Assembly (NCBI GenBank): GCA_030427925.1
Contig: JAUICJ010000003.1
Coordinates: forward strand, 62,001 to 126,000
Source: Bacteroidia bacterium
Lineage (GTDB): Bacteria; Bacteroidota; Bacteroidia; Flavobacteriales_D; Sanyastnellaceae
Reading direction: 5' to 3'
DNA: 64,000 nt
Part shown: one piece after another, positions 1 through 64,000 of the stretch
Position numbering within the stretch: position 1 is the stretch's first letter
Layout: each line of letters begins with the position of its first letter
Translations under genes and position numbers: made by a program
Notes under the pieces: generated by a model
The model's database searches: none
What the model saw: the letters and a program-made list of their open reading frames with translations, nothing else
What the model was told of the DNA's origin: nothing

Positions 1-457
1 CCTTTTCGTCGAGACGCTTGCATTCGTTGAGCAAGGCCTTCGCTTGTTGCGGGCGGCGTTGGGCGCTCGCCACCACCGCCAGGTTGAGTTTCGCCGCGGC
101 TTGGTCGTAGGATTGCTTCAAGCCCAAATCCAACGCCGTCCGCAAATGCTTCGCCGCCTCGTTCATGTTCTGTTCCATCGTCAAGCTTCCCGTCAAGAAA
201 TGGTAATAGGCGCGGCGGCGCTTCCACAAATGATTCGGGTTGATGCGCCCGAGCCAGGTGCGCGCCTCGTCCATTTTTTGTTGCCGCAGGTTGGCGAACG
301 CCAAAATGAGCCGGATGCTTTGCAGGGATGCCAACACGCCCAAGGCCGCGACCAACACCATGCCGATGCCGCTTCCGATGTGCCCTTTCGTGAACAAGAA
401 GATGGCGTATCCGAGGGAGGCGGCCGTCAAGGCGATTTTTATGATGCGGGTGTCCAT
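1..457 (-). CDS. Membrane-anchored TPR-like protein, C-terminus cut by window edge
   Basis: An open frame reads leftward from ATG at 457 and leaves the window without a stop, so at least 152 residues are present. The protein starts with MDTRIIKIALTAAS and has two hydrophobic segments, about residues 5-23 and 30-50, that should anchor it in the inner membrane. The rest is alpha-helical and rich in Ala, Leu and Lys, with spacing like tetratricopeptide repeats (for example EAAKHLRTALDLGLKQ). I infer a protein-interaction role; no enzyme motif is visible. It is divergent from ytxJ, with only 41 bp between the start codons, and each strand carries its own -7-like box there. Confidence 0.7.
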   Translation of the reverse strand, partial: MDTRIIKIALTAASLGYAIFLFTKGHIGSGIGMVLVAALGVLASLQSIRLILAFANLRQQKMDEARTWLGRINPNHLWKRRRAYYHFLTGSLTMEQNMNEAAKHLRTALDLGLKQSYDQAAAKLNLAVVASAQRRPQQAKALLNECKRLDEK

Positions 458-469
458 GTGGGAAGGTGG

Positions 470-477
470 TATTTTTG
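470..477 (+). promoter_or_regulatory. Bacteroidetes -7 box for the ytxJ operon
   Basis: TATTTTTG matches the TAnnTTTG consensus exactly and ends 21 nt before the ytxJ ATG. No clear TTG -33 element is seen. Confidence 0.5.
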
Positions 478-482
478 GCCTA

Positions 483-490
483 CAAAAGTA
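483..490 (-). promoter_or_regulatory. Divergent -7 box for the TPR protein gene
   Basis: Read on the minus strand, TACTTTTG matches TAnnTTTG and lies 25 nt before ATG 457. It sits five bases from the plus-strand box, so polymerase could hardly bind both at once. Confidence 0.45.
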
Positions 491-498
491 CCTGAACG

Positions 499-834
499 AT
501 GGAATGGAATGAAATGGCGACGCTGAAAGATTTGGAACGCGCAATCGAACGCTCCCACGAGCAACCCGTGATGCTCTTCAAACACAGCACGCGCTGCCCG
601 GTGAGCAGCATGGCGAAACGCCTGACGGAACAGCGCTGGGATCACCCGGGCATCGCGCCGTTCCTGCTCGACCTCATCGCCCACCGCGACGTGAGCAACG
701 CCATCGCCCAGCACCTCGGGGTCGATCACGAGTCGCCCCAAATGCTGCTGGTGAAACACGGAATGGCCACGCAAGTCATGTCCCATTCAAGCATCGACCC
801 CGCGGTGTTGGATGCTACCTTTGTGCTTGAATGA
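499..834 (+). CDS. ytxJ: Bacillithiol-system redox protein YtxJ
   Basis: This 111-residue thioredoxin-fold protein has the family signature FKHSTRCPVSSMA, with the single conserved Cys at residue 33. The YtxJ family is found in bacteria that use bacillithiol and is thought to act as a monothiol bacilliredoxin, reducing mixed disulfides in the cytoplasm. The start at 499 (MEWNEMATL) is preferred over the internal ATG at 514 because family members usually begin with a Met-x-Trp stretch. Its stop overlaps the next gene as ATGA at 831-834, suggesting co-translation. Family assignment is firm; the thiol partner is inferred. Confidence 0.88.
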   Translation: MEWNEMATLKDLERAIERSHEQPVMLFKHSTRCPVSSMAKRLTEQRWDHPGIAPFLLDLIAHRDVSNAIAQHLGVDHESPQMLLVKHGMATQVMSHSSIDPAVLDATFVLE

Positions 835-1454
835 AGAAGATCCTAAAAATTCGGGTGGTCCTCGACGTGGTGGAGGACGTCTTCCGCGACATCGAAATTG
901 AAGCCGATGTGCCGTTGGTGCATTTGCATGCTGCGACCTTGGATGCGTTCGGGTGGGAAGGCGATGAAATGTCCTCGTTCTACCGGAGCAACGAGCAGTG
1001 GGATCGCGGGGAGGAAATCCCGTTGATGGCCATGCCGGATGGATTCGCAGACGCGGAGGAGCCGTTGGATTTTGAGGAGATGGATTTGTCGACGAGTTCG
1101 GGGCATGCGGACACGCCGAGCATGGAGTCGAAGCAGGTGGGGCAGTTGTTCGCTGAGGTCAACGACCGGGCGGTTTACGTGTACGACTTCCTGCGCATGT
1201 GGTGCTTTTACGTGGAGCTGGTGGAGGTGCTTGAGCCGGAGGAGGGCGCTTCGTATCCGCGGTTGGTGGGCGAGTTTGGGGTGGCGCCTGCGCCGGAAAG
1301 CCGTGAAATCGACTTGGGAGACTTGGGGGACTTGGAGCCTAAAGGGGCCGATTCAACGGGGGATGCCGAACTGGATGCCTACTTGAGCGAAGACGACGAG
1401 GAGGATGAAGCCGGTTACACGAGCTTGGACGACCTGGACCACGACTTGATTTGA
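831..1454 (+). CDS. Plasmid pRiA4b ORF-3-like protein
   Basis: The 207-residue product starts MKKILKIRVVLDVVEDVFRDIE, followed by hydrophobic-strand and FYRSNEQWDRGEEI segments typical of the PRiA4_ORF3 (IS1096 passenger 'TnpR'-named) family. The C-terminal third is very acidic (SEDDEEDEAGYTSLDDLDH). The function of the family is unknown. Despite the transposon-derived family name, no transposase or terminal repeat is nearby and Bacteroidetes carry it as an ordinary chromosomal gene. Its start overlaps the ytxJ stop (ATGA) and its stop overlaps the miaA start (TGATG), so it is embedded in a coupled operon. Confidence 0.8.
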   Translation: MKKILKIRVVLDVVEDVFRDIEIEADVPLVHLHAATLDAFGWEGDEMSSFYRSNEQWDRGEEIPLMAMPDGFADAEEPLDFEEMDLSTSSGHADTPSMESKQVGQLFAEVNDRAVYVYDFLRMWCFYVELVEVLEPEEGASYPRLVGEFGVAPAPESREIDLGDLGDLEPKGADSTGDAELDAYLSEDDEEDEAGYTSLDDLDHDLI

Positions 1455-2365
1455 TGGAGCCCATGCGGCGAGCGAAAGCGGTGGTGGTGGTGGGGCCAAC
1501 GGCTGTGGGGAAAACGGCGTGGGGCATTGAAATCGCCCGGGCCCTCGGAGCTGAGGTGCTCAATGCGGACTCGCGCCAATTCTACCGGGACATTCCCATC
1601 GGTACCGCCCAGCCGACCCCGGAAGAACAGGCGGAAGTGCCGCATCATTTCGTGGGGCATTTGGAATTGGAGGAACTGTATAGCGCTGGGGATTTTCAGC
1701 GGGACGCAGTGCCGTGGGTGATGGCGCGGCCGGTTTCTGTGGTCGTCGGGGGCAGCGGTTTGTACTTGCAGGCGCTGTTGGATGGGCTCGATGAGGTGCC
1801 GCGGGATTTGGCCATCCGGGAGGCCCTGAATGCTGAAATTCAGGAACATGGCCTGCCGAAGCTCGTGGAGGAATTGGGCCAAAAAGACCCCGTCACCGCC
1901 CGCCGAATCGACGCCTCCAACCCGCAGCGCGTGGTCCGCGCCTTGGAAGTTTGCCGCGCCACGGGCCGACCGTTTTCCGAGTTCCATCGCGGCGGTGCTT
2001 CGGAGCGTCCGTTCGACGCGTTGGTCATCGGCATCGAGCGGCCGCGGGAGGAACTCTACGCCCGAATCGGTGCGCGGGTAGCGGCGATGGTGGCGGAGGG
2101 GTTTGAGGAGGAGGCGCGCCGGGTTTGGCCTCGCAAAGCGCTGAACAGCCTGCAGACGGTCGGTTACCGCGAATGGTTCGCCCACTTCGAAGGCGAGCTC
2201 ACCCGCGACGAAGCCCTCACTTGGATTGCCACGCGCACCCGGCAATTTGCAAAGCGCCAAATGACGTGGTTCCGCCGCATGCCCCAAGTGGAATGGTTCG
2301 GTGCCGAGGATTTGAATGCCGCCGTCGAACGCGCCCGCCTTTGGGCCCAATCCTCCGCCTCATGA
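1454..2365 (+). CDS. miaA: tRNA dimethylallyltransferase MiaA
   Basis: MiaA transfers a dimethylallyl group from DMAPP to N6 of adenosine 37 in tRNAs that read codons starting with U. The 303-residue protein has the P-loop GPTAVGKT at residues 14-21, the substrate loop NADSRQFYRDIPIGTAQPT, GGSGLYLQALLDG, and a C-terminal TRQFAKRQMTWFRR segment expected for the tRNA-binding part. Length fits the family. ATG at 1454 is chosen over a TTG three bases upstream. The start overlaps the upstream stop and the gene's own stop overlaps mutS2 as ATGA at 2362-2365. Confidence 0.96.
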   Translation: MEPMRRAKAVVVVGPTAVGKTAWGIEIARALGAEVLNADSRQFYRDIPIGTAQPTPEEQAEVPHHFVGHLELEELYSAGDFQRDAVPWVMARPVSVVVGGSGLYLQALLDGLDEVPRDLAIREALNAEIQEHGLPKLVEELGQKDPVTARRIDASNPQRVVRALEVCRATGRPFSEFHRGGASERPFDALVIGIERPREELYARIGARVAAMVAEGFEEEARRVWPRKALNSLQTVGYREWFAHFEGELTRDEALTWIATRTRQFAKRQMTWFRRMPQVEWFGAEDLNAAVERARLWAQSSAS

Positions 2366-4494
2366 AGACCCCACACCGCTTTCACGGAGAATGGCTCGGT
2401 GGTTTCGATCGCCAAGTCGCGGAGGATTTGGAGTTCGACGTCATTCAGGAGCTGCTCGTGAGTTTTTGCCATGGCGAAACGGCCACGCAGCGGGCCAGGG
2501 AATTGCGCCCTTGGCGCACGCCGAAGCGCATCATTCCTGCCTTGGAAACGACGGCCGAACTGCTCACCATTCGGCGCGAAGGCATGCCGTTCCCGAAAGT
2601 CGCATGCGATGAATTGGGCCGCGAAATCCGGCTGTTGAAGGTGCACGACTCCGTGCTCGACGAATCCGGCTTCATGCGGATCCTCGACGCTTCGAAAACG
2701 GTGAACGGCATCCTGGAAGCGCTGTCAGAATCCGAACGTTCCTTCCCGCGGCTGGAAGAATTGCTCGACGGCATTCCGAACACCACGGAGCTCATCGAAG
2801 CCATCGAATCGGTGTTCGACGCCAAGGGCGAGGTCCGTGCGGACGCTTCCAACCTGCTCGTTTCCATCCGCGGCGAAATGACGCGGGTGCGGCGGGCCAT
2901 CAACCGCGCGTTCATGCGCGCCATCAAGGTGGGCGTCGAGAAGGGTTGGCTGGCCGACACGAAGGAGGGCTTCATCAATGAACGGCGGGTGCTCGCGGTG
3001 AACAGCACGCACAAACGCAAGCTCACGGGCACCGTCCTCGGCCAATCGAACAACGGCTCCATCACCTTCATCGAGCCGGGTTCCTGCATGCCCTTGAATG
3101 CCGAGTTCGAAATGCTGCGCGACGACGAGCGCAAAGAAATCTTGCGGATCCTGCGGGATTTGACGCAGCGCATTCGCCACCACCTGCCCTTGATTCGCGC
3201 GTACCAGAGCGTGGTGGTGGAATTGGATTGGACCCAGGCCAAAGTGCGGCTCGCAGGAGAATGCGGAGCCCACCTCCCCCACCTTCGGAAAGCGCGCGGT
3301 TTTCACCTCATTCAAGCGTACCATCCGTTGCTGCGCATGCAAAACGCGGCAACGGGGCGGCACACCGAACCCCAGACCGTCGAGCTCGCCGAGCGCAGCC
3401 GCATGCTCGTCATTTCAGGCCCCAATGCCGGAGGGAAATCCATCACGCTGAAAACCGTGGGCCTGCTCCAGGTCATGTTGCAGTCGGGCCTCTTGATTCC
3501 TGTCCACCCGAACAGCGAGGTCGGATTCTTCGATGCGGTTTTGACGGACATTGGTGACAACCAAAGCATTGAAAACCAACTCAGCACGTACAGCTACCGC
3601 TTGAACCGCATGCGCGGATTCTTGGAAGTCGGCGGGGCGAGCAGCTTGCTGTTGCTGGACGAATTCGGAACCGGATCGGACCCCGAACTGGGCGGGGCGT
3701 TGGCCGAGGTGTTCTTCGAGGAATTGTACGATCGCGGCTGTTTCGGTGTCATCACCACGCACTACGCGAACATCAAAACGCGCGCCGCCCAAATGCCCGA
3801 GGCGCTGAACGGCTCGATGCGGTTCGATCGGGAATCGCTTGAGCCGCTGTACAAGCTTGACATCGGCCGTCCAGGAAGCTCCTTCACCTTTGAAGTGGCT
3901 GAAATCAATGGCATTCAACCGGATTTGATCGAACGGGCGAAGGGCAAATTGGACAAACGCCGGGTCAAACTCGACGACCTCATCAACTCCCTCGAACGGG
4001 AAAAAGCCCAGCTGACGAAACTCACCGACCGCCAGCTCAGGAAGGACTTGGAGGTGGATCAGCTCCGGACGCAATTGGAGCGGAAGCAAGCGGTTTTGGC
4101 CGAAAAAGCGGAATCCCAACAGGCCATTGCGGAAGAACAAAACATCGCCCTGACGCGCGGCAAGCGCATGCAGCAATTCATCGATCGCTGGGACGTGAAT
4201 TCCAAGAACAAGGAGCTGCTGGAGGACCTCCGGAAGTACCTCGCCGTGGAACGCGCCCGCCAAGAAGACGCCGCTGCCCTCGCGCGAGCGAAACGCGCGG
4301 CAGCCAAAGCCAACGAGCCCAAGCGGCGTCCGAAGCACTTCGTGGAGCGCATTCAAGTCGGCTCGAAAGTCCGCCTCCGCAACGGCAACGAACGGGGCGA
4401 AGTGGTCGCCGTGAAAGGCGATGACATCACGGTGTTGTTCGGGGCGATGCGCATGCGGGTGGAGCGCAACAAGCTCACCTGGCTCGCGAACTGA
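2362..4494 (+). CDS. mutS2: MutS2-family DNA-binding ATPase lacking the Smr domain
   Basis: The 710-residue protein carries the MutS2 core. The clamp/lever helices fill residues 20-330, Walker A is GPNAGGKS at about 353-360, and Walker B LLLLDEFGTGSD has Asp433-Glu434. Next come STYSYRLNRM, a long charged coiled coil at about 530-640, and a KOW-like C-terminal segment (VGSKVRLRNGNERGEVVAV). MutS2 proteins normally continue into an Smr nuclease domain and reach about 780-800 residues; this one stops just after the KOW-like segment. The start at 2362 gives an ATGA overlap with miaA. Expected roles are anti-recombination or rescue of collided ribosomes, but without Smr any nuclease activity is doubtful. 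Confidence 0.85.
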   Translation: MKTPHRFHGEWLGGFDRQVAEDLEFDVIQELLVSFCHGETATQRARELRPWRTPKRIIPALETTAELLTIRREGMPFPKVACDELGREIRLLKVHDSVLDESGFMRILDASKTVNGILEALSESERSFPRLEELLDGIPNTTELIEAIESVFDAKGEVRADASNLLVSIRGEMTRVRRAINRAFMRAIKVGVEKGWLADTKEGFINERRVLAVNSTHKRKLTGTVLGQSNNGSITFIEPGSCMPLNAEFEMLRDDERKEILRILRDLTQRIRHHLPLIRAYQSVVVELDWTQAKVRLAGECGAHLPHLRKARGFHLIQAYHPLLRMQNAATGRHTEPQTVELAERSRMLVISGPNAGGKSITLKTVGLLQVMLQSGLLIPVHPNSEVGFFDAVLTDIGDNQSIENQLSTYSYRLNRMRGFLEVGGASSLLLLDEFGTGSDPELGGALAEVFFEELYDRGCFGVITTHYANIKTRAAQMPEALNGSMRFDRESLEPLYKLDIGRPGSSFTFEVAEINGIQPDLIERAKGKLDKRRVKLDDLINSLEREKAQLTKLTDRQLRKDLEVDQLRTQLERKQAVLAEKAESQQAIAEEQNIALTRGKRMQQFIDRWDVNSKNKELLEDLRKYLAVERARQEDAAALARAKRAAAKANEPKRRPKHFVERIQVGSKVRLRNGNERGEVVAVKGDDITVLFGAMRMRVERNKLTWLAN

Positions 4495-6147
4495 TCAGCG
4501 CACTTGCAAGGACTGGGTTCCCGATGCGCCGGAGGCCGAACGCGCCGTCACGTAATACAGCCCTGATGGCCAACCGGACACGGAGAACTCGTTGATTCCA
4601 TTCGCATGGGAGAGCACGTCCACGCGGCGTCCTTGCGCATCGTAAATTCGGAGTTCGACGACGTGCAGTTGAGCGGGCCATTGAATGCGAACCACGTCTG
4701 TGGCGGGATTCGGGTACAGCTGCCAAGCCGTGCTTGTGAGCAAGGTGTTCTCCACGCTCAGCGCGGTGCAGAAATCCTCGGGTTCGCAGGAAGTGCCGTC
4801 GCCGATGTACGTGCCATCGAGGACCTCCTCGCCGGTTCCAGCGGGATCGAGGAAGGCTTGGAGTTTCTCCGCGGCCGGGATGGGATTGGGACCGTCCCAG
4901 TGGTAGCTGAGCTTCCCGTAGTAGTCGGGCGAGCTCGGGGAAGTGCAGAAGGAACTCCCGCCGGTCAAGGTTCCGATGATGCGCTTGTTTTGGTCAAACA
5001 AAGGCGACCCCGAAGACCCCCCCTCGGTGACGCCGTGATTCGTCTCGGTAGCGTCCCAGCTGACGCGCCAGTGAGCGCCCGGGGCATAAGCAGAACTCGA
5101 AGACACCGGGTCGAACGTGGTCGAAATCTTTTTGCGATCCCCTGAAGGATGGTGAATCCCCACCCCCTCTTGAGCGGGAATGCCTGTCGCGTCCCAGCCC
5201 GCGAGGTAAGGGGTCCACGACTCGAAGATGGGATCCTCCACTTCAACGAGCAGGAAATCCGATCCGGTGATGTTGGAGCCCACCATGTCGTCCGAAGACG
5301 TCAAGAAAATCACCCCCGTGCGGTCGTGTGAGTTAAGGCTGATGGTGCCTCCGCATTCCAAGTACTCGTAGTTGTAGCGCACCTTCATCAGCGCCCAATC
5401 CGAGTCGCTCATGTTGTCGGCGCAGTGAAACGAGGACAACAGCAGTTGCCGGCAATCGCGGGCGGTGTTGTTCACCATCGAGCCCGAGCAGTAAAAAATC
5501 CCCCCGCCCATTGAAACGCGCAAGCGGACCACGGCATCGCGTTGGCACACCCAATCCGCGCCTTCCGGGCAATTCACATCCACCTCGCAAAAATCGCTTC
5601 CCCGATCGCCCCCATCTCCGACCAAATCAAACGCCTCCGGCAACCACAGGTAACGGATGAAGTACCCCAAACCGTTCACGTGCAGCTGAGGCTGACCGAT
5701 GGTCCCCGGCGCTTCCCGGTACGTCATGCGCACCACTTCTCCAGGCACCTCCCCGGACACGAACAAGCCGTGCTCGTTGTTCTCGGAAGCATCGACCAAC
5801 GCGTCCTGGTAGACCGCTGGGAACGCTCCCTCAGGAGAGGAAAAGGTCAATTCGCTCCCCACCGGCAAGTGAAAGGCGTCGAAGTAAACGGCAAGGGCAG
5901 GTGCGCCCGGAATCCGCAAATCAAGTTGCCACTGCATCCCGCCGTCGGGCAATTCGGTCGAGGTTGCGGCCTGAAAGAAATCGACGTCCGCTTCGATGAT
6001 TTCCCCGATGTACGTCTTTCCCGTTTCGGCTTCGTGCCAGGCTGCTCGATCCCACAAGGATTGAACGTCAGGGGCTTGAATGTTGATTTGGGGTTGAGCG
6101 AACGCCACCAAGGGCAAGGACAACGCGAACAGCGACAAAAATTTCAT
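4495..6147 (-). CDS. Secreted trypsin-like (lysyl-endopeptidase-like) protease with T9SS sorting domain
   Basis: A signal peptide (MKFLSLFALSLPLVAFAQ) is followed by a beta-rich N-terminal region and an S1-type protease domain at about residues 190-430. The triad is visible: His241 in SSFHCAD, Asp297 in GSDFLLVEV and Ser381 in EGGSSGSPLF. Many Cys residues (for example 187, 193, 201, 220, 232, 242) suggest disulfides in an extracellular enzyme. The C-terminal 75 residues form a type A T9SS sorting domain, with YPNPATDVVRIQW and GWPSGLYYVTA. It should cross the outer membrane and be released or anchored there. Its stop abuts the mutS2 stop. Its -7 candidate is TAACTTGT at 6166-6173. Length is 550 residues. 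Confidence 0.88.
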   Translation of the reverse strand: MKFLSLFALSLPLVAFAQPQINIQAPDVQSLWDRAAWHEAETGKTYIGEIIEADVDFFQAATSTELPDGGMQWQLDLRIPGAPALAVYFDAFHLPVGSELTFSSPEGAFPAVYQDALVDASENNEHGLFVSGEVPGEVVRMTYREAPGTIGQPQLHVNGLGYFIRYLWLPEAFDLVGDGGDRGSDFCEVDVNCPEGADWVCQRDAVVRLRVSMGGGIFYCSGSMVNNTARDCRQLLLSSFHCADNMSDSDWALMKVRYNYEYLECGGTISLNSHDRTGVIFLTSSDDMVGSNITGSDFLLVEVEDPIFESWTPYLAGWDATGIPAQEGVGIHHPSGDRKKISTTFDPVSSSSAYAPGAHWRVSWDATETNHGVTEGGSSGSPLFDQNKRIIGTLTGGSSFCTSPSSPDYYGKLSYHWDGPNPIPAAEKLQAFLDPAGTGEEVLDGTYIGDGTSCEPEDFCTALSVENTLLTSTAWQLYPNPATDVVRIQWPAQLHVVELRIYDAQGRRVDVLSHANGINEFSVSGWPSGLYYVTARSASGASGTQSLQVR

Positions 6148-6276
6148 AGCGAGGTTTTGAAGGCGACAAGTTACGATGTTCACGAAAGTCTTGGGGAAAA
6201 TTAGCGTTCCGTTCCCCGGCCTGCGCCGCTGAAATCGGTAAATTGCGGCTTCATCGAGCACCTCGAATACCACCTC

Positions 6277-7884
6277 ATGTTGAAATTGATTCTGAGCAGG
6301 GCCGCATTGGCAGTTCTCTTTTTCCCCGCCATTGCTTGGGCCCAAAGCCCCGATCGCGACGCACAAGCCCAAAAATTCAGCACCCTGTTGTACTACATCG
6401 ACGAAATCTACGTCGACTCCGTGAGTGCAAGCGACTTGGTTGAATCGGCCATCGTGGCCATGCTCGAAGAGATGGACCCCCACTCGGTGTACATTCCAGC
6501 TGAAGAACTTCAGGCAGCCGACGAGCCGCTCAACGGCAACTTCGAAGGCGTGGGCATTCAATTCAACATCTTCAAGGACACCATCATGGTGGTGAGTCCG
6601 ATTTCGGGAGGCCCATCGGAGAAATTGGGGATCCTTGCGGGCGACCGCATCGTGACCGTCGATGGCGAAGTGGTTGCGGGCACAGGCGTCACCAACAAAG
6701 ACGTCCAGCGGCTGTTGAAAGGCCCGAAAGGAACAGTGGTTACGGTGGGCATCAAGCGGCCCGGTGTGAAAGGCTTGATTGAATTTGAAATCATCCGGGA
6801 TAAGATCCCCATTTTCTCTGTAGACGCGGCCTTCATGGTGACTCCTGAAATCGGCTACATCAAAGTCAACCGGTTTGCGAAGACGACGATGGAAGAATTC
6901 ATGGAAGCGTTGGCCGATTTGAAAGCGGCGGGCATGAAGGACCTCATTTTGGACTTGCAAGGCAACGGGGGCGGCATGCTCCGGACCGCAACCCACATGG
7001 CGGACACCTTCCTCTCGGACGACAAGTTGCTCGTTTACACCGAGGGCCGAGCGTTCCCGAAGGAGGAAACGCACGCCTTCCGCCGTGGGGGTTTCGAAGA
7101 GGGTCGGCTCTGCGTTCTCATTGACCAAGGTTCCGCTTCGGCTTCTGAAATCGTCTCGGGCGCGGTTCAAGATTGGGATCGCGGTTTGATTGTGGGCCGT
7201 CGGAGCTTCGGAAAAGGACTCGTCCAGCGCCCCGTTAACCTGCCGGACGGCTCGGCGGTCCGCCTGACCGTTCAAAAGTACTACACCCCGTCGGGTCGGT
7301 GCATCCAGAAGCCGTATGACGATGGCGTGGACGCTTATCGCCAGGAGAAATACGAACGGTATGAAAGCGGTGAATTGTTGTCATTGGACAGCCTCGATTT
7401 GCCGGACTCCTTGCAATACCAAACCTTGTTGCGCAAGCGCACAGTCTACGGGGGAGGCGGGATTTTGCCCGACGTATTCGTGCCCCTTGACACCACCGAC
7501 AATTCGCCGTACTTCACGAACATCCTGCGCAAAGGCCTCGATAGCCGCTACGCCCTCACGTACGTGGACAGCTTGCGCGAATCGTTGGAGGCACAATACC
7601 CCACTGAAGATGACTTCGTGGAGGGGTTCCAGCCCACTCAAGAAGAAATCGACGCCTTCATCGCTTTCGTGGAAAAAGAAGGAGTCGAATTCAGCGCTGA
7701 GGATTGGGAGCGCTCGTCCAACGCCATCGTGCTTCGTTTGCGGGCCATGATCGGGAGGAACCTCCACGAAGGCGGAACCTTTTACCGCATCATCAGCGAA
7801 CTCAATGAGTCGCTCCAACGGGCGATTGAAGTCCTTGAAGACGGGACGTTTGATCGCACCAACCTGGCACACCGAACGTTCTAA
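6277..7884 (+). CDS. S41-family C-terminal processing protease with PDZ domain
   Basis: The 535-residue protein has a signal peptide (cleavage near AWAQ, residues 19-22), a PDZ domain at about 88-170 (GVGIQFNIFKDTIMVVSPI) and a tail-specific protease domain. The catalytic dyad is Ser288 within GSASASEIVSGA and Lys313 in SFGKGLVQ, with the 25-residue spacing known from Tsp. It is expected to cleave periplasmic proteins near their C termini. A long C-terminal helical extension runs to residue 535, as in many Bacteroidetes CtpA homologues. It is divergent from the T9SS protease across 129 bp. A -7-like TAAATTGC sits at 6239-6246. Confidence 0.93.
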   Translation: MLKLILSRAALAVLFFPAIAWAQSPDRDAQAQKFSTLLYYIDEIYVDSVSASDLVESAIVAMLEEMDPHSVYIPAEELQAADEPLNGNFEGVGIQFNIFKDTIMVVSPISGGPSEKLGILAGDRIVTVDGEVVAGTGVTNKDVQRLLKGPKGTVVTVGIKRPGVKGLIEFEIIRDKIPIFSVDAAFMVTPEIGYIKVNRFAKTTMEEFMEALADLKAAGMKDLILDLQGNGGGMLRTATHMADTFLSDDKLLVYTEGRAFPKEETHAFRRGGFEEGRLCVLIDQGSASASEIVSGAVQDWDRGLIVGRRSFGKGLVQRPVNLPDGSAVRLTVQKYYTPSGRCIQKPYDDGVDAYRQEKYERYESGELLSLDSLDLPDSLQYQTLLRKRTVYGGGGILPDVFVPLDTTDNSPYFTNILRKGLDSRYALTYVDSLRESLEAQYPTEDDFVEGFQPTQEEIDAFIAFVEKEGVEFSAEDWERSSNAIVLRLRAMIGRNLHEGGTFYRIISELNESLQRAIEVLEDGTFDRTNLAHRTF

Positions 7885-7888
7885 CCCC

Positions 7889-7896
7889 TAATTTTA
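7889..7896 (+). promoter_or_regulatory. -7-like box before the DUF1573 lipoprotein
   Basis: TAATTTTA matches TAnnTTTG at seven of eight positions and is preceded by CCCC, as at the nusB promoter. It ends 20 nt before ATG 7917. Confidence 0.35.
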
Positions 7897-7916
7897 CCAA
7901 ATCAAAATACGCAACG

Positions 7917-8423
7917 ATGAACTTGTCTCAACTTCCGCTCTTGGCAGCGATTGCCGCTGCTACCACGTTGTTTTCTTGCGCTGAAGGCGGCGAAACCAAC
8001 GCCACTGCAGCCGGAACGGAAACCACCAACGAGGCCAAGCCCGACAAGGCCATGGACCCCGCGCGAGCAGAGGCCGCCACTCCGGCAGCACCGACGACCA
8101 CGATGACCTTCACCGAATACGAGCACGATTTCGGTACCATGAACGAAGGAGATGTGGTCACGCACGTTTTTGAATTCACGAACACCGGCAGCGAGCCCCT
8201 CGTGTTGTCCAACTGCAAAGGCTCGTGTGGCTGCACGGTCCCCCAGTGCCCGAAGGAGCCCATTGCTCCCGGAGCCACCGGAACCATCGAAGTGAAGTTC
8301 AACTCCAAGGGCAAAAAGAATGCGCAAACCAAGCGCGTCACCATCGATGCCAACACGGATCCTGCGCAGACGATTTTGACCATCAAGGCGAACGTTACCC
8401 CGAACCCCATGATGGCGAAGTAA
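7917..8423 (+). CDS. DUF1573 lipoprotein
   Basis: The 168-residue precursor has a lipoprotein signal ending in the lipobox TTLFSC and then a low-complexity Ala/Thr/Glu linker. A DUF1573 domain starts at about residue 65 (YEHDFGTMNEGDVVTHVFEFTNTG). The hallmark Cys motif, NCKGSCGCTVPQCPKEPI, follows. DUF1573 has an Ig-like (ASPM/MSP-type) fold and no known enzymatic activity. It is probably a periplasmic or surface lipoprotein. It follows the S41 protease after 32 bp and is closed by a strong hairpin terminator. A second DUF1573 gene lies at 39926. Confidence 0.9.
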   Translation: MNLSQLPLLAAIAAATTLFSCAEGGETNATAAGTETTNEAKPDKAMDPARAEAATPAAPTTTMTFTEYEHDFGTMNEGDVVTHVFEFTNTGSEPLVLSNCKGSCGCTVPQCPKEPIAPGATGTIEVKFNSKGKKNAQTKRVTIDANTDPAQTILTIKANVTPNPMMAK

Positions 8424-8443
8424 TCGCCTGACCCATTTTGTTC

Positions 8444-8474
8444 AACCCGAATGCTCCGGCATTCGGGTTTTTTT
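8444..8474 (+). terminator. Rho-independent terminator after the DUF1573 gene
   Basis: An 11-bp perfect stem (AACCCGAATGC, loop TCCG, GCATTCGGGTT) is followed by a run of T up to 8474. It lies 21 nt after the DUF1573 stop codon. Confidence 0.88.
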
Positions 8475-8493
8475 CGCTCAACATTCTGCTCGC

Positions 8494-8943
8494 ATGAAAA
8501 ACACCCTGTTCCTCTTCGCGGTGCTCGGGATGACCTGCGTCTCCCTTGCACAAGAGTCCCCGTCGATTGGAATCCGTGGAGGCTTGGCCAACGGATTGGC
8601 ACTGAAATGGTTCCTCTCAGGCGACACCGAAGCCGTGGAAGGCATTGTGACCGTTCGCGGATCGGGTTCCAATTCCACCCTCGCCATTACCGCATTGTAC
8701 GAGCTCCACAACTACGACTTCGCCTCCGAGGCGCTGCGGTGGTATTATGGGGCGGGGCCTCATTTGGCCATGAGTTCGAAAGAAACGGACATCGGCATCG
8801 ACGGCATCATCGGCATCGAATACCGCATCAACAAAGGCCCCATCAGCTTGAGCGCAGACTGGAAACCGAGCTTAGCCATCATCGGGGCTGGCGGCTTGGT
8901 CGGCGACGAAGGTGCCATCAGCTTGAGGTACCGTTTGCAATAA
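8494..8943 (+). CDS. Small secreted beta-barrel-like protein
   Basis: The 149-residue product has a signal peptide (MKNTLFLFAVLGMTCVSLAQ) and then alternating amphipathic strands ending in aromatic or basic residues (IGIRGGLANGLALKWFL, ALRWYYGAGPHLAM, GIEYRINKGPISLSADWKP, AISLRYRLQ). The penultimate aromatic/Leu-Gln end resembles outer-membrane beta-barrels of the small porin/OmpW-like type. I do not recognise a specific function. The gene sits alone between two hairpin terminators. Confidence 0.75.
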   Translation: MKNTLFLFAVLGMTCVSLAQESPSIGIRGGLANGLALKWFLSGDTEAVEGIVTVRGSGSNSTLAITALYELHNYDFASEALRWYYGAGPHLAMSSKETDIGIDGIIGIEYRINKGPISLSADWKPSLAIIGAGGLVGDEGAISLRYRLQ

Positions 8944-8971
8944 AAAAGGAGGCCGCGGGGCCTCCTTTTTT
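8942..8971. terminator. Bidirectional terminator between the barrel gene and sqr
   Basis: AAAAAAGGAGGCC pairs with GGCCTCCTTTTTT around a 4-base loop. The A-tract/T-tract symmetry lets it act on both strands, serving the two convergent genes. Confidence 0.88.
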
Positions 8972-8991
8972 GGGTTCGTTTGATCGGGCAA

Positions 8992-10254
8992 TCACATTTT
9001 GCCCTTCATCATTTTGTTCCAATAGAGGTAGGGCAAACCGTACTTTTTCAAAATCCACATGCTCCAGTTCTCCTTCGTGGTGTCCACGAATTTGCTGAGG
9101 AAGGGATCGCTGTCGCGGACGTTGTCGTACTTGAATTCTGCCAAGACCATTTTGCCATAGCCCGTCACCAAAGGGCACGAGCTGTATCCTTCGTAACGCT
9201 TCTTCCCCATGGACTTTAGCTTGATGAGGGTGAGGATGTTGTCCACAACCACGGGGGCCTGCTTGCGAACGGCAGCGCCGGTTTTCGCGGTGGGCAGGGC
9301 CGCCACGTCTCCCAATCCGAAGACATTCGGGAACTCGTTGTGCTGCAGGGTGAACTTGTCCACGTTGAGCCAGCCTTTCGAAGGACCGTCTTGGTGCGCC
9401 AACGGACTCGCCTTCACAAAGTCGGGCGCGCTTTGCGGTGGGGCCAGATGCAGCATTTCGTAAGGCATGACGACCGTGGTTTCGCCTGCCAGGTCTTCGC
9501 CCAGCGGGTTGCCGTTTTGGATGACACAGCCCGATTCTTCCTTCGTCCAACGGAAATGAATTTCCTTCTTCGCGCTGTCGATTTTCACCGGAGAGTAGAA
9601 CGTTTTCAGGTGGATGTTCTTGCGGTTGATGACTTTCGTCAAGGTTTTGGCGAAATCCTTCACGCCAAAAATCACGCTACCCGGTGTGGCAAAAATCACC
9701 TCGGCATCGTCGCGAACTCCTGCCTTCCGAAACGCGTCATCCGCCAAGTACATGATTTTTTGCGGAGCACCGCCGCACTTGATCGGCGTAGCAGGTTGCG
9801 TGAACACCGCGTTTCCGCCTTTGAAATTCTGGATGATGCGCCACGTCTTCTCCGGATCGATGTAATTCGAGCACACCGAATCGGTCTCAAGCGCTTCGCG
9901 GAGGCCTTCAATGCCATCCAAATCGTATTGCAACCCAGGACAGACGACCAAGTAGTCGTAGGTTAAATCCCCGGAACTCTTGGTGCTCAGCGAGTTGTTC
10001 GCGGGATCGAAGGTTGTCACCCCATCCTGGACCCACTTCACGCCGGAAGGAATGAGCGACGCCATGTCGCGTCGGGTGTTCGCGTAATTGTACGTCCCTG
10101 CGCCGACCAAAGTCCAAGCGGCTTGGTAATAATGATCCTTGGACGGATCGATGATGGCAATGTCGAGCGAAGCGTCGTGGTTCCGAAGCTGAGCCGCGGT
10201 CATGATGCCTGCGGTCCCGCCGCCGACGATGAGGATTTGATGGTGTTTGCTCAT
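8992..10254 (-). CDS. sqr: Sulfide:quinone oxidoreductase (type II/mitochondrial-like)
   Basis: This 420-residue FAD enzyme oxidises sulfide at the inner membrane and passes electrons to quinone. The N-terminal dinucleotide fold is VGGGTAG at residues 10-16. The flavin-site segment HYYQAAWTLVGAG follows, and a second FAD motif is VFGLGDVAALPTAKTG. The two redox cysteines of the type II/SQOR group are present: Cys160 in PIKCGGAPQKI and Cys360 in SSCPLVTGYGKM. The C-terminal amphipathic segment (YLYWNKMMKGKM) fits monotopic membrane binding. It lies downstream of, and is separated by a terminator from, thioredoxin and rhodanese genes on the same strand. A -7-like TACCTTTT sits at 10270-10277. 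Confidence 0.9.
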   Translation of the reverse strand: MSKHHQILIVGGGTAGIMTAAQLRNHDASLDIAIIDPSKDHYYQAAWTLVGAGTYNYANTRRDMASLIPSGVKWVQDGVTTFDPANNSLSTKSSGDLTYDYLVVCPGLQYDLDGIEGLREALETDSVCSNYIDPEKTWRIIQNFKGGNAVFTQPATPIKCGGAPQKIMYLADDAFRKAGVRDDAEVIFATPGSVIFGVKDFAKTLTKVINRKNIHLKTFYSPVKIDSAKKEIHFRWTKEESGCVIQNGNPLGEDLAGETTVVMPYEMLHLAPPQSAPDFVKASPLAHQDGPSKGWLNVDKFTLQHNEFPNVFGLGDVAALPTAKTGAAVRKQAPVVVDNILTLIKLKSMGKKRYEGYSSCPLVTGYGKMVLAEFKYDNVRDSDPFLSKFVDTTKENWSMWILKKYGLPYLYWNKMMKGKM

Positions 10255-10336
10255 GAGCTGTGTCGTTGCAAAAGGTATTTCGCGTCCAAACTACACGACC
10301 ACCGAAGGCGCAAACGTGACCTCGGTCGCATAAATT

Positions 10337-10366
10337 AAAAAAGGAGGGCGATGGCCCTCCTTTTTT
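10337..10366. terminator. Symmetric hairpin terminator after the thioredoxin gene
   Basis: AAAAAAGGAGGGC pairs with GCCCTCCTTTTTT around GATG. It lies 16 nt past the trx stop and upstream of sqr. Its sequence nearly copies the terminator at 8942-8971. Confidence 0.87.
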
Positions 10367-10382
10367 AGAACAATGCGTAAAC

Positions 10383-10691
10383 TCAGTTGTTTTCGAACGG
10401 CTTTACCGCGGACTCCAACTGGGATTTCGTGTGGTAACCGCTCGCGCGCCACACCAATTCACCCGCTTTGAAGAGCAGCAGCGTGGGAACGCCCCGGATG
10501 CCGAAGGCTTGACCGAGCTGCGGGTTTTGGTCGATGTTCACCTTCAATACCCGCAATTGCTCGCCGTGCGAAGCCGCTAAGGAGTCGATCTCGGGCATCA
10601 TGGCTTGGCACGGTCCGCACCAATCCGCGAACACGTCCACCAACACCGGCGTGTCCCCCGAAATCAGGTCCTTGAAACTCTCCTTTGCCAT
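10383..10691 (-). CDS. Thioredoxin
   Basis: A 102-residue single-domain thioredoxin with the canonical active site WCGPC (Cys25 and Cys28), the cis-Pro segment GVPTLLLF, and no signal peptide, so it is cytoplasmic. It starts 3 bp after the rhodanese stop and is transcribed with it, then terminated by the hairpin at 10337-10366. Pairing with a rhodanese and neighbouring sqr suggests it reduces persulfides or glutathione/bacillithiol-type mixed disulfides formed from sulfide oxidation. That role is inferred from context, because general thioredoxin function is equally possible. Confidence 0.93.
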
Positions 10692-10694
10692 GGC

Positions 10695-11006
10695 TCAGGC
10701 GAGGTGAGCAATGGATCCAAAACCGCCCAAATTGTAGACGTTTTGAAATCCGTTCGACTTCAAGAACTGGGTGGCGGCTCCGCTGCGGGCTCCGCTCCGG
10801 CAGTAGAGGTAGTGGTTTTGGGACTTGTCGAGGGAAGCCATTTGGCCTTCCATCTCCCCACCCATCCAATCGATCACTTTCGCTCCGGGCCACGTGCCTT
10901 CAGCCGCTTCGCCCCGGGTCCGACAATCGATTACCACGCCGCCTTCCGCTTGCAACTTCTGCACAAACTGCTCGGCAGTCAAATCTGTTTTAGGTCCAAA
11001 GAACAT
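10695..11006 (-). CDS. Single-domain rhodanese (sulfurtransferase)
   Basis: The 103-residue protein begins [14 protein letters not shown] and has the rhodanese fold with the active-site loop CRSGARSG (catalytic Cys69) and [18 protein letters not shown]. It lacks a signal peptide. Rhodaneses carry sulfane sulfur as a Cys persulfide. With trx (3 bp downstream) and sqr close by, it may accept the sulfane sulfur made by SQR. The 90 bp to the divergent prfC holds its promoter; CAACTTTG on the minus strand (11023-11030) is a one-mismatch -7 candidate. Confidence 0.92.
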
Positions 11007-11081
11007 GTCGTTGATTTTTCGGCAAAGTTGAGGCGCGAATGTCGGCTTGTCCGTGAACGAAGTCACACTCGCTTCCGGTGC

Positions 11082-11089
11082 TATCTTCG
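11082..11089 (+). promoter_or_regulatory. -7-like box abutting prfC
   Basis: TATCTTCG matches TAnnTTTG at seven of eight positions and ends only 7 nt before ATG 11097, implying a leaderless or near-leaderless mRNA. Confidence 0.4.
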
Positions 11090-11096
11090 CGCCGCC

Positions 11097-12695
11097 ATGT
11101 CGCAAATCCAAGAAGAAATCGCCCAACGGCGGACGTTCGCCATCATCAGCCACCCGGACGCCGGGAAGACCACGCTGACCGAGAAGTTCCTCCTTTTTGG
11201 CGGAGCCATCCAAACCGCTGGGGCCGTCAAGAACAACAAGATCACGAAGACCGCCGCGTCCGATTTCATGGAGATTGAGCGCCAGCGGGGCATCTCCGTC
11301 GCGACGTCGGTGATGGCGTTTCATTACCGTGACAAGCTCATCAACCTGCTCGATACCCCGGGTCACCGGGATTTCGCTGAAGACACGTACCGCACGCTGA
11401 CCGCGGTGGACAGCGTGATCCTCGTGGTGGATTGCGTGAAAGGGGTCGAGGCCCAAACCGAGCGCCTGATGGAAGTCTGCCGGATGCGCGACACCCCGGT
11501 CATCATCTTTGTGAACAAACTGGATTTGGAAGGCCAAGACCCGTTCGACCTCTTGGACGAGTTGGAAACCAAGTTGAACATCCAAGTGCGCCCGCTCTCG
11601 TGGCCCATCAGTGGAGGGCAATCGTTCAAAGGCGTGTATTCGTTGTACGACTCGAAGGTTCGGCTCTTCAATCCGGACAAAACCCGCATCGCCAAAGACG
11701 TCGTTGCCATCGATGACCTCAGCGACCCCACCCTCGACGAACTCGTCACGGGACCCCACGCGGACCAGCTCCGCGAGGACGTCGAACTCATCGACGGCGT
11801 ATACGAACCTTGGGATGCAGCACCCTACCTCGAGGGCAAAATGGCGCCGGTGTTCTTCGGCAGCGCCGTCAACAACTTCGGCATTCAGGAAATGCTCGAC
11901 ACGTTCATCCAAATCGCTCCGGATCCGCGCAAACGGTCCGCCGATGTCCGCGATGTAGCCCCCACCGAGCCCACCTTCACCGGTTTCATCTTCAAAATCC
12001 ATGCGAACATCGACCCCCGTCACCGGGACCGGATTGCCTTCCTGCGCGTCTGCAGCGGCACGTTCAAGCGGAACACCTTTTTCTACCACACCCGGCTGGA
12101 CAAGAAGTTGAAGTTTGCGAATCCGGCGACGTTTTTGGCCCAAGATAAAAGCGTCATCGACGAAGCCTGGCCGGGCGACGTCGTGGGCCTTTACGATACC
12201 GGCAATTTCAAAATCGGAGACACCCTCACCGAAGGCGAACACCTGCAATTCCGAGGCATCCCCAGCTTTTCGCCCGAGATTTTCAAGGAATTGGTCAACA
12301 AGGACCCCATGAAGAGCAAGCAGCTCGAAAAGGGCATCCAGCAGCTGACGGACGAAGGCGTGGCCCAGCTGTTCATCCGCGAAGTCGGCAACCGGAAGAT
12401 CGTGGGAACGGTCGGCGAACTGCAATTCGAGGTCATCCAATACCGTTTGGAACACGAATACGGAGCCAAATGCGAATTCCAAGCGAAACCTTATTACAAA
12501 GCCTGCTGGCTCGTCTCCGACCACCCGGAAAAACTCGCGGAATTCAAGCGCATCAAAGGAACGGAAATGGTCAAGGACAAAGACGGAAACGACGTCTTCC
12601 TCGCGCCTTCGAAGTTCCTCCTCGACATGGAAATCGCGAACTATCCCGAGATCACCTTCCACTTCACCTCCGAATTCAAGACCGCCAAGGCGTAA
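11097..12695 (+). CDS. prfC: Peptide chain release factor 3 (RF3)
   Basis: RF3 is a translational GTPase that recycles RF1/RF2 from the ribosome after termination. The 532-residue protein has G1 [10 protein letters not shown] near residue 19, G2/switch I with [12 protein letters not shown]3 [11 protein letters not shown] and G4 NKLD. Domain II and a C-terminal domain with [13 protein letters not shown] follow. Length matches the family. The start at 11097 is the first ATG giving the conserved N-terminus ([20 protein letters not shown]). It stands alone on its strand and is divergent from the rhodanese-trx operon. Confidence 0.97.
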
Positions 12696-12747
12696 TGAAT
12701 TTTCATTTGATTGTGAGGAAGCCGGGCTCAACATTCTCGCGCTGCAG

Positions 12748-12755
12748 TACCTTGC
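12748..12755 (+). promoter_or_regulatory. -7-like box before the regulatory-domain/TBDR operon
   Basis: TACCTTGC ends 5 nt before ATG 12761. The same octamer occurs at 61681-61688 before another gene start. Confidence 0.3.
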
Positions 12756-12760
12756 AAGCC

Positions 12761-13402
12761 ATGAACGCGGTTCGGAACATGCTCGCAGCACTTTGCTTGA
12801 TGTTGGGAATGGGCGGGGCGATGGCCCAGCAAGACAGCCTTGTGTTGCCCGACGTGTTGCAGGTTTCGGGAATGGTGGTGGTGGGCGACTCGCTGACGCC
12901 GCTTCCCTTCGCCACGGTTTACCGGATTCGGGACGAACGCGGCACCATGACGGATGTTCGGGGATTCTTTTCGTTGCCGGCTTTGGCTGGGGACACGTTG
13001 AGGGTCAGCTCAGTGGGCTACATCGCCAACGATTTCGTCATTCCCGAAGGGAACGAAAGCGGTCGCTACCGAACCGTTCAGATGCTCGAACAGGACACTG
13101 TGGTGCTGGAAGAAGCGTTCATTTATCCGTGGCCGACGCGCGAGCGGTTTCGAGCGGATTTCTTGTCCTTGGAAGTCGGGCTTGACGCGTATTCCGTCGG
13201 AAACCAGCGCTTGAGGGATTTGAGCGACTACGACCGGCTCGTCTACATCGGTGACGATGCAGCAGGTGCTTACGCGGCCCAAATGCAGCAGCAAGCAATT
13301 CAAGCCGGTCAACTCGGCACCATGCCCACGGTCAGCCTGCTGAACCCCTTGGCTTGGGCCCAATTCTTCCAAGCCCTCCGGAACGGCGATTTCAAGCGAT
13401 GA
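12761..13402 (+). CDS. Secreted CarboxypepD_reg-like domain protein
   Basis: The 213-residue precursor has a signal peptide (MNAVRNMLAALCLML, cleavage near GAMAQQ) and one CarboxypepD_reg-like beta-sandwich at about residues 30-105 (VSGMVVVGDSLTPLPFATV, TDVRGFFSLPALAGDTLRVS). A helical C-terminal part follows (LSLEVGLDAYSVGNQRLRDL). Such standalone proteins are common in Bacteroidetes and have no established function. The stop overlaps the TonB-dependent receptor start as ATGA at 13399-13402, so it probably works with that receptor. A gene of the same architecture lies at 62039. I chose 12761 because upstream in-frame codons would bury the signal peptide. Confidence 0.8.
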   Translation: MNAVRNMLAALCLMLGMGGAMAQQDSLVLPDVLQVSGMVVVGDSLTPLPFATVYRIRDERGTMTDVRGFFSLPALAGDTLRVSSVGYIANDFVIPEGNESGRYRTVQMLEQDTVVLEEAFIYPWPTRERFRADFLSLEVGLDAYSVGNQRLRDLSDYDRLVYIGDDAAGAYAAQMQQQAIQAGQLGTMPTVSLLNPLAWAQFFQALRNGDFKR

Positions 13403-15945
13403 GGGCGATTGCGTGGGTGGTGTTGGGCTGGTGTTGGGTCTCGGCGGGGTGGGCCCAATCCGGTGTGCTCCAGGGCCGCGTCATGGACGCGGCGGGAGGC
13501 GCATTGCCTGGTGCCACCGTCATTCCAACGGATTTTCCGCGCCTTGCACGCACGACCGAACAGGATGGAACCTATCGGCTGGAATTGCCGGCGGGGCGCC
13601 CGCTCGAAGTGCGATTCAGCTTCGTCGGTTTCGAACCCGTGGTGCGCGTCATCACCCTTGAGGAGGGCGAAAACCGGATGGTCGACGTGCGGCTGCGAGC
13701 CGGGGTGTCCTTGGGAGCCTCCGAGGTCGTGGCGGACGGGGAACGAACGGAACCCGTGCGCCGAATTGACCCGCGGGTGGCGGTGCGCATTCCTTCGCCT
13801 CGGGGCAGCATCGAGGACCTCTTGCTTCAAGCGCCCGTGAATTTCACCAGCGAATTGAGTTCGGGGTACAACGTGCGCGGGGGCAGCTTCGATGAGAATT
13901 TGGTCTACGTCAACGACATCGAGGTCTATCGCCCCTTTCTCGTGCGCGCTGGCCAACAAGAGGGCCTCTCGTTTCCGAACCCTGACATGGTCGAATCCAT
14001 CACGTTCAGCGCGGGCGGTTTCGAGGCCAAATACGGAGACAAACTCAGTTCCGTCCTCGACATCCGCTACCGGAAACCCACCGAATCCGGAACGCGCCTG
14101 AGTGCAAGCCTCCTCGGTGTGCAATGGCAGCAGGACGCCGTCAGCTCGGGGGATTTGGGCCAACGGCACCGCCTTACGCTCAACACGGGATTGCGTTACC
14201 GCGACAACAGCTACGTGCTCGGCACCTTGGACGAAGGCGGCGAATACCAGCCGCGCTACCTCGATGGCCAGGCCTTCCTGACGTACGACCCGGACGGCTT
14301 TGGACCTTGGGATGTCGAAGTGCTGGGCATGGTGGGCGCCAACCGCTACACCTTTTTTCCCGCGACGCGCCAAACCGATGTTGGGAACATCAACGAAGCC
14401 CTGCGCCTGACGATCTACTTCGACGGGCAGGAGCAAACTTCGTACACCACAGGCTTCGGTGCCGTGTCCATCAACCGCACGACGGAAAACACGCGGTGGC
14501 GCCTGATCGGGTCGGCCTTCCGAACGCAGGAGAGCGAGGAGTTTGACATCTTGGGGGCGTATTATTTGGATGAGTTGGATCGGGATTTGGGGTCGGACGA
14601 GCTGGGGTCGGTGCTGGTGAATCGCGGGGTGGGTGCCTTCCTCGATCACGCGCGGAATCGGTTGGATGCATCCGTACTGAGCGCGGCATTGAAGGGGTCG
14701 ACGACGCCAGCCGGTTCGCGCCACTTCCTTGAATGGGGGGTCAAATTCACGCACGAGGACATTGCGGACGTACTGAGCGAGTGGAGCTTGGTGGATTCGG
14801 CGGGGTACATCAGTCCCCACCCCTTGGATTCCATCGGCTATGCGGATGCTTCCGAGCGACCGGACCAAACCATCGAACTCAACGACATCGTTCGCGCCTC
14901 CAACCGCGTGGCATCCCAGCGGGCCCAAGCGTACTTCCAGGACTCGTGGTCGCGGGAACGGGCGAACGGCGGGCGGTGGGATCTCAATGCCGGGATACGC
15001 GGGCATTACTGGAGTTTCAACCAGCAACTCGTGGGGGGACCGAGGGCGCGCATTGCGTACACCGCTCCAGAAGACACGTCGGGAACTTCGACGGTGTGGC
15101 GCTTGGCTGGGGGGTACTATTACCAGCCGCCGTTTTACCGGGAAATGCGGTTCCTCGATGGCTCCGTGAACCCCGACATCCGGGCGCAACGAGCGGTGCA
15201 TGCCGTGTTGGGAATGGACCGCGTGTTCGTGATGTACGGGCGCCCGTTCAAGCTGGTCGGGGAACTGTACTACAAGGATTTGGACCAACTCATCCCCTAC
15301 GAAATCGAGAACGTCCGGATGCGGTATTACGCGACGAACAACTCGCGGGGGTACGCCACGGGGTTGGACCTCATGCTCAACGGCGAGTTCATTGAAGGGG
15401 TCCAAAGCTGGATGCGTGCAAGCGTCATGAAAACCGCTGAAGACCTCGTCGACGACGGCTACTGGCAACCGCTCAACAGCGACGGCGAATACATCATTCA
15501 GGGCTTCACGCTCAACAACGAGGCGGTCGACAGCGTGCGCATCGAACCGGGGTTCATTCCCCGCCAAACCGACCAGCGGTTCAACATGTCGATGCTGTTT
15601 CAAGACGAAATGCCCGGGGACGATCGGTACAAGGTGTTGGTTTCGTTGTACTTCGGGACCGGACTGCCTTTCGGACCGCCATCGTTCGAGCGCTACAAAG
15701 ACATCCTGCGGACGCCGCCGTATCGCCGGGTGGACGTGGGGTTCTCACGGGAACTGTTCACGCCGACGGAGGAACGGCCGAATCGGAGGGCATCGGGATT
15801 TGTCTCGGTCGAGGTGTTCAACATCCTCGGGATTCGGAACACCATCAACCACACCTGGATCGAGGACGTCAACGGAAGGCTGTACGCCATTTCCAATTTC
15901 CTGACGGATCGCCGAGTGAACGTGAAAATCGGGCTGCAATTCTGA
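13399..15945 (+). CDS. TonB-dependent outer-membrane receptor with CarboxypepD_reg domain
   Basis: The 848-residue protein has a signal peptide (MRAIAWVVLGWCWVSAGWAQ) and an N-terminal CarboxypepD_reg-like domain at about 22-105 (LQGRVMDAAGGALPGATVI). A plug follows at about 120-230 (SSGYNVRGGSFDENLVYVNDIEVY, SAGGFEAKYGDKLSSVLDI), then a roughly 600-residue beta-barrel ending NVKIGLQF. It imports an unknown ligand across the outer membrane using TonB energy. No SusD partner is adjacent, so a polysaccharide-utilisation role is not supported. Neighbours are the ATGA-coupled secreted protein upstream, and a lectin-like surface protein and dihaem peroxidase downstream. Substrate unknown. Confidence 0.92.
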   Translation: MRAIAWVVLGWCWVSAGWAQSGVLQGRVMDAAGGALPGATVIPTDFPRLARTTEQDGTYRLELPAGRPLEVRFSFVGFEPVVRVITLEEGENRMVDVRLRAGVSLGASEVVADGERTEPVRRIDPRVAVRIPSPRGSIEDLLLQAPVNFTSELSSGYNVRGGSFDENLVYVNDIEVYRPFLVRAGQQEGLSFPNPDMVESITFSAGGFEAKYGDKLSSVLDIRYRKPTESGTRLSASLLGVQWQQDAVSSGDLGQRHRLTLNTGLRYRDNSYVLGTLDEGGEYQPRYLDGQAFLTYDPDGFGPWDVEVLGMVGANRYTFFPATRQTDVGNINEALRLTIYFDGQEQTSYTTGFGAVSINRTTENTRWRLIGSAFRTQESEEFDILGAYYLDELDRDLGSDELGSVLVNRGVGAFLDHARNRLDASVLSAALKGSTTPAGSRHFLEWGVKFTHEDIADVLSEWSLVDSAGYISPHPLDSIGYADASERPDQTIELNDIVRASNRVASQRAQAYFQDSWSRERANGGRWDLNAGIRGHYWSFNQQLVGGPRARIAYTAPEDTSGTSTVWRLAGGYYYQPPFYREMRFLDGSVNPDIRAQRAVHAVLGMDRVFVMYGRPFKLVGELYYKDLDQLIPYEIENVRMRYYATNNSRGYATGLDLMLNGEFIEGVQSWMRASVMKTAEDLVDDGYWQPLNSDGEYIIQGFTLNNEAVDSVRIEPGFIPRQTDQRFNMSMLFQDEMPGDDRYKVLVSLYFGTGLPFGPPSFERYKDILRTPPYRRVDVGFSRELFTPTEERPNRRASGFVSVEVFNILGIRNTINHTWIEDVNGRLYAISNFLTDRRVNVKIGLQF

Positions 15946-15962
15946 ATCTGCGGAACGCGCCG

Positions 15963-15970
15963 TATTTTGT
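15963..15970 (+). promoter_or_regulatory. Possible -7 box before the lectin/CHU_C gene
   Basis: TATTTTGT has TA followed by TTTTG with spacing one base short of TAnnTTTG. It ends 5 nt before ATG 15976. Confidence 0.22.
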
Positions 15971-15975
15971 GCAAG

Positions 15976-17967
15976 ATGAAATCATTGGCCCTCCTTTTTG
16001 CACTGGTGTTCGCCCTGCTCCTGCCGATGCATGGGGCGAGCCAAACCTATTTCCTCCAAGGAAGCGCCACGAACACGGGCCCAGATTGCTACCAGCTCAC
16101 CCCCGCCATCGGGACCCAAACCGGTGCCGTGTGGTATGCCGAGCCCCTCGACCTCACTCAACCGTTCAACATCGCCTTTGAAATCGGCCTGGGATCCCAA
16201 GACAGCAACGGCGCCGACGGCATCATGTTCGTGTTGCAGACCGACGGCACGAATGCGCTGGGCCAAAGCGGAGGCGGACTTGGCTTTCTCGGTTTCACCA
16301 CGGCGTTTGGCGTGGAATTCGACACGTGGCAAAACGGCAACTATGGGGACCCCGTGTACGACCACATCGGCTGCGTGAGCGACGGCAGCGTGGACCACAA
16401 CGCCGCCACCGCATTCGGCAGCCCGGTGCCCATGATCGCAGGCAACGGCAACGGCGAAGATGGCGCGAATCACATCGGCCAAATCCTCTGGGACCCCAAC
16501 ACCCAGCTCATTTCCGTCCTGTTCGACTGCGACTTGCGGCTGACGCAACAGGTCGACCTCATTGCCGATGTGTTCGGAGGATCAAGTGAAGTCTTTTGGG
16601 GCTTCACGGGATCAACGGGCGGATCGTTCAACGTCCAAACCGTTTGTCTCCAAGAAAACAGCCTGACCACCCCGCCGGAAATCACCTTGTGTCCGGGCGA
16701 CTCCATTCAACTCAATGTGGTCGGGTCCAACTCCGGCAGCTACCAGTGGTCGCCCCCCGCATTCCTATCGGATCCGACCATTTCCAACCCGTGGTGCACG
16801 CCGGCTGTGACGACCACGTATACGGTGTCCTACACGGGGTTGTGCGGGGACGCCATCACCACGGACTACACCGTCTTCGTTGAGCCGTTGACGTTGGATT
16901 TGGTTCCTCCTCCCCCCTACCAACTCGACTGCAACGCGCCGACAATCAACCTGCTGGTCAATTCCAACTTCCCCGGGGTCGATTACACGTGGAGCACGAC
17001 AGCGCCCGAGGGCTTCCTTGCTTCTGGTGGGGCCTCGGCGGTGGTGAATGCCCCCGGCACCGTCACGGTTTCAGGTTCCGCAGCGGGGGGCTTGTGCACG
17101 GCCGAGGAAAGCGTTGAGGTGCTCGCGGATTTTGAGGAGTTCACGGTGGAGCTCCTCAGCGATGAAAGCCAAATCGACTGCAACACCCCGACCCTCGATC
17201 TCATCGCCGCCCCTTCCGACCCAGCCGCCGAGCTCACTTGGTCTGCCTCCGGAGGGGCCGCATTCACCGGTTCAGGGGAGTTCTTAACCGTCACCTCGGC
17301 AGGCACGCTCACGTGCACGGTACTGAACCCCTTCAACGGGTGCACGACGACCGAAGCCTTCACCGCCACTTCCGATTTCACTCCCCCCGCGGTTGAAGCG
17401 GGCTGGACGGATACGCTGACGTGCAAAGAACCGACGGCGGTGGTGCAAGGGGCGAGCATCGGCCCAGTGGGCTACACACCGGCTTTCGCATGGACCTGGG
17501 AAGAAGGAGCCGGTGGCATGACCCAAGTGGACGGACTTTCACCGACGGCGCACACACCGGGATGGCATTACCTCGTGGTGGAATTGGAGGAAAACGGCTG
17601 TGCGGGGGTGGATTCTGTTTGGGTGTACCAAGACCCGGAAGCCGCCGTGGACGCGTCGAGCATCGCGCTGCCCAACGTCATGTCGCCCAACGCCGATGGC
17701 AAGAACGACACGTTCCGCCCTTTCCTCGCCGACGATCCCGAATTTGAGGTCCTTGGCATCATGGAGCGGTACACCCTCGAGGTCTTCAATCGCTGGGGGG
17801 ACGTGGTCTTCGTCAACACGGGCCTGCCCATTCGATGGGACGGAACGATGAATTCCGGAAGCGATTGCGCGGACGGCACGTACTATGTGCTGGTCGATTA
17901 CCGCATCACGTGCGGCGGGGTGCAAGAAGGTACACTGCGCACCGAGTTGAAGGTTTTGCGGCCATGA
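15976..17967 (+). CDS. Surface L-type lectin-domain protein with T9SS type B (CHU_C) end
   Basis: The 663-residue precursor has a signal peptide ending near HGASQ and a legume-lectin-like domain at about residues 22-215 (NGADGIMFVLQTDGTN, GVEFDTWQNGNYGD). Repeated Ig/PKD-like segments rich in Thr, Pro and paired Cys fill about 215-550. The last ~100 residues are a gliding-motility-associated C-terminal domain (LPNVMSPNADGKNDTFRPF, LEVFNRWGDVVF), which is the type B T9SS sorting signal. I infer a cell-surface carbohydrate-binding or adhesion role. The stop overlaps the following cytochrome gene as ATGA (17964-17967). Confidence 0.87.
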   Translation: MKSLALLFALVFALLLPMHGASQTYFLQGSATNTGPDCYQLTPAIGTQTGAVWYAEPLDLTQPFNIAFEIGLGSQDSNGADGIMFVLQTDGTNALGQSGGGLGFLGFTTAFGVEFDTWQNGNYGDPVYDHIGCVSDGSVDHNAATAFGSPVPMIAGNGNGEDGANHIGQILWDPNTQLISVLFDCDLRLTQQVDLIADVFGGSSEVFWGFTGSTGGSFNVQTVCLQENSLTTPPEITLCPGDSIQLNVVGSNSGSYQWSPPAFLSDPTISNPWCTPAVTTTYTVSYTGLCGDAITTDYTVFVEPLTLDLVPPPPYQLDCNAPTINLLVNSNFPGVDYTWSTTAPEGFLASGGASAVVNAPGTVTVSGSAAGGLCTAEESVEVLADFEEFTVELLSDESQIDCNTPTLDLIAAPSDPAAELTWSASGGAAFTGSGEFLTVTSAGTLTCTVLNPFNGCTTTEAFTATSDFTPPAVEAGWTDTLTCKEPTAVVQGASIGPVGYTPAFAWTWEEGAGGMTQVDGLSPTAHTPGWHYLVVELEENGCAGVDSVWVYQDPEAAVDASSIALPNVMSPNADGKNDTFRPFLADDPEFEVLGIMERYTLEVFNRWGDVVFVNTGLPIRWDGTMNSGSDCADGTYYVLVDYRITCGGVQEGTLRTELKVLRP

Positions 17968-19097
17968 ATTGGCGGACTTGGGCTGTACTCGGAATCGCCA
18001 GCATGACCGCTTGCAAAAAGCCGGTGCCCGAACCCGAGCCGCCCATCGTGGTGGACGTGTGGCCGGAACTCCCCGACCCTGCGTTTCCGTACAGCGAGGT
18101 GACCTTCCCTGAAACGTGGTTGAACGACCCGGCCATGAACCTGTTTCACGTAAACGACGCGAACAACCCCATCACAGACGCAGGAGCCACGCTCGGACGC
18201 GTGTTGTTTTATGACCCCCAGCTGTCCTCGAACATGCGGGTGTCGTGCGCCTCGTGCCACCGGCCAGAACACGGATTTGCTGACGGCGAGGCCGTTTCTT
18301 CCGGGGTTGAGGGGGGTGTAACGCACCGCAATTCGATGGCGCTCATCAACTTGGCCTACCAGCGAAGGCTGTTTTGGGATGCGCGCGAGGCGGAACTTGA
18401 AGCGCAAGTGCTGAAACCCATTGCCCATCCGGACGAAATGGGCATGGACCTCGCGGCGATCCCGGTCCGGCTCGAAGGGGTGCCTTACTACGGAGAATTG
18501 TTTGCCGAAGCGTTCGGGGATGAGGAGATTACCACGGATCGGGTGGCGTTGGCTTTGGCCCAATTCCTGCGAAGTTTGCAGACCACGAGTTCGCGCTACG
18601 ACGCGGGCCTTGAAACCGGATTCAGCAACTTTACGGCGCAAGAGCTTGAGGGGAAGTCGTTGTTTTTCAATGGAGAAACCCGATGCGCGCAATGCCACGG
18701 CACCTTGAACTTCTTCACCCCTTCGGAACTGATGGTGAATGGACTCGACGTGAACTATGGTGCGGCTGGCGATGGCGGGCTCTCTGAATTCACGGGCAAT
18801 CCCGCTCAAGATGGCCTGTTTCGGGTGGTTTCGCTTCGCAACATCGGCCTTACGGCTCCGTACATGCACGACGGCCGGTTTGCAACGCTTCGCGAAGTGG
18901 TGGATTTCTACGCCGATGGCATCCAACCGCACCCCAATTTGAATCACCGTCTTTCAGACACGGGCGTGGGGCCCAACGGTCAACCGCCGATGGCCATGCC
19001 CCTGAACAGCGCACAACGGGAAGCGCTGGTGGCGTTTCTGTTGACGCTTTCCGACACCACCGACTTTGTAAACTCCCCTTGGGGATCGCCGTTTTAA
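17964..19097 (+). CDS. Dihaem cytochrome c peroxidase (MauG/CCP family) lipoprotein
   Basis: The 377-residue precursor has a lipobox SMTAC (Cys17), so it is a lipoprotein. Two c-type haem sites are present: CASCH (95-99) and CAQCH (241-245). Family landmarks also include HGFADGEAVSSG, HRNSMALINLAYQRRLFWDAR, and RNIGLTAPYMHDGRFATLREVVDFY with the distal Met-His. Such enzymes reduce peroxides or, in the MauG branch, oxidise protein substrates. ATGA overlap with the lectin/CHU_C gene implies co-expression, and the peroxidase could act on a surface protein or ligand handled by the neighbouring receptor. That link is speculative. Confidence 0.92.
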   Translation: MNWRTWAVLGIASMTACKKPVPEPEPPIVVDVWPELPDPAFPYSEVTFPETWLNDPAMNLFHVNDANNPITDAGATLGRVLFYDPQLSSNMRVSCASCHRPEHGFADGEAVSSGVEGGVTHRNSMALINLAYQRRLFWDAREAELEAQVLKPIAHPDEMGMDLAAIPVRLEGVPYYGELFAEAFGDEEITTDRVALALAQFLRSLQTTSSRYDAGLETGFSNFTAQELEGKSLFFNGETRCAQCHGTLNFFTPSELMVNGLDVNYGAAGDGGLSEFTGNPAQDGLFRVVSLRNIGLTAPYMHDGRFATLREVVDFYADGIQPHPNLNHRLSDTGVGPNGQPPMAMPLNSAQREALVAFLLTLSDTTDFVNSPWGSPF

Positions 19098-19104
19098 GGC
19101 TTCG

Positions 19105-20004
19105 TCAGTTGCGAAAGCTGTCCCAATCTGCTGAAGAGATGATGGGGATTTGGAAGTCCTGACAACGCGCGTACTTCGCGGGCCCCATGAACTCACCCGC
19201 CACCACAAAGGCGGTTCGGGCGTTCAAGGTGGTGGAGGGGCGCAGGCCCATGGCTCGGGCTTCGATGCGAATCCGGTGCTTATCCGCCTCGGAAAGGCCC
19301 GAGAGGACCAAGCGATCCCCGCGCCGAGCTCCTTCAAAGACTTTGGGCGATTCCCATCGCGTCAGTTCCACACCAAACACGCGGGCTGCACTGGATTCAC
19401 TGGGAGCGCTGGGCAGTTCAGGCGCTTCCAAGTGCAACGCGGTAGGACGCCATGCCGCTGCCTGCTTCAGTTCAGCAAGGGACTGCGCTCCCGTTCGGTG
19501 GGCCGCCGCGAGGACGACTTCGCCGCAAGCACGCGCATCGCTCTCCGGATCGTGGTGGTCCAAATCCAAGTTCAACAGGGCCGCCATGCGCCGCAATCCG
19601 TGGGCCGTTTGACTGGGCCAGACGCGTTTTGCGAGTTGAAGGGAACAGAAGAGCTCGCTCCCCGTCGGTGGGGCCAAGCCGTGATGGGCAAGTGCGCTTC
19701 CGAGGTAAATCGCTTCGGCGGACGGTGCGTTGTGGGCAATCAGGGTTTGGCCTGCAAGGCGCGGACTGAGCGCTGACCAAATCTCCGCAAACGACGGCGC
19801 CTCCATCGCTTGCTCCAAGCGATACGGGAGGTTCAAATACTGCCACGTCCCCCACTCCGGGTGAATCGGTCGGACGAGCGACTTGAACGAATCGACCGCG
19901 ACCCCCTGCTCGAACCACACCACCCCCACCTCGCACACGTTGCCCGGCACGCTCGACGCCCACTCCAAATCAATGCCCACAAAACTTCCGAACCCCTTCA
20001 TCAT
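19105..20004 (-). CDS. DEDDh exonuclease-like domain fused to a BRCT domain
   Basis: Residues 8-170 resemble the DnaQ-type 3'-5' exonuclease fold. Exo I is DLE (Asp12, Glu14), Exo III is HDPESD (His151, Asp156), and an HNA segment stands at 91-93. The usual Exo II HNAxFD reads HNAPSA here, so the metal-binding Asp is Ala96. Residues 225-298 form a BRCT-like domain (GDRLVLSGLSEADKHRIRIEARAMGL, TAFVVAGEFMGPAKYARCQDFQIPII), expected to bind phosphoprotein or DNA ends. Length 299. It sits tail-to-tail with the peroxidase and shares a strand with ligA 30 bp upstream. Catalytic activity is uncertain. Confidence 0.75.
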   Translation of the reverse strand: MMKGFGSFVGIDLEWASSVPGNVCEVGVVWFEQGVAVDSFKSLVRPIHPEWGTWQYLNLPYRLEQAMEAPSFAEIWSALSPRLAGQTLIAHNAPSAEAIYLGSALAHHGLAPPTGSELFCSLQLAKRVWPSQTAHGLRRMAALLNLDLDHHDPESDARACGEVVLAAAHRTGAQSLAELKQAAAWRPTALHLEAPELPSAPSESSAARVFGVELTRWESPKVFEGARRGDRLVLSGLSEADKHRIRIEARAMGLRPSTTLNARTAFVVAGEFMGPAKYARCQDFQIPIISSADWDSFRN

Positions 20005-20012
20005 CAGGGGCT

Positions 20013-20020
20013 TGAAATTA
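20013..20020 (-). promoter_or_regulatory. -7-like box before the exonuclease-BRCT gene
   Basis: TAATTTCA on the minus strand ends 8 nt before ATG 20004. It lies in the short gap after the ligA stop. Confidence 0.3.
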
Positions 20021-20034
20021 CAAAAAATCCCGCA

Positions 20035-22587
<2,553 letters not shown>

Positions 22588-22642
22588 TTAACTTGCGGGG
22601 TGGTGAGGGCTTGAATTCCGCACCGTGAACGCCTTCAAATTC

Positions 22643-24262
22643 ATGACCCGATTTCCTTTGTCCGCGATGGCAGTTGGCCTGATGTTCCTCACCAGCTGCT
22701 CTTTTTACAACGTCACCACGCAGGTCGAAGTGCTTTCAGCTCCGGGTCAAGACAGCGTCGAAGTTTCCCTCGAAGTGCGCGGTTGGGATGAGACCGAGTC
22801 GTTCGAATTCCTCGGCTACGACTGGGTTGACATCGGGCTGGACAACTACGTGGAAGGTCACATCCTTCGAGCGGAGCGTCCCGGCTATTATCCGGATAAC
22901 CTGCCCGTGTTCCGCGAACGGAGCAACCGGTGGAAAGGCGTGGATTTGGGCTTGGGGCTGGTGTTCACGCGGCCGTTGGTGGAGCATGGGGACGAACCGT
23001 GGGCCGCGCGGCAGTGGACCCAAGCGATCTCACTGGGATACAACGTGTTGGGGTTTGCACTGTCCCCGTGGCGGGTGTACGACAAATCCTTCACCTTGCC
23101 GAAATTGGAGCCGCTCCCTGAAGCGGACGACGCAGCGCCGCCCGTGTGGATCGAAGGGGTGCACATTGACATCGCCCCGGGAAAGCACGTGACGGAGCAT
23201 TACCGAAACCGCAATGCGTACTATGCGAATCGTTTGGCCTTCACCTTCAGCAACGAGGAGGCCTTCGAAATGCCGTACACGAACCTGGATGAAGACGCGC
23301 TGGAACGCCTCTGGGAACAAGGATATCAGGGGCCCAACGGCGGAAGCCTGTTCACGATGGAAGACGAAATGGTCCTCGAGGCGGCCATCGTGGGCGTACA
23401 AGAGCGGCAAATCGGGAACCTCGCGCAGTACACGGTGCATTCGCAGTGGTGGGTTTACAATCCATACGGCCTAGCGAGTGACACGGTGGAATACTTCACG
23501 CGCACGCCTTGGGGATTCGCTTCGGGAGTTGAGAGCCCGTTCGATCGGCAGGCGCTGGCGGATGCGGTGGTCAAGGTGTGCTTTGACGCGGCGGAAAACC
23601 CGAAGCTGCGGCAAGACGCCACCCGCAAAGACACGTTGGAAGCGCAGTGGAAGGCGGACTGGGAGCCCATCGTCATCGATGCGGTTAGCGCGCCATCCGG
23701 CAAGCTAGCGAGTGCCTTGTCGTCTGTGGTGACCATTGAAGACGAAACGGGGCATGGAAGCGGGTGTGTGCTGTCGAGCGACGGGTTCATCTTGACGAAT
23801 CACCACGTGGTGTTGGATACGCAATTGGTGCACACGGTGCACTTTCACGATGGGACGAGCTTGGAAGCGAAGATCGTGCGGTACCACCCGTTGTACGATT
23901 TGGCCTTGTTGAAGGTGGATACGACAGGGCTCGTTCCGTTTCAAACGGATTTGCGGCTCGAAACGGTCGAAATCGGGGACGATGTGTTCGCGATGGGCAC
24001 GCCTTACGACGTGGATTTGGGCGCATCCGTTACGCGGGGCATCGTGAGCGCCATCCGCAAGGACGGCAAACGAAACCTCATCCAAACCGATGTGAGCATT
24101 TCCCCGGGAAACAGCGGAGGGGCACTGGTGCGCGGAGACGGGACCCTCATCGGAGTGGTCAATGAAAAGATCATGGAGCTCGGGGTGGAAGGCATCGGAT
24201 TCGCCATTCCATTGCACTTCATCGAAGACGCGCTGATGGTGCGTTATCGGGAGGGACGCTGA
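22643..24262 (+). CDS. Lipoprotein with unknown N-terminal region and trypsin-like (DegP-type) protease domain
   Basis: The 539-residue precursor has a lipobox LMFLTSC (Cys19). Residues 20-350 match nothing I recognise; the stretch is rich in Trp and Tyr with beta propensity (ESFEFLGYDWVDIGLDNYV). Residues 355-530 form an S1C serine protease with His388 in TNHHVV, Asp419 in YDLALLK and Ser491 in SPGNSGGALV. No PDZ domain follows, unlike DegP. A GTG 18 bp upstream (22625) is an alternative start; ATG 22643 gives the more typical short signal peptide. A -7-like TAACTTGC lies at 22589-22596. Its last 19 bp overlap the convergent prmC gene. Confidence 0.85.
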   Translation: MTRFPLSAMAVGLMFLTSCSFYNVTTQVEVLSAPGQDSVEVSLEVRGWDETESFEFLGYDWVDIGLDNYVEGHILRAERPGYYPDNLPVFRERSNRWKGVDLGLGLVFTRPLVEHGDEPWAARQWTQAISLGYNVLGFALSPWRVYDKSFTLPKLEPLPEADDAAPPVWIEGVHIDIAPGKHVTEHYRNRNAYYANRLAFTFSNEEAFEMPYTNLDEDALERLWEQGYQGPNGGSLFTMEDEMVLEAAIVGVQERQIGNLAQYTVHSQWWVYNPYGLASDTVEYFTRTPWGFASGVESPFDRQALADAVVKVCFDAAENPKLRQDATRKDTLEAQWKADWEPIVIDAVSAPSGKLASALSSVVTIEDETGHGSGCVLSSDGFILTNHHVVLDTQLVHTVHFHDGTSLEAKIVRYHPLYDLALLKVDTTGLVPFQTDLRLETVEIGDDVFAMGTPYDVDLGASVTRGIVSAIRKDGKRNLIQTDVSISPGNSGGALVRGDGTLIGVVNEKIMELGVEGIGFAIPLHFIEDALMVRYREGR

Positions 24263-25119
24263 GCGGTGACCATGCGGGGTTTGGCCTGCAGATCGCGGTG
24301 GATGGTGGGGTTGAGCCAACCGGTGAACAACGCAGCGACGTCATCGGCAAATGCTTCATGGACTTCGAACGCGAGCAGTCCGCCGGGACGCAAGGCCCCG
24401 CCCGCATCGCACTGCTCGATGAGCGTGCGGTAATGCACCAAAGGCGTCTCATCGGGGACGAACAGCGCCTCATGCGGGTCGTGGTCCACCACAACGGGCT
24501 CCATGAGGCGGAGCTCGGATTGGGGAATGTAAGGCGGGTTGCTGACCACCGCATCGAACGGTGGCACCGCCAAGGCCGCTAAATCCTCAAACCGAGCGCA
24601 TTTCCACGTAACCGGCAGCCCCAGTTGGTCGCCGTTTTCCTGGGCCAAAGACAGCGCCTCCGAAGAGGCATCCAGCCCCACCACCTCCGCGGCTCCCCAC
24701 CCGGCCTTCAACGCGAGGGCCAAGCAACCCGAACCCGTCCCCGCATCGCACACCCGGTTCGCCCCGTGCTCGCGCAACCAGTCCAACACCCAAGCAGCGA
24801 GTTCTTCCGTTTCAGGGCGTGGGATCAGCGCCCGTTCGTCCGTCTTCAACTCCAAGCCGTGAAACACCGTCCATCCCAGCACATGCTGCACCGGCCTTCC
24901 CTCTGAACAGGCCTTGCCGCACGCTGCCAATCGGTTCAATTCGGACTCGGAATACAGGTGCCCCATGAGCCGCAGACCGCGGTCTTTTCCCGTCACGTGG
25001 TGCAAAAGCAACCGAACCGTGCTAGCGGCCTCCTCCCCGCCGATCCAATCCTCCAACCAGCGTTGAACCGAGCGCTCATCGTTCTTTGCAGGCCAGGGCC
25101 CCGTGTGCCGCCCGATCAT
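24244..25119 (-). CDS. prmC: Release factor glutamine methyltransferase PrmC (HemK)
   Basis: PrmC methylates the Gln of the GGQ motif in RF1 and RF2. The 291-residue protein has the N-terminal helical release-factor-binding domain (about 1-85), a SAM-binding fold with DAGTGSGCLALALK, and the signature NPPYIP for the amide-binding site. It is the last gene of a minus-strand operon behind the amylase-family gene and mgsA, starting 4 bp after the mgsA stop. Its 3' end overlaps the convergent protease-lipoprotein gene by 19 bp. Confidence 0.95.
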   Translation of the reverse strand: MIGRHTGPWPAKNDERSVQRWLEDWIGGEEAASTVRLLLHHVTGKDRGLRLMGHLYSESELNRLAACGKACSEGRPVQHVLGWTVFHGLELKTDERALIPRPETEELAAWVLDWLREHGANRVCDAGTGSGCLALALKAGWGAAEVVGLDASSEALSLAQENGDQLGLPVTWKCARFEDLAALAVPPFDAVVSNPPYIPQSELRLMEPVVVDHDPHEALFVPDETPLVHYRTLIEQCDAGGALRPGGLLAFEVHEAFADDVAALFTGWLNPTIHRDLQAKPRMVTAQRPSR

Positions 25120-25123
25120 GGCT

Positions 25124-25498
25124 TCAGAATCCGCCGATCAACAAATGAGCCGTCGCTGCGTTCGTGGCCAGCGGAATGTTGTGCACATCGCATTGGCGAA
25201 GCAACATGTTGATGTCCGGCTCGTGTGGATGCTTGCCCATGGGGTCCCGGAAGAAAATGACCGCGTGGACTTGGCCTTCCGTGATGCGCGCCGCAATTTG
25301 GGCATCGCCTCCGAGGGGACCGGACGCGAGGCACTCCACTTCCAAATCGATGGATTGCAAGCGCCCCCCGGTGGTCCCGGTTCCGATGAGCTTGAAGCGC
25401 TCGAAAAAGGACCGATTCGCCCCGGCAAAGTCCACCAAGGCTTGCTTTCGGCCGTCGTGCGCAATGAGCGCGATGCACCGTCGTTCGTCTCCCATCAT
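25124..25498 (-). CDS. mgsA: Methylglyoxal synthase
   Basis: The enzyme converts dihydroxyacetone phosphate to methylglyoxal, a bypass of lower glycolysis that relieves sugar-phosphate build-up. The 124-residue protein carries IALIAHDGRKQALVDF, the phosphate-binding GTGTTGGRL, SGPLGGDAQI with the catalytic Asp, FFRDPMGKHPHEPDI and NIPLATNAATAHLLI. I place the start at 25498, giving an ATGA overlap with the GH13 gene; an in-frame ATG at 25510 would add four residues. The position between a sugar-hydrolase gene and prmC suggests joint expression with carbohydrate uptake or turnover. Confidence 0.93.
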   Translation of the reverse strand: MMGDERRCIALIAHDGRKQALVDFAGANRSFFERFKLIGTGTTGGRLQSIDLEVECLASGPLGGDAQIAARITEGQVHAVIFFRDPMGKHPHEPDINMLLRQCDVHNIPLATNAATAHLLIGGF

Positions 25499-26931
25499 TT
25501 CCGCGTCCAAATCGCGTAGCCGCGCGGAGACAGCGTTACCGTTCCGTCCTCGTTCGATGCGGCAGCACCGGCATACAAGGACAGGGCGTCAACGGGCAGA
25601 GCCACCGCTTGTGGCACTCCACTCAAATTCGCAGCCACCACCACTTCGCTGCCCTCCTGTGCCCTTCGGTAGGCAAAGACCTGCTCGTCCGCCTCCGTCG
25701 CCAACAGTTCCGGCCACGCACCATCCGCACCATTCCAAAGCGCAGATTCCGACTCCTTCAATGCATTCAACTGCGTGAACAGCGGCGACCACGCGTAGTC
25801 CTTCCAATTCACGGTGTCCTTTTCAAAAAACCGCAGGCGCTTGTCGTTCGGGGCTTCTTGGCCCGAATAAATGAGGGGCATGCCAAACAACGTGCTGGCC
25901 ACCACCGTCATCGCCTCCGCGTTCTCCCCGTGGCGCTCCTCCACCGTGCCTTTCCACGCGTTCTCATCGTGGTTGGTCACAAAGAACATGCGGTAGGCCT
26001 CCCGCGGATAACGTTCCTCTTCGCGCTTCATGAACGCCCGGAGGCTGTCCAACGGCCACTCGCCCCCACCCACTTGGTCCATCACGTGCATGCCTTCCCA
26101 AACATAGCTCATGTCAAATGCCCGCTCGTGGTGCTCCGGTTTGTCCGCCTCCGCGAGCATGAACACATCCCGCTTCACCTCCTCCATGGCCAACCTCACC
26201 TGAGTCCAAAACTCGGTCGGCACCTTTTCCGCCACATCGCAGCGGTACCCGTCAATGTCCGCCTCCACAATCCAATACAACATGGCATCCTCCATCGCCG
26301 CGTACAATCCATTCTCCTTTCCGTTCTCCCAATCCAATTGGGTGACATCCCACCAATCCGTTCCAATCGGAGGCTGCAACTCCCCCAAGGAATCTAGGAG
26401 AAAAAACTCCCGGTGTTCCTCCGTCCACTTGCTGTCGAATGCCGTGTGGTTGGCCACCCAATCGAGGATGACTTTCATGCCCAACTCGTGCGCTCGGTTG
26501 ACGAGGGACTTGAAATCCTCCAACGTTCCAAACTCGGGATTCACGCCCTTGTAGTCCTTCGCGCTGTAGGGTGAGCCGAGGCTCCCACTTCCGGGCTCCG
26601 CGATGTAGTTGTTCGCGTTTTCTCCCCCTTTCCGATTCTGCTCCCCGATGGGATGAATCGGCATCAACCACAAGATGTCCGAACCGAGTGCTTGAATGCG
26701 CGGCAAGTCCGCCTCCAAGGCCTTGAAGGTGCCTTCGGGGGTGTGCTGGCGGATGTTGACTTCGTAAATGGAAGCGGATCGCGCCCATTCCGGATGCACC
26801 AGCACCTCGGGATCAATGGCCGTTCCTTCCGAAACGCGAGCCACCGAAGTGGCCTGCTTCACCGCGGCCTCACCGCAGCCTGTAGCAATCGCGAATCCTG
26901 CAGCGATCACCCAAAACATTCCTTTTTGCAT
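25495..26931 (-). CDS. GH13 alpha-amylase-family lipoprotein
   Basis: A lipobox (IATGC, Cys19) makes this 478-residue enzyme an envelope lipoprotein. The GH13 barrel starts with SIYEVNIRQHTPEGTFKALE. All catalytic residues are visible: nucleophile Asp232 in DGYRCDVAE, acid/base Glu261 in FMLAEADK, and the transition-state Asp322 in TNHDEN. DWVANHTAFDS is conserved region I. A short C-terminal beta domain follows (about 400-478). The substrate is probably an alpha-glucan; the exact linkage cannot be read from sequence. Its stop overlaps the mgsA start. Confidence 0.92.
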   Translation of the reverse strand: MQKGMFWVIAAGFAIATGCGEAAVKQATSVARVSEGTAIDPEVLVHPEWARSASIYEVNIRQHTPEGTFKALEADLPRIQALGSDILWLMPIHPIGEQNRKGGENANNYIAEPGSGSLGSPYSAKDYKGVNPEFGTLEDFKSLVNRAHELGMKVILDWVANHTAFDSKWTEEHREFFLLDSLGELQPPIGTDWWDVTQLDWENGKENGLYAAMEDAMLYWIVEADIDGYRCDVAEKVPTEFWTQVRLAMEEVKRDVFMLAEADKPEHHERAFDMSYVWEGMHVMDQVGGGEWPLDSLRAFMKREEERYPREAYRMFFVTNHDENAWKGTVEERHGENAEAMTVVASTLFGMPLIYSGQEAPNDKRLRFFEKDTVNWKDYAWSPLFTQLNALKESESALWNGADGAWPELLATEADEQVFAYRRAQEGSEVVVAANLSGVPQAVALPVDALSLYAGAAASNEDGTVTLSPRGYAIWTRK

Positions 26932-26935
26932 GCCG

Positions 26936-26943
26936 CGAAGTTA
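26936..26943 (-). promoter_or_regulatory. -7-like box abutting the GH13 gene
   Basis: TAACTTCG on the minus strand ends 4 nt before ATG 26931. Upstream (26961-26975) lies a 5-bp hairpin, GTGTC/GACAC with loop GAAAT, just after the parC stop. It has no T-tract in the direction of transcription, so I do not call a terminator. Confidence 0.38.
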
Positions 26944-26980
26944 GCTGATTTTTTTAATAAGTGTCGAAATGACACCAACC

Positions 26981-29776
26981 TTAGAACAACGTGGGTTGGT
27001 TGTCGTCTTCGGGACGTGCCTTGCGCTTTTTGAAGGGCGAATCGGCTCCCGCGTCCAAGCGCGGAACCTGCGCCGATGGCAACTCCGGTGGCGAGACGGG
27101 GCCTTCTTCAGCGGGCTGTGGGGCCGGCTCCGGTTGGCGCTTGGGTGCGAATTGGGCCAAGTGGGCCTCCAACGCCGCCGCCTCGCGCTCTTCGTCGGGT
27201 TCGTTCAGGGTGACGTCCACCACGGGCAAGGTGCTCAGTTTGTTCCCCAGGGCCCGCATGCCCTTCACGGCGATGAAGTCCTCGAGTGCCACCACCTCAT
27301 CCTCCCGGTCGCGGGTTTCCTTGAATCGGCGATTGAAGCGCACCACCGCCTCCGGATGAAAAAGCGTCGTGGCCACGCCCAGCCGAGATTGCTCGTGTTC
27401 TCCGATGAATCGGAACGGCTTTTGGACGTATTCCGGCAAGAACCGCTTGACGTACCAGTCTTCCTTTTCCCCTTCGAAATACACCGCGCTGACCACGCGG
27501 TTGGGATCCCATTTCTCCAGGTGAATCATCTTGTCGTCGAAATGGGTGCTCAAGTCGTAACCCGTGAACAGGTATTCCCCTGTACTGAGGATGACCAAAA
27601 GGTGATCGTCCCCTCGGAATTCGCCCAAGTACGTCCCCCGGCCGTCCGCATTCAACCTCCGCACCGTTTCGTCATACCACACCTTCAGCGCCCCCAAGGT
27701 CGACACGCCTTCTTCGCTCAATTCAATGCGCTTGATGGGGTACTTCGAAACCAGGTTGCCTCCCGCACCCCGGCCTTTGATGCCAATTTCCGAAAAGTCC
27801 AGATCGAACCGCAGTTTTTTCAGTCGCTGGTTTGCCCGCAAATGCACGGTCACCACTTCCGCCTCGCCATTCGGATTGGCTGTGAAATACAGGACGCGCG
27901 ATTTTGCGGTGCCCTTCGTCACGTCGTACTCCTTGTCGCGGGTGCTGCTCGTCACGGGGAAGCGCTTCACGTGGCTTCGACCCGACGCTCCATCGAGGTA
28001 AATGCAGTTGTACGTGGTGCGGTCATCGCCTTTCTTCCACACCCCAACGTAGAGGATGTCTTTTCCGAAAAAGGCCTTCTGAGACACCTTGCTCACGGAG
28101 TACTTGCCGTCCTTTCTGAACACGATGATGTCATCGATGTCGCTGCAATCGCAGACGAATTCTCCCTCTCCGCGCTTCATGCCCGTACCGACGAAACCCT
28201 CCTCGTAATTCGCATAGAGTTTGACGTTCGCGACGGCCACCTCCGCGGCTGAAATGGTATCGAAGGTGCGCAGTTCCGTTTTCCGCTCACGGCCCTTTCC
28301 GTACTTCTTTTTCAGCGTCCGGAACCACTCGATGGCGTAGTCGGTGAGGTGGTCCAAATGGTGCCGCACCTGGGCAATGTCCTCCTCAAGCGACGCGATG
28401 TACTGATCTGCCTTGAATCCGTCGAACTTCGAAATCCGCTTGATCTTGATTTCGGTCAACCGGGTCACATCGTCGTCCGTTACCGCCCGGACCAAGTGCT
28501 TCACATGCGGCTCAAGCCCTTTGTGGATGGAGCTTAGGATTTCCTCCCACGTCTCGCATTCCTCGATGTCGCGGTAGATTCGGTTCTCGATGAAAATCTT
28601 CTCAAGGGAGGCGAAATGCCACTTCTCTTGCAGCTCACCGAGTTCAATTTCCAGCTCCCGCTTCAGCAATTCGCGCGTCGAATTTGCGGAGATCCTCAAG
28701 AGCTCCCGGACGCCAAGGAAATGCGGTTTGTCGTTGAGGATGACCACGGAATTGGGCGCAAGGCTCACTTCGCAGTCGGTGAAGGCGTAGAGGGCGTCGA
28801 TGGTTTTATCGGGAGAAACGTTGTTGGCCAAATGAATGACCACTTCCACCACGTCCGCGGTGTTGTCCTCGACCTTCTTGATCTTGATTTTGCCCTTTTC
28901 GTTGGCCTTCAAAATGCTATCGATCAACGAACCCGTCGTCACGCCAAACGGCAATTCCCTCACAACCAGAGTCTTCGAGTCTTCCTTCTCAATGCGAGCG
29001 CGAACACGCACCCGCCCGCCGCGGAGGCCATCGTTGTAGTTCTCCACGTCCGCCATTCCGCCCGTCGGGAAGTCCGGAACGAGGGTGAACGACTTGCCTT
29101 GAAGCGCGGCCACGCTCGCATCGATCAGCTCGATGAAGTTGTGCGGCAGCGTCTTGCAGGCGAGGCCCACCGCGATGCCTTCCACACCCGATGCCAGCAG
29201 AAGCGGAAACTTCACCGGCAGCGTATCGGGCTCCTTGTTGCGTCCGTCATAACTGGCAAGCCAGTTCGTGGTCTTCGCGTTGAAGCACACTTCCTTGCCA
29301 AATTTGCTCAGCCGCACCTCGATGTAACGCGGGGCTGCTGCGCGGTCGCCCGTCAAGATGTTGCCCCAGTTTCCCTGGCAGTCAAGGAGCAATTCCCGCT
29401 GTCCGATTTGGACCATGGCATCCCCGATGCTCGCATCCCCGTGCGGGTGATACTTCATGGTGTTGCCGATGACGTTCGCCACCTTGTGGAAGCGTCCGTC
29501 GTCCATCTCATTGAGGCTGTGCAAGATGCGGCGTTGCACCGGCTTCAAGCCGTCGTTTTGGTGCGGCACGGCCCGTTCCAAGATGACGTACGACGCGTAA
29601 TCCAGGAAGTAGTCGTTGTACATGCCGCTCACCTTGATGACGCGCTCCAACTCCTCCCCTTCCCTCACATCGTCATCCAAGACTTCCGCTTCTTCCACCT
29701 CATCGGCTTCCTCGCGCGGTTCCTGCTGTTCCGAGCCCTCCAGCTCGTCGTTCGGTTCTTCTGGAAAATCGCTCAT
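26981..29776 (-). CDS. parC: DNA topoisomerase IV subunit A
   Basis: The A subunit cuts and rejoins DNA to decatenate sister chromosomes. The 931-residue protein has the catalytic Tyr151 in [11 protein letters not shown], the quinolone-region segment [17 protein letters not shown] and a C-terminal beta-propeller region with degenerate repeats. Two features stand out. An acidic N-terminal extension covers about 45 residues before the conserved [20 protein letters not shown] Pro/Ala/charged low-complexity C-terminal tail is also present. The start overlaps the parE stop as ATGA (29773-29776), so the two subunits are made together. Confidence 0.95.
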
Positions 29777-31626
29777 GCCACTTCGTCCTTTTCGACGCGC
29801 AGGTTTTCAATGATGAATTGCTGGCGATCCGGCGTATTGGACCCCATGAAGAAGGTCAACAAATCCTGGATGCCGCTGTCCTTTCCGATGACCACCGGAT
29901 CCAATCGGATGTCTTCCCCGATGAAGTTGCTGAACTCGTCCGGACTGATTTCACCGAGTCCCTTGAATCGCGTGATTTCGGGATTCTTCCCAAGCTCCGC
30001 CATCGCCTCTTGCTTCTCTTCTTCGCTGTAGCAGTAGATGGTTTTCTGCTTGTTCCGCACGCGGAAAAGCGGGGTTTGGAGCACGTACAAGTGGCCTTTC
30101 TTCACCAAATCCGGGAAGAACTGCAAAAAGAACGTGATGAGCAACAAGCGGATGTGCATGCCGTCCACGTCCGCGTCCGTTGCGATGACCACGTTGTTGT
30201 AGCGCAAAGTGTCCAGTCCGTCCTCGATGTCAAGTGCGGCTTGGAGCAGGTTGAACTCCTCGTTTTCGTACACCACCTTCTTCGTCTTGCCGAAGCAATT
30301 GAGGGGCTTACCTTTCAAAGAGAACACGGCTTGCGTCTTGACGTCTCGGGCTTTCGTGATGGAGCCCGAAGCCGAATCGCCCTCCGTGATGAACAGGGTG
30401 GTCGCTTCGCGCAGGTCGTTTTTATCGGACAAATGGACCCGGCAGTCCCGCAACTTGCGGTTGTGCAACGAAGCCTTCTTCGCGCGATCCCGCGCGAGCT
30501 TCTTGATGCCGGCCAAATCCTTGCGCTCCCGTTCCGATTGCAAAATCCGCGCTTGCAAGGCCGAAGCGATTTCGGGGTTTCGGTGCAAGAAATTGTCCAA
30601 GTCGCGCTTCAAGAAATCGTACACGAAGCTCTTGAGCGTGGGGCGATCGGGACCGACTTCGGTGGAGCCCAGCTTGGTCTTGGTTTGGCTTTCGAACACC
30701 GGTTCCTCCACCTTGACTGCAATGGCCGCCTTGATGCCCGATCGGACGTCCGACCCGTCGTAGTCCTTGCCGAAGAAATCGCGCATCACGCGCACCACCG
30801 CCTCGCGAAACGCGCTCTGGTGGGTCCCCCCTTGCGACGTGAATTGGCCGTTGACAAAGCTCTGGTAATCCTCCCCGTAAGCATCCGTGTGGGTCAGGGC
30901 CACCTCGATGTCGTCCCCTTTGATGTGGATGATGGGGTAGCGCGGCTCCGTGTCCAAATCGTTCGTGAGCAGGTCCTTCAGGCCGTTGTCGCTTTTGAAC
31001 TTTTCCCCATTCAAGTAAAGCGAAAGCCCCGTGTTCAAGTACGCGTAATTCCAAAGCAATCGCTCCACATATTCCATGCGGAACCGGTAGCCTTTGAACA
31101 CCGTCAGGTCCGGACGGAATACGATGAGCGTGCCGTTGCGCTCTTCCGAAGCCTCCACTCCCGTCTCCTCCAAAAGCTCTCCGGTTTCGAAACGCGCCAA
31201 CTTGCGCTGTCCATCCCGAAAGCTCTCCACGGAAAACGACTCGGACAAGGCATTGACGGCCTTCGTACCCACTCCATTCAAGCCGACCGACTTCTTGAAC
31301 GCCCGCGAATCGTACTTCCCGCCGGTGTTGATCTTCGAAACGCAATCGACCACTTTCCCCAGCGGAATGCCTCGACCGTAGTCGCGCACCCGCACCTCGC
31401 CGTCCTTGATGGTGACGCGGATGCTCTTGCCATGGCCCATCGCGTGCTCGTCGATGCTGTTGTCGATCACCTCTTTCAACAGGACGTAGATCCCATCGTC
31501 CGCCGACTGCCCGTCGCCGAGTTTACCGATGTACATCCCCGGACGCATCCGGATGTGCTCCTTCCAATCGAGGGAGCGGATGTTGTCCTCGTTGTACGTT
31601 ACTTGTTCGTTCTCCTTGTCCGTCAT
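29773..31626 (-). CDS. parE: DNA topoisomerase IV subunit B
   Basis: The ATPase subunit of topoisomerase IV, 617 residues. The GHKL ATP site is visible in [26 protein letters not shown] and [16 protein letters not shown]. The TOPRIM domain has [11 protein letters not shown] and the metal-binding [12 protein letters not shown]. The C-terminal segment [10 protein letters not shown] is also conserved. Length and domain order are those of ParE rather than the longer GyrB. It is the first gene of the parE-parC operon, divergent from pepD across 180 bp. Confidence 0.95.
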
Positions 31627-31633
31627 CTCGCTT

Positions 31634-31641
31634 CAAACTTA
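31634..31641 (-). promoter_or_regulatory. -7 box abutting parE
   Basis: TAAGTTTG on the minus strand is a perfect TAnnTTTG match and ends 7 nt before the parE ATG. Confidence 0.5.
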
Positions 31642-31783
31642 CTGCCTTCTCGCGAAGCGCGGGCTGCTGTGAAAGGCCAAATTATCCACAACGCGACCGA
31701 CCCCGGCCCCTCCACTTCACGGACGAAGGTCCGGAGTTTGCAGGCGTTGGCTTGGCGGATTCGGGCGGGGAGGTTGGCGGTTG

Positions 31784-31791
31784 TAAATTTG
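31784..31791 (+). promoter_or_regulatory. -7 box before pepD
   Basis: TAAATTTG is a perfect TAnnTTTG match, 15 nt before ATG 31807. Confidence 0.5.
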
Positions 31792-31806
31792 GCCAAAACC
31801 CCATCC

Positions 31807-33273
31807 ATGAGCTCAGCCATCGCCGCCCTCGAACCCCAAGCCCTCTGGAAGCACTTCGCCGCACTGAACGCCATCCCCCGCCCCTCGAAACACGAAGAAC
31901 GCGTGGTCGAGTGGGTGATGGAATTCGGACGCAGCCGCAACTTGGAAACCGCGCTCGACGAAGTGGGCAACGTGCTGATCAAAAAGCCCGCGACTGCTGG
32001 CATGGAAAACCGCGAAACGGTCGTGCTGCAAAGCCACCTCGACATGGTGTGCCAAAAGAACAACGACACCAATTTTGATTTCATGACGGAGGGCATCCGC
32101 ATGCGCATCGACGGTGACTGGGTCAAAGCCGAGGGCACCACCCTGGGCGCGGACAATGGCATCGGGGTAGCGGCCATCCTCGGCCTGCTCGACGCGAGCG
32201 ACATTCCGCATCCGGCATTGGAAGCCCTGTTCACCATCGACGAAGAAACCGGGATGACCGGGGCATTGGGCCTTCAGGGCGGGTTCCTCTCGGGTTCCAT
32301 CCTGCTCAACCTCGACACGGAGGACGACGATGAAATCAGCATCGGTTGCGCCGGTGGGGTCGACGTGACTTCAACGTGCCGATACGACGCCGAAGAAGTC
32401 GCGGACGGCACGGCCGGCCTGACGCTGACCGTTAAAGGGGGAAGCGGAGGCCACTCGGGGATGGACATTCACAAAGGGCTGGCGAACGCGAACAAAATCA
32501 TGAACCGGCTGCTGCTCGTGGCCTCCGACCAAGTCGATTTCCGCATCGCATCCATCGATGGCGGCGGCTTGCGCAATGCCATTCCCCGGGAATCGTCGGC
32601 GCTCTTGGCCTTGGCGAAAGAGGATGTGGCCGATTTCAAAGAAGGGTTGGCGGCTTATTTCGAAGGCGTAAGGGCCGAATATGCGACTACGGATCCGGAT
32701 TTGGCCTTGGTCATGGACGACGCCCCCTCACCGGTCCATGCCCTGCCGGAAGCCACGCAAGAAGCGCTGTTGCTGGCCATTCAAGCGTGCCCGGTTGGCA
32801 TCCACCGCATGAGCCCGGACCTGGATGATTTGGTCCAAACCTCGAACAACCTCGCCCGCGTGCAAATCGGCGACGGCGCGGTCACCATTCAATGCCTCTG
32901 CCGCAGCAGCGTGGACACGGAAAAATGGGACCACGCCCGCAGCATTCAAGCGGCCTTCGCCCTTGCGGGACTGGACACGGAGTTCAGCGGCAGCTACCCC
33001 GGCTGGACGCCCAATCCCCACTCGGCCATTGTGTCCTTGTTGAAGGACCTGTACGTTGAGCGCTATGGGGAGCAGCCGAATGTCTTGGCCTGTCATGCGG
33101 GATTGGAATGCGGCATTTTGGGTACGAACTACCCCGCGATGGACATGGTGAGCTTCGGCCCCAACATCCGCGGAGCGCACAGCCCCGATGAACGCGTGCA
33201 AATCAGCTCGGTCCAGAAATTTTGGGGCTACCTCTTGGACGCTTTGACCCGCATCCCCGTTTCCCATGCTTGA
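31807..33273 (+). CDS. pepD: Aminoacyl-histidine dipeptidase (cytosol nonspecific dipeptidase, M20)
   Basis: This cytoplasmic di-zinc enzyme hydrolyses a broad range of dipeptides including carnosine-like Xaa-His. The 488-residue protein has the metal and catalytic motifs LQSHLDMVCQ, TLGADNGIGVA, DEETGMTGA, LLNLDTED and, near the C-terminus, HAGLECGIL and SFGPNIRGAHSPDERV. ATG 31807 is chosen because residues encoded upstream are antisense to parE and not conserved. It overlaps surE by 8 bp and heads the run pepD-surE-TM protein-lpxB-SpoIID. Confidence 0.95.
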   Translation: MSSAIAALEPQALWKHFAALNAIPRPSKHEERVVEWVMEFGRSRNLETALDEVGNVLIKKPATAGMENRETVVLQSHLDMVCQKNNDTNFDFMTEGIRMRIDGDWVKAEGTTLGADNGIGVAAILGLLDASDIPHPALEALFTIDEETGMTGALGLQGGFLSGSILLNLDTEDDDEISIGCAGGVDVTSTCRYDAEEVADGTAGLTLTVKGGSGGHSGMDIHKGLANANKIMNRLLLVASDQVDFRIASIDGGGLRNAIPRESSALLALAKEDVADFKEGLAAYFEGVRAEYATTDPDLALVMDDAPSPVHALPEATQEALLLAIQACPVGIHRMSPDLDDLVQTSNNLARVQIGDGAVTIQCLCRSSVDTEKWDHARSIQAAFALAGLDTEFSGSYPGWTPNPHSAIVSLLKDLYVERYGEQPNVLACHAGLECGILGTNYPAMDMVSFGPNIRGAHSPDERVQISSVQKFWGYLLDALTRIPVSHA

Positions 33274-34039
33274 TCGCCCGCTCATCCTGGTCGTCAACGA
33301 CGACGGCATCACGGCCCCGGGCATCGTCGCCTTGGCGAGTGAAATGGTGGCCTTCGGGGAGGTTTGGGTCGTTGCGCCCGACAGCCCGCAATCGGGCATG
33401 GGCCATGCGGTGACCATCGGCAACATCCTGCGCATGGAGGAGGCCTATTTCCCTGTGGAAGGGGTGCGCGCGCATTCGACAACAGGAACGCCCGTGGACT
33501 GCGTGAAGTTGGCCATTCACCGGATCTTGCACCGCAAGCCCGACTTGTTGGTGAGCGGCATCAACCACGGCTCCAACAGTTCCATCAACGTCATTTACAG
33601 CGGGACGATGTCGGCCGCGGTGGAAGGGGCGCTCGAAGGAATCCCCTCCATCGGGTTCAGCTTGCTCGACCATGCAAAAACCGCCGATTTCTCAGCGGCT
33701 CGGGAAGCGGTGAAGCGCGTGGTGCCTCAAGTCCTCGAGCACGGATTGCCCGGTGGAACGTGCTTGAACGTCAACATTCCGAAGCTGCCTTGGTCCGAAA
33801 TCAAGGGCATCAAGGTGTGCCGGCAATCGGCAGGCTATTGGGAGGAGGCGTTTGAAGAACGGCAATCGCCTGGGGGAAGCACGTACTATTGGATGAGTGG
33901 CCAATTCACGAACCCGGACCACGGGGAAGACACGGACGAATGGGCGTTGAAGCACGGCTACGTGAGTGTGGTTCCGACGCAATTTGACTTGACCGCCCAC
34001 CATGCGATTGCGCGGTTGAATCAGTGGAATTGGTCATGA
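33266..34039 (+). CDS. surE: 5'/3'-nucleotidase SurE
   Basis: SurE dephosphorylates nucleoside 5'- and 3'-monophosphates and is linked to stationary-phase survival. The 257-residue protein has the metal-binding NDDG near the N-terminus, APDSPQSGMGHAVT, STTGTPVDCVKLA and SGINHGSNSSINVIYSGTMSAA. Length fits. The start overlaps pepD by 8 bp and its stop overlaps the next small membrane protein as ATGA. Confidence 0.96.
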   Translation: MLDRPLILVVNDDGITAPGIVALASEMVAFGEVWVVAPDSPQSGMGHAVTIGNILRMEEAYFPVEGVRAHSTTGTPVDCVKLAIHRILHRKPDLLVSGINHGSNSSINVIYSGTMSAAVEGALEGIPSIGFSLLDHAKTADFSAAREAVKRVVPQVLEHGLPGGTCLNVNIPKLPWSEIKGIKVCRQSAGYWEEAFEERQSPGGSTYYWMSGQFTNPDHGEDTDEWALKHGYVSVVPTQFDLTAHHAIARLNQWNWS

Positions 34040-34353
34040 GCCGTTCGCAGCGGGAATCGCTCTGGGGCGTCGGTTTGGGGTTGGTGGGTGCGGTTTTGGG
34101 GCTCGTGCTGACGGCAGCTTGGTGGCAGTGGAATACCGATGATTCGATGGGGTTTTTCATCCGGGAGGTGTTTTGGAACGGTGGGCTGTACCAAGATTCC
34201 ATCGTCACGGTGAGCGTTCTCATGGACGTGGTGCTCTTTTACGGGTTGTTGCACTTCAATCGGGAAGCCATGGCGCGCGGGGTGATGGTGGTGATTTTGG
34301 CGGCCGTCCCGGTGGTGATCTACCTTCAAATGATCAACCTCGACACCGCATGA
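34036..34353 (+). CDS. Small membrane protein of unknown function
   Basis: The 105-residue product has three predicted membrane segments at about residues 10-31, 55-75 and 82-101, and a short basic N-terminus (MSRSQRESLW). I do not recognise the family by name. It is coupled on both sides by ATGA overlaps (surE stop 34036-34039; lpxB start 34350-34353), which strongly supports it being a real gene. An association with lipid A synthesis is only a guess from position. Confidence 0.8.
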   Translation: MSRSQRESLWGVGLGLVGAVLGLVLTAAWWQWNTDDSMGFFIREVFWNGGLYQDSIVTVSVLMDVVLFYGLLHFNREAMARGVMVVILAAVPVVIYLQMINLDTA

Positions 34354-35447
34354 CGCCTCGCAAAGTGTTCATCGTGGCGGGCGAGGCCTCGGGCGACTTG
34401 TACGCGGGACAAGTGGTGCGGGAGCTGTTGAAGCGGGAACCGTCCGTGGAGGTGCGCGGATGGGGGGGCGAGGAGCTGCAGTCCGCTGGGGCTGAGGTGA
34501 CGACGCACTACCGGGATTTGGCCTTCATGGGCTTTCTCGAAGTGGTCCAAAACCTGGGAACGATTCGACGCAACCTGAACCGGTGCTGGGCGGAAATCGA
34601 GGCGTTCGCGCCCGATTTGTTCCTGGGGGTGGATTTTCCGGGCTTCAACTTGCGCATTGCCCGCAAGGCGAAATCGAAGGGCATTGTCGTGCACCATTAC
34701 ATTTCCCCTTCCATTTGGGCTTGGCGCAAAGGGCGCTTGAAGTCCATTCGGCGCGATGTGGACCGGATGTACGTGACGTTGCCGTTCGAAACGCCGCTTT
34801 ACGAGGCGGTCGGCATGGACGTTCGGTTCGTGGGGCATCCCCTGCTGGACTTGGCGGATCAGGCTTCTGGGGATTGGCGAGCGGGCGCAGGGCTGACGAC
34901 CAACCGTCCCCTCGTCGCGTTGCTGCCCGGTTCGCGCACGCAAGAATTGAAGCACATGCTGCCCGTGCTTCAGGCCGCCGCTGCACACCTACCCGATGCG
35001 TACCAAGCCGTGGTGGCAGGAGCACCCGGGCAGCCCCGGTCGGCGTATGACGGGGTGCCGTTTCCTGTGGTGTTTGGCGCAACGCGGGCCTTGCTTGCTG
35101 ATGCCGAATTCGCGTGGGTCACCTCCGGAACGGCTACCTTGGAGACCGCCTTGCTGAACACCCCGCAACTCATTGTCTACAAGACCAGTCGCCTAACGTA
35201 TTGGATTGCCCGGGCATTGGCGAACGTGCGCCACATCGGCCTGCCCAACCTCATTGCAAAATCCGACCTCGTCCCGGAATTGATCCAAAGCGAATGCACG
35301 CCCGAAGCCATCGCCTCCCTGAGCGAGGGACTTGCACGCGGAGGGAAGGAACGCGAACGCCAGCTGGCGGGTTACCAATCGCTGCATGAGCTGTTGGGCA
35401 ATCCCGGTGCCGGTGGACGGGTGGCCGCAGGAATCTTGGAACCATGA
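34350..35447 (+). CDS. lpxB: Lipid-A-disaccharide synthase
   Basis: LpxB joins UDP-diacylglucosamine and lipid X to make the lipid A disaccharide at the inner membrane. The 365-residue GT-B (GT19) protein has FIVAGEASGDLYAGQVVREL at its N-terminus, AFMGFLEVV, GVDFPGFNLRIA, HHYISPSIWAWRKGR, FVGHPLLD, LLPGSRTQEL and VTSGTATLETAL. The start at 34350 overlaps the preceding stop as ATGA, and its stop overlaps the SpoIID gene likewise. It supports a Gram-negative envelope with lipopolysaccharide. Confidence 0.96.
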   Translation: MTPRKVFIVAGEASGDLYAGQVVRELLKREPSVEVRGWGGEELQSAGAEVTTHYRDLAFMGFLEVVQNLGTIRRNLNRCWAEIEAFAPDLFLGVDFPGFNLRIARKAKSKGIVVHHYISPSIWAWRKGRLKSIRRDVDRMYVTLPFETPLYEAVGMDVRFVGHPLLDLADQASGDWRAGAGLTTNRPLVALLPGSRTQELKHMLPVLQAAAAHLPDAYQAVVAGAPGQPRSAYDGVPFPVVFGATRALLADAEFAWVTSGTATLETALLNTPQLIVYKTSRLTYWIARALANVRHIGLPNLIAKSDLVPELIQSECTPEAIASLSEGLARGGKERERQLAGYQSLHELLGNPGAGGRVAAGILEP

Positions 35448-36565
35448 AGTGGGGATTGGTGGTGGTGCTTGTGATGTGGGCTCCCCTCACAATGGTTTGG
35501 TCCCAACAGCCGGTGCGCATCGGTTTGTTCGAGGGCAACTTGCCCACTTCGGTGGAACTGACGGCCCTTTCTGGCGCCTTTGAATGGGTGGATGCGCAGG
35601 GCAAGGTGATCCACGAAATGGGGATCAAGAGCGCCTTGTCCTTGGCAAACGGCCGCCTGAACCTCGTCGAAGGAGAACGCGATTACGTCCACCTCCGCCC
35701 CACTCTTCCCCAAAGCCGTGTGCAGCTCCGTGCGCCAGGTAAATACCCGACGGTCCACACCGGCCGGCTCCATTTCCTCGTCGAATCCGGCGGCATTCGC
35801 TGCGTCCTTGAGGCGGAACTCGAAGCGTACTTGCAGGGGGTGCTGTCCGCCGAAGCCGGCAAAGGGCACCATCCAGAATACTACCGCGCTCAAGCCGTGG
35901 TTAGCCGAACCTACACCATCCAAGCCATGGGGCGGCATCGAATGCAAGGGTTCGATGTGTGCGATGCCGTGCATTGCCAAGCCTACCACGGCATCGGAAC
36001 CGTGAACGACACCCTGCGCCAGGCCGTCGAATCCACCGCGGGAACGCTGTTGGTCGATCGCCAAGGCCGCCCCATCACCGCGGCCTTCCATTCAAATTGT
36101 GGCGGGCAAACTCAAGGCGCTGAAAACGTTTGGCAACGTCCGGTGGAGTATTTGGTCGGGGTAGCCGATACCTTCTGCCTCGCCATGCCGCACGCCCAAT
36201 GGACGAAATCCGTGCCGTCAGAAGCTTGGCGAAGTTGGCTCGACGAACGAAGAGCGGGCTCCAGCGAGCGCACCACCTTCCTGCCCAACGAGCGATTCGA
36301 CGCCCTGCCCGACAGCGGAGCGCGCATTCGCGCCATCGAAGCCCGGAGCGCATTTGGCCTGCAATCCAGTTACTTCGTAGCCGTTGATGATGGCAGGGAA
36401 GTGCGGTTCATGGGGCAAGGGTTTGGGCACGGGGTGGGCCTGTGCCAAGAAGGCGCGATGCAACGCGCGCTTCGAGGGGCCACGTACGACCGCATCCTGC
36501 ACCACTATTACACGGGTGTGCGGCTCACTTCCCTTGAAGCCTTGGGACTCTTTCAACGGGACTGA
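35444..36565 (+). CDS. SpoIID/LytB-domain protein (putative peptidoglycan lytic enzyme)
   Basis: A signal peptide (MKWGLVVVLVMWAPLTMVWSQ) precedes a SpoIID domain in this 373-residue protein. Signatures include LEAYLQGVLSAEAGKGHHPEYYRAQAV with the conserved catalytic-type Glu, VSRTYTI, CDAVHCQAYHG, HSNCGGQT and, near the C-terminus, GFGHGVGLCQEGAMQRA. SpoIID proteins in spore formers are lytic transglycosylases acting on stem-peptide-free glycan. Non-sporulating Bacteroidetes carry homologues with an assumed cell-wall role. It is coupled to lpxB by ATGA. Confidence 0.9.
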   Translation: MKWGLVVVLVMWAPLTMVWSQQPVRIGLFEGNLPTSVELTALSGAFEWVDAQGKVIHEMGIKSALSLANGRLNLVEGERDYVHLRPTLPQSRVQLRAPGKYPTVHTGRLHFLVESGGIRCVLEAELEAYLQGVLSAEAGKGHHPEYYRAQAVVSRTYTIQAMGRHRMQGFDVCDAVHCQAYHGIGTVNDTLRQAVESTAGTLLVDRQGRPITAAFHSNCGGQTQGAENVWQRPVEYLVGVADTFCLAMPHAQWTKSVPSEAWRSWLDERRAGSSERTTFLPNERFDALPDSGARIRAIEARSAFGLQSSYFVAVDDGREVRFMGQGFGHGVGLCQEGAMQRALRGATYDRILHHYYTGVRLTSLEALGLFQRD

Positions 36566-36604
36566 GGGGGAACCTTCTCCCGGCAACCGCGTAAGCCCAT
36601 CCAC

Positions 36605-37252
36605 ATGCACCTCATGAAATTCACCCGCACCGCCCTCGTTCTGCTCTTGACCTCGAGCTGCACCGCCTTGAGTTGGGGGCAAGCCACGGTCGCTGCGTTG
36701 AACCAAAACCTCCTCTGGGCAGGCATCGAAAACCCCGTGAACATCACGAGCGTGGCCCCGTTCGATGACGTGCGCATCACGGGAGGCACCGCGGTGGCCC
36801 TGGAATTCAAGGGCGACCGCCATGCGGGATTGTCCATCGTGCCCAACCCCGATTCCGAAACCGTGAGCGTGGCCATGCGACTCGGCGAGGCTGCAGTGAC
36901 CTCGGCTGCGGTGTTCCGTGTGAAAGCGTTGCCTTCGCCCGTGGTTCGGTTTGGAAGAGCGACGGAAGGCGACTCCCTGACCTCCGAAGAACTGGCCTCG
37001 AGCTCCTTGCGGGCTTGGGTTCCGGAATTGAATGAAGACGTCGAGTTGATTTGGCATGGCTTCATCCTGAACACCCTCGTCGACGGAACCATCGAACAAT
37101 ACACCAGCGAAGGGAGTCAACTCACTGACGCGATGCGCCAAGCACTTGCGGAAGCGCCCAGCGGCAGCGGGTTGTTTTTCAATGGCTTGGACATCGAAAC
37201 CCCCGATGGCCACCGCCATGAGGCCCCGAACATCCTGCTGTTCAAGCAGTAG
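36605..37252 (+). CDS. Secreted orphan protein resembling the C-terminal domains of GldM
   Basis: The 215-residue precursor has a signal peptide (cleavage near LSWGQA) and two beta-domains. They resemble the third and fourth periplasmic domains of the T9SS motor protein GldM. The first is QNLLWAGIENPVNITSVAPFDDVRI with FRVKALPSPVVRFG. The second is ELIWHGFILNTLVDGTI with SGLFFNGLDIETPDGHRH. GldM proper has an N-terminal membrane helix and about 500 residues; here the transmembrane motor part and first two periplasmic domains are absent. ATG 36614 is an alternative start. The match is by pattern, not by search. Confidence 0.65.
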   Translation: MHLMKFTRTALVLLLTSSCTALSWGQATVAALNQNLLWAGIENPVNITSVAPFDDVRITGGTAVALEFKGDRHAGLSIVPNPDSETVSVAMRLGEAAVTSAAVFRVKALPSPVVRFGRATEGDSLTSEELASSSLRAWVPELNEDVELIWHGFILNTLVDGTIEQYTSEGSQLTDAMRQALAEAPSGSGLFFNGLDIETPDGHRHEAPNILLFKQ

Positions 37253-37256
37253 CCGT

Positions 37257-38855
37257 TCAGAAATTCAGGATGCTCAACCCCTTGGGGTATTCGATCCGGT
37301 AGCGGACGGTGAAGCTCCGGCGCTCACCGGGTTGCAGGGATTCCGTCCAGGTCAGCTTCCCTTGGGTTGCGTCGTAGGAAGCCCCATCTCCATCCAAGAG
37401 CTCGACCACCACATCCGGGCGAGAAGCCACGGGAATGCGATCTTCGATGCGGGTTTCCACCGGACGGCTGTGCAGGTTCTCCACTTCGATGACCCACGTT
37501 TGCTCGGATTTGTGCTTGCCGCCAAAGCCCGATGTGGAACACCGATCCGCCAACCGCTCTCGGCTGCAGCGCACTTGAGGATCCTGTCCGATGGGAACGA
37601 CCAAGGTGTCGCCCGGGGCAGGCAGCAGCAAATCGAACCATCCGCGGAACGCGCCCCCGGCCTCGACCTGCACCCGACCCGGAAGCAAACGGGAAGACGC
37701 CCAACGATCTGAAGTGGCCAGTTGGAACGCTTCGTCTGAGGCATAGGGCATCAACAAGTAGCTCAGTTTGCCGGGCAGCTCAAAGGATTCGATGAACACG
37801 CGCTCGCGCTCGCCCGTTCCCACGACGAAGGGAGCGACGGCGGGATTGAACCGAAAGCGGTCGGTCGCCATTCCGGGAGCCTCTGCCCCCCTTTCCTCGC
37901 CCTTGGAGTCCCACATCATCGCGTCGTCCTCTTGAGGGGCAAAGTCCAGATTCGAGTACGAACCGGCCATGGCGCCACGGACCTCGGAACGGTGCTGCAG
38001 GACCCAGCGCTCAAAGGACGGCGGAGCGAGCGTGCTCAGGGGATTGCCCACGACGAACTCCACTGGGATGCCCTCCCAATCTTCGCCCGTGGTTTGGGAC
38101 ACCGACGCGAACCGGTCGAACAGGATGGCGCCGTCTGGGGCGATCGCCACGTCATACTCGGGGAGCCAATGCGCCGATTGGGTGAGGTAGCGAACGGAAA
38201 TGGGGCCCGCGGAGGCGTCTTCGGCTTGGATGCGCAACCGGATTTGGCCGGTGAACCGGGACAACCGCTGGCGCTCCTCCCGCATGGCTTGCTCCAGGTC
38301 TTCGATTTGGCTGGTCAAATCCGCGAGTTCTTGAACCAATTCCAACTGTTTGTATTTCAGTTCTTTCACGCGATTCCGCCAAAAATCAGCAGCATCCTGC
38401 ATGTCCTCCATCAACAGCGTTTCTTGGTGGCTCAACGTTCGGTTCGATTGGATCATCAGCAGTTCCTCCTCGTAGACGGCGTGGAGGGCTTCGCGCATCG
38501 ATGCCGTGTTGCGCAACGCTTCAATGTCCTCGCGTGCCGCATCGCAAAACGCTTCGACCTCTTCCGAGATTTCAGGGCGCACGCCCGTGGTGAATTGCGT
38601 GCCGACCAACCGCCACGACTCGGGAAGCTCAACTTGGATGGTGCGTGCATCCAGTTGCTGGGTGATGCCATCGAGGATGAGCGCAAACTCACCCGTCGCA
38701 CCCGAAACCTGGCCTGCGTGTTCGACCCAGGCGCCTTGTCCGAAAACGGTGGCTTGGGTGGCCCTCCATTCAACGTAGCGGACAGGATAGCGCTGGCTCC
38801 AAGCGGTTTGGACAGCGAGAACAGCAACAAGCAGCAAGGAGATGCGAAGGAACAT
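37257..38855 (-). CDS. DUF4140/DUF4139 mucoidy-inhibitor-A-like protein
   Basis: The 532-residue precursor has a signal peptide (MFLRISLLLVAVLAVQTAWSQ), an N-terminal DUF4140-like part, and a coiled coil at about residues 135-205 (VKELKYKQLELVQELADLTSQIEDLEQAM). A C-terminal DUF4139 beta-domain follows (about 215-532), ending KLTWTESLQPGERRSFTVRYRIEYPKG. Homologues in Bacteroidetes are periplasmic or surface proteins without known activity. It stands tail-to-tail with the GldM-like gene (4 bp apart) and head-to-head with nusB. Confidence 0.85.
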   Translation of the reverse strand: MFLRISLLLVAVLAVQTAWSQRYPVRYVEWRATQATVFGQGAWVEHAGQVSGATGEFALILDGITQQLDARTIQVELPESWRLVGTQFTTGVRPEISEEVEAFCDAAREDIEALRNTASMREALHAVYEEELLMIQSNRTLSHQETLLMEDMQDAADFWRNRVKELKYKQLELVQELADLTSQIEDLEQAMREERQRLSRFTGQIRLRIQAEDASAGPISVRYLTQSAHWLPEYDVAIAPDGAILFDRFASVSQTTGEDWEGIPVEFVVGNPLSTLAPPSFERWVLQHRSEVRGAMAGSYSNLDFAPQEDDAMMWDSKGEERGAEAPGMATDRFRFNPAVAPFVVGTGERERVFIESFELPGKLSYLLMPYASDEAFQLATSDRWASSRLLPGRVQVEAGGAFRGWFDLLLPAPGDTLVVPIGQDPQVRCSRERLADRCSTSGFGGKHKSEQTWVIEVENLHSRPVETRIEDRIPVASRPDVVVELLDGDGASYDATQGKLTWTESLQPGERRSFTVRYRIEYPKGLSILNF

Positions 38856-38873
38856 GGCGATGAAAAGTTGGCC

Positions 38874-38881
38874 CAAAACTA
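38874..38881 (-). promoter_or_regulatory. -7 box before the DUF4139 gene
   Basis: TAGTTTTG on the minus strand is a perfect TAnnTTTG match, 18 nt before ATG 38855. Confidence 0.45.
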
Positions 38882-38956
38882 ACGCCGAACCCGCAGCCTC
38901 CGTGCCCCCATTCCAAATTCGAATCAAAATGCCGATTCAATTCGAAGCGCAGCCCC

Positions 38957-38964
38957 TAATTTTG
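38957..38964 (+). promoter_or_regulatory. -7 box before the nusB operon
   Basis: TAATTTTG, preceded by CCCC and followed by C, is a perfect match and ends 17 nt before ATG 38982. Confidence 0.55.
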
Positions 38965-38981
38965 CACCTCGAATCATTGAC

Positions 38982-39926
38982 ATGCTGAACCGCCGACAAC
39001 TTCGCATCAAGCTCCTTCACGTCCTTTACGGGTATTACCAGGACGAAAACCCGGACCCGGTGCGTGCCCACAAAACCTTGGAGCACTCGGTGCAGAAAAT
39101 GCAGGAGCTCTATGTGCTGTTGCTTTTGCTCATCGGCAGCATGCAAGGAATGGCCATCGACCGCATCGAAGCGGGTCGCAAAAAACGCCTTCCGGCCCCT
39201 GAAGACCTGAATCCCAACACGAAATTCGTCACCAACCGCCCGTTGCGCATCATCGCCAACAGCCGGAACCTGCAAAAGGCCTCTGAAGAATTGGGAATCG
39301 GTTGGGGAGATCAGCAGGAGATGCTCCGGAAGGTCTTCCGAGGACTCCTTGAACACGAAGAGTACGTGGAGTACATGGCATCGGAAGAACGGGGATTTCG
39401 CCACGACCGGGAGTACCTGACGCGCATGTTCCGCAAGCACATGATCCAGAACGAGCCGTTTGAAGACGTGTTGGAGGACAAGAGCATTTTCTGGAACGAC
39501 GATTTGGACCTGTGCGCTTCCATGGTCATCAAGACCATCAAAACCATTCGGGAGGAAGACGATGACGTGGAGTTGCTGCCGCTTTGGCGCGAGGACGAAG
39601 ACGACCGTCAGTTCATGGAAACGCTTTTCCAAAACACCCTCGGACAAGCCGGAGAGAACGAAGAGCTCATCACGTCAGCCGCTGCGAACTGGGATTTGGA
39701 GCGCATCGCCCTCATCGATCGCATCCTGATGAAAATGGCACTTGCGGAAGCGCGGAGCTTTGAATCCATTCCGCTCAAGGTGACGCTGAACGAATACATC
39801 GAACTTTCGAAGTACTACAGCACCGAGAAGAGCTCGGGCTTCATCAATGGCATTTTGGACCAACTGTTCAACGAGATGAAGGCGGACAAGCGCATCGTCA
39901 AAGTGGGACGCGGATTGCTCGACTGA
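38982..39926 (+). CDS. nusB: Transcription antitermination factor NusB (long Bacteroidetes form)
   Basis: NusB with S10 (NusE) binds boxA RNA to keep RNA polymerase going on rRNA operons. The 314-residue protein is about twice the E. coli length. It opens with MLNRRQLRIKLLHVLYGYYQ (the RNA-binding Arg-rich helix) and closes with the conserved NusB core LERIALIDRILMKMAL...VTLNEYIELSKYYSTEKS. An acidic helical insert (about residues 60-220) lies between. This long form is typical of the phylum. The stop and the next start overlap as TGATG. Confidence 0.92.
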   Translation: MLNRRQLRIKLLHVLYGYYQDENPDPVRAHKTLEHSVQKMQELYVLLLLLIGSMQGMAIDRIEAGRKKRLPAPEDLNPNTKFVTNRPLRIIANSRNLQKASEELGIGWGDQQEMLRKVFRGLLEHEEYVEYMASEERGFRHDREYLTRMFRKHMIQNEPFEDVLEDKSIFWNDDLDLCASMVIKTIKTIREEDDDVELLPLWREDEDDRQFMETLFQNTLGQAGENEELITSAAANWDLERIALIDRILMKMALAEARSFESIPLKVTLNEYIELSKYYSTEKSSGFINGILDQLFNEMKADKRIVKVGRGLLD

Positions 39927-40405
39927 TGAAGCACTGGATCGCGTTTTGTGCCTTGGCGGTGGTGGCTTGCAACGAGCCGGAAGTGGATACCCGCCTCATT
40001 CAAATCCCCGCAACGGGCGCCCGGGAAAACGTGTCCACTCCGGATGTGGCGGTTTTTGCCCCGGAAGCAGCGGTGTTCAACTACGATACGGTGGTGGAAG
40101 GCGCGGTGGTGGCACACACGTTCGCCTTTAAAAACGCGGGTTCAGCCCCCTTGGCCATTGCGGATGTGAACTCGGGATGCGGGTGCACCGTGCCGCAAGA
40201 CTGGCCCCGAGAGCTCATCGCACCGGGTGAGGGCGGCACCATCGACGTGACGTTCAACACCCGAGGCTGGAGTGGCAAGGTGGACAAGCGCGTTACCGTG
40301 GTGACCAACGGGGAACCCTCGGTGGTGCATTTGGTGTTGGATGGATTCATCTTGGCTCCGGAGGGAACTTCAGAGCCCGCGGCGATGCCCATCCGCCGCC
40401 ATTGA
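39926..40405 (+). CDS. DUF1573 lipoprotein (second copy)
   Basis: This 159-residue precursor has a lipobox ALAVVAC and then a DUF1573 domain (VFNYDTVVEGAVVAHTFAFKN) with the signature NSGCGCTVPQDWP and PGEGGTIDVTFNTRG. It is a paralogue of the gene at 7917. The order nusB-DUF1573-yajC is a familiar Bacteroidetes arrangement, and the TGATG overlap with nusB suggests translational coupling despite the different cell compartments. Confidence 0.9.
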   Translation: MKHWIAFCALAVVACNEPEVDTRLIQIPATGARENVSTPDVAVFAPEAAVFNYDTVVEGAVVAHTFAFKNAGSAPLAIADVNSGCGCTVPQDWPRELIAPGEGGTIDVTFNTRGWSGKVDKRVTVVTNGEPSVVHLVLDGFILAPEGTSEPAAMPIRRH

Positions 40406-40420
40406 ACTAACTTCACCGCC

Positions 40421-40741
40421 ATGATTCAATTGACTGTTTTGGCCCAAGCGGCCCCACAAGGCGATTACAGCTTCTTCATCGTCATCGGCGGGATGTTCCT
40501 CGTCATGTGGTTCTTCATGATCCGCCCTCAAATGAAGCGGCAGCGGGAGGCGAAGCAATTTCGCGACAACATCCAAGTTGGAGACCGCGTGGTCACCATC
40601 GGAGGCCTGCACGGGCGCATCAAAGAAGTGAAGGAAACGAACGTCTTGCTCGAAGTGGAGAGCGGAAAAATTCGGGTGGAACGCTCCGCCTTGAATCCCT
40701 CAGGCCAAGCGTCCGAACAGGACCTGCAAGCGAACGCCTGA
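40421..40741 (+). CDS. yajC: Preprotein translocase subunit YajC
   Basis: YajC is the small single-span partner of SecDF. The 106-residue protein has one membrane helix at about 18-37 ending in FFMIRPQMKRQREAK, followed by the conserved cytoplasmic domain (IQVGDRVVTIGGLHGRIKEV). It lies 15 bp after the DUF1573 gene and overlaps nhaC as TGATG at 40739-40743. Confidence 0.95.
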   Translation: MIQLTVLAQAAPQGDYSFFIVIGGMFLVMWFFMIRPQMKRQREAKQFRDNIQVGDRVVTIGGLHGRIKEVKETNVLLEVESGKIRVERSALNPSGQASEQDLQANA

Positions 40742-42216
40742 TGAACGGCGCGGCGCGGCGCATTCCCATCGGTTGGGCGCTCGTCCCGGTGGTGGTGCTC
40801 ATCGGTCTGCTCGCTGCAGACGTGGCCCTGTTCGGCGAGGACAGTTCGTACGGTTCGAACCAAATCGCGATGCTGATTGCCGCCTTCGTGGCCGGGAGCA
40901 TCGGACTGGCGCACGGCACCACGTGGAAGTCCATTTCGGACCGGATCGGTTCCACCATCGCCTCCACGAGCGAAGCCCTCCTCATCCTGCTCCTCATCGG
41001 TGCGCTGTCCGGCACGTGGCTCATCGCTGGCATCATTCCGGCGTTCATCCATTACGGATTGCAAATCCTCGAACCGGGGATTTTCTTGTTCGCTGCGTGC
41101 ATCATTTGTGCGGTGCTTTCGCTGGCGACGGGTTCTTCTTGGGGAACCGTCGGAACCGTCGGGATTGCCTTGATGGGCATCGGCCAAGCGCTTGGACTCC
41201 ACGACGGTTGGGTGGCTGGTGCCATCATATCCGGTGCGTATTTCGGGGACAAAATGTCGCCGCTGAGCGACACCACGAACATCGCCCCTGCCGTGGCGGG
41301 CAGCGACTTGTTCACCCACATCCGGTACATGCTCTACACCACGGTTCCAAGCATCGCCCTTGCACTGGCCGTGTTCCTCGTTGCTGGATTGGGGGGCGGC
41401 GCCCAAGCGGTGGGTTCCGAAGTGGACCTGGGGGCGGGATTCGGCGTGGCGGTCGAGCAGGCCTTCAACATCCACCCGGGATTGTTCATCGCGCCAGTAT
41501 CCGTCATCGTGCTCATCGCGCGGAAGGTCGCTGCCGCTCCCGCATTGTTCATCGGCGTGTTGCTCGGGGCCGCGACGGCGGTCGTGTTTCAACCGGATTT
41601 GGTCTGGTCCATCGGAGAGGCCGGTGGGGCGACCACCCGTTGGGGAGCGGCTTACCGGACCGTTTTCCAAGCGATGTCGGTGGACGTTGCGGTGGTGACC
41701 GGCGATGCCCTCGCCGACGAGTTGCTGAGCAGTGGGGGCATGGCCGGCATGCTCAACACCGTGTGGCTCATCCTCTGCGCCATGGTATTCGGCGCCACAA
41801 TGGAGGCTACGGGCATGTTGCGGCGCATCACCGAATCGCTGTTGCACGGCGTGACATCCACCTTTGGATTGATTTCGCGCACGGCGGGAACGTGTTTGGC
41901 CTTCAACGTTTTGGCTTCTGACCAATACCTGGCCATCGTCGTGCCCGGCAACATGTACAAGGCCGCATACGAAGAACAAGGGCTGGCCCCCGAGAACCTG
42001 TCGCGCACCCTTGAGGATGCGGGAACGGTGACCAGCGTCCTCATTCCTTGGAACACCTGCGGCGTGGCACAAAGCGGGATCCTGGGCATCTCCACATTTG
42101 CTTACCTCCCGTACTGCGTATTCAATTGGATCAGTCCATTGACCACGTTGACGGTGGCGGCGCTTGGTTGGAACATTCGGCGCCTCCCATCGGTTAGTGA
42201 CGGAGAATCGAACTGA
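40741..42216 (+). CDS. nhaC: NhaC-family Na+/H+ antiporter
   Basis: The 491-residue polytopic inner-membrane protein has about 11-12 hydrophobic helices. Conserved motifs include [34 protein letters not shown] and [16 protein letters not shown], the last being characteristic of NhaC-type antiporters, and [15 protein letters not shown] near the C-terminus. It exchanges cytoplasmic Na+ for H+. Start chosen for its TGATG overlap with yajC. uvrA begins 3 bp after its stop, so a long polycistron nusB-uvrA is likely. No clear dedicated promoter is seen. Confidence 0.93.
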
Positions 42217-42218
42217 AC

Positions 42219-45086
42219 ATGGCGGCTTCCCTCCCCGCGAATGACCCGATGATCCGCGTCACGGGCGCTCGGGAACACAATTTGAAGGACCTGAACGTCC
42301 ACATTCCGCGCAACCAATTGGTGGTCATCACCGGCGTAAGTGGAAGTGGCAAGTCCTCCCTCGCCTTTGATACGTTGTATGCGGAAGGGCAGCGGCGGTA
42401 TTTGGAAACCTTTTCTGCCTATGCGCGGCAGTTCATCGGTGGATTGGAGCGGCCGGATGTGGAGGGCATCACCGGTCTGAGCCCCGTCATCAGCATTGAG
42501 CAAAAGACGATTTCGCGCAATCCGCGTTCCACCGTTGGGACCATCACCGAAGTCCACGATTTTCTGCGGTTGGCGTATGCGCGGGCGGCCGATGCGTTCT
42601 CGCTGGAAACGGGCGAGCCGATGGTTCGGTTTACGGATGAACAGGTTTTGGCCAAGATCCTGGAGCTTTATCAAGGCCAAAAAATCCTGCTGCTCGCCCC
42701 CCTCGTTCGCGGCCGAAAAGGCCACTACCGCGAACTGTTCGACCAAATCATGCGCCAAGGCTTCCTGCGCGCTCGGGTGGACGGCGAACTCGTGGAACTC
42801 GAACCGGGGTACCGCGTGGACCGCTATAAAATCCACGACATCGAGGTGGTCGTGGACCGGTTAGCGGTGCGGTTGGATGACGAACAGCGCATCATGAGCA
42901 GCATTCGGACGGCCCTCGGCATGGGCAAGGGATCGATGGGTGTGATGGAACATGGAGGCACCGAACTGCGCCACTTCAGCCGCAATTTGATGTGCCCCAC
43001 CACGGGCATCGCGTATCCCGAACCGGAGCCGAACCTGTTCTCGTTCAATTCGCCCTACGGAGCGTGTCCAACGTGCAACGGCCTCGGTACCATTACTGAA
43101 GCTGGGCGCGACCTCATCATTCCGGACGACAGCAAGAGCATCCGGCAAGGCGGCATCGCTCCGCTCGGAGAACTCAAATCGAGCCGAACCCTTTACATCC
43201 TCGAAGCGCTGCTCGAAGCGGAGGGGCACAGCTTGCGCACGCCCATCCGCGATCTCGGGGACGAACTCGTAGGCCGCATCCTCTATGGCACCGACTCCCC
43301 CGTGAAACTGCCCGATCGCGCGGGTGTCCGGGGCGAGCACGTCGCGTTCGACGGCATCGTGGCCACGATTGAGCGCGCCGCGGGGCACACCTCCTCGCGC
43401 CCACTCAAGCGATGGGCCGCTCAGTTCTTGCACAAGCAGACCTGCACCACGTGCGACGGGACGCGACTCAAAGCCATCAGCCGGCAATTCCGCCTCAACG
43501 GCAAGCACATCGGTGAACTCGCCGCCCTGTCGCTCGGCGACTTGCAAGCGTGGTTCGAGGACATCGAAAGCGGCCTGACCGAACGGGCACAAACCATCCT
43601 CCGGGAGCCGTTGAAGGAAATTCGAGCGCGCCTTGGATTCCTCAACGACGTGGGGCTCGGGTATTTGTCGCTGGACCGCAGCGCACGCAGCTTGTCTGGA
43701 GGGGAGGCGCAGCGCATTCGCTTGGCGACCCAAATCGGCAGCAAGCTGACCGAGGTGCTGTACATCTTGGACGAACCGAGCATCGGCCTGCACCAACGGG
43801 ACAACCGCCGGCTCATCGGCAGCCTGCAGGCCCTGCGCGACGCGGGCAACACCGTCATCGTGGTCGAGCACGACGAAGAGATGATGCTCAGCGCCGACCA
43901 CCTCATCGACATCGGGCCCGGGGCGGGCGTTCACGGAGGACAAATCGTGGCAGAGGGCGACCCGAAAGCGCACCTGGCAGCGGGATCGCTGACGGCGGAT
44001 TATTTGGTGGGACGGGAACGGATTGTTTGGCCTGAAAAACGACGCAAAGGCAACGGCCACTCCTTGAAGCTCACCGGCGCCACCGGCAACAACCTGAAAA
44101 ACGTCAGCGTGAGCATCCCCCTCGGCACGCTCACCTGCATCAGCGGCGTTTCAGGCAGTGGCAAGAGTTCGCTCATCAACCAGACCCTCTACCCCGCCCT
44201 GCACAACCACTTTTACGAAGCCACGCAGCAACCGCTGCCCTTCAAATCCCTCAAGGGCCTCGAGCACCTCGACAAGGTCATCGCCATCGATCAAACCCCG
44301 ATCGGCCGCACGCCCCGCTCGAACCCCGCTACGTACACCGGCATCTTCAGCGAAATCCGGAACCTGTTCACCAAGTTGCCCGAAGCGGCCATCCGCGGCT
44401 ACAAACCTGGGCGCTTCAGCTTCAACGTGAGCGGGGGTCGCTGCGAGGATTGCAAAGGCGCGGGGTTGCGAACCGTTGAAATGAACTTCTTGCCGGACGT
44501 GCTCGTGGAGTGCGAAACGTGCCACGGTCGCCGCTACAACCGGGAAACGCTCGAAGTGCGGTATCGCGGCAAGTCCATCGCGGAAGTGCTGAACATGACG
44601 GTCGATGAGGCGGTGGAGTTTTTTGCGGCGTTCCCGAAAATTTCGCGGATCACGAAAACGCTCCAGGACGTGGGACTGGGTTACATCACGTTGGGCCAGC
44701 AAAGCCCGACCTTGAGCGGCGGGGAGGCGCAGCGGGTGAAATTGGCCACGGAATTGGCTCGGGTCAGCACGGGTTCAACGTTGTATGTGCTGGACGAACC
44801 CACAACTGGACTGCACTTTCAAGACATCCGGATGCTCATCGACGTGTTGCAGCGGTTGGTGGAACAAGGCAATACGGTGGTGGTCATCGAACACAATTTG
44901 GACGTGTTGAAGGTGGCCGATCACCTCATCGACGTCGGCCCCGAAGGCGGCGGAGCGGGAGGCACCATCGTCGCGAAGGGAACGCCTGAACACGTGGCCC
45001 GCGCAACCGGAAGCCGAACTGCGCCGTATATTGCTCGGGCCTTGTCCGGCAAGTCGCCGGTGGAGTTGGCGGAAGATTGGGCATAA
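42219..45086 (+). CDS. uvrA: Excinuclease ABC subunit A
   Basis: UvrA is the dimeric damage sensor of nucleotide excision repair. The 955-residue protein has two ABC ATPase modules. Walker A sites are [20 protein letters not shown] and [13 protein letters not shown], and signatures are [13 protein letters not shown] and [16 protein letters not shown]. Zinc-finger motifs are [16 protein letters not shown] and [16 protein letters not shown]. Length and order are standard. Confidence 0.97.
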
Positions 45087-45121
45087 GCCCTTCTCAGGCA
45101 ACGAGGCGAAAACGCAGCATC

Positions 45122-45811
45122 ATGGCAAAAGCATTCAAACAACGCGACTGGAACGAGAGCAAGACGAACGACGCTTGGTCCATCTTCAAAATCATGGGCG
45201 AATTCGTGCAAGGCTTCGAAACCCTGCAGCGAATCGGGCCGTGCATCTCCATTTATGGAAGTGCGCGGATGAAGGAGGATTCTCCCGTTTACAACGCGTC
45301 GCGTGCGGTTGGACGGGCACTCGCTGAGCGCGGATACGGCGTCATCACAGGCGGCGGACCGGGCGTCATGGAGGCGGGGAACCGCGGAGCACATGACATG
45401 GGCGGAACGTCGGTCGGCCTGAACATCGAGCTCCCGTTCGAACAGCACAACAACCCGTACATCGACCGCGACAAGAGCATCGATTTCGATTACTTCTTTG
45501 TGCGCAAGGTCATGTTCGTCAAGTACAGCCAGGGCTTCGTGGTGATGCCCGGCGGCTTCGGCACCCTCGATGAGCTCTTCGAGGCGTTGACGCTCGTGCA
45601 GACGAAGAAGGTGGATCCCGTGCCGATCATGCTGTACGATTCGTCGTTTTGGGCCGGCCTCATGGACTGGATTCGCAAGACCTTGTGGGAAGATTACCGC
45701 ACGATTTCCGAGCACGACCCGGAATTGTTGCACCTCGTGGATTCGCCCGAGGAAGTGGTGAAAGTGCTCGACGACTACTACGCCAAATCCCTGCTCCGCC
45801 CGAATTTCTGA
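45122..45811 (+). CDS. LOG-family Rossmann-fold protein (TIGR00730)
   Basis: The 229-residue protein has the family signatures GGGPGVMEAGNRGA and PGGFGTLDELFEALTL. LOG-type enzymes hydrolyse the N-glycosidic bond of nucleoside monophosphates such as cytokinin riboside 5'-phosphate. Older annotations call them lysine decarboxylases, which the motifs do not support. ATG 45122 gives the sensible N-terminus MAKAFKQRDWNESK. It lies 35 bp after uvrA and could be read from the same transcript. Confidence 0.9.
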   Translation: MAKAFKQRDWNESKTNDAWSIFKIMGEFVQGFETLQRIGPCISIYGSARMKEDSPVYNASRAVGRALAERGYGVITGGGPGVMEAGNRGAHDMGGTSVGLNIELPFEQHNNPYIDRDKSIDFDYFFVRKVMFVKYSQGFVVMPGGFGTLDELFEALTLVQTKKVDPVPIMLYDSSFWAGLMDWIRKTLWEDYRTISEHDPELLHLVDSPEEVVKVLDDYYAKSLLRPNF

Positions 45812-45823
45812 CGCGGCCTTTCC

Positions 45824-45885
45824 GTCAGTTTGACCCTTCCTTCACGCTGGTCTGACATCCTGTCGCATCCGTGTCAGGATTTGAC
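45824..45885 (+). promoter_or_regulatory. Palindrome cluster upstream of htpG (candidate heat-shock control region)
   Basis: Three short inverted repeats occur in 62 bp: GTCA-n3-TGAC (45824-45834), GACA-n3-TGTC (45854-45864) and GTCA-n5-TGAC (45873-45885). The octamer TTTGACCC repeats at 45829 and 45880. No good TAnnTTTG box is found before htpG, so an alternative promoter or repressor site is plausible. Confidence 0.4.
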
Positions 45886-45932
45886 CCGTGGCGCGGTCCT
45901 TGCCTCATCGCGGTCGATCAATCGAAACCACG

Positions 45933-47831
45933 ATGCAAAAAGGAACCATCAACGTACAGACGGAAAACATTTTTCCGATCATCAAGAAGTTTCTCTACAG
46001 CGACCACGAGATCTTCTTGAGGGAACTCGTATCCAATGCAGTCGACGCGACCCAAAAGCGCCGGACGCTGGCCAAATTGGGTGAAATCCCCGCGGTCGAA
46101 GGCCATCCACAAGTTGAAGTCGTCATCAACGAAGATGCGAGCACCTTGACCATCAAGGACCGCGGCATCGGCATGACGGGCGAGGAAATCGAGAAGTACA
46201 TCAACCAAATCGCGTTCTCGGGTGCGACTGAATTCCTCGACAAGTACCAAGGCGAAGAAGCAAAAACCGCCATCATCGGCCACTTCGGCCTCGGTTTCTA
46301 CTCGGCGTTCATGGTGTCGGAGCGGGTCGACATCATCAGCTTAAGCCAGCGCGAAGGCAGCGAAGCGGTCAAGTGGAGTTGCGACGGATCGCCCGAATTC
46401 ACGCTGGAGCCCGCAACCCGCGACGAGGCCGGAACGGACATCGTCTTGCACATCCACGAGGATTCGAAGGAATTCCTCGAGGAGGATCGGATTGCCGGCA
46501 TCTTGAACAAGTACTGCAAGTTCATGCCGGAGGAAATCGTGTTTGGCACGAAAACCATCCAACAAGACGACCCCAGCGGCGAACAGGACGAGGACGGCAA
46601 CGTCAAGCAAGTGGACGTGGAAGTGCCCAACGTCATCAACAAGACCACGCCGCTTTGGACGCGCACGCCGGCAGACCTCACGGACGAGGACTACGCGGAA
46701 TTCTACCGCGACCTCTATCCGATGAATTTCGAGGACCCGCTGTTCCACATCCACCTCAACGTGGACTACCCCTTCAACCTCACGGGCATCCTGTATTTCC
46801 CACAGTTGAAGAAGGAAATGGAGCTTCGCCGGGACAAAATCCACCTCTACTCGAACCAGGTCTTCATCACCGACAACGTCGAAAACATCGTTCCGGACTT
46901 CTTGACCTTGTTGCACGGGGTCATCGACTCGCCGGACATTCCACTCAACGTCTCCCGCTCCTACCTCCAAGAGGATGCGAACGTCAAGAAGATTTCGAGC
47001 CACATTTCGAAAAAGGTGGCGGACAAGTTGGCGAGCATGTTCAAGCAGGACCGCGAAGCCTTTGCCGCCCAATGGGACGATTTGCGCATCTTCATTGAAT
47101 ACGGTCAGCTCACCGACGACAAATTCATGGAGCGCTCGAAGAAGTTCCTCCTGTTCAAGGACACGACCGGCGCTTGCCAGACTTACGAGGAACTCATCGC
47201 CGCCGTGGGCGAGGTGCAGAAGGACAAAAACGGCAAAATCGTTCTCCCTTACACGTCCGATGCAAAGGCCCAGCACGGCTTCGTGCAGCCGGCCATCGAA
47301 CGCGGTTACAAGGTGCTGGTCATGGAAGGGCCGCTCGCCGCGCACGTCCTTCAGAAGCTCGAGCAGGAGTTCTCCGACATCCAATTCAAGCGCGTGGACT
47401 CCGACGTGGTGGACGCCTTGATCGAAACGGACGAAGCATCCACGAGCGCCTTGAACGAGGAACAGGAAAACGCGTTGAAGCCGCTGATCGAGGGGGCCTT
47501 CCCGAACGACCAGTACAAGGTGAAATTTGTTCCGATGTCGCCCACAGCCGCTCCGATCACCATCACGCGCAGTGAATTCATGCGCCGGATGAAGGAGCAG
47601 CAGGCCGTCGGTGGCGGTGGCTTCCAAATGTTCGGTTCCCTGCCCGACAGCTACGACGTGGCCATCAATGCGAACCACCCCCTCGCCCAGAAATTGCTCA
47701 ACGCGAGCGAAGACAGCGAGAAGTTGAGGATTGCGAAACGTGCGGTGGACCTCGCCCGGTTGTCGCAAGGCCTGCTCGAAGGGGAGGAATTGACGGCCTT
47801 CATCGCTTCCGGCTACGAAGAGCTGGCATGA
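45933..47831 (+). CDS. htpG: Molecular chaperone HtpG (Hsp90)
   Basis: The 632-residue ATP-dependent chaperone has the GHKL nucleotide site ([52 protein letters not shown]), middle domain ([25 protein letters not shown]) and C-terminal dimerisation domain ([14 protein letters not shown]). ATG 45933 gives the conserved [20 protein letters not shown] start. Upstream is the palindrome cluster at 45824-45885. Its stop overlaps the TerB/DnaJ gene as ATGA, joining an Hsp90 to a J-protein. Confidence 0.97.
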
Positions 47832-48562
47832 GCAAGTACGGACCTTGGATTGGCGGAGCGCTTGGTTGGGCGTTCGGCGGGCCCATCGGTGGCATCCTCG
47901 GATTCGCCTTTGGAAAAATTTTCAGCGAAATGGGCGCCGCTTCCGATGCGCCCCCTGCGCAGCATGCAAATCGCCGGGCCCAGCCCGGCGATTTCGCTGC
48001 CGCGTTGATCGTGTTGAGCGCCGCCGTCATGAAAGCGGATGACCGCGTGATGCGATCGGAGTTGGACTTCGTGAAGGAGTTTTTGGTGAAGAACTTCGGG
48101 CGGGCTCAGGCCGAACAGCTGACCGCGTTGCTGCGCGATGTGTTGAAGCGGCCGTTCGCTTTGCGCGAAGTGGCGGAGCAGATCCGCTTCCACATGGAGC
48201 ACCCGAAGCGCTTGCTGTTGCTTCAATACCTCTATGGCATCGCAAAGGCCGATGGGCAGGTGCACACGAAGGAGGTGGAAATCATTCGCCAAATCGCCCA
48301 GTATTTGGGCATCAGCGACAAAGATCGCGCAAGCATCGAGGAACACTTTTACCGGCTCAAGGCCGATCCGTACACGGTCCTCGAAATCGCGCCGCATGCC
48401 AGCGATGCGGAAGTGAAGAAAGCGTACCGCCGCCTCGCCGTCAAGTTCCATCCTGACAAGGTCGGCGACTTGGGTGAAGCGCACCGAGAGGCTGCGCGGG
48501 AGCAGTTCATCGCGGTGCAGGAAGCCTACGAACAGATCAAGGGAGAACGGGGATTCAAATGA
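47828..48562 (+). CDS. DjlA-like protein: glycine-rich N-terminus, TerB-like domain, C-terminal J domain
   Basis: The 244-residue protein begins with a Gly-rich hydrophobic stretch ([21 protein letters not shown]) that may insert in the membrane. A TerB-like helical domain spans about 50-165 ([20 protein letters not shown]), and a DnaJ domain at 178-240 has the HPD motif in [10 protein letters not shown] domains stimulate DnaK. The architecture matches DjlA-type membrane J-proteins. The ATGA overlap with htpG suggests that both belong to a stress-response unit. Confidence 0.9.
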
Positions 48563-48568
48563 GGCGGC

Positions 48569-51500
48569 TCATTGCACGATGAGGCGCTTCGTTTGGTGCC
48601 CCAGTTGGACGCAATACACGCCAGGTTCCCAGTCCGATACCGACCATTGGCGAGCCGCGCCTGGGCCGAATGCCTGTTCGAGGACCACTCGGCCTTGGGC
48701 GTCGGTGATGCGCACGGAGCTCGGTTCGGGCGTTGAGCCGCAGGAAACAAATGCCGTCGCCGGATTCGGTTGAAGCGTCCAACCGATCGGACGGGATTCG
48801 GTTGATTGGATTCCGACAACGGTGGCGTTGGCGGGCAGGACGATTTGGTCCACCCAAGCGGCATCGGCTCCCTCGTTTACGATTTGGTCTTTTTCATACG
48901 CCCATTTCAACGTGTGCGGCCCGCCGAACACCACCACCGATTCCTCGCTCCACGGCACCTCTCCGGACCACTCCCCTTTCAGAACACCATCGACGTAAAA
49001 GCGCAAGTAATCGAACCCCGCTTCGCTGCTGACCGCGCGAGCGAATTCGATGACGCCGTAGTTCACGAGTTCCACGTCCAGCGACAACTCTGTCACAGCA
49101 TTCCCTCCGATGGCTCCACTTTGCATGGACGTGGTTCCTGAGTATGCGGTGGTTTGGGTAGCGAACCAAGGCGCAGCAGCATCGGCCTCCCACGGCCACC
49201 CCCCCGCAACTTCCCAATCTTCCACTTCCAAATCGATTGCCGCCGAACATTCCTCGGACTCCCCTGCATACGGGCCGGCCTCCACCGCCCACGTCCAGTT
49301 CAGCTCGCTACCAGAAGGCGCCTCCGAATCCACCACCACCTGAGCCGTAAACTCGGCAGAGGCCCCCGGAGCCAACTCCGGCCAATTCGTCAGCGCATCC
49401 ACCACGGTCACGGGGCCGCTGAATGCCGCCGCATCCACCACCGCATTCACCGCCGCACCGCCTCCCACATTGGTCAACGTGACCGTCCAGTCCACGGTTT
49501 CTCCCGACTGCAGCCACCCGTCGTTGCCGTCCGCCACGGTGCAGCCGCCCCAGGCCCACTCCGGAGCGCGAACGGCCACCGAAAACCCCGCATCCCAAGC
49601 AAGCCCCCCATCGGCCTCCAGCCCCAACTCAAACACCACCCATTCCCCATCCTCAAAGGCCACCGGCATCAGGTCCACCGCGAAGGCCGCTTCCACCACC
49701 ACCGACGCCCCAGGCGCCAGCGTTCCAAAACTCGCCGGTTCCACGCTCCACGATTCGACCTTCGGATTCGCGGTAGCGATCGTCCCCATCACGTTGAACG
49801 CGGTGTCCACGCCCACGTTCGTCACCTCAACGTCCAACACCAGGTGCTCACCCGATTCTGGGATGCCATTCGCGTTGTTGAGTCCCGTGCCGAAGGCGTC
49901 GATGAAGGCCACCGATTCGTCCACCACATACGGCCCTGTGGGAGGGAGCAGGGAAACGGTGGCTTGGTAAGGCAAGTGGTTGAATGCCGTTCCCGTGAGC
50001 AGCAGCTCCACGGGCTCGTTGATCGGAGCATCGAATACCAAGTTCACCGCCCCGTTTTCCACCCATCCGCGAGCGAGCAAGGCGCCGTCAACCGTGGCCG
50101 CAACGAGTGCTCCTTCCACGGGGCAAAATGCGTCCATGCTGCTCACGCCCAGCGGCATCACCGCATCGTGCGTCAACACCAAGGGCTCCGGCATCGCCGT
50201 GCGAAGCACCGCCGTGGGGTCGCCGAACAAGCACCACGTGTCCATCATCTCCTCTCCGCCGGTTCCGTACGCCTCGATCATCCCGCTGCAGCCGTGGAAG
50301 TGAATGCCCCCGAAGGTGTGCTCCGTCTCCACCGAACCGAGTTCCGCAATGAGCGCGTTCATTTCATCTTGCCCTTCCATCGGCGGCGCCCAGCTTTGCA
50401 ACACGCTCGAAAAGGCACCTCCGATGCCGCCCGTCGCTTCGCCTTCGGATTCGAGTTTGCTCCACACTTCACCGAAGCAATCTCCGGAACCCGTGGCCTC
50501 ATCGAAATCGCCCACGCAGCACCCAACGATGATGAAATATGGCCACATGCCCGCGTTGTGGAGCAGGTCCATGTCGTTGTTCGTAAAGCCCGTCGTGGCG
50601 ATGCTGTTGTGCGAGCCATGCCCCGTGTAATTGATGAGCGAAGCCCCGGCATTCACCGCTGCCGCAAATTGATTGGGACCGGGCGAGCCGTTCGCATCGG
50701 CTGTCGGACCGCCGCTGGGCGAATTGCTCGCTTGGCTTCCATCGTAGAGCTCCTGCACCGCGGTGTAAGTAAAGGCCAAAAGCTGTTCCTTGATGGCGTT
50801 GTTGTGCTGCCAATCGCTTTGTCCATCATCGCCGATCCCGGTTCCTTCCGCACTCCCAATCGCAATGGCGCGGCTGAACCAATCCGTGTCCATCACCGGG
50901 GTCCGTTCGTACTCCAAGGTCCGGTTCACGATGGACGCGATTTCAGCTGCATTGTGGCCCAAAAAGCGCCCCACGAGCAACTCCGGGAAATGATCGTCCC
51001 CCTCGATGTAACCGTAGCACGGATCGCAGTAGCCCGCTCCTCCCCCGTTCACGACCAATTCGGACGGGACCGCATCCTCGTCCCCGACGAGCACAAGGTA
51101 TCCGTATTCCAATTCGGCGTAAGCGTTGGCCACGTAGGCAGCGATTTGGTTCGCGGTGGTACCGGCTTCTGCGACGTCCACCACATCGACCAGCAGGCCT
51201 TTCTCGCGCTTCCATTGGACCCACGGGGCGATAGCCTCGAAGTAGGCGGTGGGCGAAAGGACCAGCACGCGCGCGGTTTCATCGAGTTGGTCGTAGCGAT
51301 CGGGCGCGTAGGCGTTGATGAAGCGTCGTTGGTGCAGCGCCGCGAACATGGGGTCTACCGCCACTTCGACGCGCGGCTCGGGTCCGGGGATGGGCGTGAA
51401 CCGCACGGTCAGGTGGGTGTAGGTCCGGGTGGTTTGGTCGGAGGCGCGGTAGGCTACGGGGTTGAGGTGCAAGGGCTGGCCGATGGCCCCGCGCCAAGCG

Positions 51501-51925
51501 AACTGGGCGCCCAAGTCAATGGGTTGTGCGGGCCAAAATGCCGGTTGCGCATAGGGCGCGCCTTCGGTGCGGGGCACCGTCAAGGGGTCGACGTTGCGGT
51601 AGAGGTTTCCGCGGGACGGCACGACGGGCAGGCCGGTCGACTCCTCGAACTCGGCGGCCTCGATTTCCCACGTCCAACCGGGAGCGGTTTCCAGGGCAAG
51701 GGACGTGGTGAACCGGCACAGGTCGGGGGCGCCCGCTTCGAGGAAGGGAACGGCATCGGGGTGGCGGTACACGACACCGCCTTCGACGGCCGTGGCTTCA
51801 GGTGCAGCGCCGTTCCACGTGAGCAGCGCGGAACCATCGGGCTGTGGGGTCCACGTGGCGCCCGGGATTTGGGCAGCAGCGGTCACGGCTCCGACGAGGA
51901 GCATCGAGAGGAAGTGCAGTTTCAT
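48569..51925 (-). CDS. Gingipain-like C25 cysteine peptidase with T9SS sorting domain
   Basis: The 1118-residue precursor has a signal peptide (MKLHFLSMLLVGAVTAAAQ), a propeptide-like region to about 215, and a C25 peptidase domain at about 215-560. His436 (NYTGHGSHN) and Cys469/470 (IIVGCCVGDF) form the likely dyad. CARDB/Ig-like beta domains follow at about 650-1000. The C-terminal 75 residues are a type A T9SS sorting domain (LQPNPATAFVSCG, DWEPGVYCVQLG). It should act outside the cell. It is convergent with the DjlA-like gene and coupled by ATGA (51922-51925) to the small secreted gene upstream. Confidence 0.9.
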   Translation of the reverse strand: MKLHFLSMLLVGAVTAAAQIPGATWTPQPDGSALLTWNGAAPEATAVEGGVVYRHPDAVPFLEAGAPDLCRFTTSLALETAPGWTWEIEAAEFEESTGLPVVPSRGNLYRNVDPLTVPRTEGAPYAQPAFWPAQPIDLGAQFAWRGAIGQPLHLNPVAYRASDQTTRTYTHLTVRFTPIPGPEPRVEVAVDPMFAALHQRRFINAYAPDRYDQLDETARVLVLSPTAYFEAIAPWVQWKREKGLLVDVVDVAEAGTTANQIAAYVANAYAELEYGYLVLVGDEDAVPSELVVNGGGAGYCDPCYGYIEGDDHFPELLVGRFLGHNAAEIASIVNRTLEYERTPVMDTDWFSRAIAIGSAEGTGIGDDGQSDWQHNNAIKEQLLAFTYTAVQELYDGSQASNSPSGGPTADANGSPGPNQFAAAVNAGASLINYTGHGSHNSIATTGFTNNDMDLLHNAGMWPYFIIVGCCVGDFDEATGSGDCFGEVWSKLESEGEATGGIGGAFSSVLQSWAPPMEGQDEMNALIAELGSVETEHTFGGIHFHGCSGMIEAYGTGGEEMMDTWCLFGDPTAVLRTAMPEPLVLTHDAVMPLGVSSMDAFCPVEGALVAATVDGALLARGWVENGAVNLVFDAPINEPVELLLTGTAFNHLPYQATVSLLPPTGPYVVDESVAFIDAFGTGLNNANGIPESGEHLVLDVEVTNVGVDTAFNVMGTIATANPKVESWSVEPASFGTLAPGASVVVEAAFAVDLMPVAFEDGEWVVFELGLEADGGLAWDAGFSVAVRAPEWAWGGCTVADGNDGWLQSGETVDWTVTLTNVGGGAAVNAVVDAAAFSGPVTVVDALTNWPELAPGASAEFTAQVVVDSEAPSGSELNWTWAVEAGPYAGESEECSAAIDLEVEDWEVAGGWPWEADAAAPWFATQTTAYSGTTSMQSGAIGGNAVTELSLDVELVNYGVIEFARAVSSEAGFDYLRFYVDGVLKGEWSGEVPWSEESVVVFGGPHTLKWAYEKDQIVNEGADAAWVDQIVLPANATVVGIQSTESRPIGWTLQPNPATAFVSCGSTPEPSSVRITDAQGRVVLEQAFGPGAARQWSVSDWEPGVYCVQLGHQTKRLIVQ

Positions 51926-52602
51926 GGGGTGTCGGTTTTCAAGATGGGAAAGGCCAAATGCCCGTCTCCGGGTTTCAGCAGGTAGGTGCCGGGTGGCCGA
52001 TTCGTGAGGTCGGGAGCGGCCGGGAATCGGCCCGTTTCGAGCAACCGACCGGTGGGGCTGTGGAGCGACCACGTGCCCGAGGCCGGCGCGGGTTGGCTCC
52101 ATTGGAGGGGACCGGATGTCGGGTTCGGGTGGGCGCGGACGGTCGGGGTGTGGAGCACCGGACGGGCGTCCAGGGGGCCAGCGGTGAAGGTGAAGTGGAA
52201 GGTGAGGTGGTGTTCGATTTGGCCTTGGGGAAAGACCCAAAACGTGCCCAAAGCCTGCCCCGGAATGCCCCGCGAAGAAAGGAGAAACTTGAGGAACGAG
52301 GGCGCATCGGCCGCAAGAGGGAGCTGCGTTGCACTCGACGGAACGCCCGTATGGCAAACGGTGGGATCGCACGCATCGACCGTCCAGCCCTCGGGCGCCG
52401 ACCACGCCACCCGCTTCCACGCCCAAACCACCGAATCGGTAGCGGCCGCGTCGCCGTAATCCACCTGGACCACCAACACGGTGCTGTCCAATGGCAAATC
52501 GGCCTCGACCACGGTATCCGGATGGAACCAATAGTCGGGGGCTTGGCCCGAAGCCAGCCCGACGGCGAGGAACAACCCGAATGCCAAAAACCCGAACTTC
52601 AT
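51922..52602 (-). CDS. Small secreted protein with probable T9SS sorting end
   Basis: The 226-residue precursor has a signal peptide (MKFGFLAFGLFLAVGLASGQ), a beta-rich central region at about 20-150 (VVEADLPLDSTVLVVQVDYGD, IEHHLTFHFTFTAGP) with two Cys in DACDPTVCHTG, and an end resembling a type A sorting domain (AHPNPTSGPLQW, NRPPGTYLLKPG). I recognise no enzyme motif. The 4-bp overlap with the gingipain-like gene downstream suggests they form one secreted system, perhaps inhibitor or partner and protease. Confidence 0.75.
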   Translation of the reverse strand: MKFGFLAFGLFLAVGLASGQAPDYWFHPDTVVEADLPLDSTVLVVQVDYGDAAATDSVVWAWKRVAWSAPEGWTVDACDPTVCHTGVPSSATQLPLAADAPSFLKFLLSSRGIPGQALGTFWVFPQGQIEHHLTFHFTFTAGPLDARPVLHTPTVRAHPNPTSGPLQWSQPAPASGTWSLHSPTGRLLETGRFPAAPDLTNRPPGTYLLKPGDGHLAFPILKTDTP

Positions 52603-52606
52603 GCAG

Positions 52607-52614
52607 GGAAGATA
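52607..52614 (-). promoter_or_regulatory. -7-like box abutting the gingipain operon
   Basis: TATCTTCC on the minus strand ends 4 nt before ATG 52602, the same spacing as at ligA and GH13. Confidence 0.35.
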
Positions 52615-52657
52615 CGTCGAGGACGCGGCAGGTCTTGGTCGGTGAAGGGGGGCGGCG

Positions 52658-52665
52658 TAATTTGG
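52658..52665 (+). promoter_or_regulatory. -7-like box before the metalloprotease
   Basis: TAATTTGG carries TA and TTTG with spacing one base short of consensus, 17 nt before ATG 52683. Confidence 0.28.
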
Positions 52666-52682
52666 GCTGAAATCTGCAAGCC

Positions 52683-55223
52683 ATGCGCATCACCGCCCTT
52701 CTTCTCGCGGCGCTTTTCGTCGCTGTCCTTCCTTCTGAAAGCCACGCCCAACGGCGAAAACGCCCTTCCGATGCCACCGAAAACGCGTCGACCAAAGGGG
52801 AAAAGAAAGGAAAAAAAACCATCGAAGACCTGACGGAACACGCCATCGCCCATGCGGGGTTGTTCACAGTTTTCCAGGACACGCTGACCGGAGCGTCGCA
52901 TGTGCTGATCCCCGATTCCATGCTCGGTCGCGAGTTCATCTACTTTTCGCAAGTGAGCGATGGCGTCTCGGAGTCCGGCCTGACGCGGGGCAGTTACCGC
53001 GGGTCGAAGATCATCCGATTTGAACGCCACTTCGATCGCATCGAGGTGCACGCGGCGAACACGTCCTATTACTTCGACGAGGCGTCGCCTTTGAGCCGGG
53101 CGGCTGAGGCCAATTTGAACACACCGGTTTTGGCCAGCATCAGCATCGACGCGGAAGACCCTGAACGGGGCTGCCTCATCAGCGGAGACGAACTGTTCCT
53201 CACCGAGCACATGCAAGCGGTGAAGCCGCAGCGGGAAGGCAAAACCGTTTTGGGCAAACTGAACGACGACAAATCCAAGATCACGGCCATCATCAACTAC
53301 CCCGAGAACACCGAGCTCGAGGTGGAATACGTGTACGACAACCCCAAACCTGCTGCGGGAGGAGCCGCTGTGGTGGACGGTCGGGTCATCTCCGTGAAGT
53401 ACCGGCACGCCCTCATCGAAGTGCCGGAGCCCGGATTCATTCCGCGACGCGACGACGAGCGCGTCGGCTACTTCACGACCCGCATCGAGGACATGACGAC
53501 CGACGATCCGATCCCGTGGGCCGACGTGATTCACCGGTGGCGGTTGGAAAAACAGGATCCCAATGCGGCGGTTTCGGACGTTGTGAAACCCATCGTATGG
53601 TGGATGGAGAACACCACACCTTTGGAATACCGCGACCTCATCCGAACGGGGGTGGAAAAGTGGAACCAAGCGTTCGAGGCGGTCGGATTGCGGAACGCGG
53701 TGGAAGTGCGCATGCAACCCGATACCGCCACATGGGACGCCGGCGACATCCGGTACAATGTGCTGCGCTGGACCTCGTCTCCTCGTCCGCAGTATTCGGG
53801 TTACGGCCCGAGTTTCGTGAACCCCCGAACGGGTGAAATCCTCGGTGCGGACATCATGCTGGAATGGGGCGGAATGGTCGGTCGGCTTTGGCGCGCCGAG
53901 GTGTTCGAATCGGCGGGAACGATGGAAGACGAGCGGGACAGCCGGGCCACCTTTGCCGAATGGATGCACCGCTGCGATGCCGGAGCGGCCCAAGCGCAAC
54001 AAACGCTGTTGGGCGCAGCGGTGTTGCGCGCTGCGGGATTGAGCGAAGAGCTGAAGGAACAATTCACCCGGGAAACGCTGCATCGTTTGGTGCTGCATGA
54101 AGTGGGCCACACGCTGGGGTTGAGCCACAACATGGCAGGCACCACCTTGCATTCCTTCGAAGAACTGATGGACCCCGAAGTGGTGATGCAGTCGGGGCTG
54201 AGCAACAGCGTGATGGATTATCCTGCGATTCACTTCACCGGTGACCCGGCCACGCATTCCAAATTCTACGACGATGAACCCGGACCTTACGACCGCTGGG
54301 CCATCGCCTACGGCTACTCCCCCGACGAATCGGCCCTGCCTGCCTTGCTCGAGCGGTCCACGGACCCCACGCTGCGCTTCGGCAACGATGCCGATGACAT
54401 GCGGAGGCCTGGGGGCGGCATGAACCCGGACGTCAACATTTACGATTTGTCGAGCGACCCGGTGGCCTATGCTGCGGCCCGTTGCGATTTGGTTCGGGAA
54501 CTGCTTCCCACGTTGCGCGAGGAGTATGCGGGCGACGACGCCGAGAACCATGCGCTGGTCCGGAAGGCGTTCCTGACGCTGACGGCGGAGTACGCCACGC
54601 AATTGGGCATCATGTCACGCCAAATCGGAGGCGTTCGCTACCACCGAGCGCGCCCCGATCAATTGGACGCTCCCCCGTTGACGCCCGTTTCCGCCGCCGA
54701 CCAACGCGCAGCCATGCAAGCCCTGACCACCTACGCCTTCGCACCGGACGCGTTCAACGCAGAATCCACGTTGTACGCTTATTTGCAAGATCAGCGACGC
54801 GGATTTGGTTACTTCGGCGAACCCGAGGATCCGAAAATTCATGCCCGCGTGCTCACGACCCAAAAGCGCGTCCTCGATCACCTCCTGCACCCCCGTGTGC
54901 TTCAGCGGATCATCGATGCAAGCACTTATGGCAACGAATACGGGCTCGACGCGTACATGGACGAACTCACCGACGCCATCTTCGCGGCGGATTTGAAGGG
55001 AAATGTCAACACCTTCCGACAACAGCTCCAGCTAGAATACATCAAGCGGCTTGCGTCCGCGTATTCCGACGAGAAAAACCCGAATCCGGTTGCACAATCC
55101 ATGATGTTCGCTACGTTGATGAAGGTCCGATCGCAATTGAAAGCGGCTCCCCGAGGGGATGGCTTGACCGCCGCGCACCGCGCCCATGCTGTGCATCTGA
55201 TTGACCTTGTTTTCCAGCCTTGA
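52683..55223 (+). CDS. Secreted zinc metalloprotease (DUF5117/DUF4953 type)
   Basis: The 846-residue precursor has a signal peptide (MRITALLLAALFVAVLPSESHAQ) and a basic low-complexity linker (residues 24-45). A DUF5118/DUF5117-like beta region at about 50-340 precedes a metalloprotease domain with the extended zinc motif HEVGHTLGLSHN at about 472-483, followed by the Met-turn-like segment NSVMDYPAIHF. The HExxHxxGxxH form places it among metzincin-like enzymes. The remaining 350 residues are helical. It probably acts in the periplasm or outside. No T9SS end is seen. It is divergent from the gingipain operon across 80 bp. Confidence 0.9.
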   Translation: MRITALLLAALFVAVLPSESHAQRRKRPSDATENASTKGEKKGKKTIEDLTEHAIAHAGLFTVFQDTLTGASHVLIPDSMLGREFIYFSQVSDGVSESGLTRGSYRGSKIIRFERHFDRIEVHAANTSYYFDEASPLSRAAEANLNTPVLASISIDAEDPERGCLISGDELFLTEHMQAVKPQREGKTVLGKLNDDKSKITAIINYPENTELEVEYVYDNPKPAAGGAAVVDGRVISVKYRHALIEVPEPGFIPRRDDERVGYFTTRIEDMTTDDPIPWADVIHRWRLEKQDPNAAVSDVVKPIVWWMENTTPLEYRDLIRTGVEKWNQAFEAVGLRNAVEVRMQPDTATWDAGDIRYNVLRWTSSPRPQYSGYGPSFVNPRTGEILGADIMLEWGGMVGRLWRAEVFESAGTMEDERDSRATFAEWMHRCDAGAAQAQQTLLGAAVLRAAGLSEELKEQFTRETLHRLVLHEVGHTLGLSHNMAGTTLHSFEELMDPEVVMQSGLSNSVMDYPAIHFTGDPATHSKFYDDEPGPYDRWAIAYGYSPDESALPALLERSTDPTLRFGNDADDMRRPGGGMNPDVNIYDLSSDPVAYAAARCDLVRELLPTLREEYAGDDAENHALVRKAFLTLTAEYATQLGIMSRQIGGVRYHRARPDQLDAPPLTPVSAADQRAAMQALTTYAFAPDAFNAESTLYAYLQDQRRGFGYFGEPEDPKIHARVLTTQKRVLDHLLHPRVLQRIIDASTYGNEYGLDAYMDELTDAIFAADLKGNVNTFRQQLQLEYIKRLASAYSDEKNPNPVAQSMMFATLMKVRSQLKAAPRGDGLTAAHRAHAVHLIDLVFQP

Positions 55224-55224
55224 T

Positions 55225-55265
55225 GGAAAAAAGAATGGAGTGTCAGCCGTTGCCAACACTCCATT
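55225..55265 (-). terminator. Hairpin with T-tract on the minus strand, in an AT-rich gap
   Basis: A perfect 10-bp stem, AATGGAGTGT (55234-55243) and ACACTCCATT (55256-55265), has a 12-nt loop. On the minus strand it is followed by CTTTTTTCC. No coding gene is read from that strand here. The 205-bp gap 55224-55428 is otherwise AT-rich and non-coding. Confidence 0.4.
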
Positions 55266-55428
55266 ACGATTCACAACTAGGTCCTCCATGAACATGTCGT
55301 TCAAAGACCCAGGTGCTAAAGTAAATCACACCCCGTGCATAATCAACATAAATTCGACGAATAGCTTTATAAACTCCGCAAAAATTCGTTCTAAACAATC
55401 CAAATGTTATTCCAACTCTTTGAAACCA

Positions 55429-56802
55429 ATGCGCGAAAAAACGCCCACTGATTTGGCCCCCAAACAATTAGCACGGCTCCGGTACGTGCTGCTGGCGGCC
55501 TGCGTCCTGGCGACTTGCGTGCTTCGGAGTCAGCCCGACTTGACGCGGTGGGTCCAGCTCATTGACCAGCGCGCGGGCTACCCCGACTTTGCGGGTTTTG
55601 CTGAACGCCATCCCGATGCGTTCGTGAACGGCGCGGTGCCGCATTTGGCGCAAGAAATCGGTGAGCTCGATGCCCTTGAGAACCGGTTGCTCGCTTGGGA
55701 GAACCTCCCCGATTTAGAGGATCGGGCCGTGCAGGCGTTGCTTTCCGACGGGATGCACCGGTGGCAAGTGCTTGCCGCGTTGGCTGACTTGTACCTGCCT
55801 GAAATCCAACCCCTGGTCGAAGCTGCAGGGCTGCCACGTTCGTTCGCCTGGCTGCCTGCGATGTTGACCGGATTCGATTACGCCTATGAAGGCCCGGGCG
55901 ACCGTGCGGGGTTGTGGGCGTTGGATTGGCCTTCTGCCCAAATCCTTCTCGACTTCACCCAACCCGGCACCGACCCCCGCATGTACGTGAACCTCTGCAC
56001 GGAGGCCGCGGTGACGCAGTTGGCCGTTTTGGCCGAGCGGTTTCCAGCGGAGCCGCACCGCGTGCTGGTGGCGTACGTGAAGGGTCCGGGGTATGCGCGG
56101 AATTGGAGCGGAACGCCGGGCGAAGATTCGGCCTTAGACGAATGGCTCACCCTTTATCGGGTGGTCGCGAGGCTTTGGGAGAACTTGGAGCGGGACCGCA
56201 CCACCGTCGCATGGGTGGAGGACTTTTCGACGTGGGAGCAGGTGCCGTGTCCCGGGCCGGTGGATCGGGTGGCGTTGGTCGAATGGGCGGGGTTGGATCG
56301 GCGGGCCCAACGCACGTATTTGCCGTGGTGGACGGGGACTGAAGTGGACTGTGAAGCGTGGGAAGCGGCGGAGGTGCGGTTGCCACGGGATTTGGCCCAA
56401 CAACTCGGGGAGGTCGACTGGAGTGCCTGGACGCCGCACAGCTTTGCCGATTACAGCCAATCCTCCACGACCGAACACCGCGTCAGCAGCGGCGACGTGC
56501 TGGGACTCATTGCCCGGCGCTACGGGGTCACCGTCCGCGAAATCAAGGAATGGAACGGGCTCAAGACGGACCTCATTCAAATCGGCCAAACCCTGGAAAT
56601 CCGAGGCGTCATCGATGCGACGAAGGCCGACCCGCGCGGCCCAACTTCCGGACGCTACACCATCCACACCGTGGAATCGGGCCAAACCCTCTGGAGCATC
56701 AGCCGAATGTACCCCGGCACCACCGTTGACGCCATCCTCGAACTCAACCCCAGCGCCGAGCCCCTGCTCGCTGGGGCCACCTTGCGCATTCCCCTTCCAT
56801 GA
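55429..56802 (+). CDS. LysM protein with degenerate MltD-like lytic transglycosylase domain
   Basis: The 457-residue protein has a signal or anchor segment at about 18-34 (YVLLAACVLATCVLRSQ). An MltD/SLT-like region covers about 90-240, and two LysM domains lie at about 350-395 (EHRVSSGDVLGLIARRYGVTV) and 409-457 (YTIHTVESGQTLWSISRMY). In active MltD-type enzymes the segment reads YLPxxES followed by AGAAGLWQFM. Here it reads WLPAMLTG and DRAGLWALDW, so the catalytic Glu is Leu146. The YNAGPG element is YVKGPG. It looks like a peptidoglycan-binding pseudo-enzyme. ATGA overlap with the first SGNH gene ties it to the O-acylation cluster. Confidence 0.82.
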   Translation: MREKTPTDLAPKQLARLRYVLLAACVLATCVLRSQPDLTRWVQLIDQRAGYPDFAGFAERHPDAFVNGAVPHLAQEIGELDALENRLLAWENLPDLEDRAVQALLSDGMHRWQVLAALADLYLPEIQPLVEAAGLPRSFAWLPAMLTGFDYAYEGPGDRAGLWALDWPSAQILLDFTQPGTDPRMYVNLCTEAAVTQLAVLAERFPAEPHRVLVAYVKGPGYARNWSGTPGEDSALDEWLTLYRVVARLWENLERDRTTVAWVEDFSTWEQVPCPGPVDRVALVEWAGLDRRAQRTYLPWWTGTEVDCEAWEAAEVRLPRDLAQQLGEVDWSAWTPHSFADYSQSSTTEHRVSSGDVLGLIARRYGVTVREIKEWNGLKTDLIQIGQTLEIRGVIDATKADPRGPTSGRYTIHTVESGQTLWSISRMYPGTTVDAILELNPSAEPLLAGATLRIPLP

Positions 56803-58415
56803 ACCCCGCGAACGCTCCCCATGGTTTGGGCCGCACGTTGATGTTCCTGGCTTCCGTCGGGGCCGTCTGTGCGTTGGCCTCGTGGAGCGGATGGTCGCTG
56901 CGCGTCGGCAACACCACCTTGCTCTCCTTTCCGGAGTGGAGCGCGGAGGACGATTCAGCGATGGTCATCGTCCAGCCTTCCGATGTGGAGGAACTGCTCG
57001 CGACGTATCCCGACGAATCGGCGCTAGCGGATTCCATGGAGCTCGCCCCGATCGAAACGGACGCCCCTCTTCCCGCCTTGGCCGATTGGCTCACCGCAAC
57101 ACAGGCAGCCGCCGAGCACCTGGGCGACTCGGTGGTCACCATGCGCACGCTGAGTGGGGCGTGGGCGGAGCGGCGTGCAGCGGGAACTTGGAAGCCCGAG
57201 GGCCTGCACCCCAACCTGCAGTTCATCGGGGACTCGTCAGCATTTCAGGCGCTTTGGCGATTTTTCGAAACCGCTGCGAGGGGCGGGCAGGCCACGCACG
57301 TGGTGCACTTCGGCGATTCCCAAATCGAAGGGGACCGCATCACGTCCGAACTCCGCCACGCATTTCAGCGGCGATGGGGAGGCACCGGGCCGGGATTGGT
57401 GTCGGCTGTTCCCCAGGCGCAAGTGCCGGGATTCGTGCACGAGGCCGAGGGGTGGACGCGGCACACGCTCTTCGGGAAGCGCGACACGACCCTCGGGCAC
57501 AACCGCTACGGCATCCTCGCCACGGTCGGCCGCTGGGACGCGACCGACACCGCGGCCGAGTGGACCGATCCGATTTCCATGCGCGCCCGCAACATGGGGC
57601 ATGCCCGGAATCGGGTGTGGGCCGCGTTGCACGTGCTGGCCGGCCCGTTGGACAGGGACAGTTTAGCGGTCCAAATCCGTTGCGATTCCACGAACTACGC
57701 AGCCTGGTTGACGGGCGACACCACCGCCAGCGCCCTCCACGTCGCCCTCCCCCCTTCCTGCCGCGAAGTGGAGGTGCGCTTCGAGGCCCCCGGACCCGAT
57801 GTGAATGCGCTGGGCTTCTATGCCGACACCGGGGTGGTGGTCCACAACGTTCCGATGCGCGGCAGTTCCGGCACCCTGTTCAGGAAGGCAGACCGCGCGC
57901 ATTGGACGGCACAGGTCAAGCAACTGAATCCGGGTTTGGTCCTCTTGCAATACGGTGGCAATGCGGTGCCCTATGTGGAGGATGAAGCGGAAGCCCGGCA
58001 GTATGCGCGCTGGCTCGCGTCGCAAATTCGGCTGTTCAAAACCACGCTACCGGGCGCGCCCATCGTCCTCATCGGCCCGTCTGACATGTCCACGAAGGAA
58101 GGCCTGAATTACATCACCTATCCCCTCTTGCCCGCCGTGCGGGAAGCCATGCTGGCGATGGCCCGCGAAGAGCACGTGTTGTTTTGGGACCTCTACGCGG
58201 TCATGGGGGGGCGGAATTCGATGCCCGCTTGGGTGGGCGCCGAACCCGCGCTCGCAGCCGCAGATCACATCCACTTCACGGGACGCGGCGCGCGGCGCAT
58301 TGGGTCGTTGCTCGGGGAGGCGTTCGATGCGGAATACCGGTTGTGGACGACGGCTTTGACGGCTGCGCCTTTGGAGTCCGATTCGTTGCGTTCTGATTCA
58401 CTTGCTGCCCCATGA
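56799..58415 (+). CDS. Membrane-anchored SGNH/GDSL hydrolase-like protein (first of pair)
   Basis: The 538-residue protein has one N-terminal membrane segment (LMFLASVGAVCALASWSGW), a linker, and an SGNH domain. The nucleophile Ser174 lies in HFGDSQIEGD, block III is approximated by LLQYGGN, and the Asp489-x-x-His492 pair lies in AADHIHFTGRGARRIG. The layout (short anchor, periplasmic SGNH domain, MBOAT gene in the same operon) matches acetyltransferase partners such as PatB or AlgX/AlgJ rather than a free esterase. It overlaps both neighbours by ATGA. Confidence 0.82.
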   Translation: MNPANAPHGLGRTLMFLASVGAVCALASWSGWSLRVGNTTLLSFPEWSAEDDSAMVIVQPSDVEELLATYPDESALADSMELAPIETDAPLPALADWLTATQAAAEHLGDSVVTMRTLSGAWAERRAAGTWKPEGLHPNLQFIGDSSAFQALWRFFETAARGGQATHVVHFGDSQIEGDRITSELRHAFQRRWGGTGPGLVSAVPQAQVPGFVHEAEGWTRHTLFGKRDTTLGHNRYGILATVGRWDATDTAAEWTDPISMRARNMGHARNRVWAALHVLAGPLDRDSLAVQIRCDSTNYAAWLTGDTTASALHVALPPSCREVEVRFEAPGPDVNALGFYADTGVVVHNVPMRGSSGTLFRKADRAHWTAQVKQLNPGLVLLQYGGNAVPYVEDEAEARQYARWLASQIRLFKTTLPGAPIVLIGPSDMSTKEGLNYITYPLLPAVREAMLAMAREEHVLFWDLYAVMGGRNSMPAWVGAEPALAAADHIHFTGRGARRIGSLLGEAFDAEYRLWTTALTAAPLESDSLRSDSLAAP

Positions 58416-59740
58416 AACCGAGGCGAATCGCACTGTTGGGCCTGTTGATCTGCTTGGCGCTGATGTCGAGTGAGCGTCCGCCGATGCGCACTTGGGGCTG
58501 GACACCGGGGCGCTATGACACGCTGCTGCGGACGTTGCCGATTCGGCCGCAAGTACTTCAATTCCCCGGCGGGCGCGCGGCATTCGACGAGGTGAACGAG
58601 CGGTTGGCGCAAACCTTGCTGGACGGAAGCGGCGCCCTGCGCGTGGTGCACGTTGGCGGCTCGCATGTGCAAGCGGGCTGGATGGGGGACCAAATCCGGA
58701 AACGCTGGTTGGAATTGGCGGGAACGGCCTGCAGCCGAGGGCTCATCGCGCCCTATCGGATGGCGGGCACCAACACGCCGCCCAAAATCCGAACGGAATT
58801 CACCGGAAGCTGGAGCGGCAATCGGTGTTCGCGCAGTCGGCACCAAGGTCCCTTCGGCGGAACCGGGCTGAGCGCGGTCACTTTTGATGCTTCCGCAACG
58901 TGGTGGCACGCGCTGGTGCGTTCGGATTCGAGCCTGTACTTCAGCGACGTGGTGACCGTGCTGGGGGAATCGAACGGGATGAGGCCGCGGTGGGACGGAC
59001 CGGAAGCGGGTGTGAGCGTGACGCCGTTGGAGGGACGGTCGGGATGGCGCTTGGCATTTGAAGTCCCTGTAGACACGCTGTTCATCGGGTTCGAGTTGGA
59101 CTCGGCTGCGGTCGAAGGACCGCGCTGGTTTCGCCTCCATGGACTGGTGGCGGAATCGCCGAGTTGTTCGTGCGAAGGGTTGGTGTACCACGAAATCGGA
59201 AACAACGGAGCGAGCACGGCCAGCGTGCTGCGTGGGGTGGCGGATGAAGCGTTCGCGCGGGATTGGGAAGCGCTGGCTCCGGATTTGGTCATCTTCGGAA
59301 TCGGCATCAACGACGCCCACGGGCCTGCCGACCGATTCGACCCCGAGGCCTTTGTGCAACGCTACGACAGCCTCGTAAGCAGCATCCGAGCCGTGGTGCC
59401 CGAAACGGCGTTCCTCTACCTGACGAATACCGACAGTTTTTATGGACGACGTCCGAACCCGTCGGCCCTTGCGGTGCGGGAGGCCATGTTCGAATTGGCA
59501 CGGCGGCAGGGAGCGGCGGTGTTCGACCTCTTCGATGCGATGGGCGGCTTGGGCTCGGTGCAGGTCTGGCAGGATGCGGGATTCGCGCGTGCAGACCGCA
59601 TCCACTTCACCCGGGACGGGTACCGCGTATTGGCGGACTTGTATTGGGATGCGCTGCTGGACGCGTGGACCGAGTCGAGCGCGGTAGAGCGCCGGCGTGT
59701 CCGCATTCAAACCACTGACTCGTTGACATGGAAATCTTGA
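58412..59740 (+). CDS. SGNH/GDSL hydrolase-like protein (second of pair, GGS variant)
   Basis: The 442-residue protein has an N-terminal hydrophobic segment (IALLGLLICLALM) and an SGNH fold. Block I reads HVGGSHVQAG, with Ser84 kept but the usual Asp before it replaced by Gly83. Block III is FGIGINDAHG with Asn300, and Asp395/His398 are in ADRIHFTRDGYRV. The catalytic residues are thus present although block I is unusual. It overlaps the first SGNH gene by ATGA and the MBOAT gene by 13 bp. The likely role is acyl transfer to, or removal from, an envelope glycan. Confidence 0.82.
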   Translation: MKPRRIALLGLLICLALMSSERPPMRTWGWTPGRYDTLLRTLPIRPQVLQFPGGRAAFDEVNERLAQTLLDGSGALRVVHVGGSHVQAGWMGDQIRKRWLELAGTACSRGLIAPYRMAGTNTPPKIRTEFTGSWSGNRCSRSRHQGPFGGTGLSAVTFDASATWWHALVRSDSSLYFSDVVTVLGESNGMRPRWDGPEAGVSVTPLEGRSGWRLAFEVPVDTLFIGFELDSAAVEGPRWFRLHGLVAESPSCSCEGLVYHEIGNNGASTASVLRGVADEAFARDWEALAPDLVIFGIGINDAHGPADRFDPEAFVQRYDSLVSSIRAVVPETAFLYLTNTDSFYGRRPNPSALAVREAMFELARRQGAAVFDLFDAMGGLGSVQVWQDAGFARADRIHFTRDGYRVLADLYWDALLDAWTESSAVERRRVRIQTTDSLTWKS

Positions 59741-61434
59741 ACGACTTGATGGATTGGTTCGCCTTCGCACCGGAGGCGCCGTTGACGTTCACCCGGGTGA
59801 GCTTTTGGGGGTTCCTTGCCGTCGTGTTGGCCGGTTTTGCGCTGCTCGAACGGCGGGTCGCGCTGCGGAATGCGTTTTTGTTCGCCGTCAGCTTGTTGTT
59901 TTATTGGAAAACCAGCGGGTGGTTCTTCCTCATTTTGTTGTTTTCCACGGGGAGCGATTGGTGGATTGGGCAGCGGATTGGACAGGCCAACGGGTCGGCT
60001 CGCAAGGGCTGGTTGGCACTGAGTTTGGTCATCAACTTGCTCGTGCTTTTCTACTTCAAGTACGCCTACTTTTTCGCCGACAGCTTGAACCCGCTGCTGG
60101 GCACGCATTGGCAGCCCACGAACGCGTTCGGCGAATGGGCGAATGCAGCGCTTGGCACCTCGTTCCGGGTGGACCGCATTTTGCTCCCTGTGGGCATCAG
60201 CTTTTACACCTTCCAAACCATGTCCTACGCCATCGACGTGTACCGGAAGGAAATCGAACCCGTGCGCAATCCGCTCGACTTCGGGTTCTACGTCAGCTTC
60301 TTCCCGCAACTGGTGGCGGGCCCCATCGTGCGGGCGCGCGACTTCATTCCCCAATTGTACCGGCCGTATGCGCTGACGCGGGCGGGATTCGGGATGGGGT
60401 TGTTCTGGATCCTCAATGGCCTGGTAAAGAAGGTGTGGCTGGCGGATTACCTCGCAGTGAACTTGGTGGACCGGGTGTTTTCGCGGCCCGAAGCGTATTC
60501 GGGGTTCGAGAACCTGCTCGGCCTGTACGCGTACAGCTTGCAGGTCTATGCGGATTTCAGCGGCTACACGGACATGGCCATCGGCGTGGCGATTTGGCTG
60601 GGCTTCCGGTTGCCCCAAAACTTCAATGCACCGTACAAAGCGCGCAACGTGGGTGAATTTTGGAAGCGCTGGCACATGAGCTTGTCCACGTGGCTGAAGG
60701 ACTACCTCTACATTCCGATGGGGGGAAACCGAAGCGGCTCGTTGTTCACGGCCATCACCTCCGGATTCATCCTCCTGTTCTTTGCGCTATTGGTCCCGGA
60801 TCCCGGCGTGTTGTTGGTGGTGGCCGGCGCGCTCTGCCTTGCCTTGGGGGCGGCCCTGTGGTTTCCCAAGTTCAAACGCTGGGGCATCACGAACATCAAC
60901 GTCATGCTGACCATGCTCATCGGCGGGTTGTGGCATGGTGCGAGCTGGAATTTCGTGCTGTGGGGCGGCCTCAATGGGCTCGGCATCGTGGTCTACAAAC
61001 TCTGGCGCAAGGTGAGCCCGTGGGAAGGGAACGACCGGTGGTGGAAGCCGGTGGTGGGAGGGTTGGTGACGTTTCACTTCATCACCGCAACGCGGATTTG
61101 GTTTCGATCGGGCAGCAAGACCACGTGGGAATCCCTCGGCGAGGGGCACAACTTGCTGACCGAATGGTTCACGGCCAATGCGATGATCGCCCAGTTGGCG
61201 CGCATTGCAGAGAGTCCGTTCCTCGAAATCCTAGCGGGCTATGCCCCGCTCGTCGTCTTGATGGCCTTCGGATATGCGATTCACCTCCTGCCTGATGCCT
61301 GGAAAGAGCGGTACCGAAAAGCATTCAGCGAAGCTTCCCTTCCGGTCCAAATCATCGTCGCCGTGGTGGGCATCAGCGTGGCGTGGAGCGCCATGCAAGC
61401 TGGCATGCAGCCGTTCATTTACTTCCAGTTCTGA
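59728..61434 (+). CDS. MBOAT-family membrane O-acyltransferase
   Basis: The 568-residue polytopic protein carries the MBOAT core of AlgI/DltB/PatA type: SFYTFQTMSYAIDVYRKEI, FFPQLVAGPIVRARDFIPQL, YADFSGYTDMAIGVA, FWKRWHMSLSTWLKDYLYIP (His316) and the signature IGGLWHGASWNF with the conserved His403. MBOAT proteins of this type pass acyl groups across the inner membrane to a periplasmic acceptor enzyme. It is translationally coupled (13-bp overlap) to the SGNH pair, which is the expected partner. Whether the target is peptidoglycan, exopolysaccharide or another glycan cannot be read here. Confidence 0.93.
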   Translation: MEILNDLMDWFAFAPEAPLTFTRVSFWGFLAVVLAGFALLERRVALRNAFLFAVSLLFYWKTSGWFFLILLFSTGSDWWIGQRIGQANGSARKGWLALSLVINLLVLFYFKYAYFFADSLNPLLGTHWQPTNAFGEWANAALGTSFRVDRILLPVGISFYTFQTMSYAIDVYRKEIEPVRNPLDFGFYVSFFPQLVAGPIVRARDFIPQLYRPYALTRAGFGMGLFWILNGLVKKVWLADYLAVNLVDRVFSRPEAYSGFENLLGLYAYSLQVYADFSGYTDMAIGVAIWLGFRLPQNFNAPYKARNVGEFWKRWHMSLSTWLKDYLYIPMGGNRSGSLFTAITSGFILLFFALLVPDPGVLLVVAGALCLALGAALWFPKFKRWGITNINVMLTMLIGGLWHGASWNFVLWGGLNGLGIVVYKLWRKVSPWEGNDRWWKPVVGGLVTFHFITATRIWFRSGSKTTWESLGEGHNLLTEWFTANAMIAQLARIAESPFLEILAGYAPLVVLMAFGYAIHLLPDAWKERYRKAFSEASLPVQIIVAVVGISVAWSAMQAGMQPFIYFQF

Positions 61435-61444
61435 ACCGACTCGT

Positions 61445-61606
61445 TCAGTCGGCCGGCTGGACTTCGCTCCACTCTGCATCCCCGTATGCACTGCATTGCG
61501 CATGACGGGTTCCACAGCTGGTCAACAGCACGGCAAAAAACAGGGTACCCAAAGCGGCAATGATGAGCCGCTGGAGATTCGTGTGGTCAAGGTTGCGAGT
61601 GGTCAT
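61445..61606 (-). CDS. Small lipoprotein of unknown function
   Basis: The frame encodes 53 residues from ATG 61606: a short basic N-terminus, a hydrophobic segment and the lipobox AVLLTSC, followed by GTRHAQCSAYGDAEW. Very small Cys-containing lipoproteins of this style, with a CSAY-like tail, occur widely in Bacteroidetes. It is convergent with the MBOAT gene (10 bp) and divergent from the next gene. No homologous function is known to me. Confidence 0.6.
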   Translation of the reverse strand: MTTRNLDHTNLQRLIIAALGTLFFAVLLTSCGTRHAQCSAYGDAEWSEVQPAD

Positions 61607-61680
61607 GGCGCAAGTCAAATGATTTGGTATGCTTTCACAAACGTGCGAAGGCACAATTTAGTGCATCCTTCCTTTCGAAT

Positions 61681-61688
61681 TACCTTGC
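61681..61688 (+). promoter_or_regulatory. -7-like box before the small membrane protein gene
   Basis: TACCTTGC, identical to the octamer at 12748-12755, ends 16 nt before ATG 61705. Confidence 0.28.
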
Positions 61689-61704
61689 AGTCGAAATCCT
61701 TCCC

Positions 61705-62037
61705 ATGGCCCCATCTGCTTCCCAACGGCGAACCGTCGCATTGACTTTGGCAACGTTGCTTTGTTTGCACGGCGTGTTTTTCTTGAACCACATCGTTTCG
61801 TGGCCGTTGCCCGTGTGGTTGCAGCAGCTGGACGCGGGGCTCGGAAGCCAGCGAGCGGTGCTGATGATCCTCGAAGGCCTTGCCGCCGCGGTGGTGTTCG
61901 TAGACCTCATTGCGCGGTTTGACGAATTGGATCGCCGGGTGCGGCCAGCGCACGTGTTGCTCGTGGCATTGGGCGTCATCGGGGTGTTGGCCCAACTCTT
62001 CGTCTTCTTCCTCGACTCCGCCCTCTCGCTCGCGTGA
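61705..62037 (+). CDS. Small three-helix membrane protein
   Basis: The 110-residue product has hydrophobic helices at about residues 11-30, 47-68 and 82-103 with a basic N-terminus (MAPSASQRR). An in-frame upstream ATG (61624) would add residues with no sign of conservation, so 61705 is preferred. No recognised family. It converges on the regulatory-domain gene (stop codons 1 bp apart). Confidence 0.6.
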   Translation: MAPSASQRRTVALTLATLLCLHGVFFLNHIVSWPLPVWLQQLDAGLGSQRAVLMILEGLAAAVVFVDLIARFDELDRRVRPAHVLLVALGVIGVLAQLFVFFLDSALSLA

Positions 62038-62038
62038 T

Positions 62039-62788
62039 TCAGTCCAACTGGTACTGGTAATCGCCGTCATCCAACCGGTCCGGCAGGGTGACGAAGATGC
62101 GGAATCGCTGCTTGACGTATTGGATGAATTCGTACTGGGACCAGGTTTGGAGCATCACATCACCGGGATCGCAGAACGCGATGAACGCATCGAACTCTTC
62201 CGGCTCCAAATCGATGATTTCATAGTCCACGTACTTGATGAACAGCTCGAGGAGCAAGGCCCGGCGGCGGTCGTCGTTCTCCAAACGCGCCACTTCCCGC
62301 TTCGAGCGTTCGTCCCGGTTCAGCATTTGATACAAAAACGTAATCGGACTGCTCAACGCATCGACGGACGAAACGCGGTAATCGGCCTCATCGTAGCCCA
62401 ACGCCTTGATGTCGTTCAAGATTTCTCGGAGCTCGCGCGGGGCGACCACTTCGGCGATGCCCACGTTCACCTGCAACCGGTGCAAGGCGATTTCCACGTT
62501 GACCGAGCCCGAATCGAATGGCACCACCCAATTCCGCGTGTGGAAGCCGATGGCCCCCACCGCCAGGGTATCCCCGGGCAAGGCTGCCAGCACGAACTCC
62601 CCCATCGCATCGACGATGAGTCCACCTCCGTTGCCGTTCCGGTTGACGACCATGGCAGCGGGAACATAGCGCCCTCGCTCGTCGGTCACGGAGCCTGAAA
62701 CGAACACGCGATCCGGTTGCTGCGCCTGCGTTACCAGCGGCAATCCCATGAGCGCACCCCAAAAAAACTTCCGTAAAACTGATGGCAT
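62039..62788 (-). CDS. Secreted CarboxypepD_reg-like domain protein (second copy)
   Basis: The 249-residue precursor has a signal peptide (cleavage near VTQAQQ), a CarboxypepD_reg-like sandwich at about 28-105 (VSGSVTDERGRYVPAAMVVNRNG, ALPGDTLAVGAIGFHTRNW) and a helical C-terminal half (DERSKREVARLENDDRRRALLLELF). Its architecture is that of the protein at 12761, but no TonB receptor is next to it. The function is unknown. It is divergent from meaB with 41 bp between the starts. Confidence 0.8.
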   Translation of the reverse strand: MPSVLRKFFWGALMGLPLVTQAQQPDRVFVSGSVTDERGRYVPAAMVVNRNGNGGGLIVDAMGEFVLAALPGDTLAVGAIGFHTRNWVVPFDSGSVNVEIALHRLQVNVGIAEVVAPRELREILNDIKALGYDEADYRVSSVDALSSPITFLYQMLNRDERSKREVARLENDDRRRALLLELFIKYVDYEIIDLEPEEFDAFIAFCDPGDVMLQTWSQYEFIQYVKQRFRIFVTLPDRLDDGDYQYQLD

Positions 62789-62794
62789 CGCGGC

Positions 62795-62802
62795 GAAAGT
62801 TA
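62795..62802 (-). promoter_or_regulatory. -7-like box abutting the regulatory-domain gene
   Basis: TAACTTTC on the minus strand ends 6 nt before ATG 62788. Confidence 0.35.
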
Positions 62803-62817
62803 CGGATTGAAAAACGC

Positions 62818-62825
62818 TAATTTCG
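62818..62825 (+). promoter_or_regulatory. -7-like box abutting meaB
   Basis: TAATTTCG ends 4 nt before ATG 62830. It and the box at 62795-62802 are only 15 bp apart on opposite strands. Confidence 0.35.
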
Positions 62826-62829
62826 AGGC

Positions 62830-63900
62830 ATGCCGCAAACTTCTGCTAATTCTCCGAAGCGCGACGCTGCCCGCAACCGAGCGGCAGATCGCATTCGACG
62901 CGCTGCGGCTCAACGGCAATCGCCTGACGACTGGGCAAACGAACTCTTCGAGGGCGATCGGGATGCGTTGTCCCGGGCCATCACACTGGTCGAGAGCCGA
63001 TCGCTAGCGGACCGGCCAGCCGCAGAAGCCCTGTTGGAGGCGGTCATCCGGGGCGACAGGAATGGGGATGCTGTTCGGGTCGGCATCACCGGAATTCCGG
63101 GGGTGGGGAAAAGCACCTTCATTGAGGAATTTGGCTTGTCGCTCATTCGCGGCGGGCACCGGGTCGCGGTGTTGGCCGTGGATCCGTCGAGCCAACGTTC
63201 GCGAGGGAGCTTGCTCGGGGACAAAACCCGCATGGAACACCTCGTCCGGAATCCGCAAGCCTTCGTCCGGCCCAGCCCCGCGGCTGACGCCCTGGGAGGA
63301 GTCAATCGCGCGACTTCCGAGGCCATCCTCCTCTGCGAGGCGGCGGGCTACGACCGCATCCTCGTTGAAACCGTGGGCGTTGGCCAATCGGAAACCGCCG
63401 TCCGAGAAATGACGGACATCTTCCTGCTGCTGCTCATCAGCGGGGCGGGGGATGACTTGCAAGGCATCAAACGAGGCATCATGGAGATGGCGGATGCCGT
63501 GGTGGTGAACAAAGCTGACGGGCCTGGGGCAGACGCCGCTCGCCGAACCGCTCAAGAATGCGCCTCTGCCCTTCACTTGCTTCCTCCCGCCCCGCACGGA
63601 TCGCCCATTGAGGTCTTTACAGCCAGCGGACTGGAGGGACGGGGGTTGGACGCGGTGATTGCGCATTTGGACCAGTTGGAACAAACGTGGAAGGAATCCG
63701 GGTGGTGGCAACGGCAACGCACCGAACAACGCCTCGAGCGGTTCGAGCGTCAAGTCCGGGAACGGCTCCTCGAGCGCGCGGTTCAGCACACCGCCTTGAA
63801 GGCCTTATGGGAACGTTTACAAAGTCAGGTAGCGCACGGACAAATTTCACCTTATTCAGCAGCGAGCTTCTTCGTGAATAACGTAGATTCGTCGAAATGA
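62830..63900 (+). CDS. meaB: Methylmalonyl-CoA mutase-associated GTPase MeaB
   Basis: MeaB is a G3E P-loop GTPase that loads and protects adenosylcobalamin in methylmalonyl-CoA mutase. The 356-residue protein has Walker A GIPGVGKSTF, VLAVDPSSQRSRGSLLGDKTRM, VETVGVGQSETAVREMTD and VVNKADG (base recognition), with a C-terminal dimerisation arm. Older names are ArgK or LAO/AO transport ATPase. The mutase genes are not in the window. Its stop overlaps the next start as ATGA. Confidence 0.95.
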   Translation: MPQTSANSPKRDAARNRAADRIRRAAAQRQSPDDWANELFEGDRDALSRAITLVESRSLADRPAAEALLEAVIRGDRNGDAVRVGITGIPGVGKSTFIEEFGLSLIRGGHRVAVLAVDPSSQRSRGSLLGDKTRMEHLVRNPQAFVRPSPAADALGGVNRATSEAILLCEAAGYDRILVETVGVGQSETAVREMTDIFLLLLISGAGDDLQGIKRGIMEMADAVVVNKADGPGADAARRTAQECASALHLLPPAPHGSPIEVFTASGLEGRGLDAVIAHLDQLEQTWKESGWWQRQRTEQRLERFERQVRERLLERAVQHTALKALWERLQSQVAHGQISPYSAASFFVNNVDSSK

Positions 63901-64000
63901 ATATGGATTTTGTCTTGTTTTCTGTGCATGTATGTTTGGGCATAGCCTCTGCCGCCATGGTGTGGGGAGTGCCCGTCGAATTGCTGAAGATGTGGCGATT
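63897..64000 (+). CDS. Start of a hydrophobic protein, cut by window edge
   Basis: ATG at 63897 overlaps the meaB stop as ATGA, the junction type seen throughout the window, and the frame stays open to the edge (34 residues). The visible part is hydrophobic (VLFSVHVCLGIASAAMVWGV), so a membrane or exported protein is likely. Too little is visible to name it. Confidence 0.5.
   Translation, partial: MNMDFVLFSVHVCLGIASAAMVWGVPVELLKMWR

Follow-up and report, generated by a model that had tools for sequence, protein, structure and literature searches.

A Bacteroidota MBOAT-SGNH gene cluster with a degenerate MltD-type LysM protein, a probable peptidoglycan O-acetylation system

The O-acetylation of peptidoglycan governs both resistance to lysozyme and the enzymes with which a cell cuts its own wall. 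As proposed by Weadge, Pfeffer and Clarke (2005, PMC1199599), the gene clusters for this modification (OAP clusters) take two arrangements, patA-patB-ape1 and, in Bacteroides and Porphyromonas, ape1b-ape1c-pat. Bacteroides with the latter clusters are given there as having 27-69% O-acetylated peptidoglycan, and O-acetylation was measured in two of the species that carry ape1b-ape1c-pat. A recent review, on the other hand, assigned Pat enzymes to Pseudomonadota and Campylobacterota only. In PatA, the acetyl group is carried by a C-terminal FXYXXF motif (PMC12148441), and in Neisseria the lytic transglycosylase (LT) LtgA binds and stimulates Ape1 (PMC7083599).

Within the window, that is, the whole stretch of 64,000 nucleotides analyzed here from a Bacteroidia bacterium, genes for a LysM/pseudo-MltD protein, two SGNH proteins (SGNH1 and SGNH2), and an MBOAT protein lie in that order on the + strand with overlaps of 4, 4, and 13 bp, just where a sequence-only reading had placed four overlapping genes. 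The features of the cluster are as follows:

55429..56802, + strand: gene 1, LysM/pseudo-MltD, 457 aa, predicted exported, with a degenerate MltD-type lytic transglycosylase domain
55657..56421, + strand: part of gene 1 with the MltD fold, residues 77-331 (VIA-align, and the alignment column with Leu for Glu)
56476..56601, + strand: first LysM domain of gene 1, residues 350-391 (Pfam PF01476)
56650..56793, + strand: second LysM domain of gene 1, about residues 408-455 (Pfam, two LysM stretches)
56799..58415, + strand: gene 2, SGNH1, an Ape1-like, membrane-anchored SGNH protein and candidate acetyl-transferase in place of PatB
56835..56885, + strand: N-terminal hydrophobic anchor of SGNH1, then a linker of ~110 aa (homologue median) up to the catalytic Ser
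57318..57320, + strand: SGNH1 nucleophile Ser174 in GDSQ, invariant in 108/108
58412..59740, + strand: gene 3, SGNH2, Ape1-like, with an inserted beta domain separating block I from block II; candidate O-acetylesterase
58661..58663, + strand: Ser84, the nucleophile of SGNH2, within GGSH, the variant block I; present in 89/89
59728..61434, + strand: gene 4, PatA/DltB-like MBOAT O-acyltransferase (Pfam, NCBIfam, and PDB matches)
60934..60936, + strand: invariant catalytic His403 of MBOAT (alignment)
61414..61431, + strand: C-terminal FIYFQF of MBOAT with Tyr565, an FXYXXF acyl-Tyr shuttle motif (motif function from PMC12148441)

A scan for sigma-70-like promoter sites returned none, which is uninformative because promoters of Bacteroidota differ.

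The three-gene core matches ape1b-ape1c-pat by gene order and description and is therefore not new: as far as the available part of PMC1199599 describes it, that arrangement likewise has an SGNH-SGNH-MBOAT order and two Ape1-type SGNH genes, and lacks Ape2/PatB. The suggestion in the sequence-only reading that two SGNH proteins with an MBOAT are untypical thus does not stand. Several features nevertheless set the window cluster apart from that description, which makes no mention of a LysM/MltD gene, presents Ape1c without an inserted segment like that of SGNH2, and gives motif I as GDS(H/F), compared with GDSQ in SGNH1 and GGSH in SGNH2. The MltD-derived LysM subunit and its lost catalytic residue appear to be a new addition to the known core, and our literature searches, on MBOAT with SGNH and LysM and on flavobacterial MBOAT with GDSL, yielded no account of this cluster. 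PatA-PatB-Ape1 of Neisseria and Campylobacter resembles the cluster in the catalytic His and C-terminal FXYXXF of its MBOAT, in the presence of an Ape1 esterase, and in an anchored SGNH transferase with a linker, but has a different gene order and no LysM gene; moreover, PatB is a DUF459 protein with Ser/Asn in block II, whereas the candidate transferase here is Ape1-like with a block II Gly. The LtgA-Ape1 pair of N. meningitidis (PMC7083599) likewise joins a lytic transglycosylase to Ape1, although LtgA is Slt-type and active, while the partner here is MltD-type and catalytically degenerate.

Conservation was assessed in alignments of 108 SGNH1, 90 SGNH2, and 90 MBOAT sequences, throughout which the catalytic residues were retained. 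In the MBOAT (Pfam, E 1e-23; nearest NCBIfam and PDB match, DltB), His403, corresponding to the catalytic His of MBOAT-SGNH systems, was present in all 87 sequences without a gap, as was Tyr565 in 83 of 83, and FIYFQF or a close form of it, conforming to FXYXXF, ended nearly every complete protein. SGNH1 (Pfam GDSL_2, E 6e-11) kept Ser174, Asn388, Asp489, and His492 in 108/108 homologues, as expected of an exported or anchored partner, and 89 of the 108 had an N-terminal hydrophobic segment. In SGNH2 (GDSL_2, E 4e-15), the nucleophile Ser of GGSH was invariant and the second Gly was found in 86 of 89 homologues, in agreement with the variant block I noticed earlier. The acyl-transfer logic that had been proposed for the MBOAT and SGNH genes is supported, and cytoplasmic esterases, which would have spoken against it, are ruled out by the N-terminal membrane segments of most SGNH homologues.

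For both SGNH profiles, the best PDB match was N. meningitidis Ape1 (4k3u; E 1e-35 for SGNH1, 1.5e-40 for SGNH2), followed by C. jejuni Ape1, and by sequence SGNH1 is closest to Ape1, the peptidoglycan O-acetylesterase. The SGNH2 model aligned to 4k3u with Z 37.5 over 342 residues, and this alignment takes in the inserted domain that Ape1 characteristically carries between blocks I and II; the best non-Ape SGNH fold reached Z 17.1. SGNH2 shares with Ape1 (4k3u, 8gkd) its fold, its catalytic residues, the beta-domain insertion, and an NGA in block II, while the block I GGSH is particular to SGNH2, the esterase activity of which is predicted; an O-acetylesterase is a better reading of this protein than a second transferase. 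Neither SGNH protein has the Ser/Asn that replaces the block II Gly in PatB. That Gly, typical of esterases, was kept in 106 of 108 SGNH1 and 88 of 89 SGNH2 sequences, so it is gene content and topology on which the transferase role proposed for SGNH1 depends. There was no match of SGNH1 to PF04311 (DUF459, the PatB family), and SGNH2 scored 13.9 bits, below the cut-off of 27.2. The residue before the catalytic His was considered as a transferase marker alongside block II and rejected with it: Ile/Val occurs there in both proteins, so that neither marker, being common to the two, settles their roles. An alginate-type affiliation (AlgX/AlgJ/DHHW) was also discarded, with no PF16822 or PF14286 among the matches of SGNH1 or SGNH2 up to E 1.

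Gene 1 carried LysM (Pfam, E 5e-24) together with an SLT match below threshold (14.8 bits vs. a cut-off of 21.3), and its AlphaFold2 model (pLDDT 81) aligned to P. aeruginosa MltD (8rhe) with Z 17.4 over 243 residues in VIA-align, while its alignment profile matched the MltD LysM 1e0g close to the C-terminal end of the profile. Fold and C-terminal LysM domains are thus shared with MltD, but gene 1 is linked to acylation genes and lacks the catalytic Glu, the corresponding alignment column holding Leu, which makes it a pseudo-enzyme derived from MltD and not a working MltD. The dead transglycosylase proposed from sequence was therefore correct for this gene but not as a fixed state, since 12 Bacteroidales cluster loci retained the Glu (L138, L140, L143, L147, L154, L155, L157, L158, L160, L165, L168, and L169; a thirteenth E, in L156, lies in an unalignable stretch and was left out). 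A dead LT as the defining trait of the cluster is ruled out by these loci, and the loss represents a derived state.

Across Bacteroidota, the SGNH1-SGNH2-MBOAT order, which unites pat with Ape-type SGNH genes as in OAP clusters, was present in 64 of the 80 loci found with SGNH1. In 56 of the 80, SGNH1 was immediately preceded by the LysM gene, the two overlapping in half of those loci; the LysM gene was absent upstream in 18. Clusters of SGNH1 and MBOAT without SGNH2 accounted for eight loci, and others occurred besides. Among 60 related genomes, SGNH1 and the MBOAT orthologue were both present or both absent in 59 (Fisher p 1e-15), and MBOAT without SGNH1 was not seen. The shared order in most loci and this co-occurrence indicate that the linkage is not due to chance and uphold the claim of one conserved unit, the MBOAT homologues being normally together with, and not apart from, the LysM and SGNH genes. 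In several genera of the family, the four genes were scattered.

From linkage, residues, folds, and co-occurrence, we infer a substrate, an acyl group, a division of labor between the SGNH proteins, and a role for the LysM protein. The most likely function of the four genes is to put acetyl groups onto the cell wall and to take them off again, and we give a probability of roughly 0.6 to the cluster being the Bacteroidota version of the OAP system for peptidoglycan O-acetylation. Peptidoglycan, one of the targets suggested at the outset, is likely in view of the resemblance of both SGNH proteins to Ape1 and the descent of the LysM protein from MltD. MBOAT would take up an acyl group, most probably the acetyl of acetyl-CoA, and its His403 would load this group onto Tyr565 of FIYFQF. 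SGNH1, with one predicted helix in the inner membrane and a long linker (median to the Ser 111 aa, compared with 58 in SGNH2), would accept the group on Ser174 and pass it to the glycan strand, presumably to the C6 hydroxyl of MurNAc, so that PatB's job would be done by an Ape1-type fold. Its standing as the obligatory MBOAT partner is supported by the clusters that dispense with SGNH2, MBOAT never occurring without SGNH1. SGNH2, an Ape1-type esterase, would take the group off again, while the LysM protein, having lost the catalytic Glu of the MltD family in the host lineage, would bind glycan without cutting it and would probably position or stimulate the SGNH enzymes; a function as positioner of the acylation complex is plausible, but one clade of the family has dispersed genes and one genome (G029) has the pseudo-LT without the other three. 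The replacement of PatB by SGNH1 would belong to what appears new. A fuller version, PatB-free peptidoglycan O-acetylation with an Ape1-derived SGNH1 as transferase and an MltD, recruited into the same operon, that lost its Glu once and now reads the glycan as a subunit that regulates or positions the acetylation/de-acetylation complex, is put forward tentatively.

Bacteroides walls are heavily O-acetylated, though the review places Pat enzymes elsewhere and the host genome yielded no gene of the PatB family (DUF459); the cluster provides candidate enzymes for every step in Bacteroidota. It would also show, in a natural setting, how an enzyme that cut the wall became a non-catalytic partner, and would open the reported transglycosylase-Ape1 link to testing.

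The LysM protein might be a wall tether only, in a cluster that O-acylates capsule, lipopolysaccharide, or exopolysaccharide. Binding by LysM can extend to other GlcNAc polymers. The substrates of MBOAT-SGNH pairs do include alginate, cellulose, and secondary wall polymers (PMC12148441), and in the genera with dispersed genes, MBOAT lies 3' of methyltransferase and polysaccharide deacetylase genes. However, the Ape1-type fold of SGNH2 with its inserted domain, the MltD ancestry of the LysM-bearing gene 1, and an OmpA-type gene (a peptidoglycan-binding class) adjoining SGNH1 in eight loci make another polymer unlikely, as does the lack, within the window, of genes for glycan biosynthesis immediately flanking the cluster. 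Some lineages may use another acyl group, given the fatty acyl-AMP-ligase-like gene between SGNH1 and MBOAT in the distantly related pairs at L206 and L210, and a cargo other than acetyl, loaded via an acyl-adenylate ligase like D-alanine in the Dlt system, would suit an MBOAT with DltB as its nearest match. We consider this very improbable here, where neither the window cluster nor, as far as seen, the clusters of close relatives contain a ligase or carrier gene, and where the tyrosine motif sits on the MBOAT itself, as in acyl-CoA users, not on a separate DltX.

The assignment of SGNH1 as transferase and SGNH2 as esterase could be reversed, or the transfer shared by both, as all catalytic residues and the block II Gly are kept in the two proteins, the GGSH of SGNH2 is unusual, and its gene is the one that overlaps MBOAT here. 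Yet several clusters of MBOAT and SGNH1 lack SGNH2, which is thus not an essential acceptor there, and the PatB-like anchor and linker of SGNH1, together with the Ape1-like NGA of SGNH2, leave such an exchange doubtful. As to the LysM/pseudo-MltD gene, SGNH1 may merely have landed 3' of an mltD, since in Bacteroidales the pseudo-MltD-type gene ends a parA-parB-DUF5683-mltD run; one genome (G029) has kept the pseudo-LT and lost SGNH1, SGNH2, and MBOAT, and the 18 loci without the gene upstream would also fit a neighbor with no part in acylation. This is rather improbable against the 56 loci in which it directly precedes SGNH1, and the cluster LTs form a single clade separate from housekeeping MltDs. 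LysM was kept in clusters that have lost both the LT domain and SGNH2, and at one locus (L058) SGNH2 itself was fused to two LysM domains.

The four genes lay on the plus strand as a single overlapping unit, as the sequence-only reading had proposed, with overlaps of 4, 4, and 13 bp between successive genes. Together with their Pfam assignments, the cluster and its neighbors were as follows:

Upstream, ending at 55223: DUF4953/DUF5117 Met-zincin gene
55429-56802, plus strand: gene 1, LysM/pseudo-MltD (two LysM domains, SLT match below threshold)
56799-58415, plus strand: gene 2, SGNH1 (GDSL_2)
58412-59740, plus strand: gene 3, SGNH2 (GDSL_2)
59728-61434, plus strand: gene 4, MBOAT
Downstream: gene on the minus strand (weak CarboxypepD_reg match), followed by meaB

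The genome (2.95 Mb, 99.5% complete) had eight MBOAT matches in seven places, and on another of its contigs, C1 (25-40 kb), three other MBOAT genes were located inside 15 kb. Also in the window, the C-terminal end of a very long minus-strand ORF (48569-52939) resembled a sorting sequence for type IX secretion. Toward its N-terminus this ORF overlapped the plus-strand protease gene, so its real start probably lies further inside the frame.

The core of the cluster has a precedent. Two SGNH proteins with an MBOAT had been regarded as an unusual set, an idea we do not uphold, as Weadge, Pfeffer and Clarke (2005, PMC1199599) had already put forward ape1b-ape1c-pat clusters for peptidoglycan O-acetylation (OAP) in B. 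thetaiotaomicron, B. fragilis, and P. gingivalis, with O-acetylation of 27.0% and 69.4% measured in the two Bacteroides species. The window core is the same kind of cluster, and the three-gene core is therefore not new. The sections of that account drawn on here name no LysM or MltD gene and describe Ape1c of Bacteroides and Porphyromonas without the inserted segment that is present in SGNH2. A 2024 review gave Pat enzymes for Pseudomonadota and Campylobacterota only, and in the open-access papers searched we found no later experiments on this cluster from Bacteroidota.

The four-gene unit is real and widely conserved. Among relatives the order LysM-SGNH1-SGNH2-MBOAT was repeated, frequently with 4-bp overlaps, and in several genomes the neighbors seen in the window were missing. 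In profile searches of 60 related genomes, SGNH1 and a separate MBOAT orthologue (called at bits > ~450, other MBOATs scoring ≤351) were both present in 36 and both absent from 23, while SGNH1 alone occurred in one and the MBOAT orthologue alone in none (Fisher p 1e-15, ignoring kinship of the genomes); G020, with a weak and remote SGNH1 match, was scored as lacking it. Five loci (L046, L053, L062, L063, L066) had LysM-SGNH1-MBOAT without SGNH2, their LysM proteins being 160-310 aa and devoid of a lytic transglycosylase (LT) domain, and in L058 two LysM domains were fused to SGNH2. In one group of genera the genes were scattered: SGNH1 followed a TPR-PD40-OmpA gene, kin of CHU_0125 OmpA/PorE of type IX secretion (L050, L051, L055, L057, L061, L074, L075, L029), and MBOAT, SGNH2, and the LysM protein persisted elsewhere in the genome. 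In these genera MBOAT also followed a methyltransferase gene (L078, L080, L083, L085), several loci having a polysaccharide deacetylase gene as well.

Scanning the SGNH1 alignment against 84,980 species, with one genome per species, recovered at least 584 related stretches, and gene order was examined in the best 80. Their record titles placed them in Flavobacteriales, Bacteroidales (Draconibacterium, Maribellus), Cyclobacteriaceae, Saprospiraceae, and others; 64 of the 80 had SGNH1-SGNH2-MBOAT and eight SGNH1-MBOAT, half of the remainder ending at a contig edge, and a LysM gene was immediately upstream in 56. Among 296 genomes drawn evenly from across the phylum, SGNH1 had a match in 55. Of twenty loci from this sample, nearly all had an MBOAT near SGNH1, about half SGNH2, and one a LysM gene, with the order SGNH1-MBOAT-SGNH2 in three.

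Ape1, the O-acetylesterase, of N. meningitidis was the top PDB profile match for both SGNH1 (E 1e-35) and SGNH2 (E 1.5e-40), followed for each by that of C. jejuni; the DUF459 transferase PatB reached only E 0.1 with SGNH1. The SGNH2 model (pLDDT 90) matched Ape1 from end to end, and the match extended through the inserted domain (Z 37.5, 35.2, and 34.7, the next fold having Z 17.1). SGNH1 showed no variation at its catalytic residues and SGNH2 almost none, and each retained in block II the Gly that is missing from PatB. The variant block I noted in the second SGNH protein recurred, with GGSH in most SGNH2 homologues and GDSH in three. The N-terminus of SGNH1 carried a hydrophobic anchor, with a median of 111 residues leading up to the catalytic Ser (58 in SGNH2). 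SGNH1 would be the transferase, because it is the sole SGNH protein always found with this MBOAT and has PatB-like topology, and SGNH2 a putative esterase, because it is dispensable and Ape1-like throughout. For the MBOAT, the closest solved structure was DltB, and His403 and the C-terminal FIYFQF motif were conserved.

The gene 1 model (pLDDT 81) matched P. aeruginosa MltD (Foldseek E 5.6e-12; over 243 residues, VIA-align Z 17.4 with rmsd 5.3). The proposal of a dead LT fold held for the window, where Leu occupied the catalytic Glu column, and for most cluster members (L, A, T, I, V, C, M, or Q), but failed for twelve Bacteroidales clusters that kept Glu. In a single FastTree reconstruction, rooted on one outgroup, the cluster MltD-type proteins formed one clade (0.993) apart from the Glu-bearing housekeeping MltDs of the same genomes, and this clade split into two sister groups, the Bacteroidales proteins with Glu (0.995) and the proteins lacking it (0.928). 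The simplest reading of this tree is that catalysis was lost once, after recruitment; an MltD recruited and then inactivated would be the surprising part of the system. In genome G029, SGNH1, SGNH2, and MBOAT were gone from the syntenic place, while a relic pseudo-MltD was kept (L218, 7338-8468). In five Bacteroidales loci (L140, L155, L157, L158, L154) the cluster continued a parA-parB-DUF5683-MltD run in which MltD had the catalytic Glu.

Linkage, catalytic residues, folds, co-occurrence, and topology signals were read here from sequence and structure, and the chemistry is modeled on relatives. In PatA, the corresponding MBOAT, the tyrosine of the C-terminal motif is acetylated from acetyl-CoA, and PatB accepts acetyl from an acetylated peptide bearing that motif (Anderson et al. 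2025, PMC12148441). By analogy, an acyl group, probably acetyl, would shuttle via Tyr565 of the MBOAT to SGNH1 for Ser-linked transfer onto a presumed peptidoglycan acceptor, and SGNH2 would remove it as Ape1 does. The LysM protein may bind glycan without cutting and partner the enzymes; an LT-Ape1 complex in which each stimulates the other has been described (PMC7083599). This assigns roles in testable form for a PatB-less system. Two remotely related genomes within the phylum carried a fatty-acyl-AMP-ligase-like gene between SGNH1 and MBOAT (L206, 2832-4559; L210, 2557-4260), hinting at another acyl group in some members, as in a Dlt-like system.
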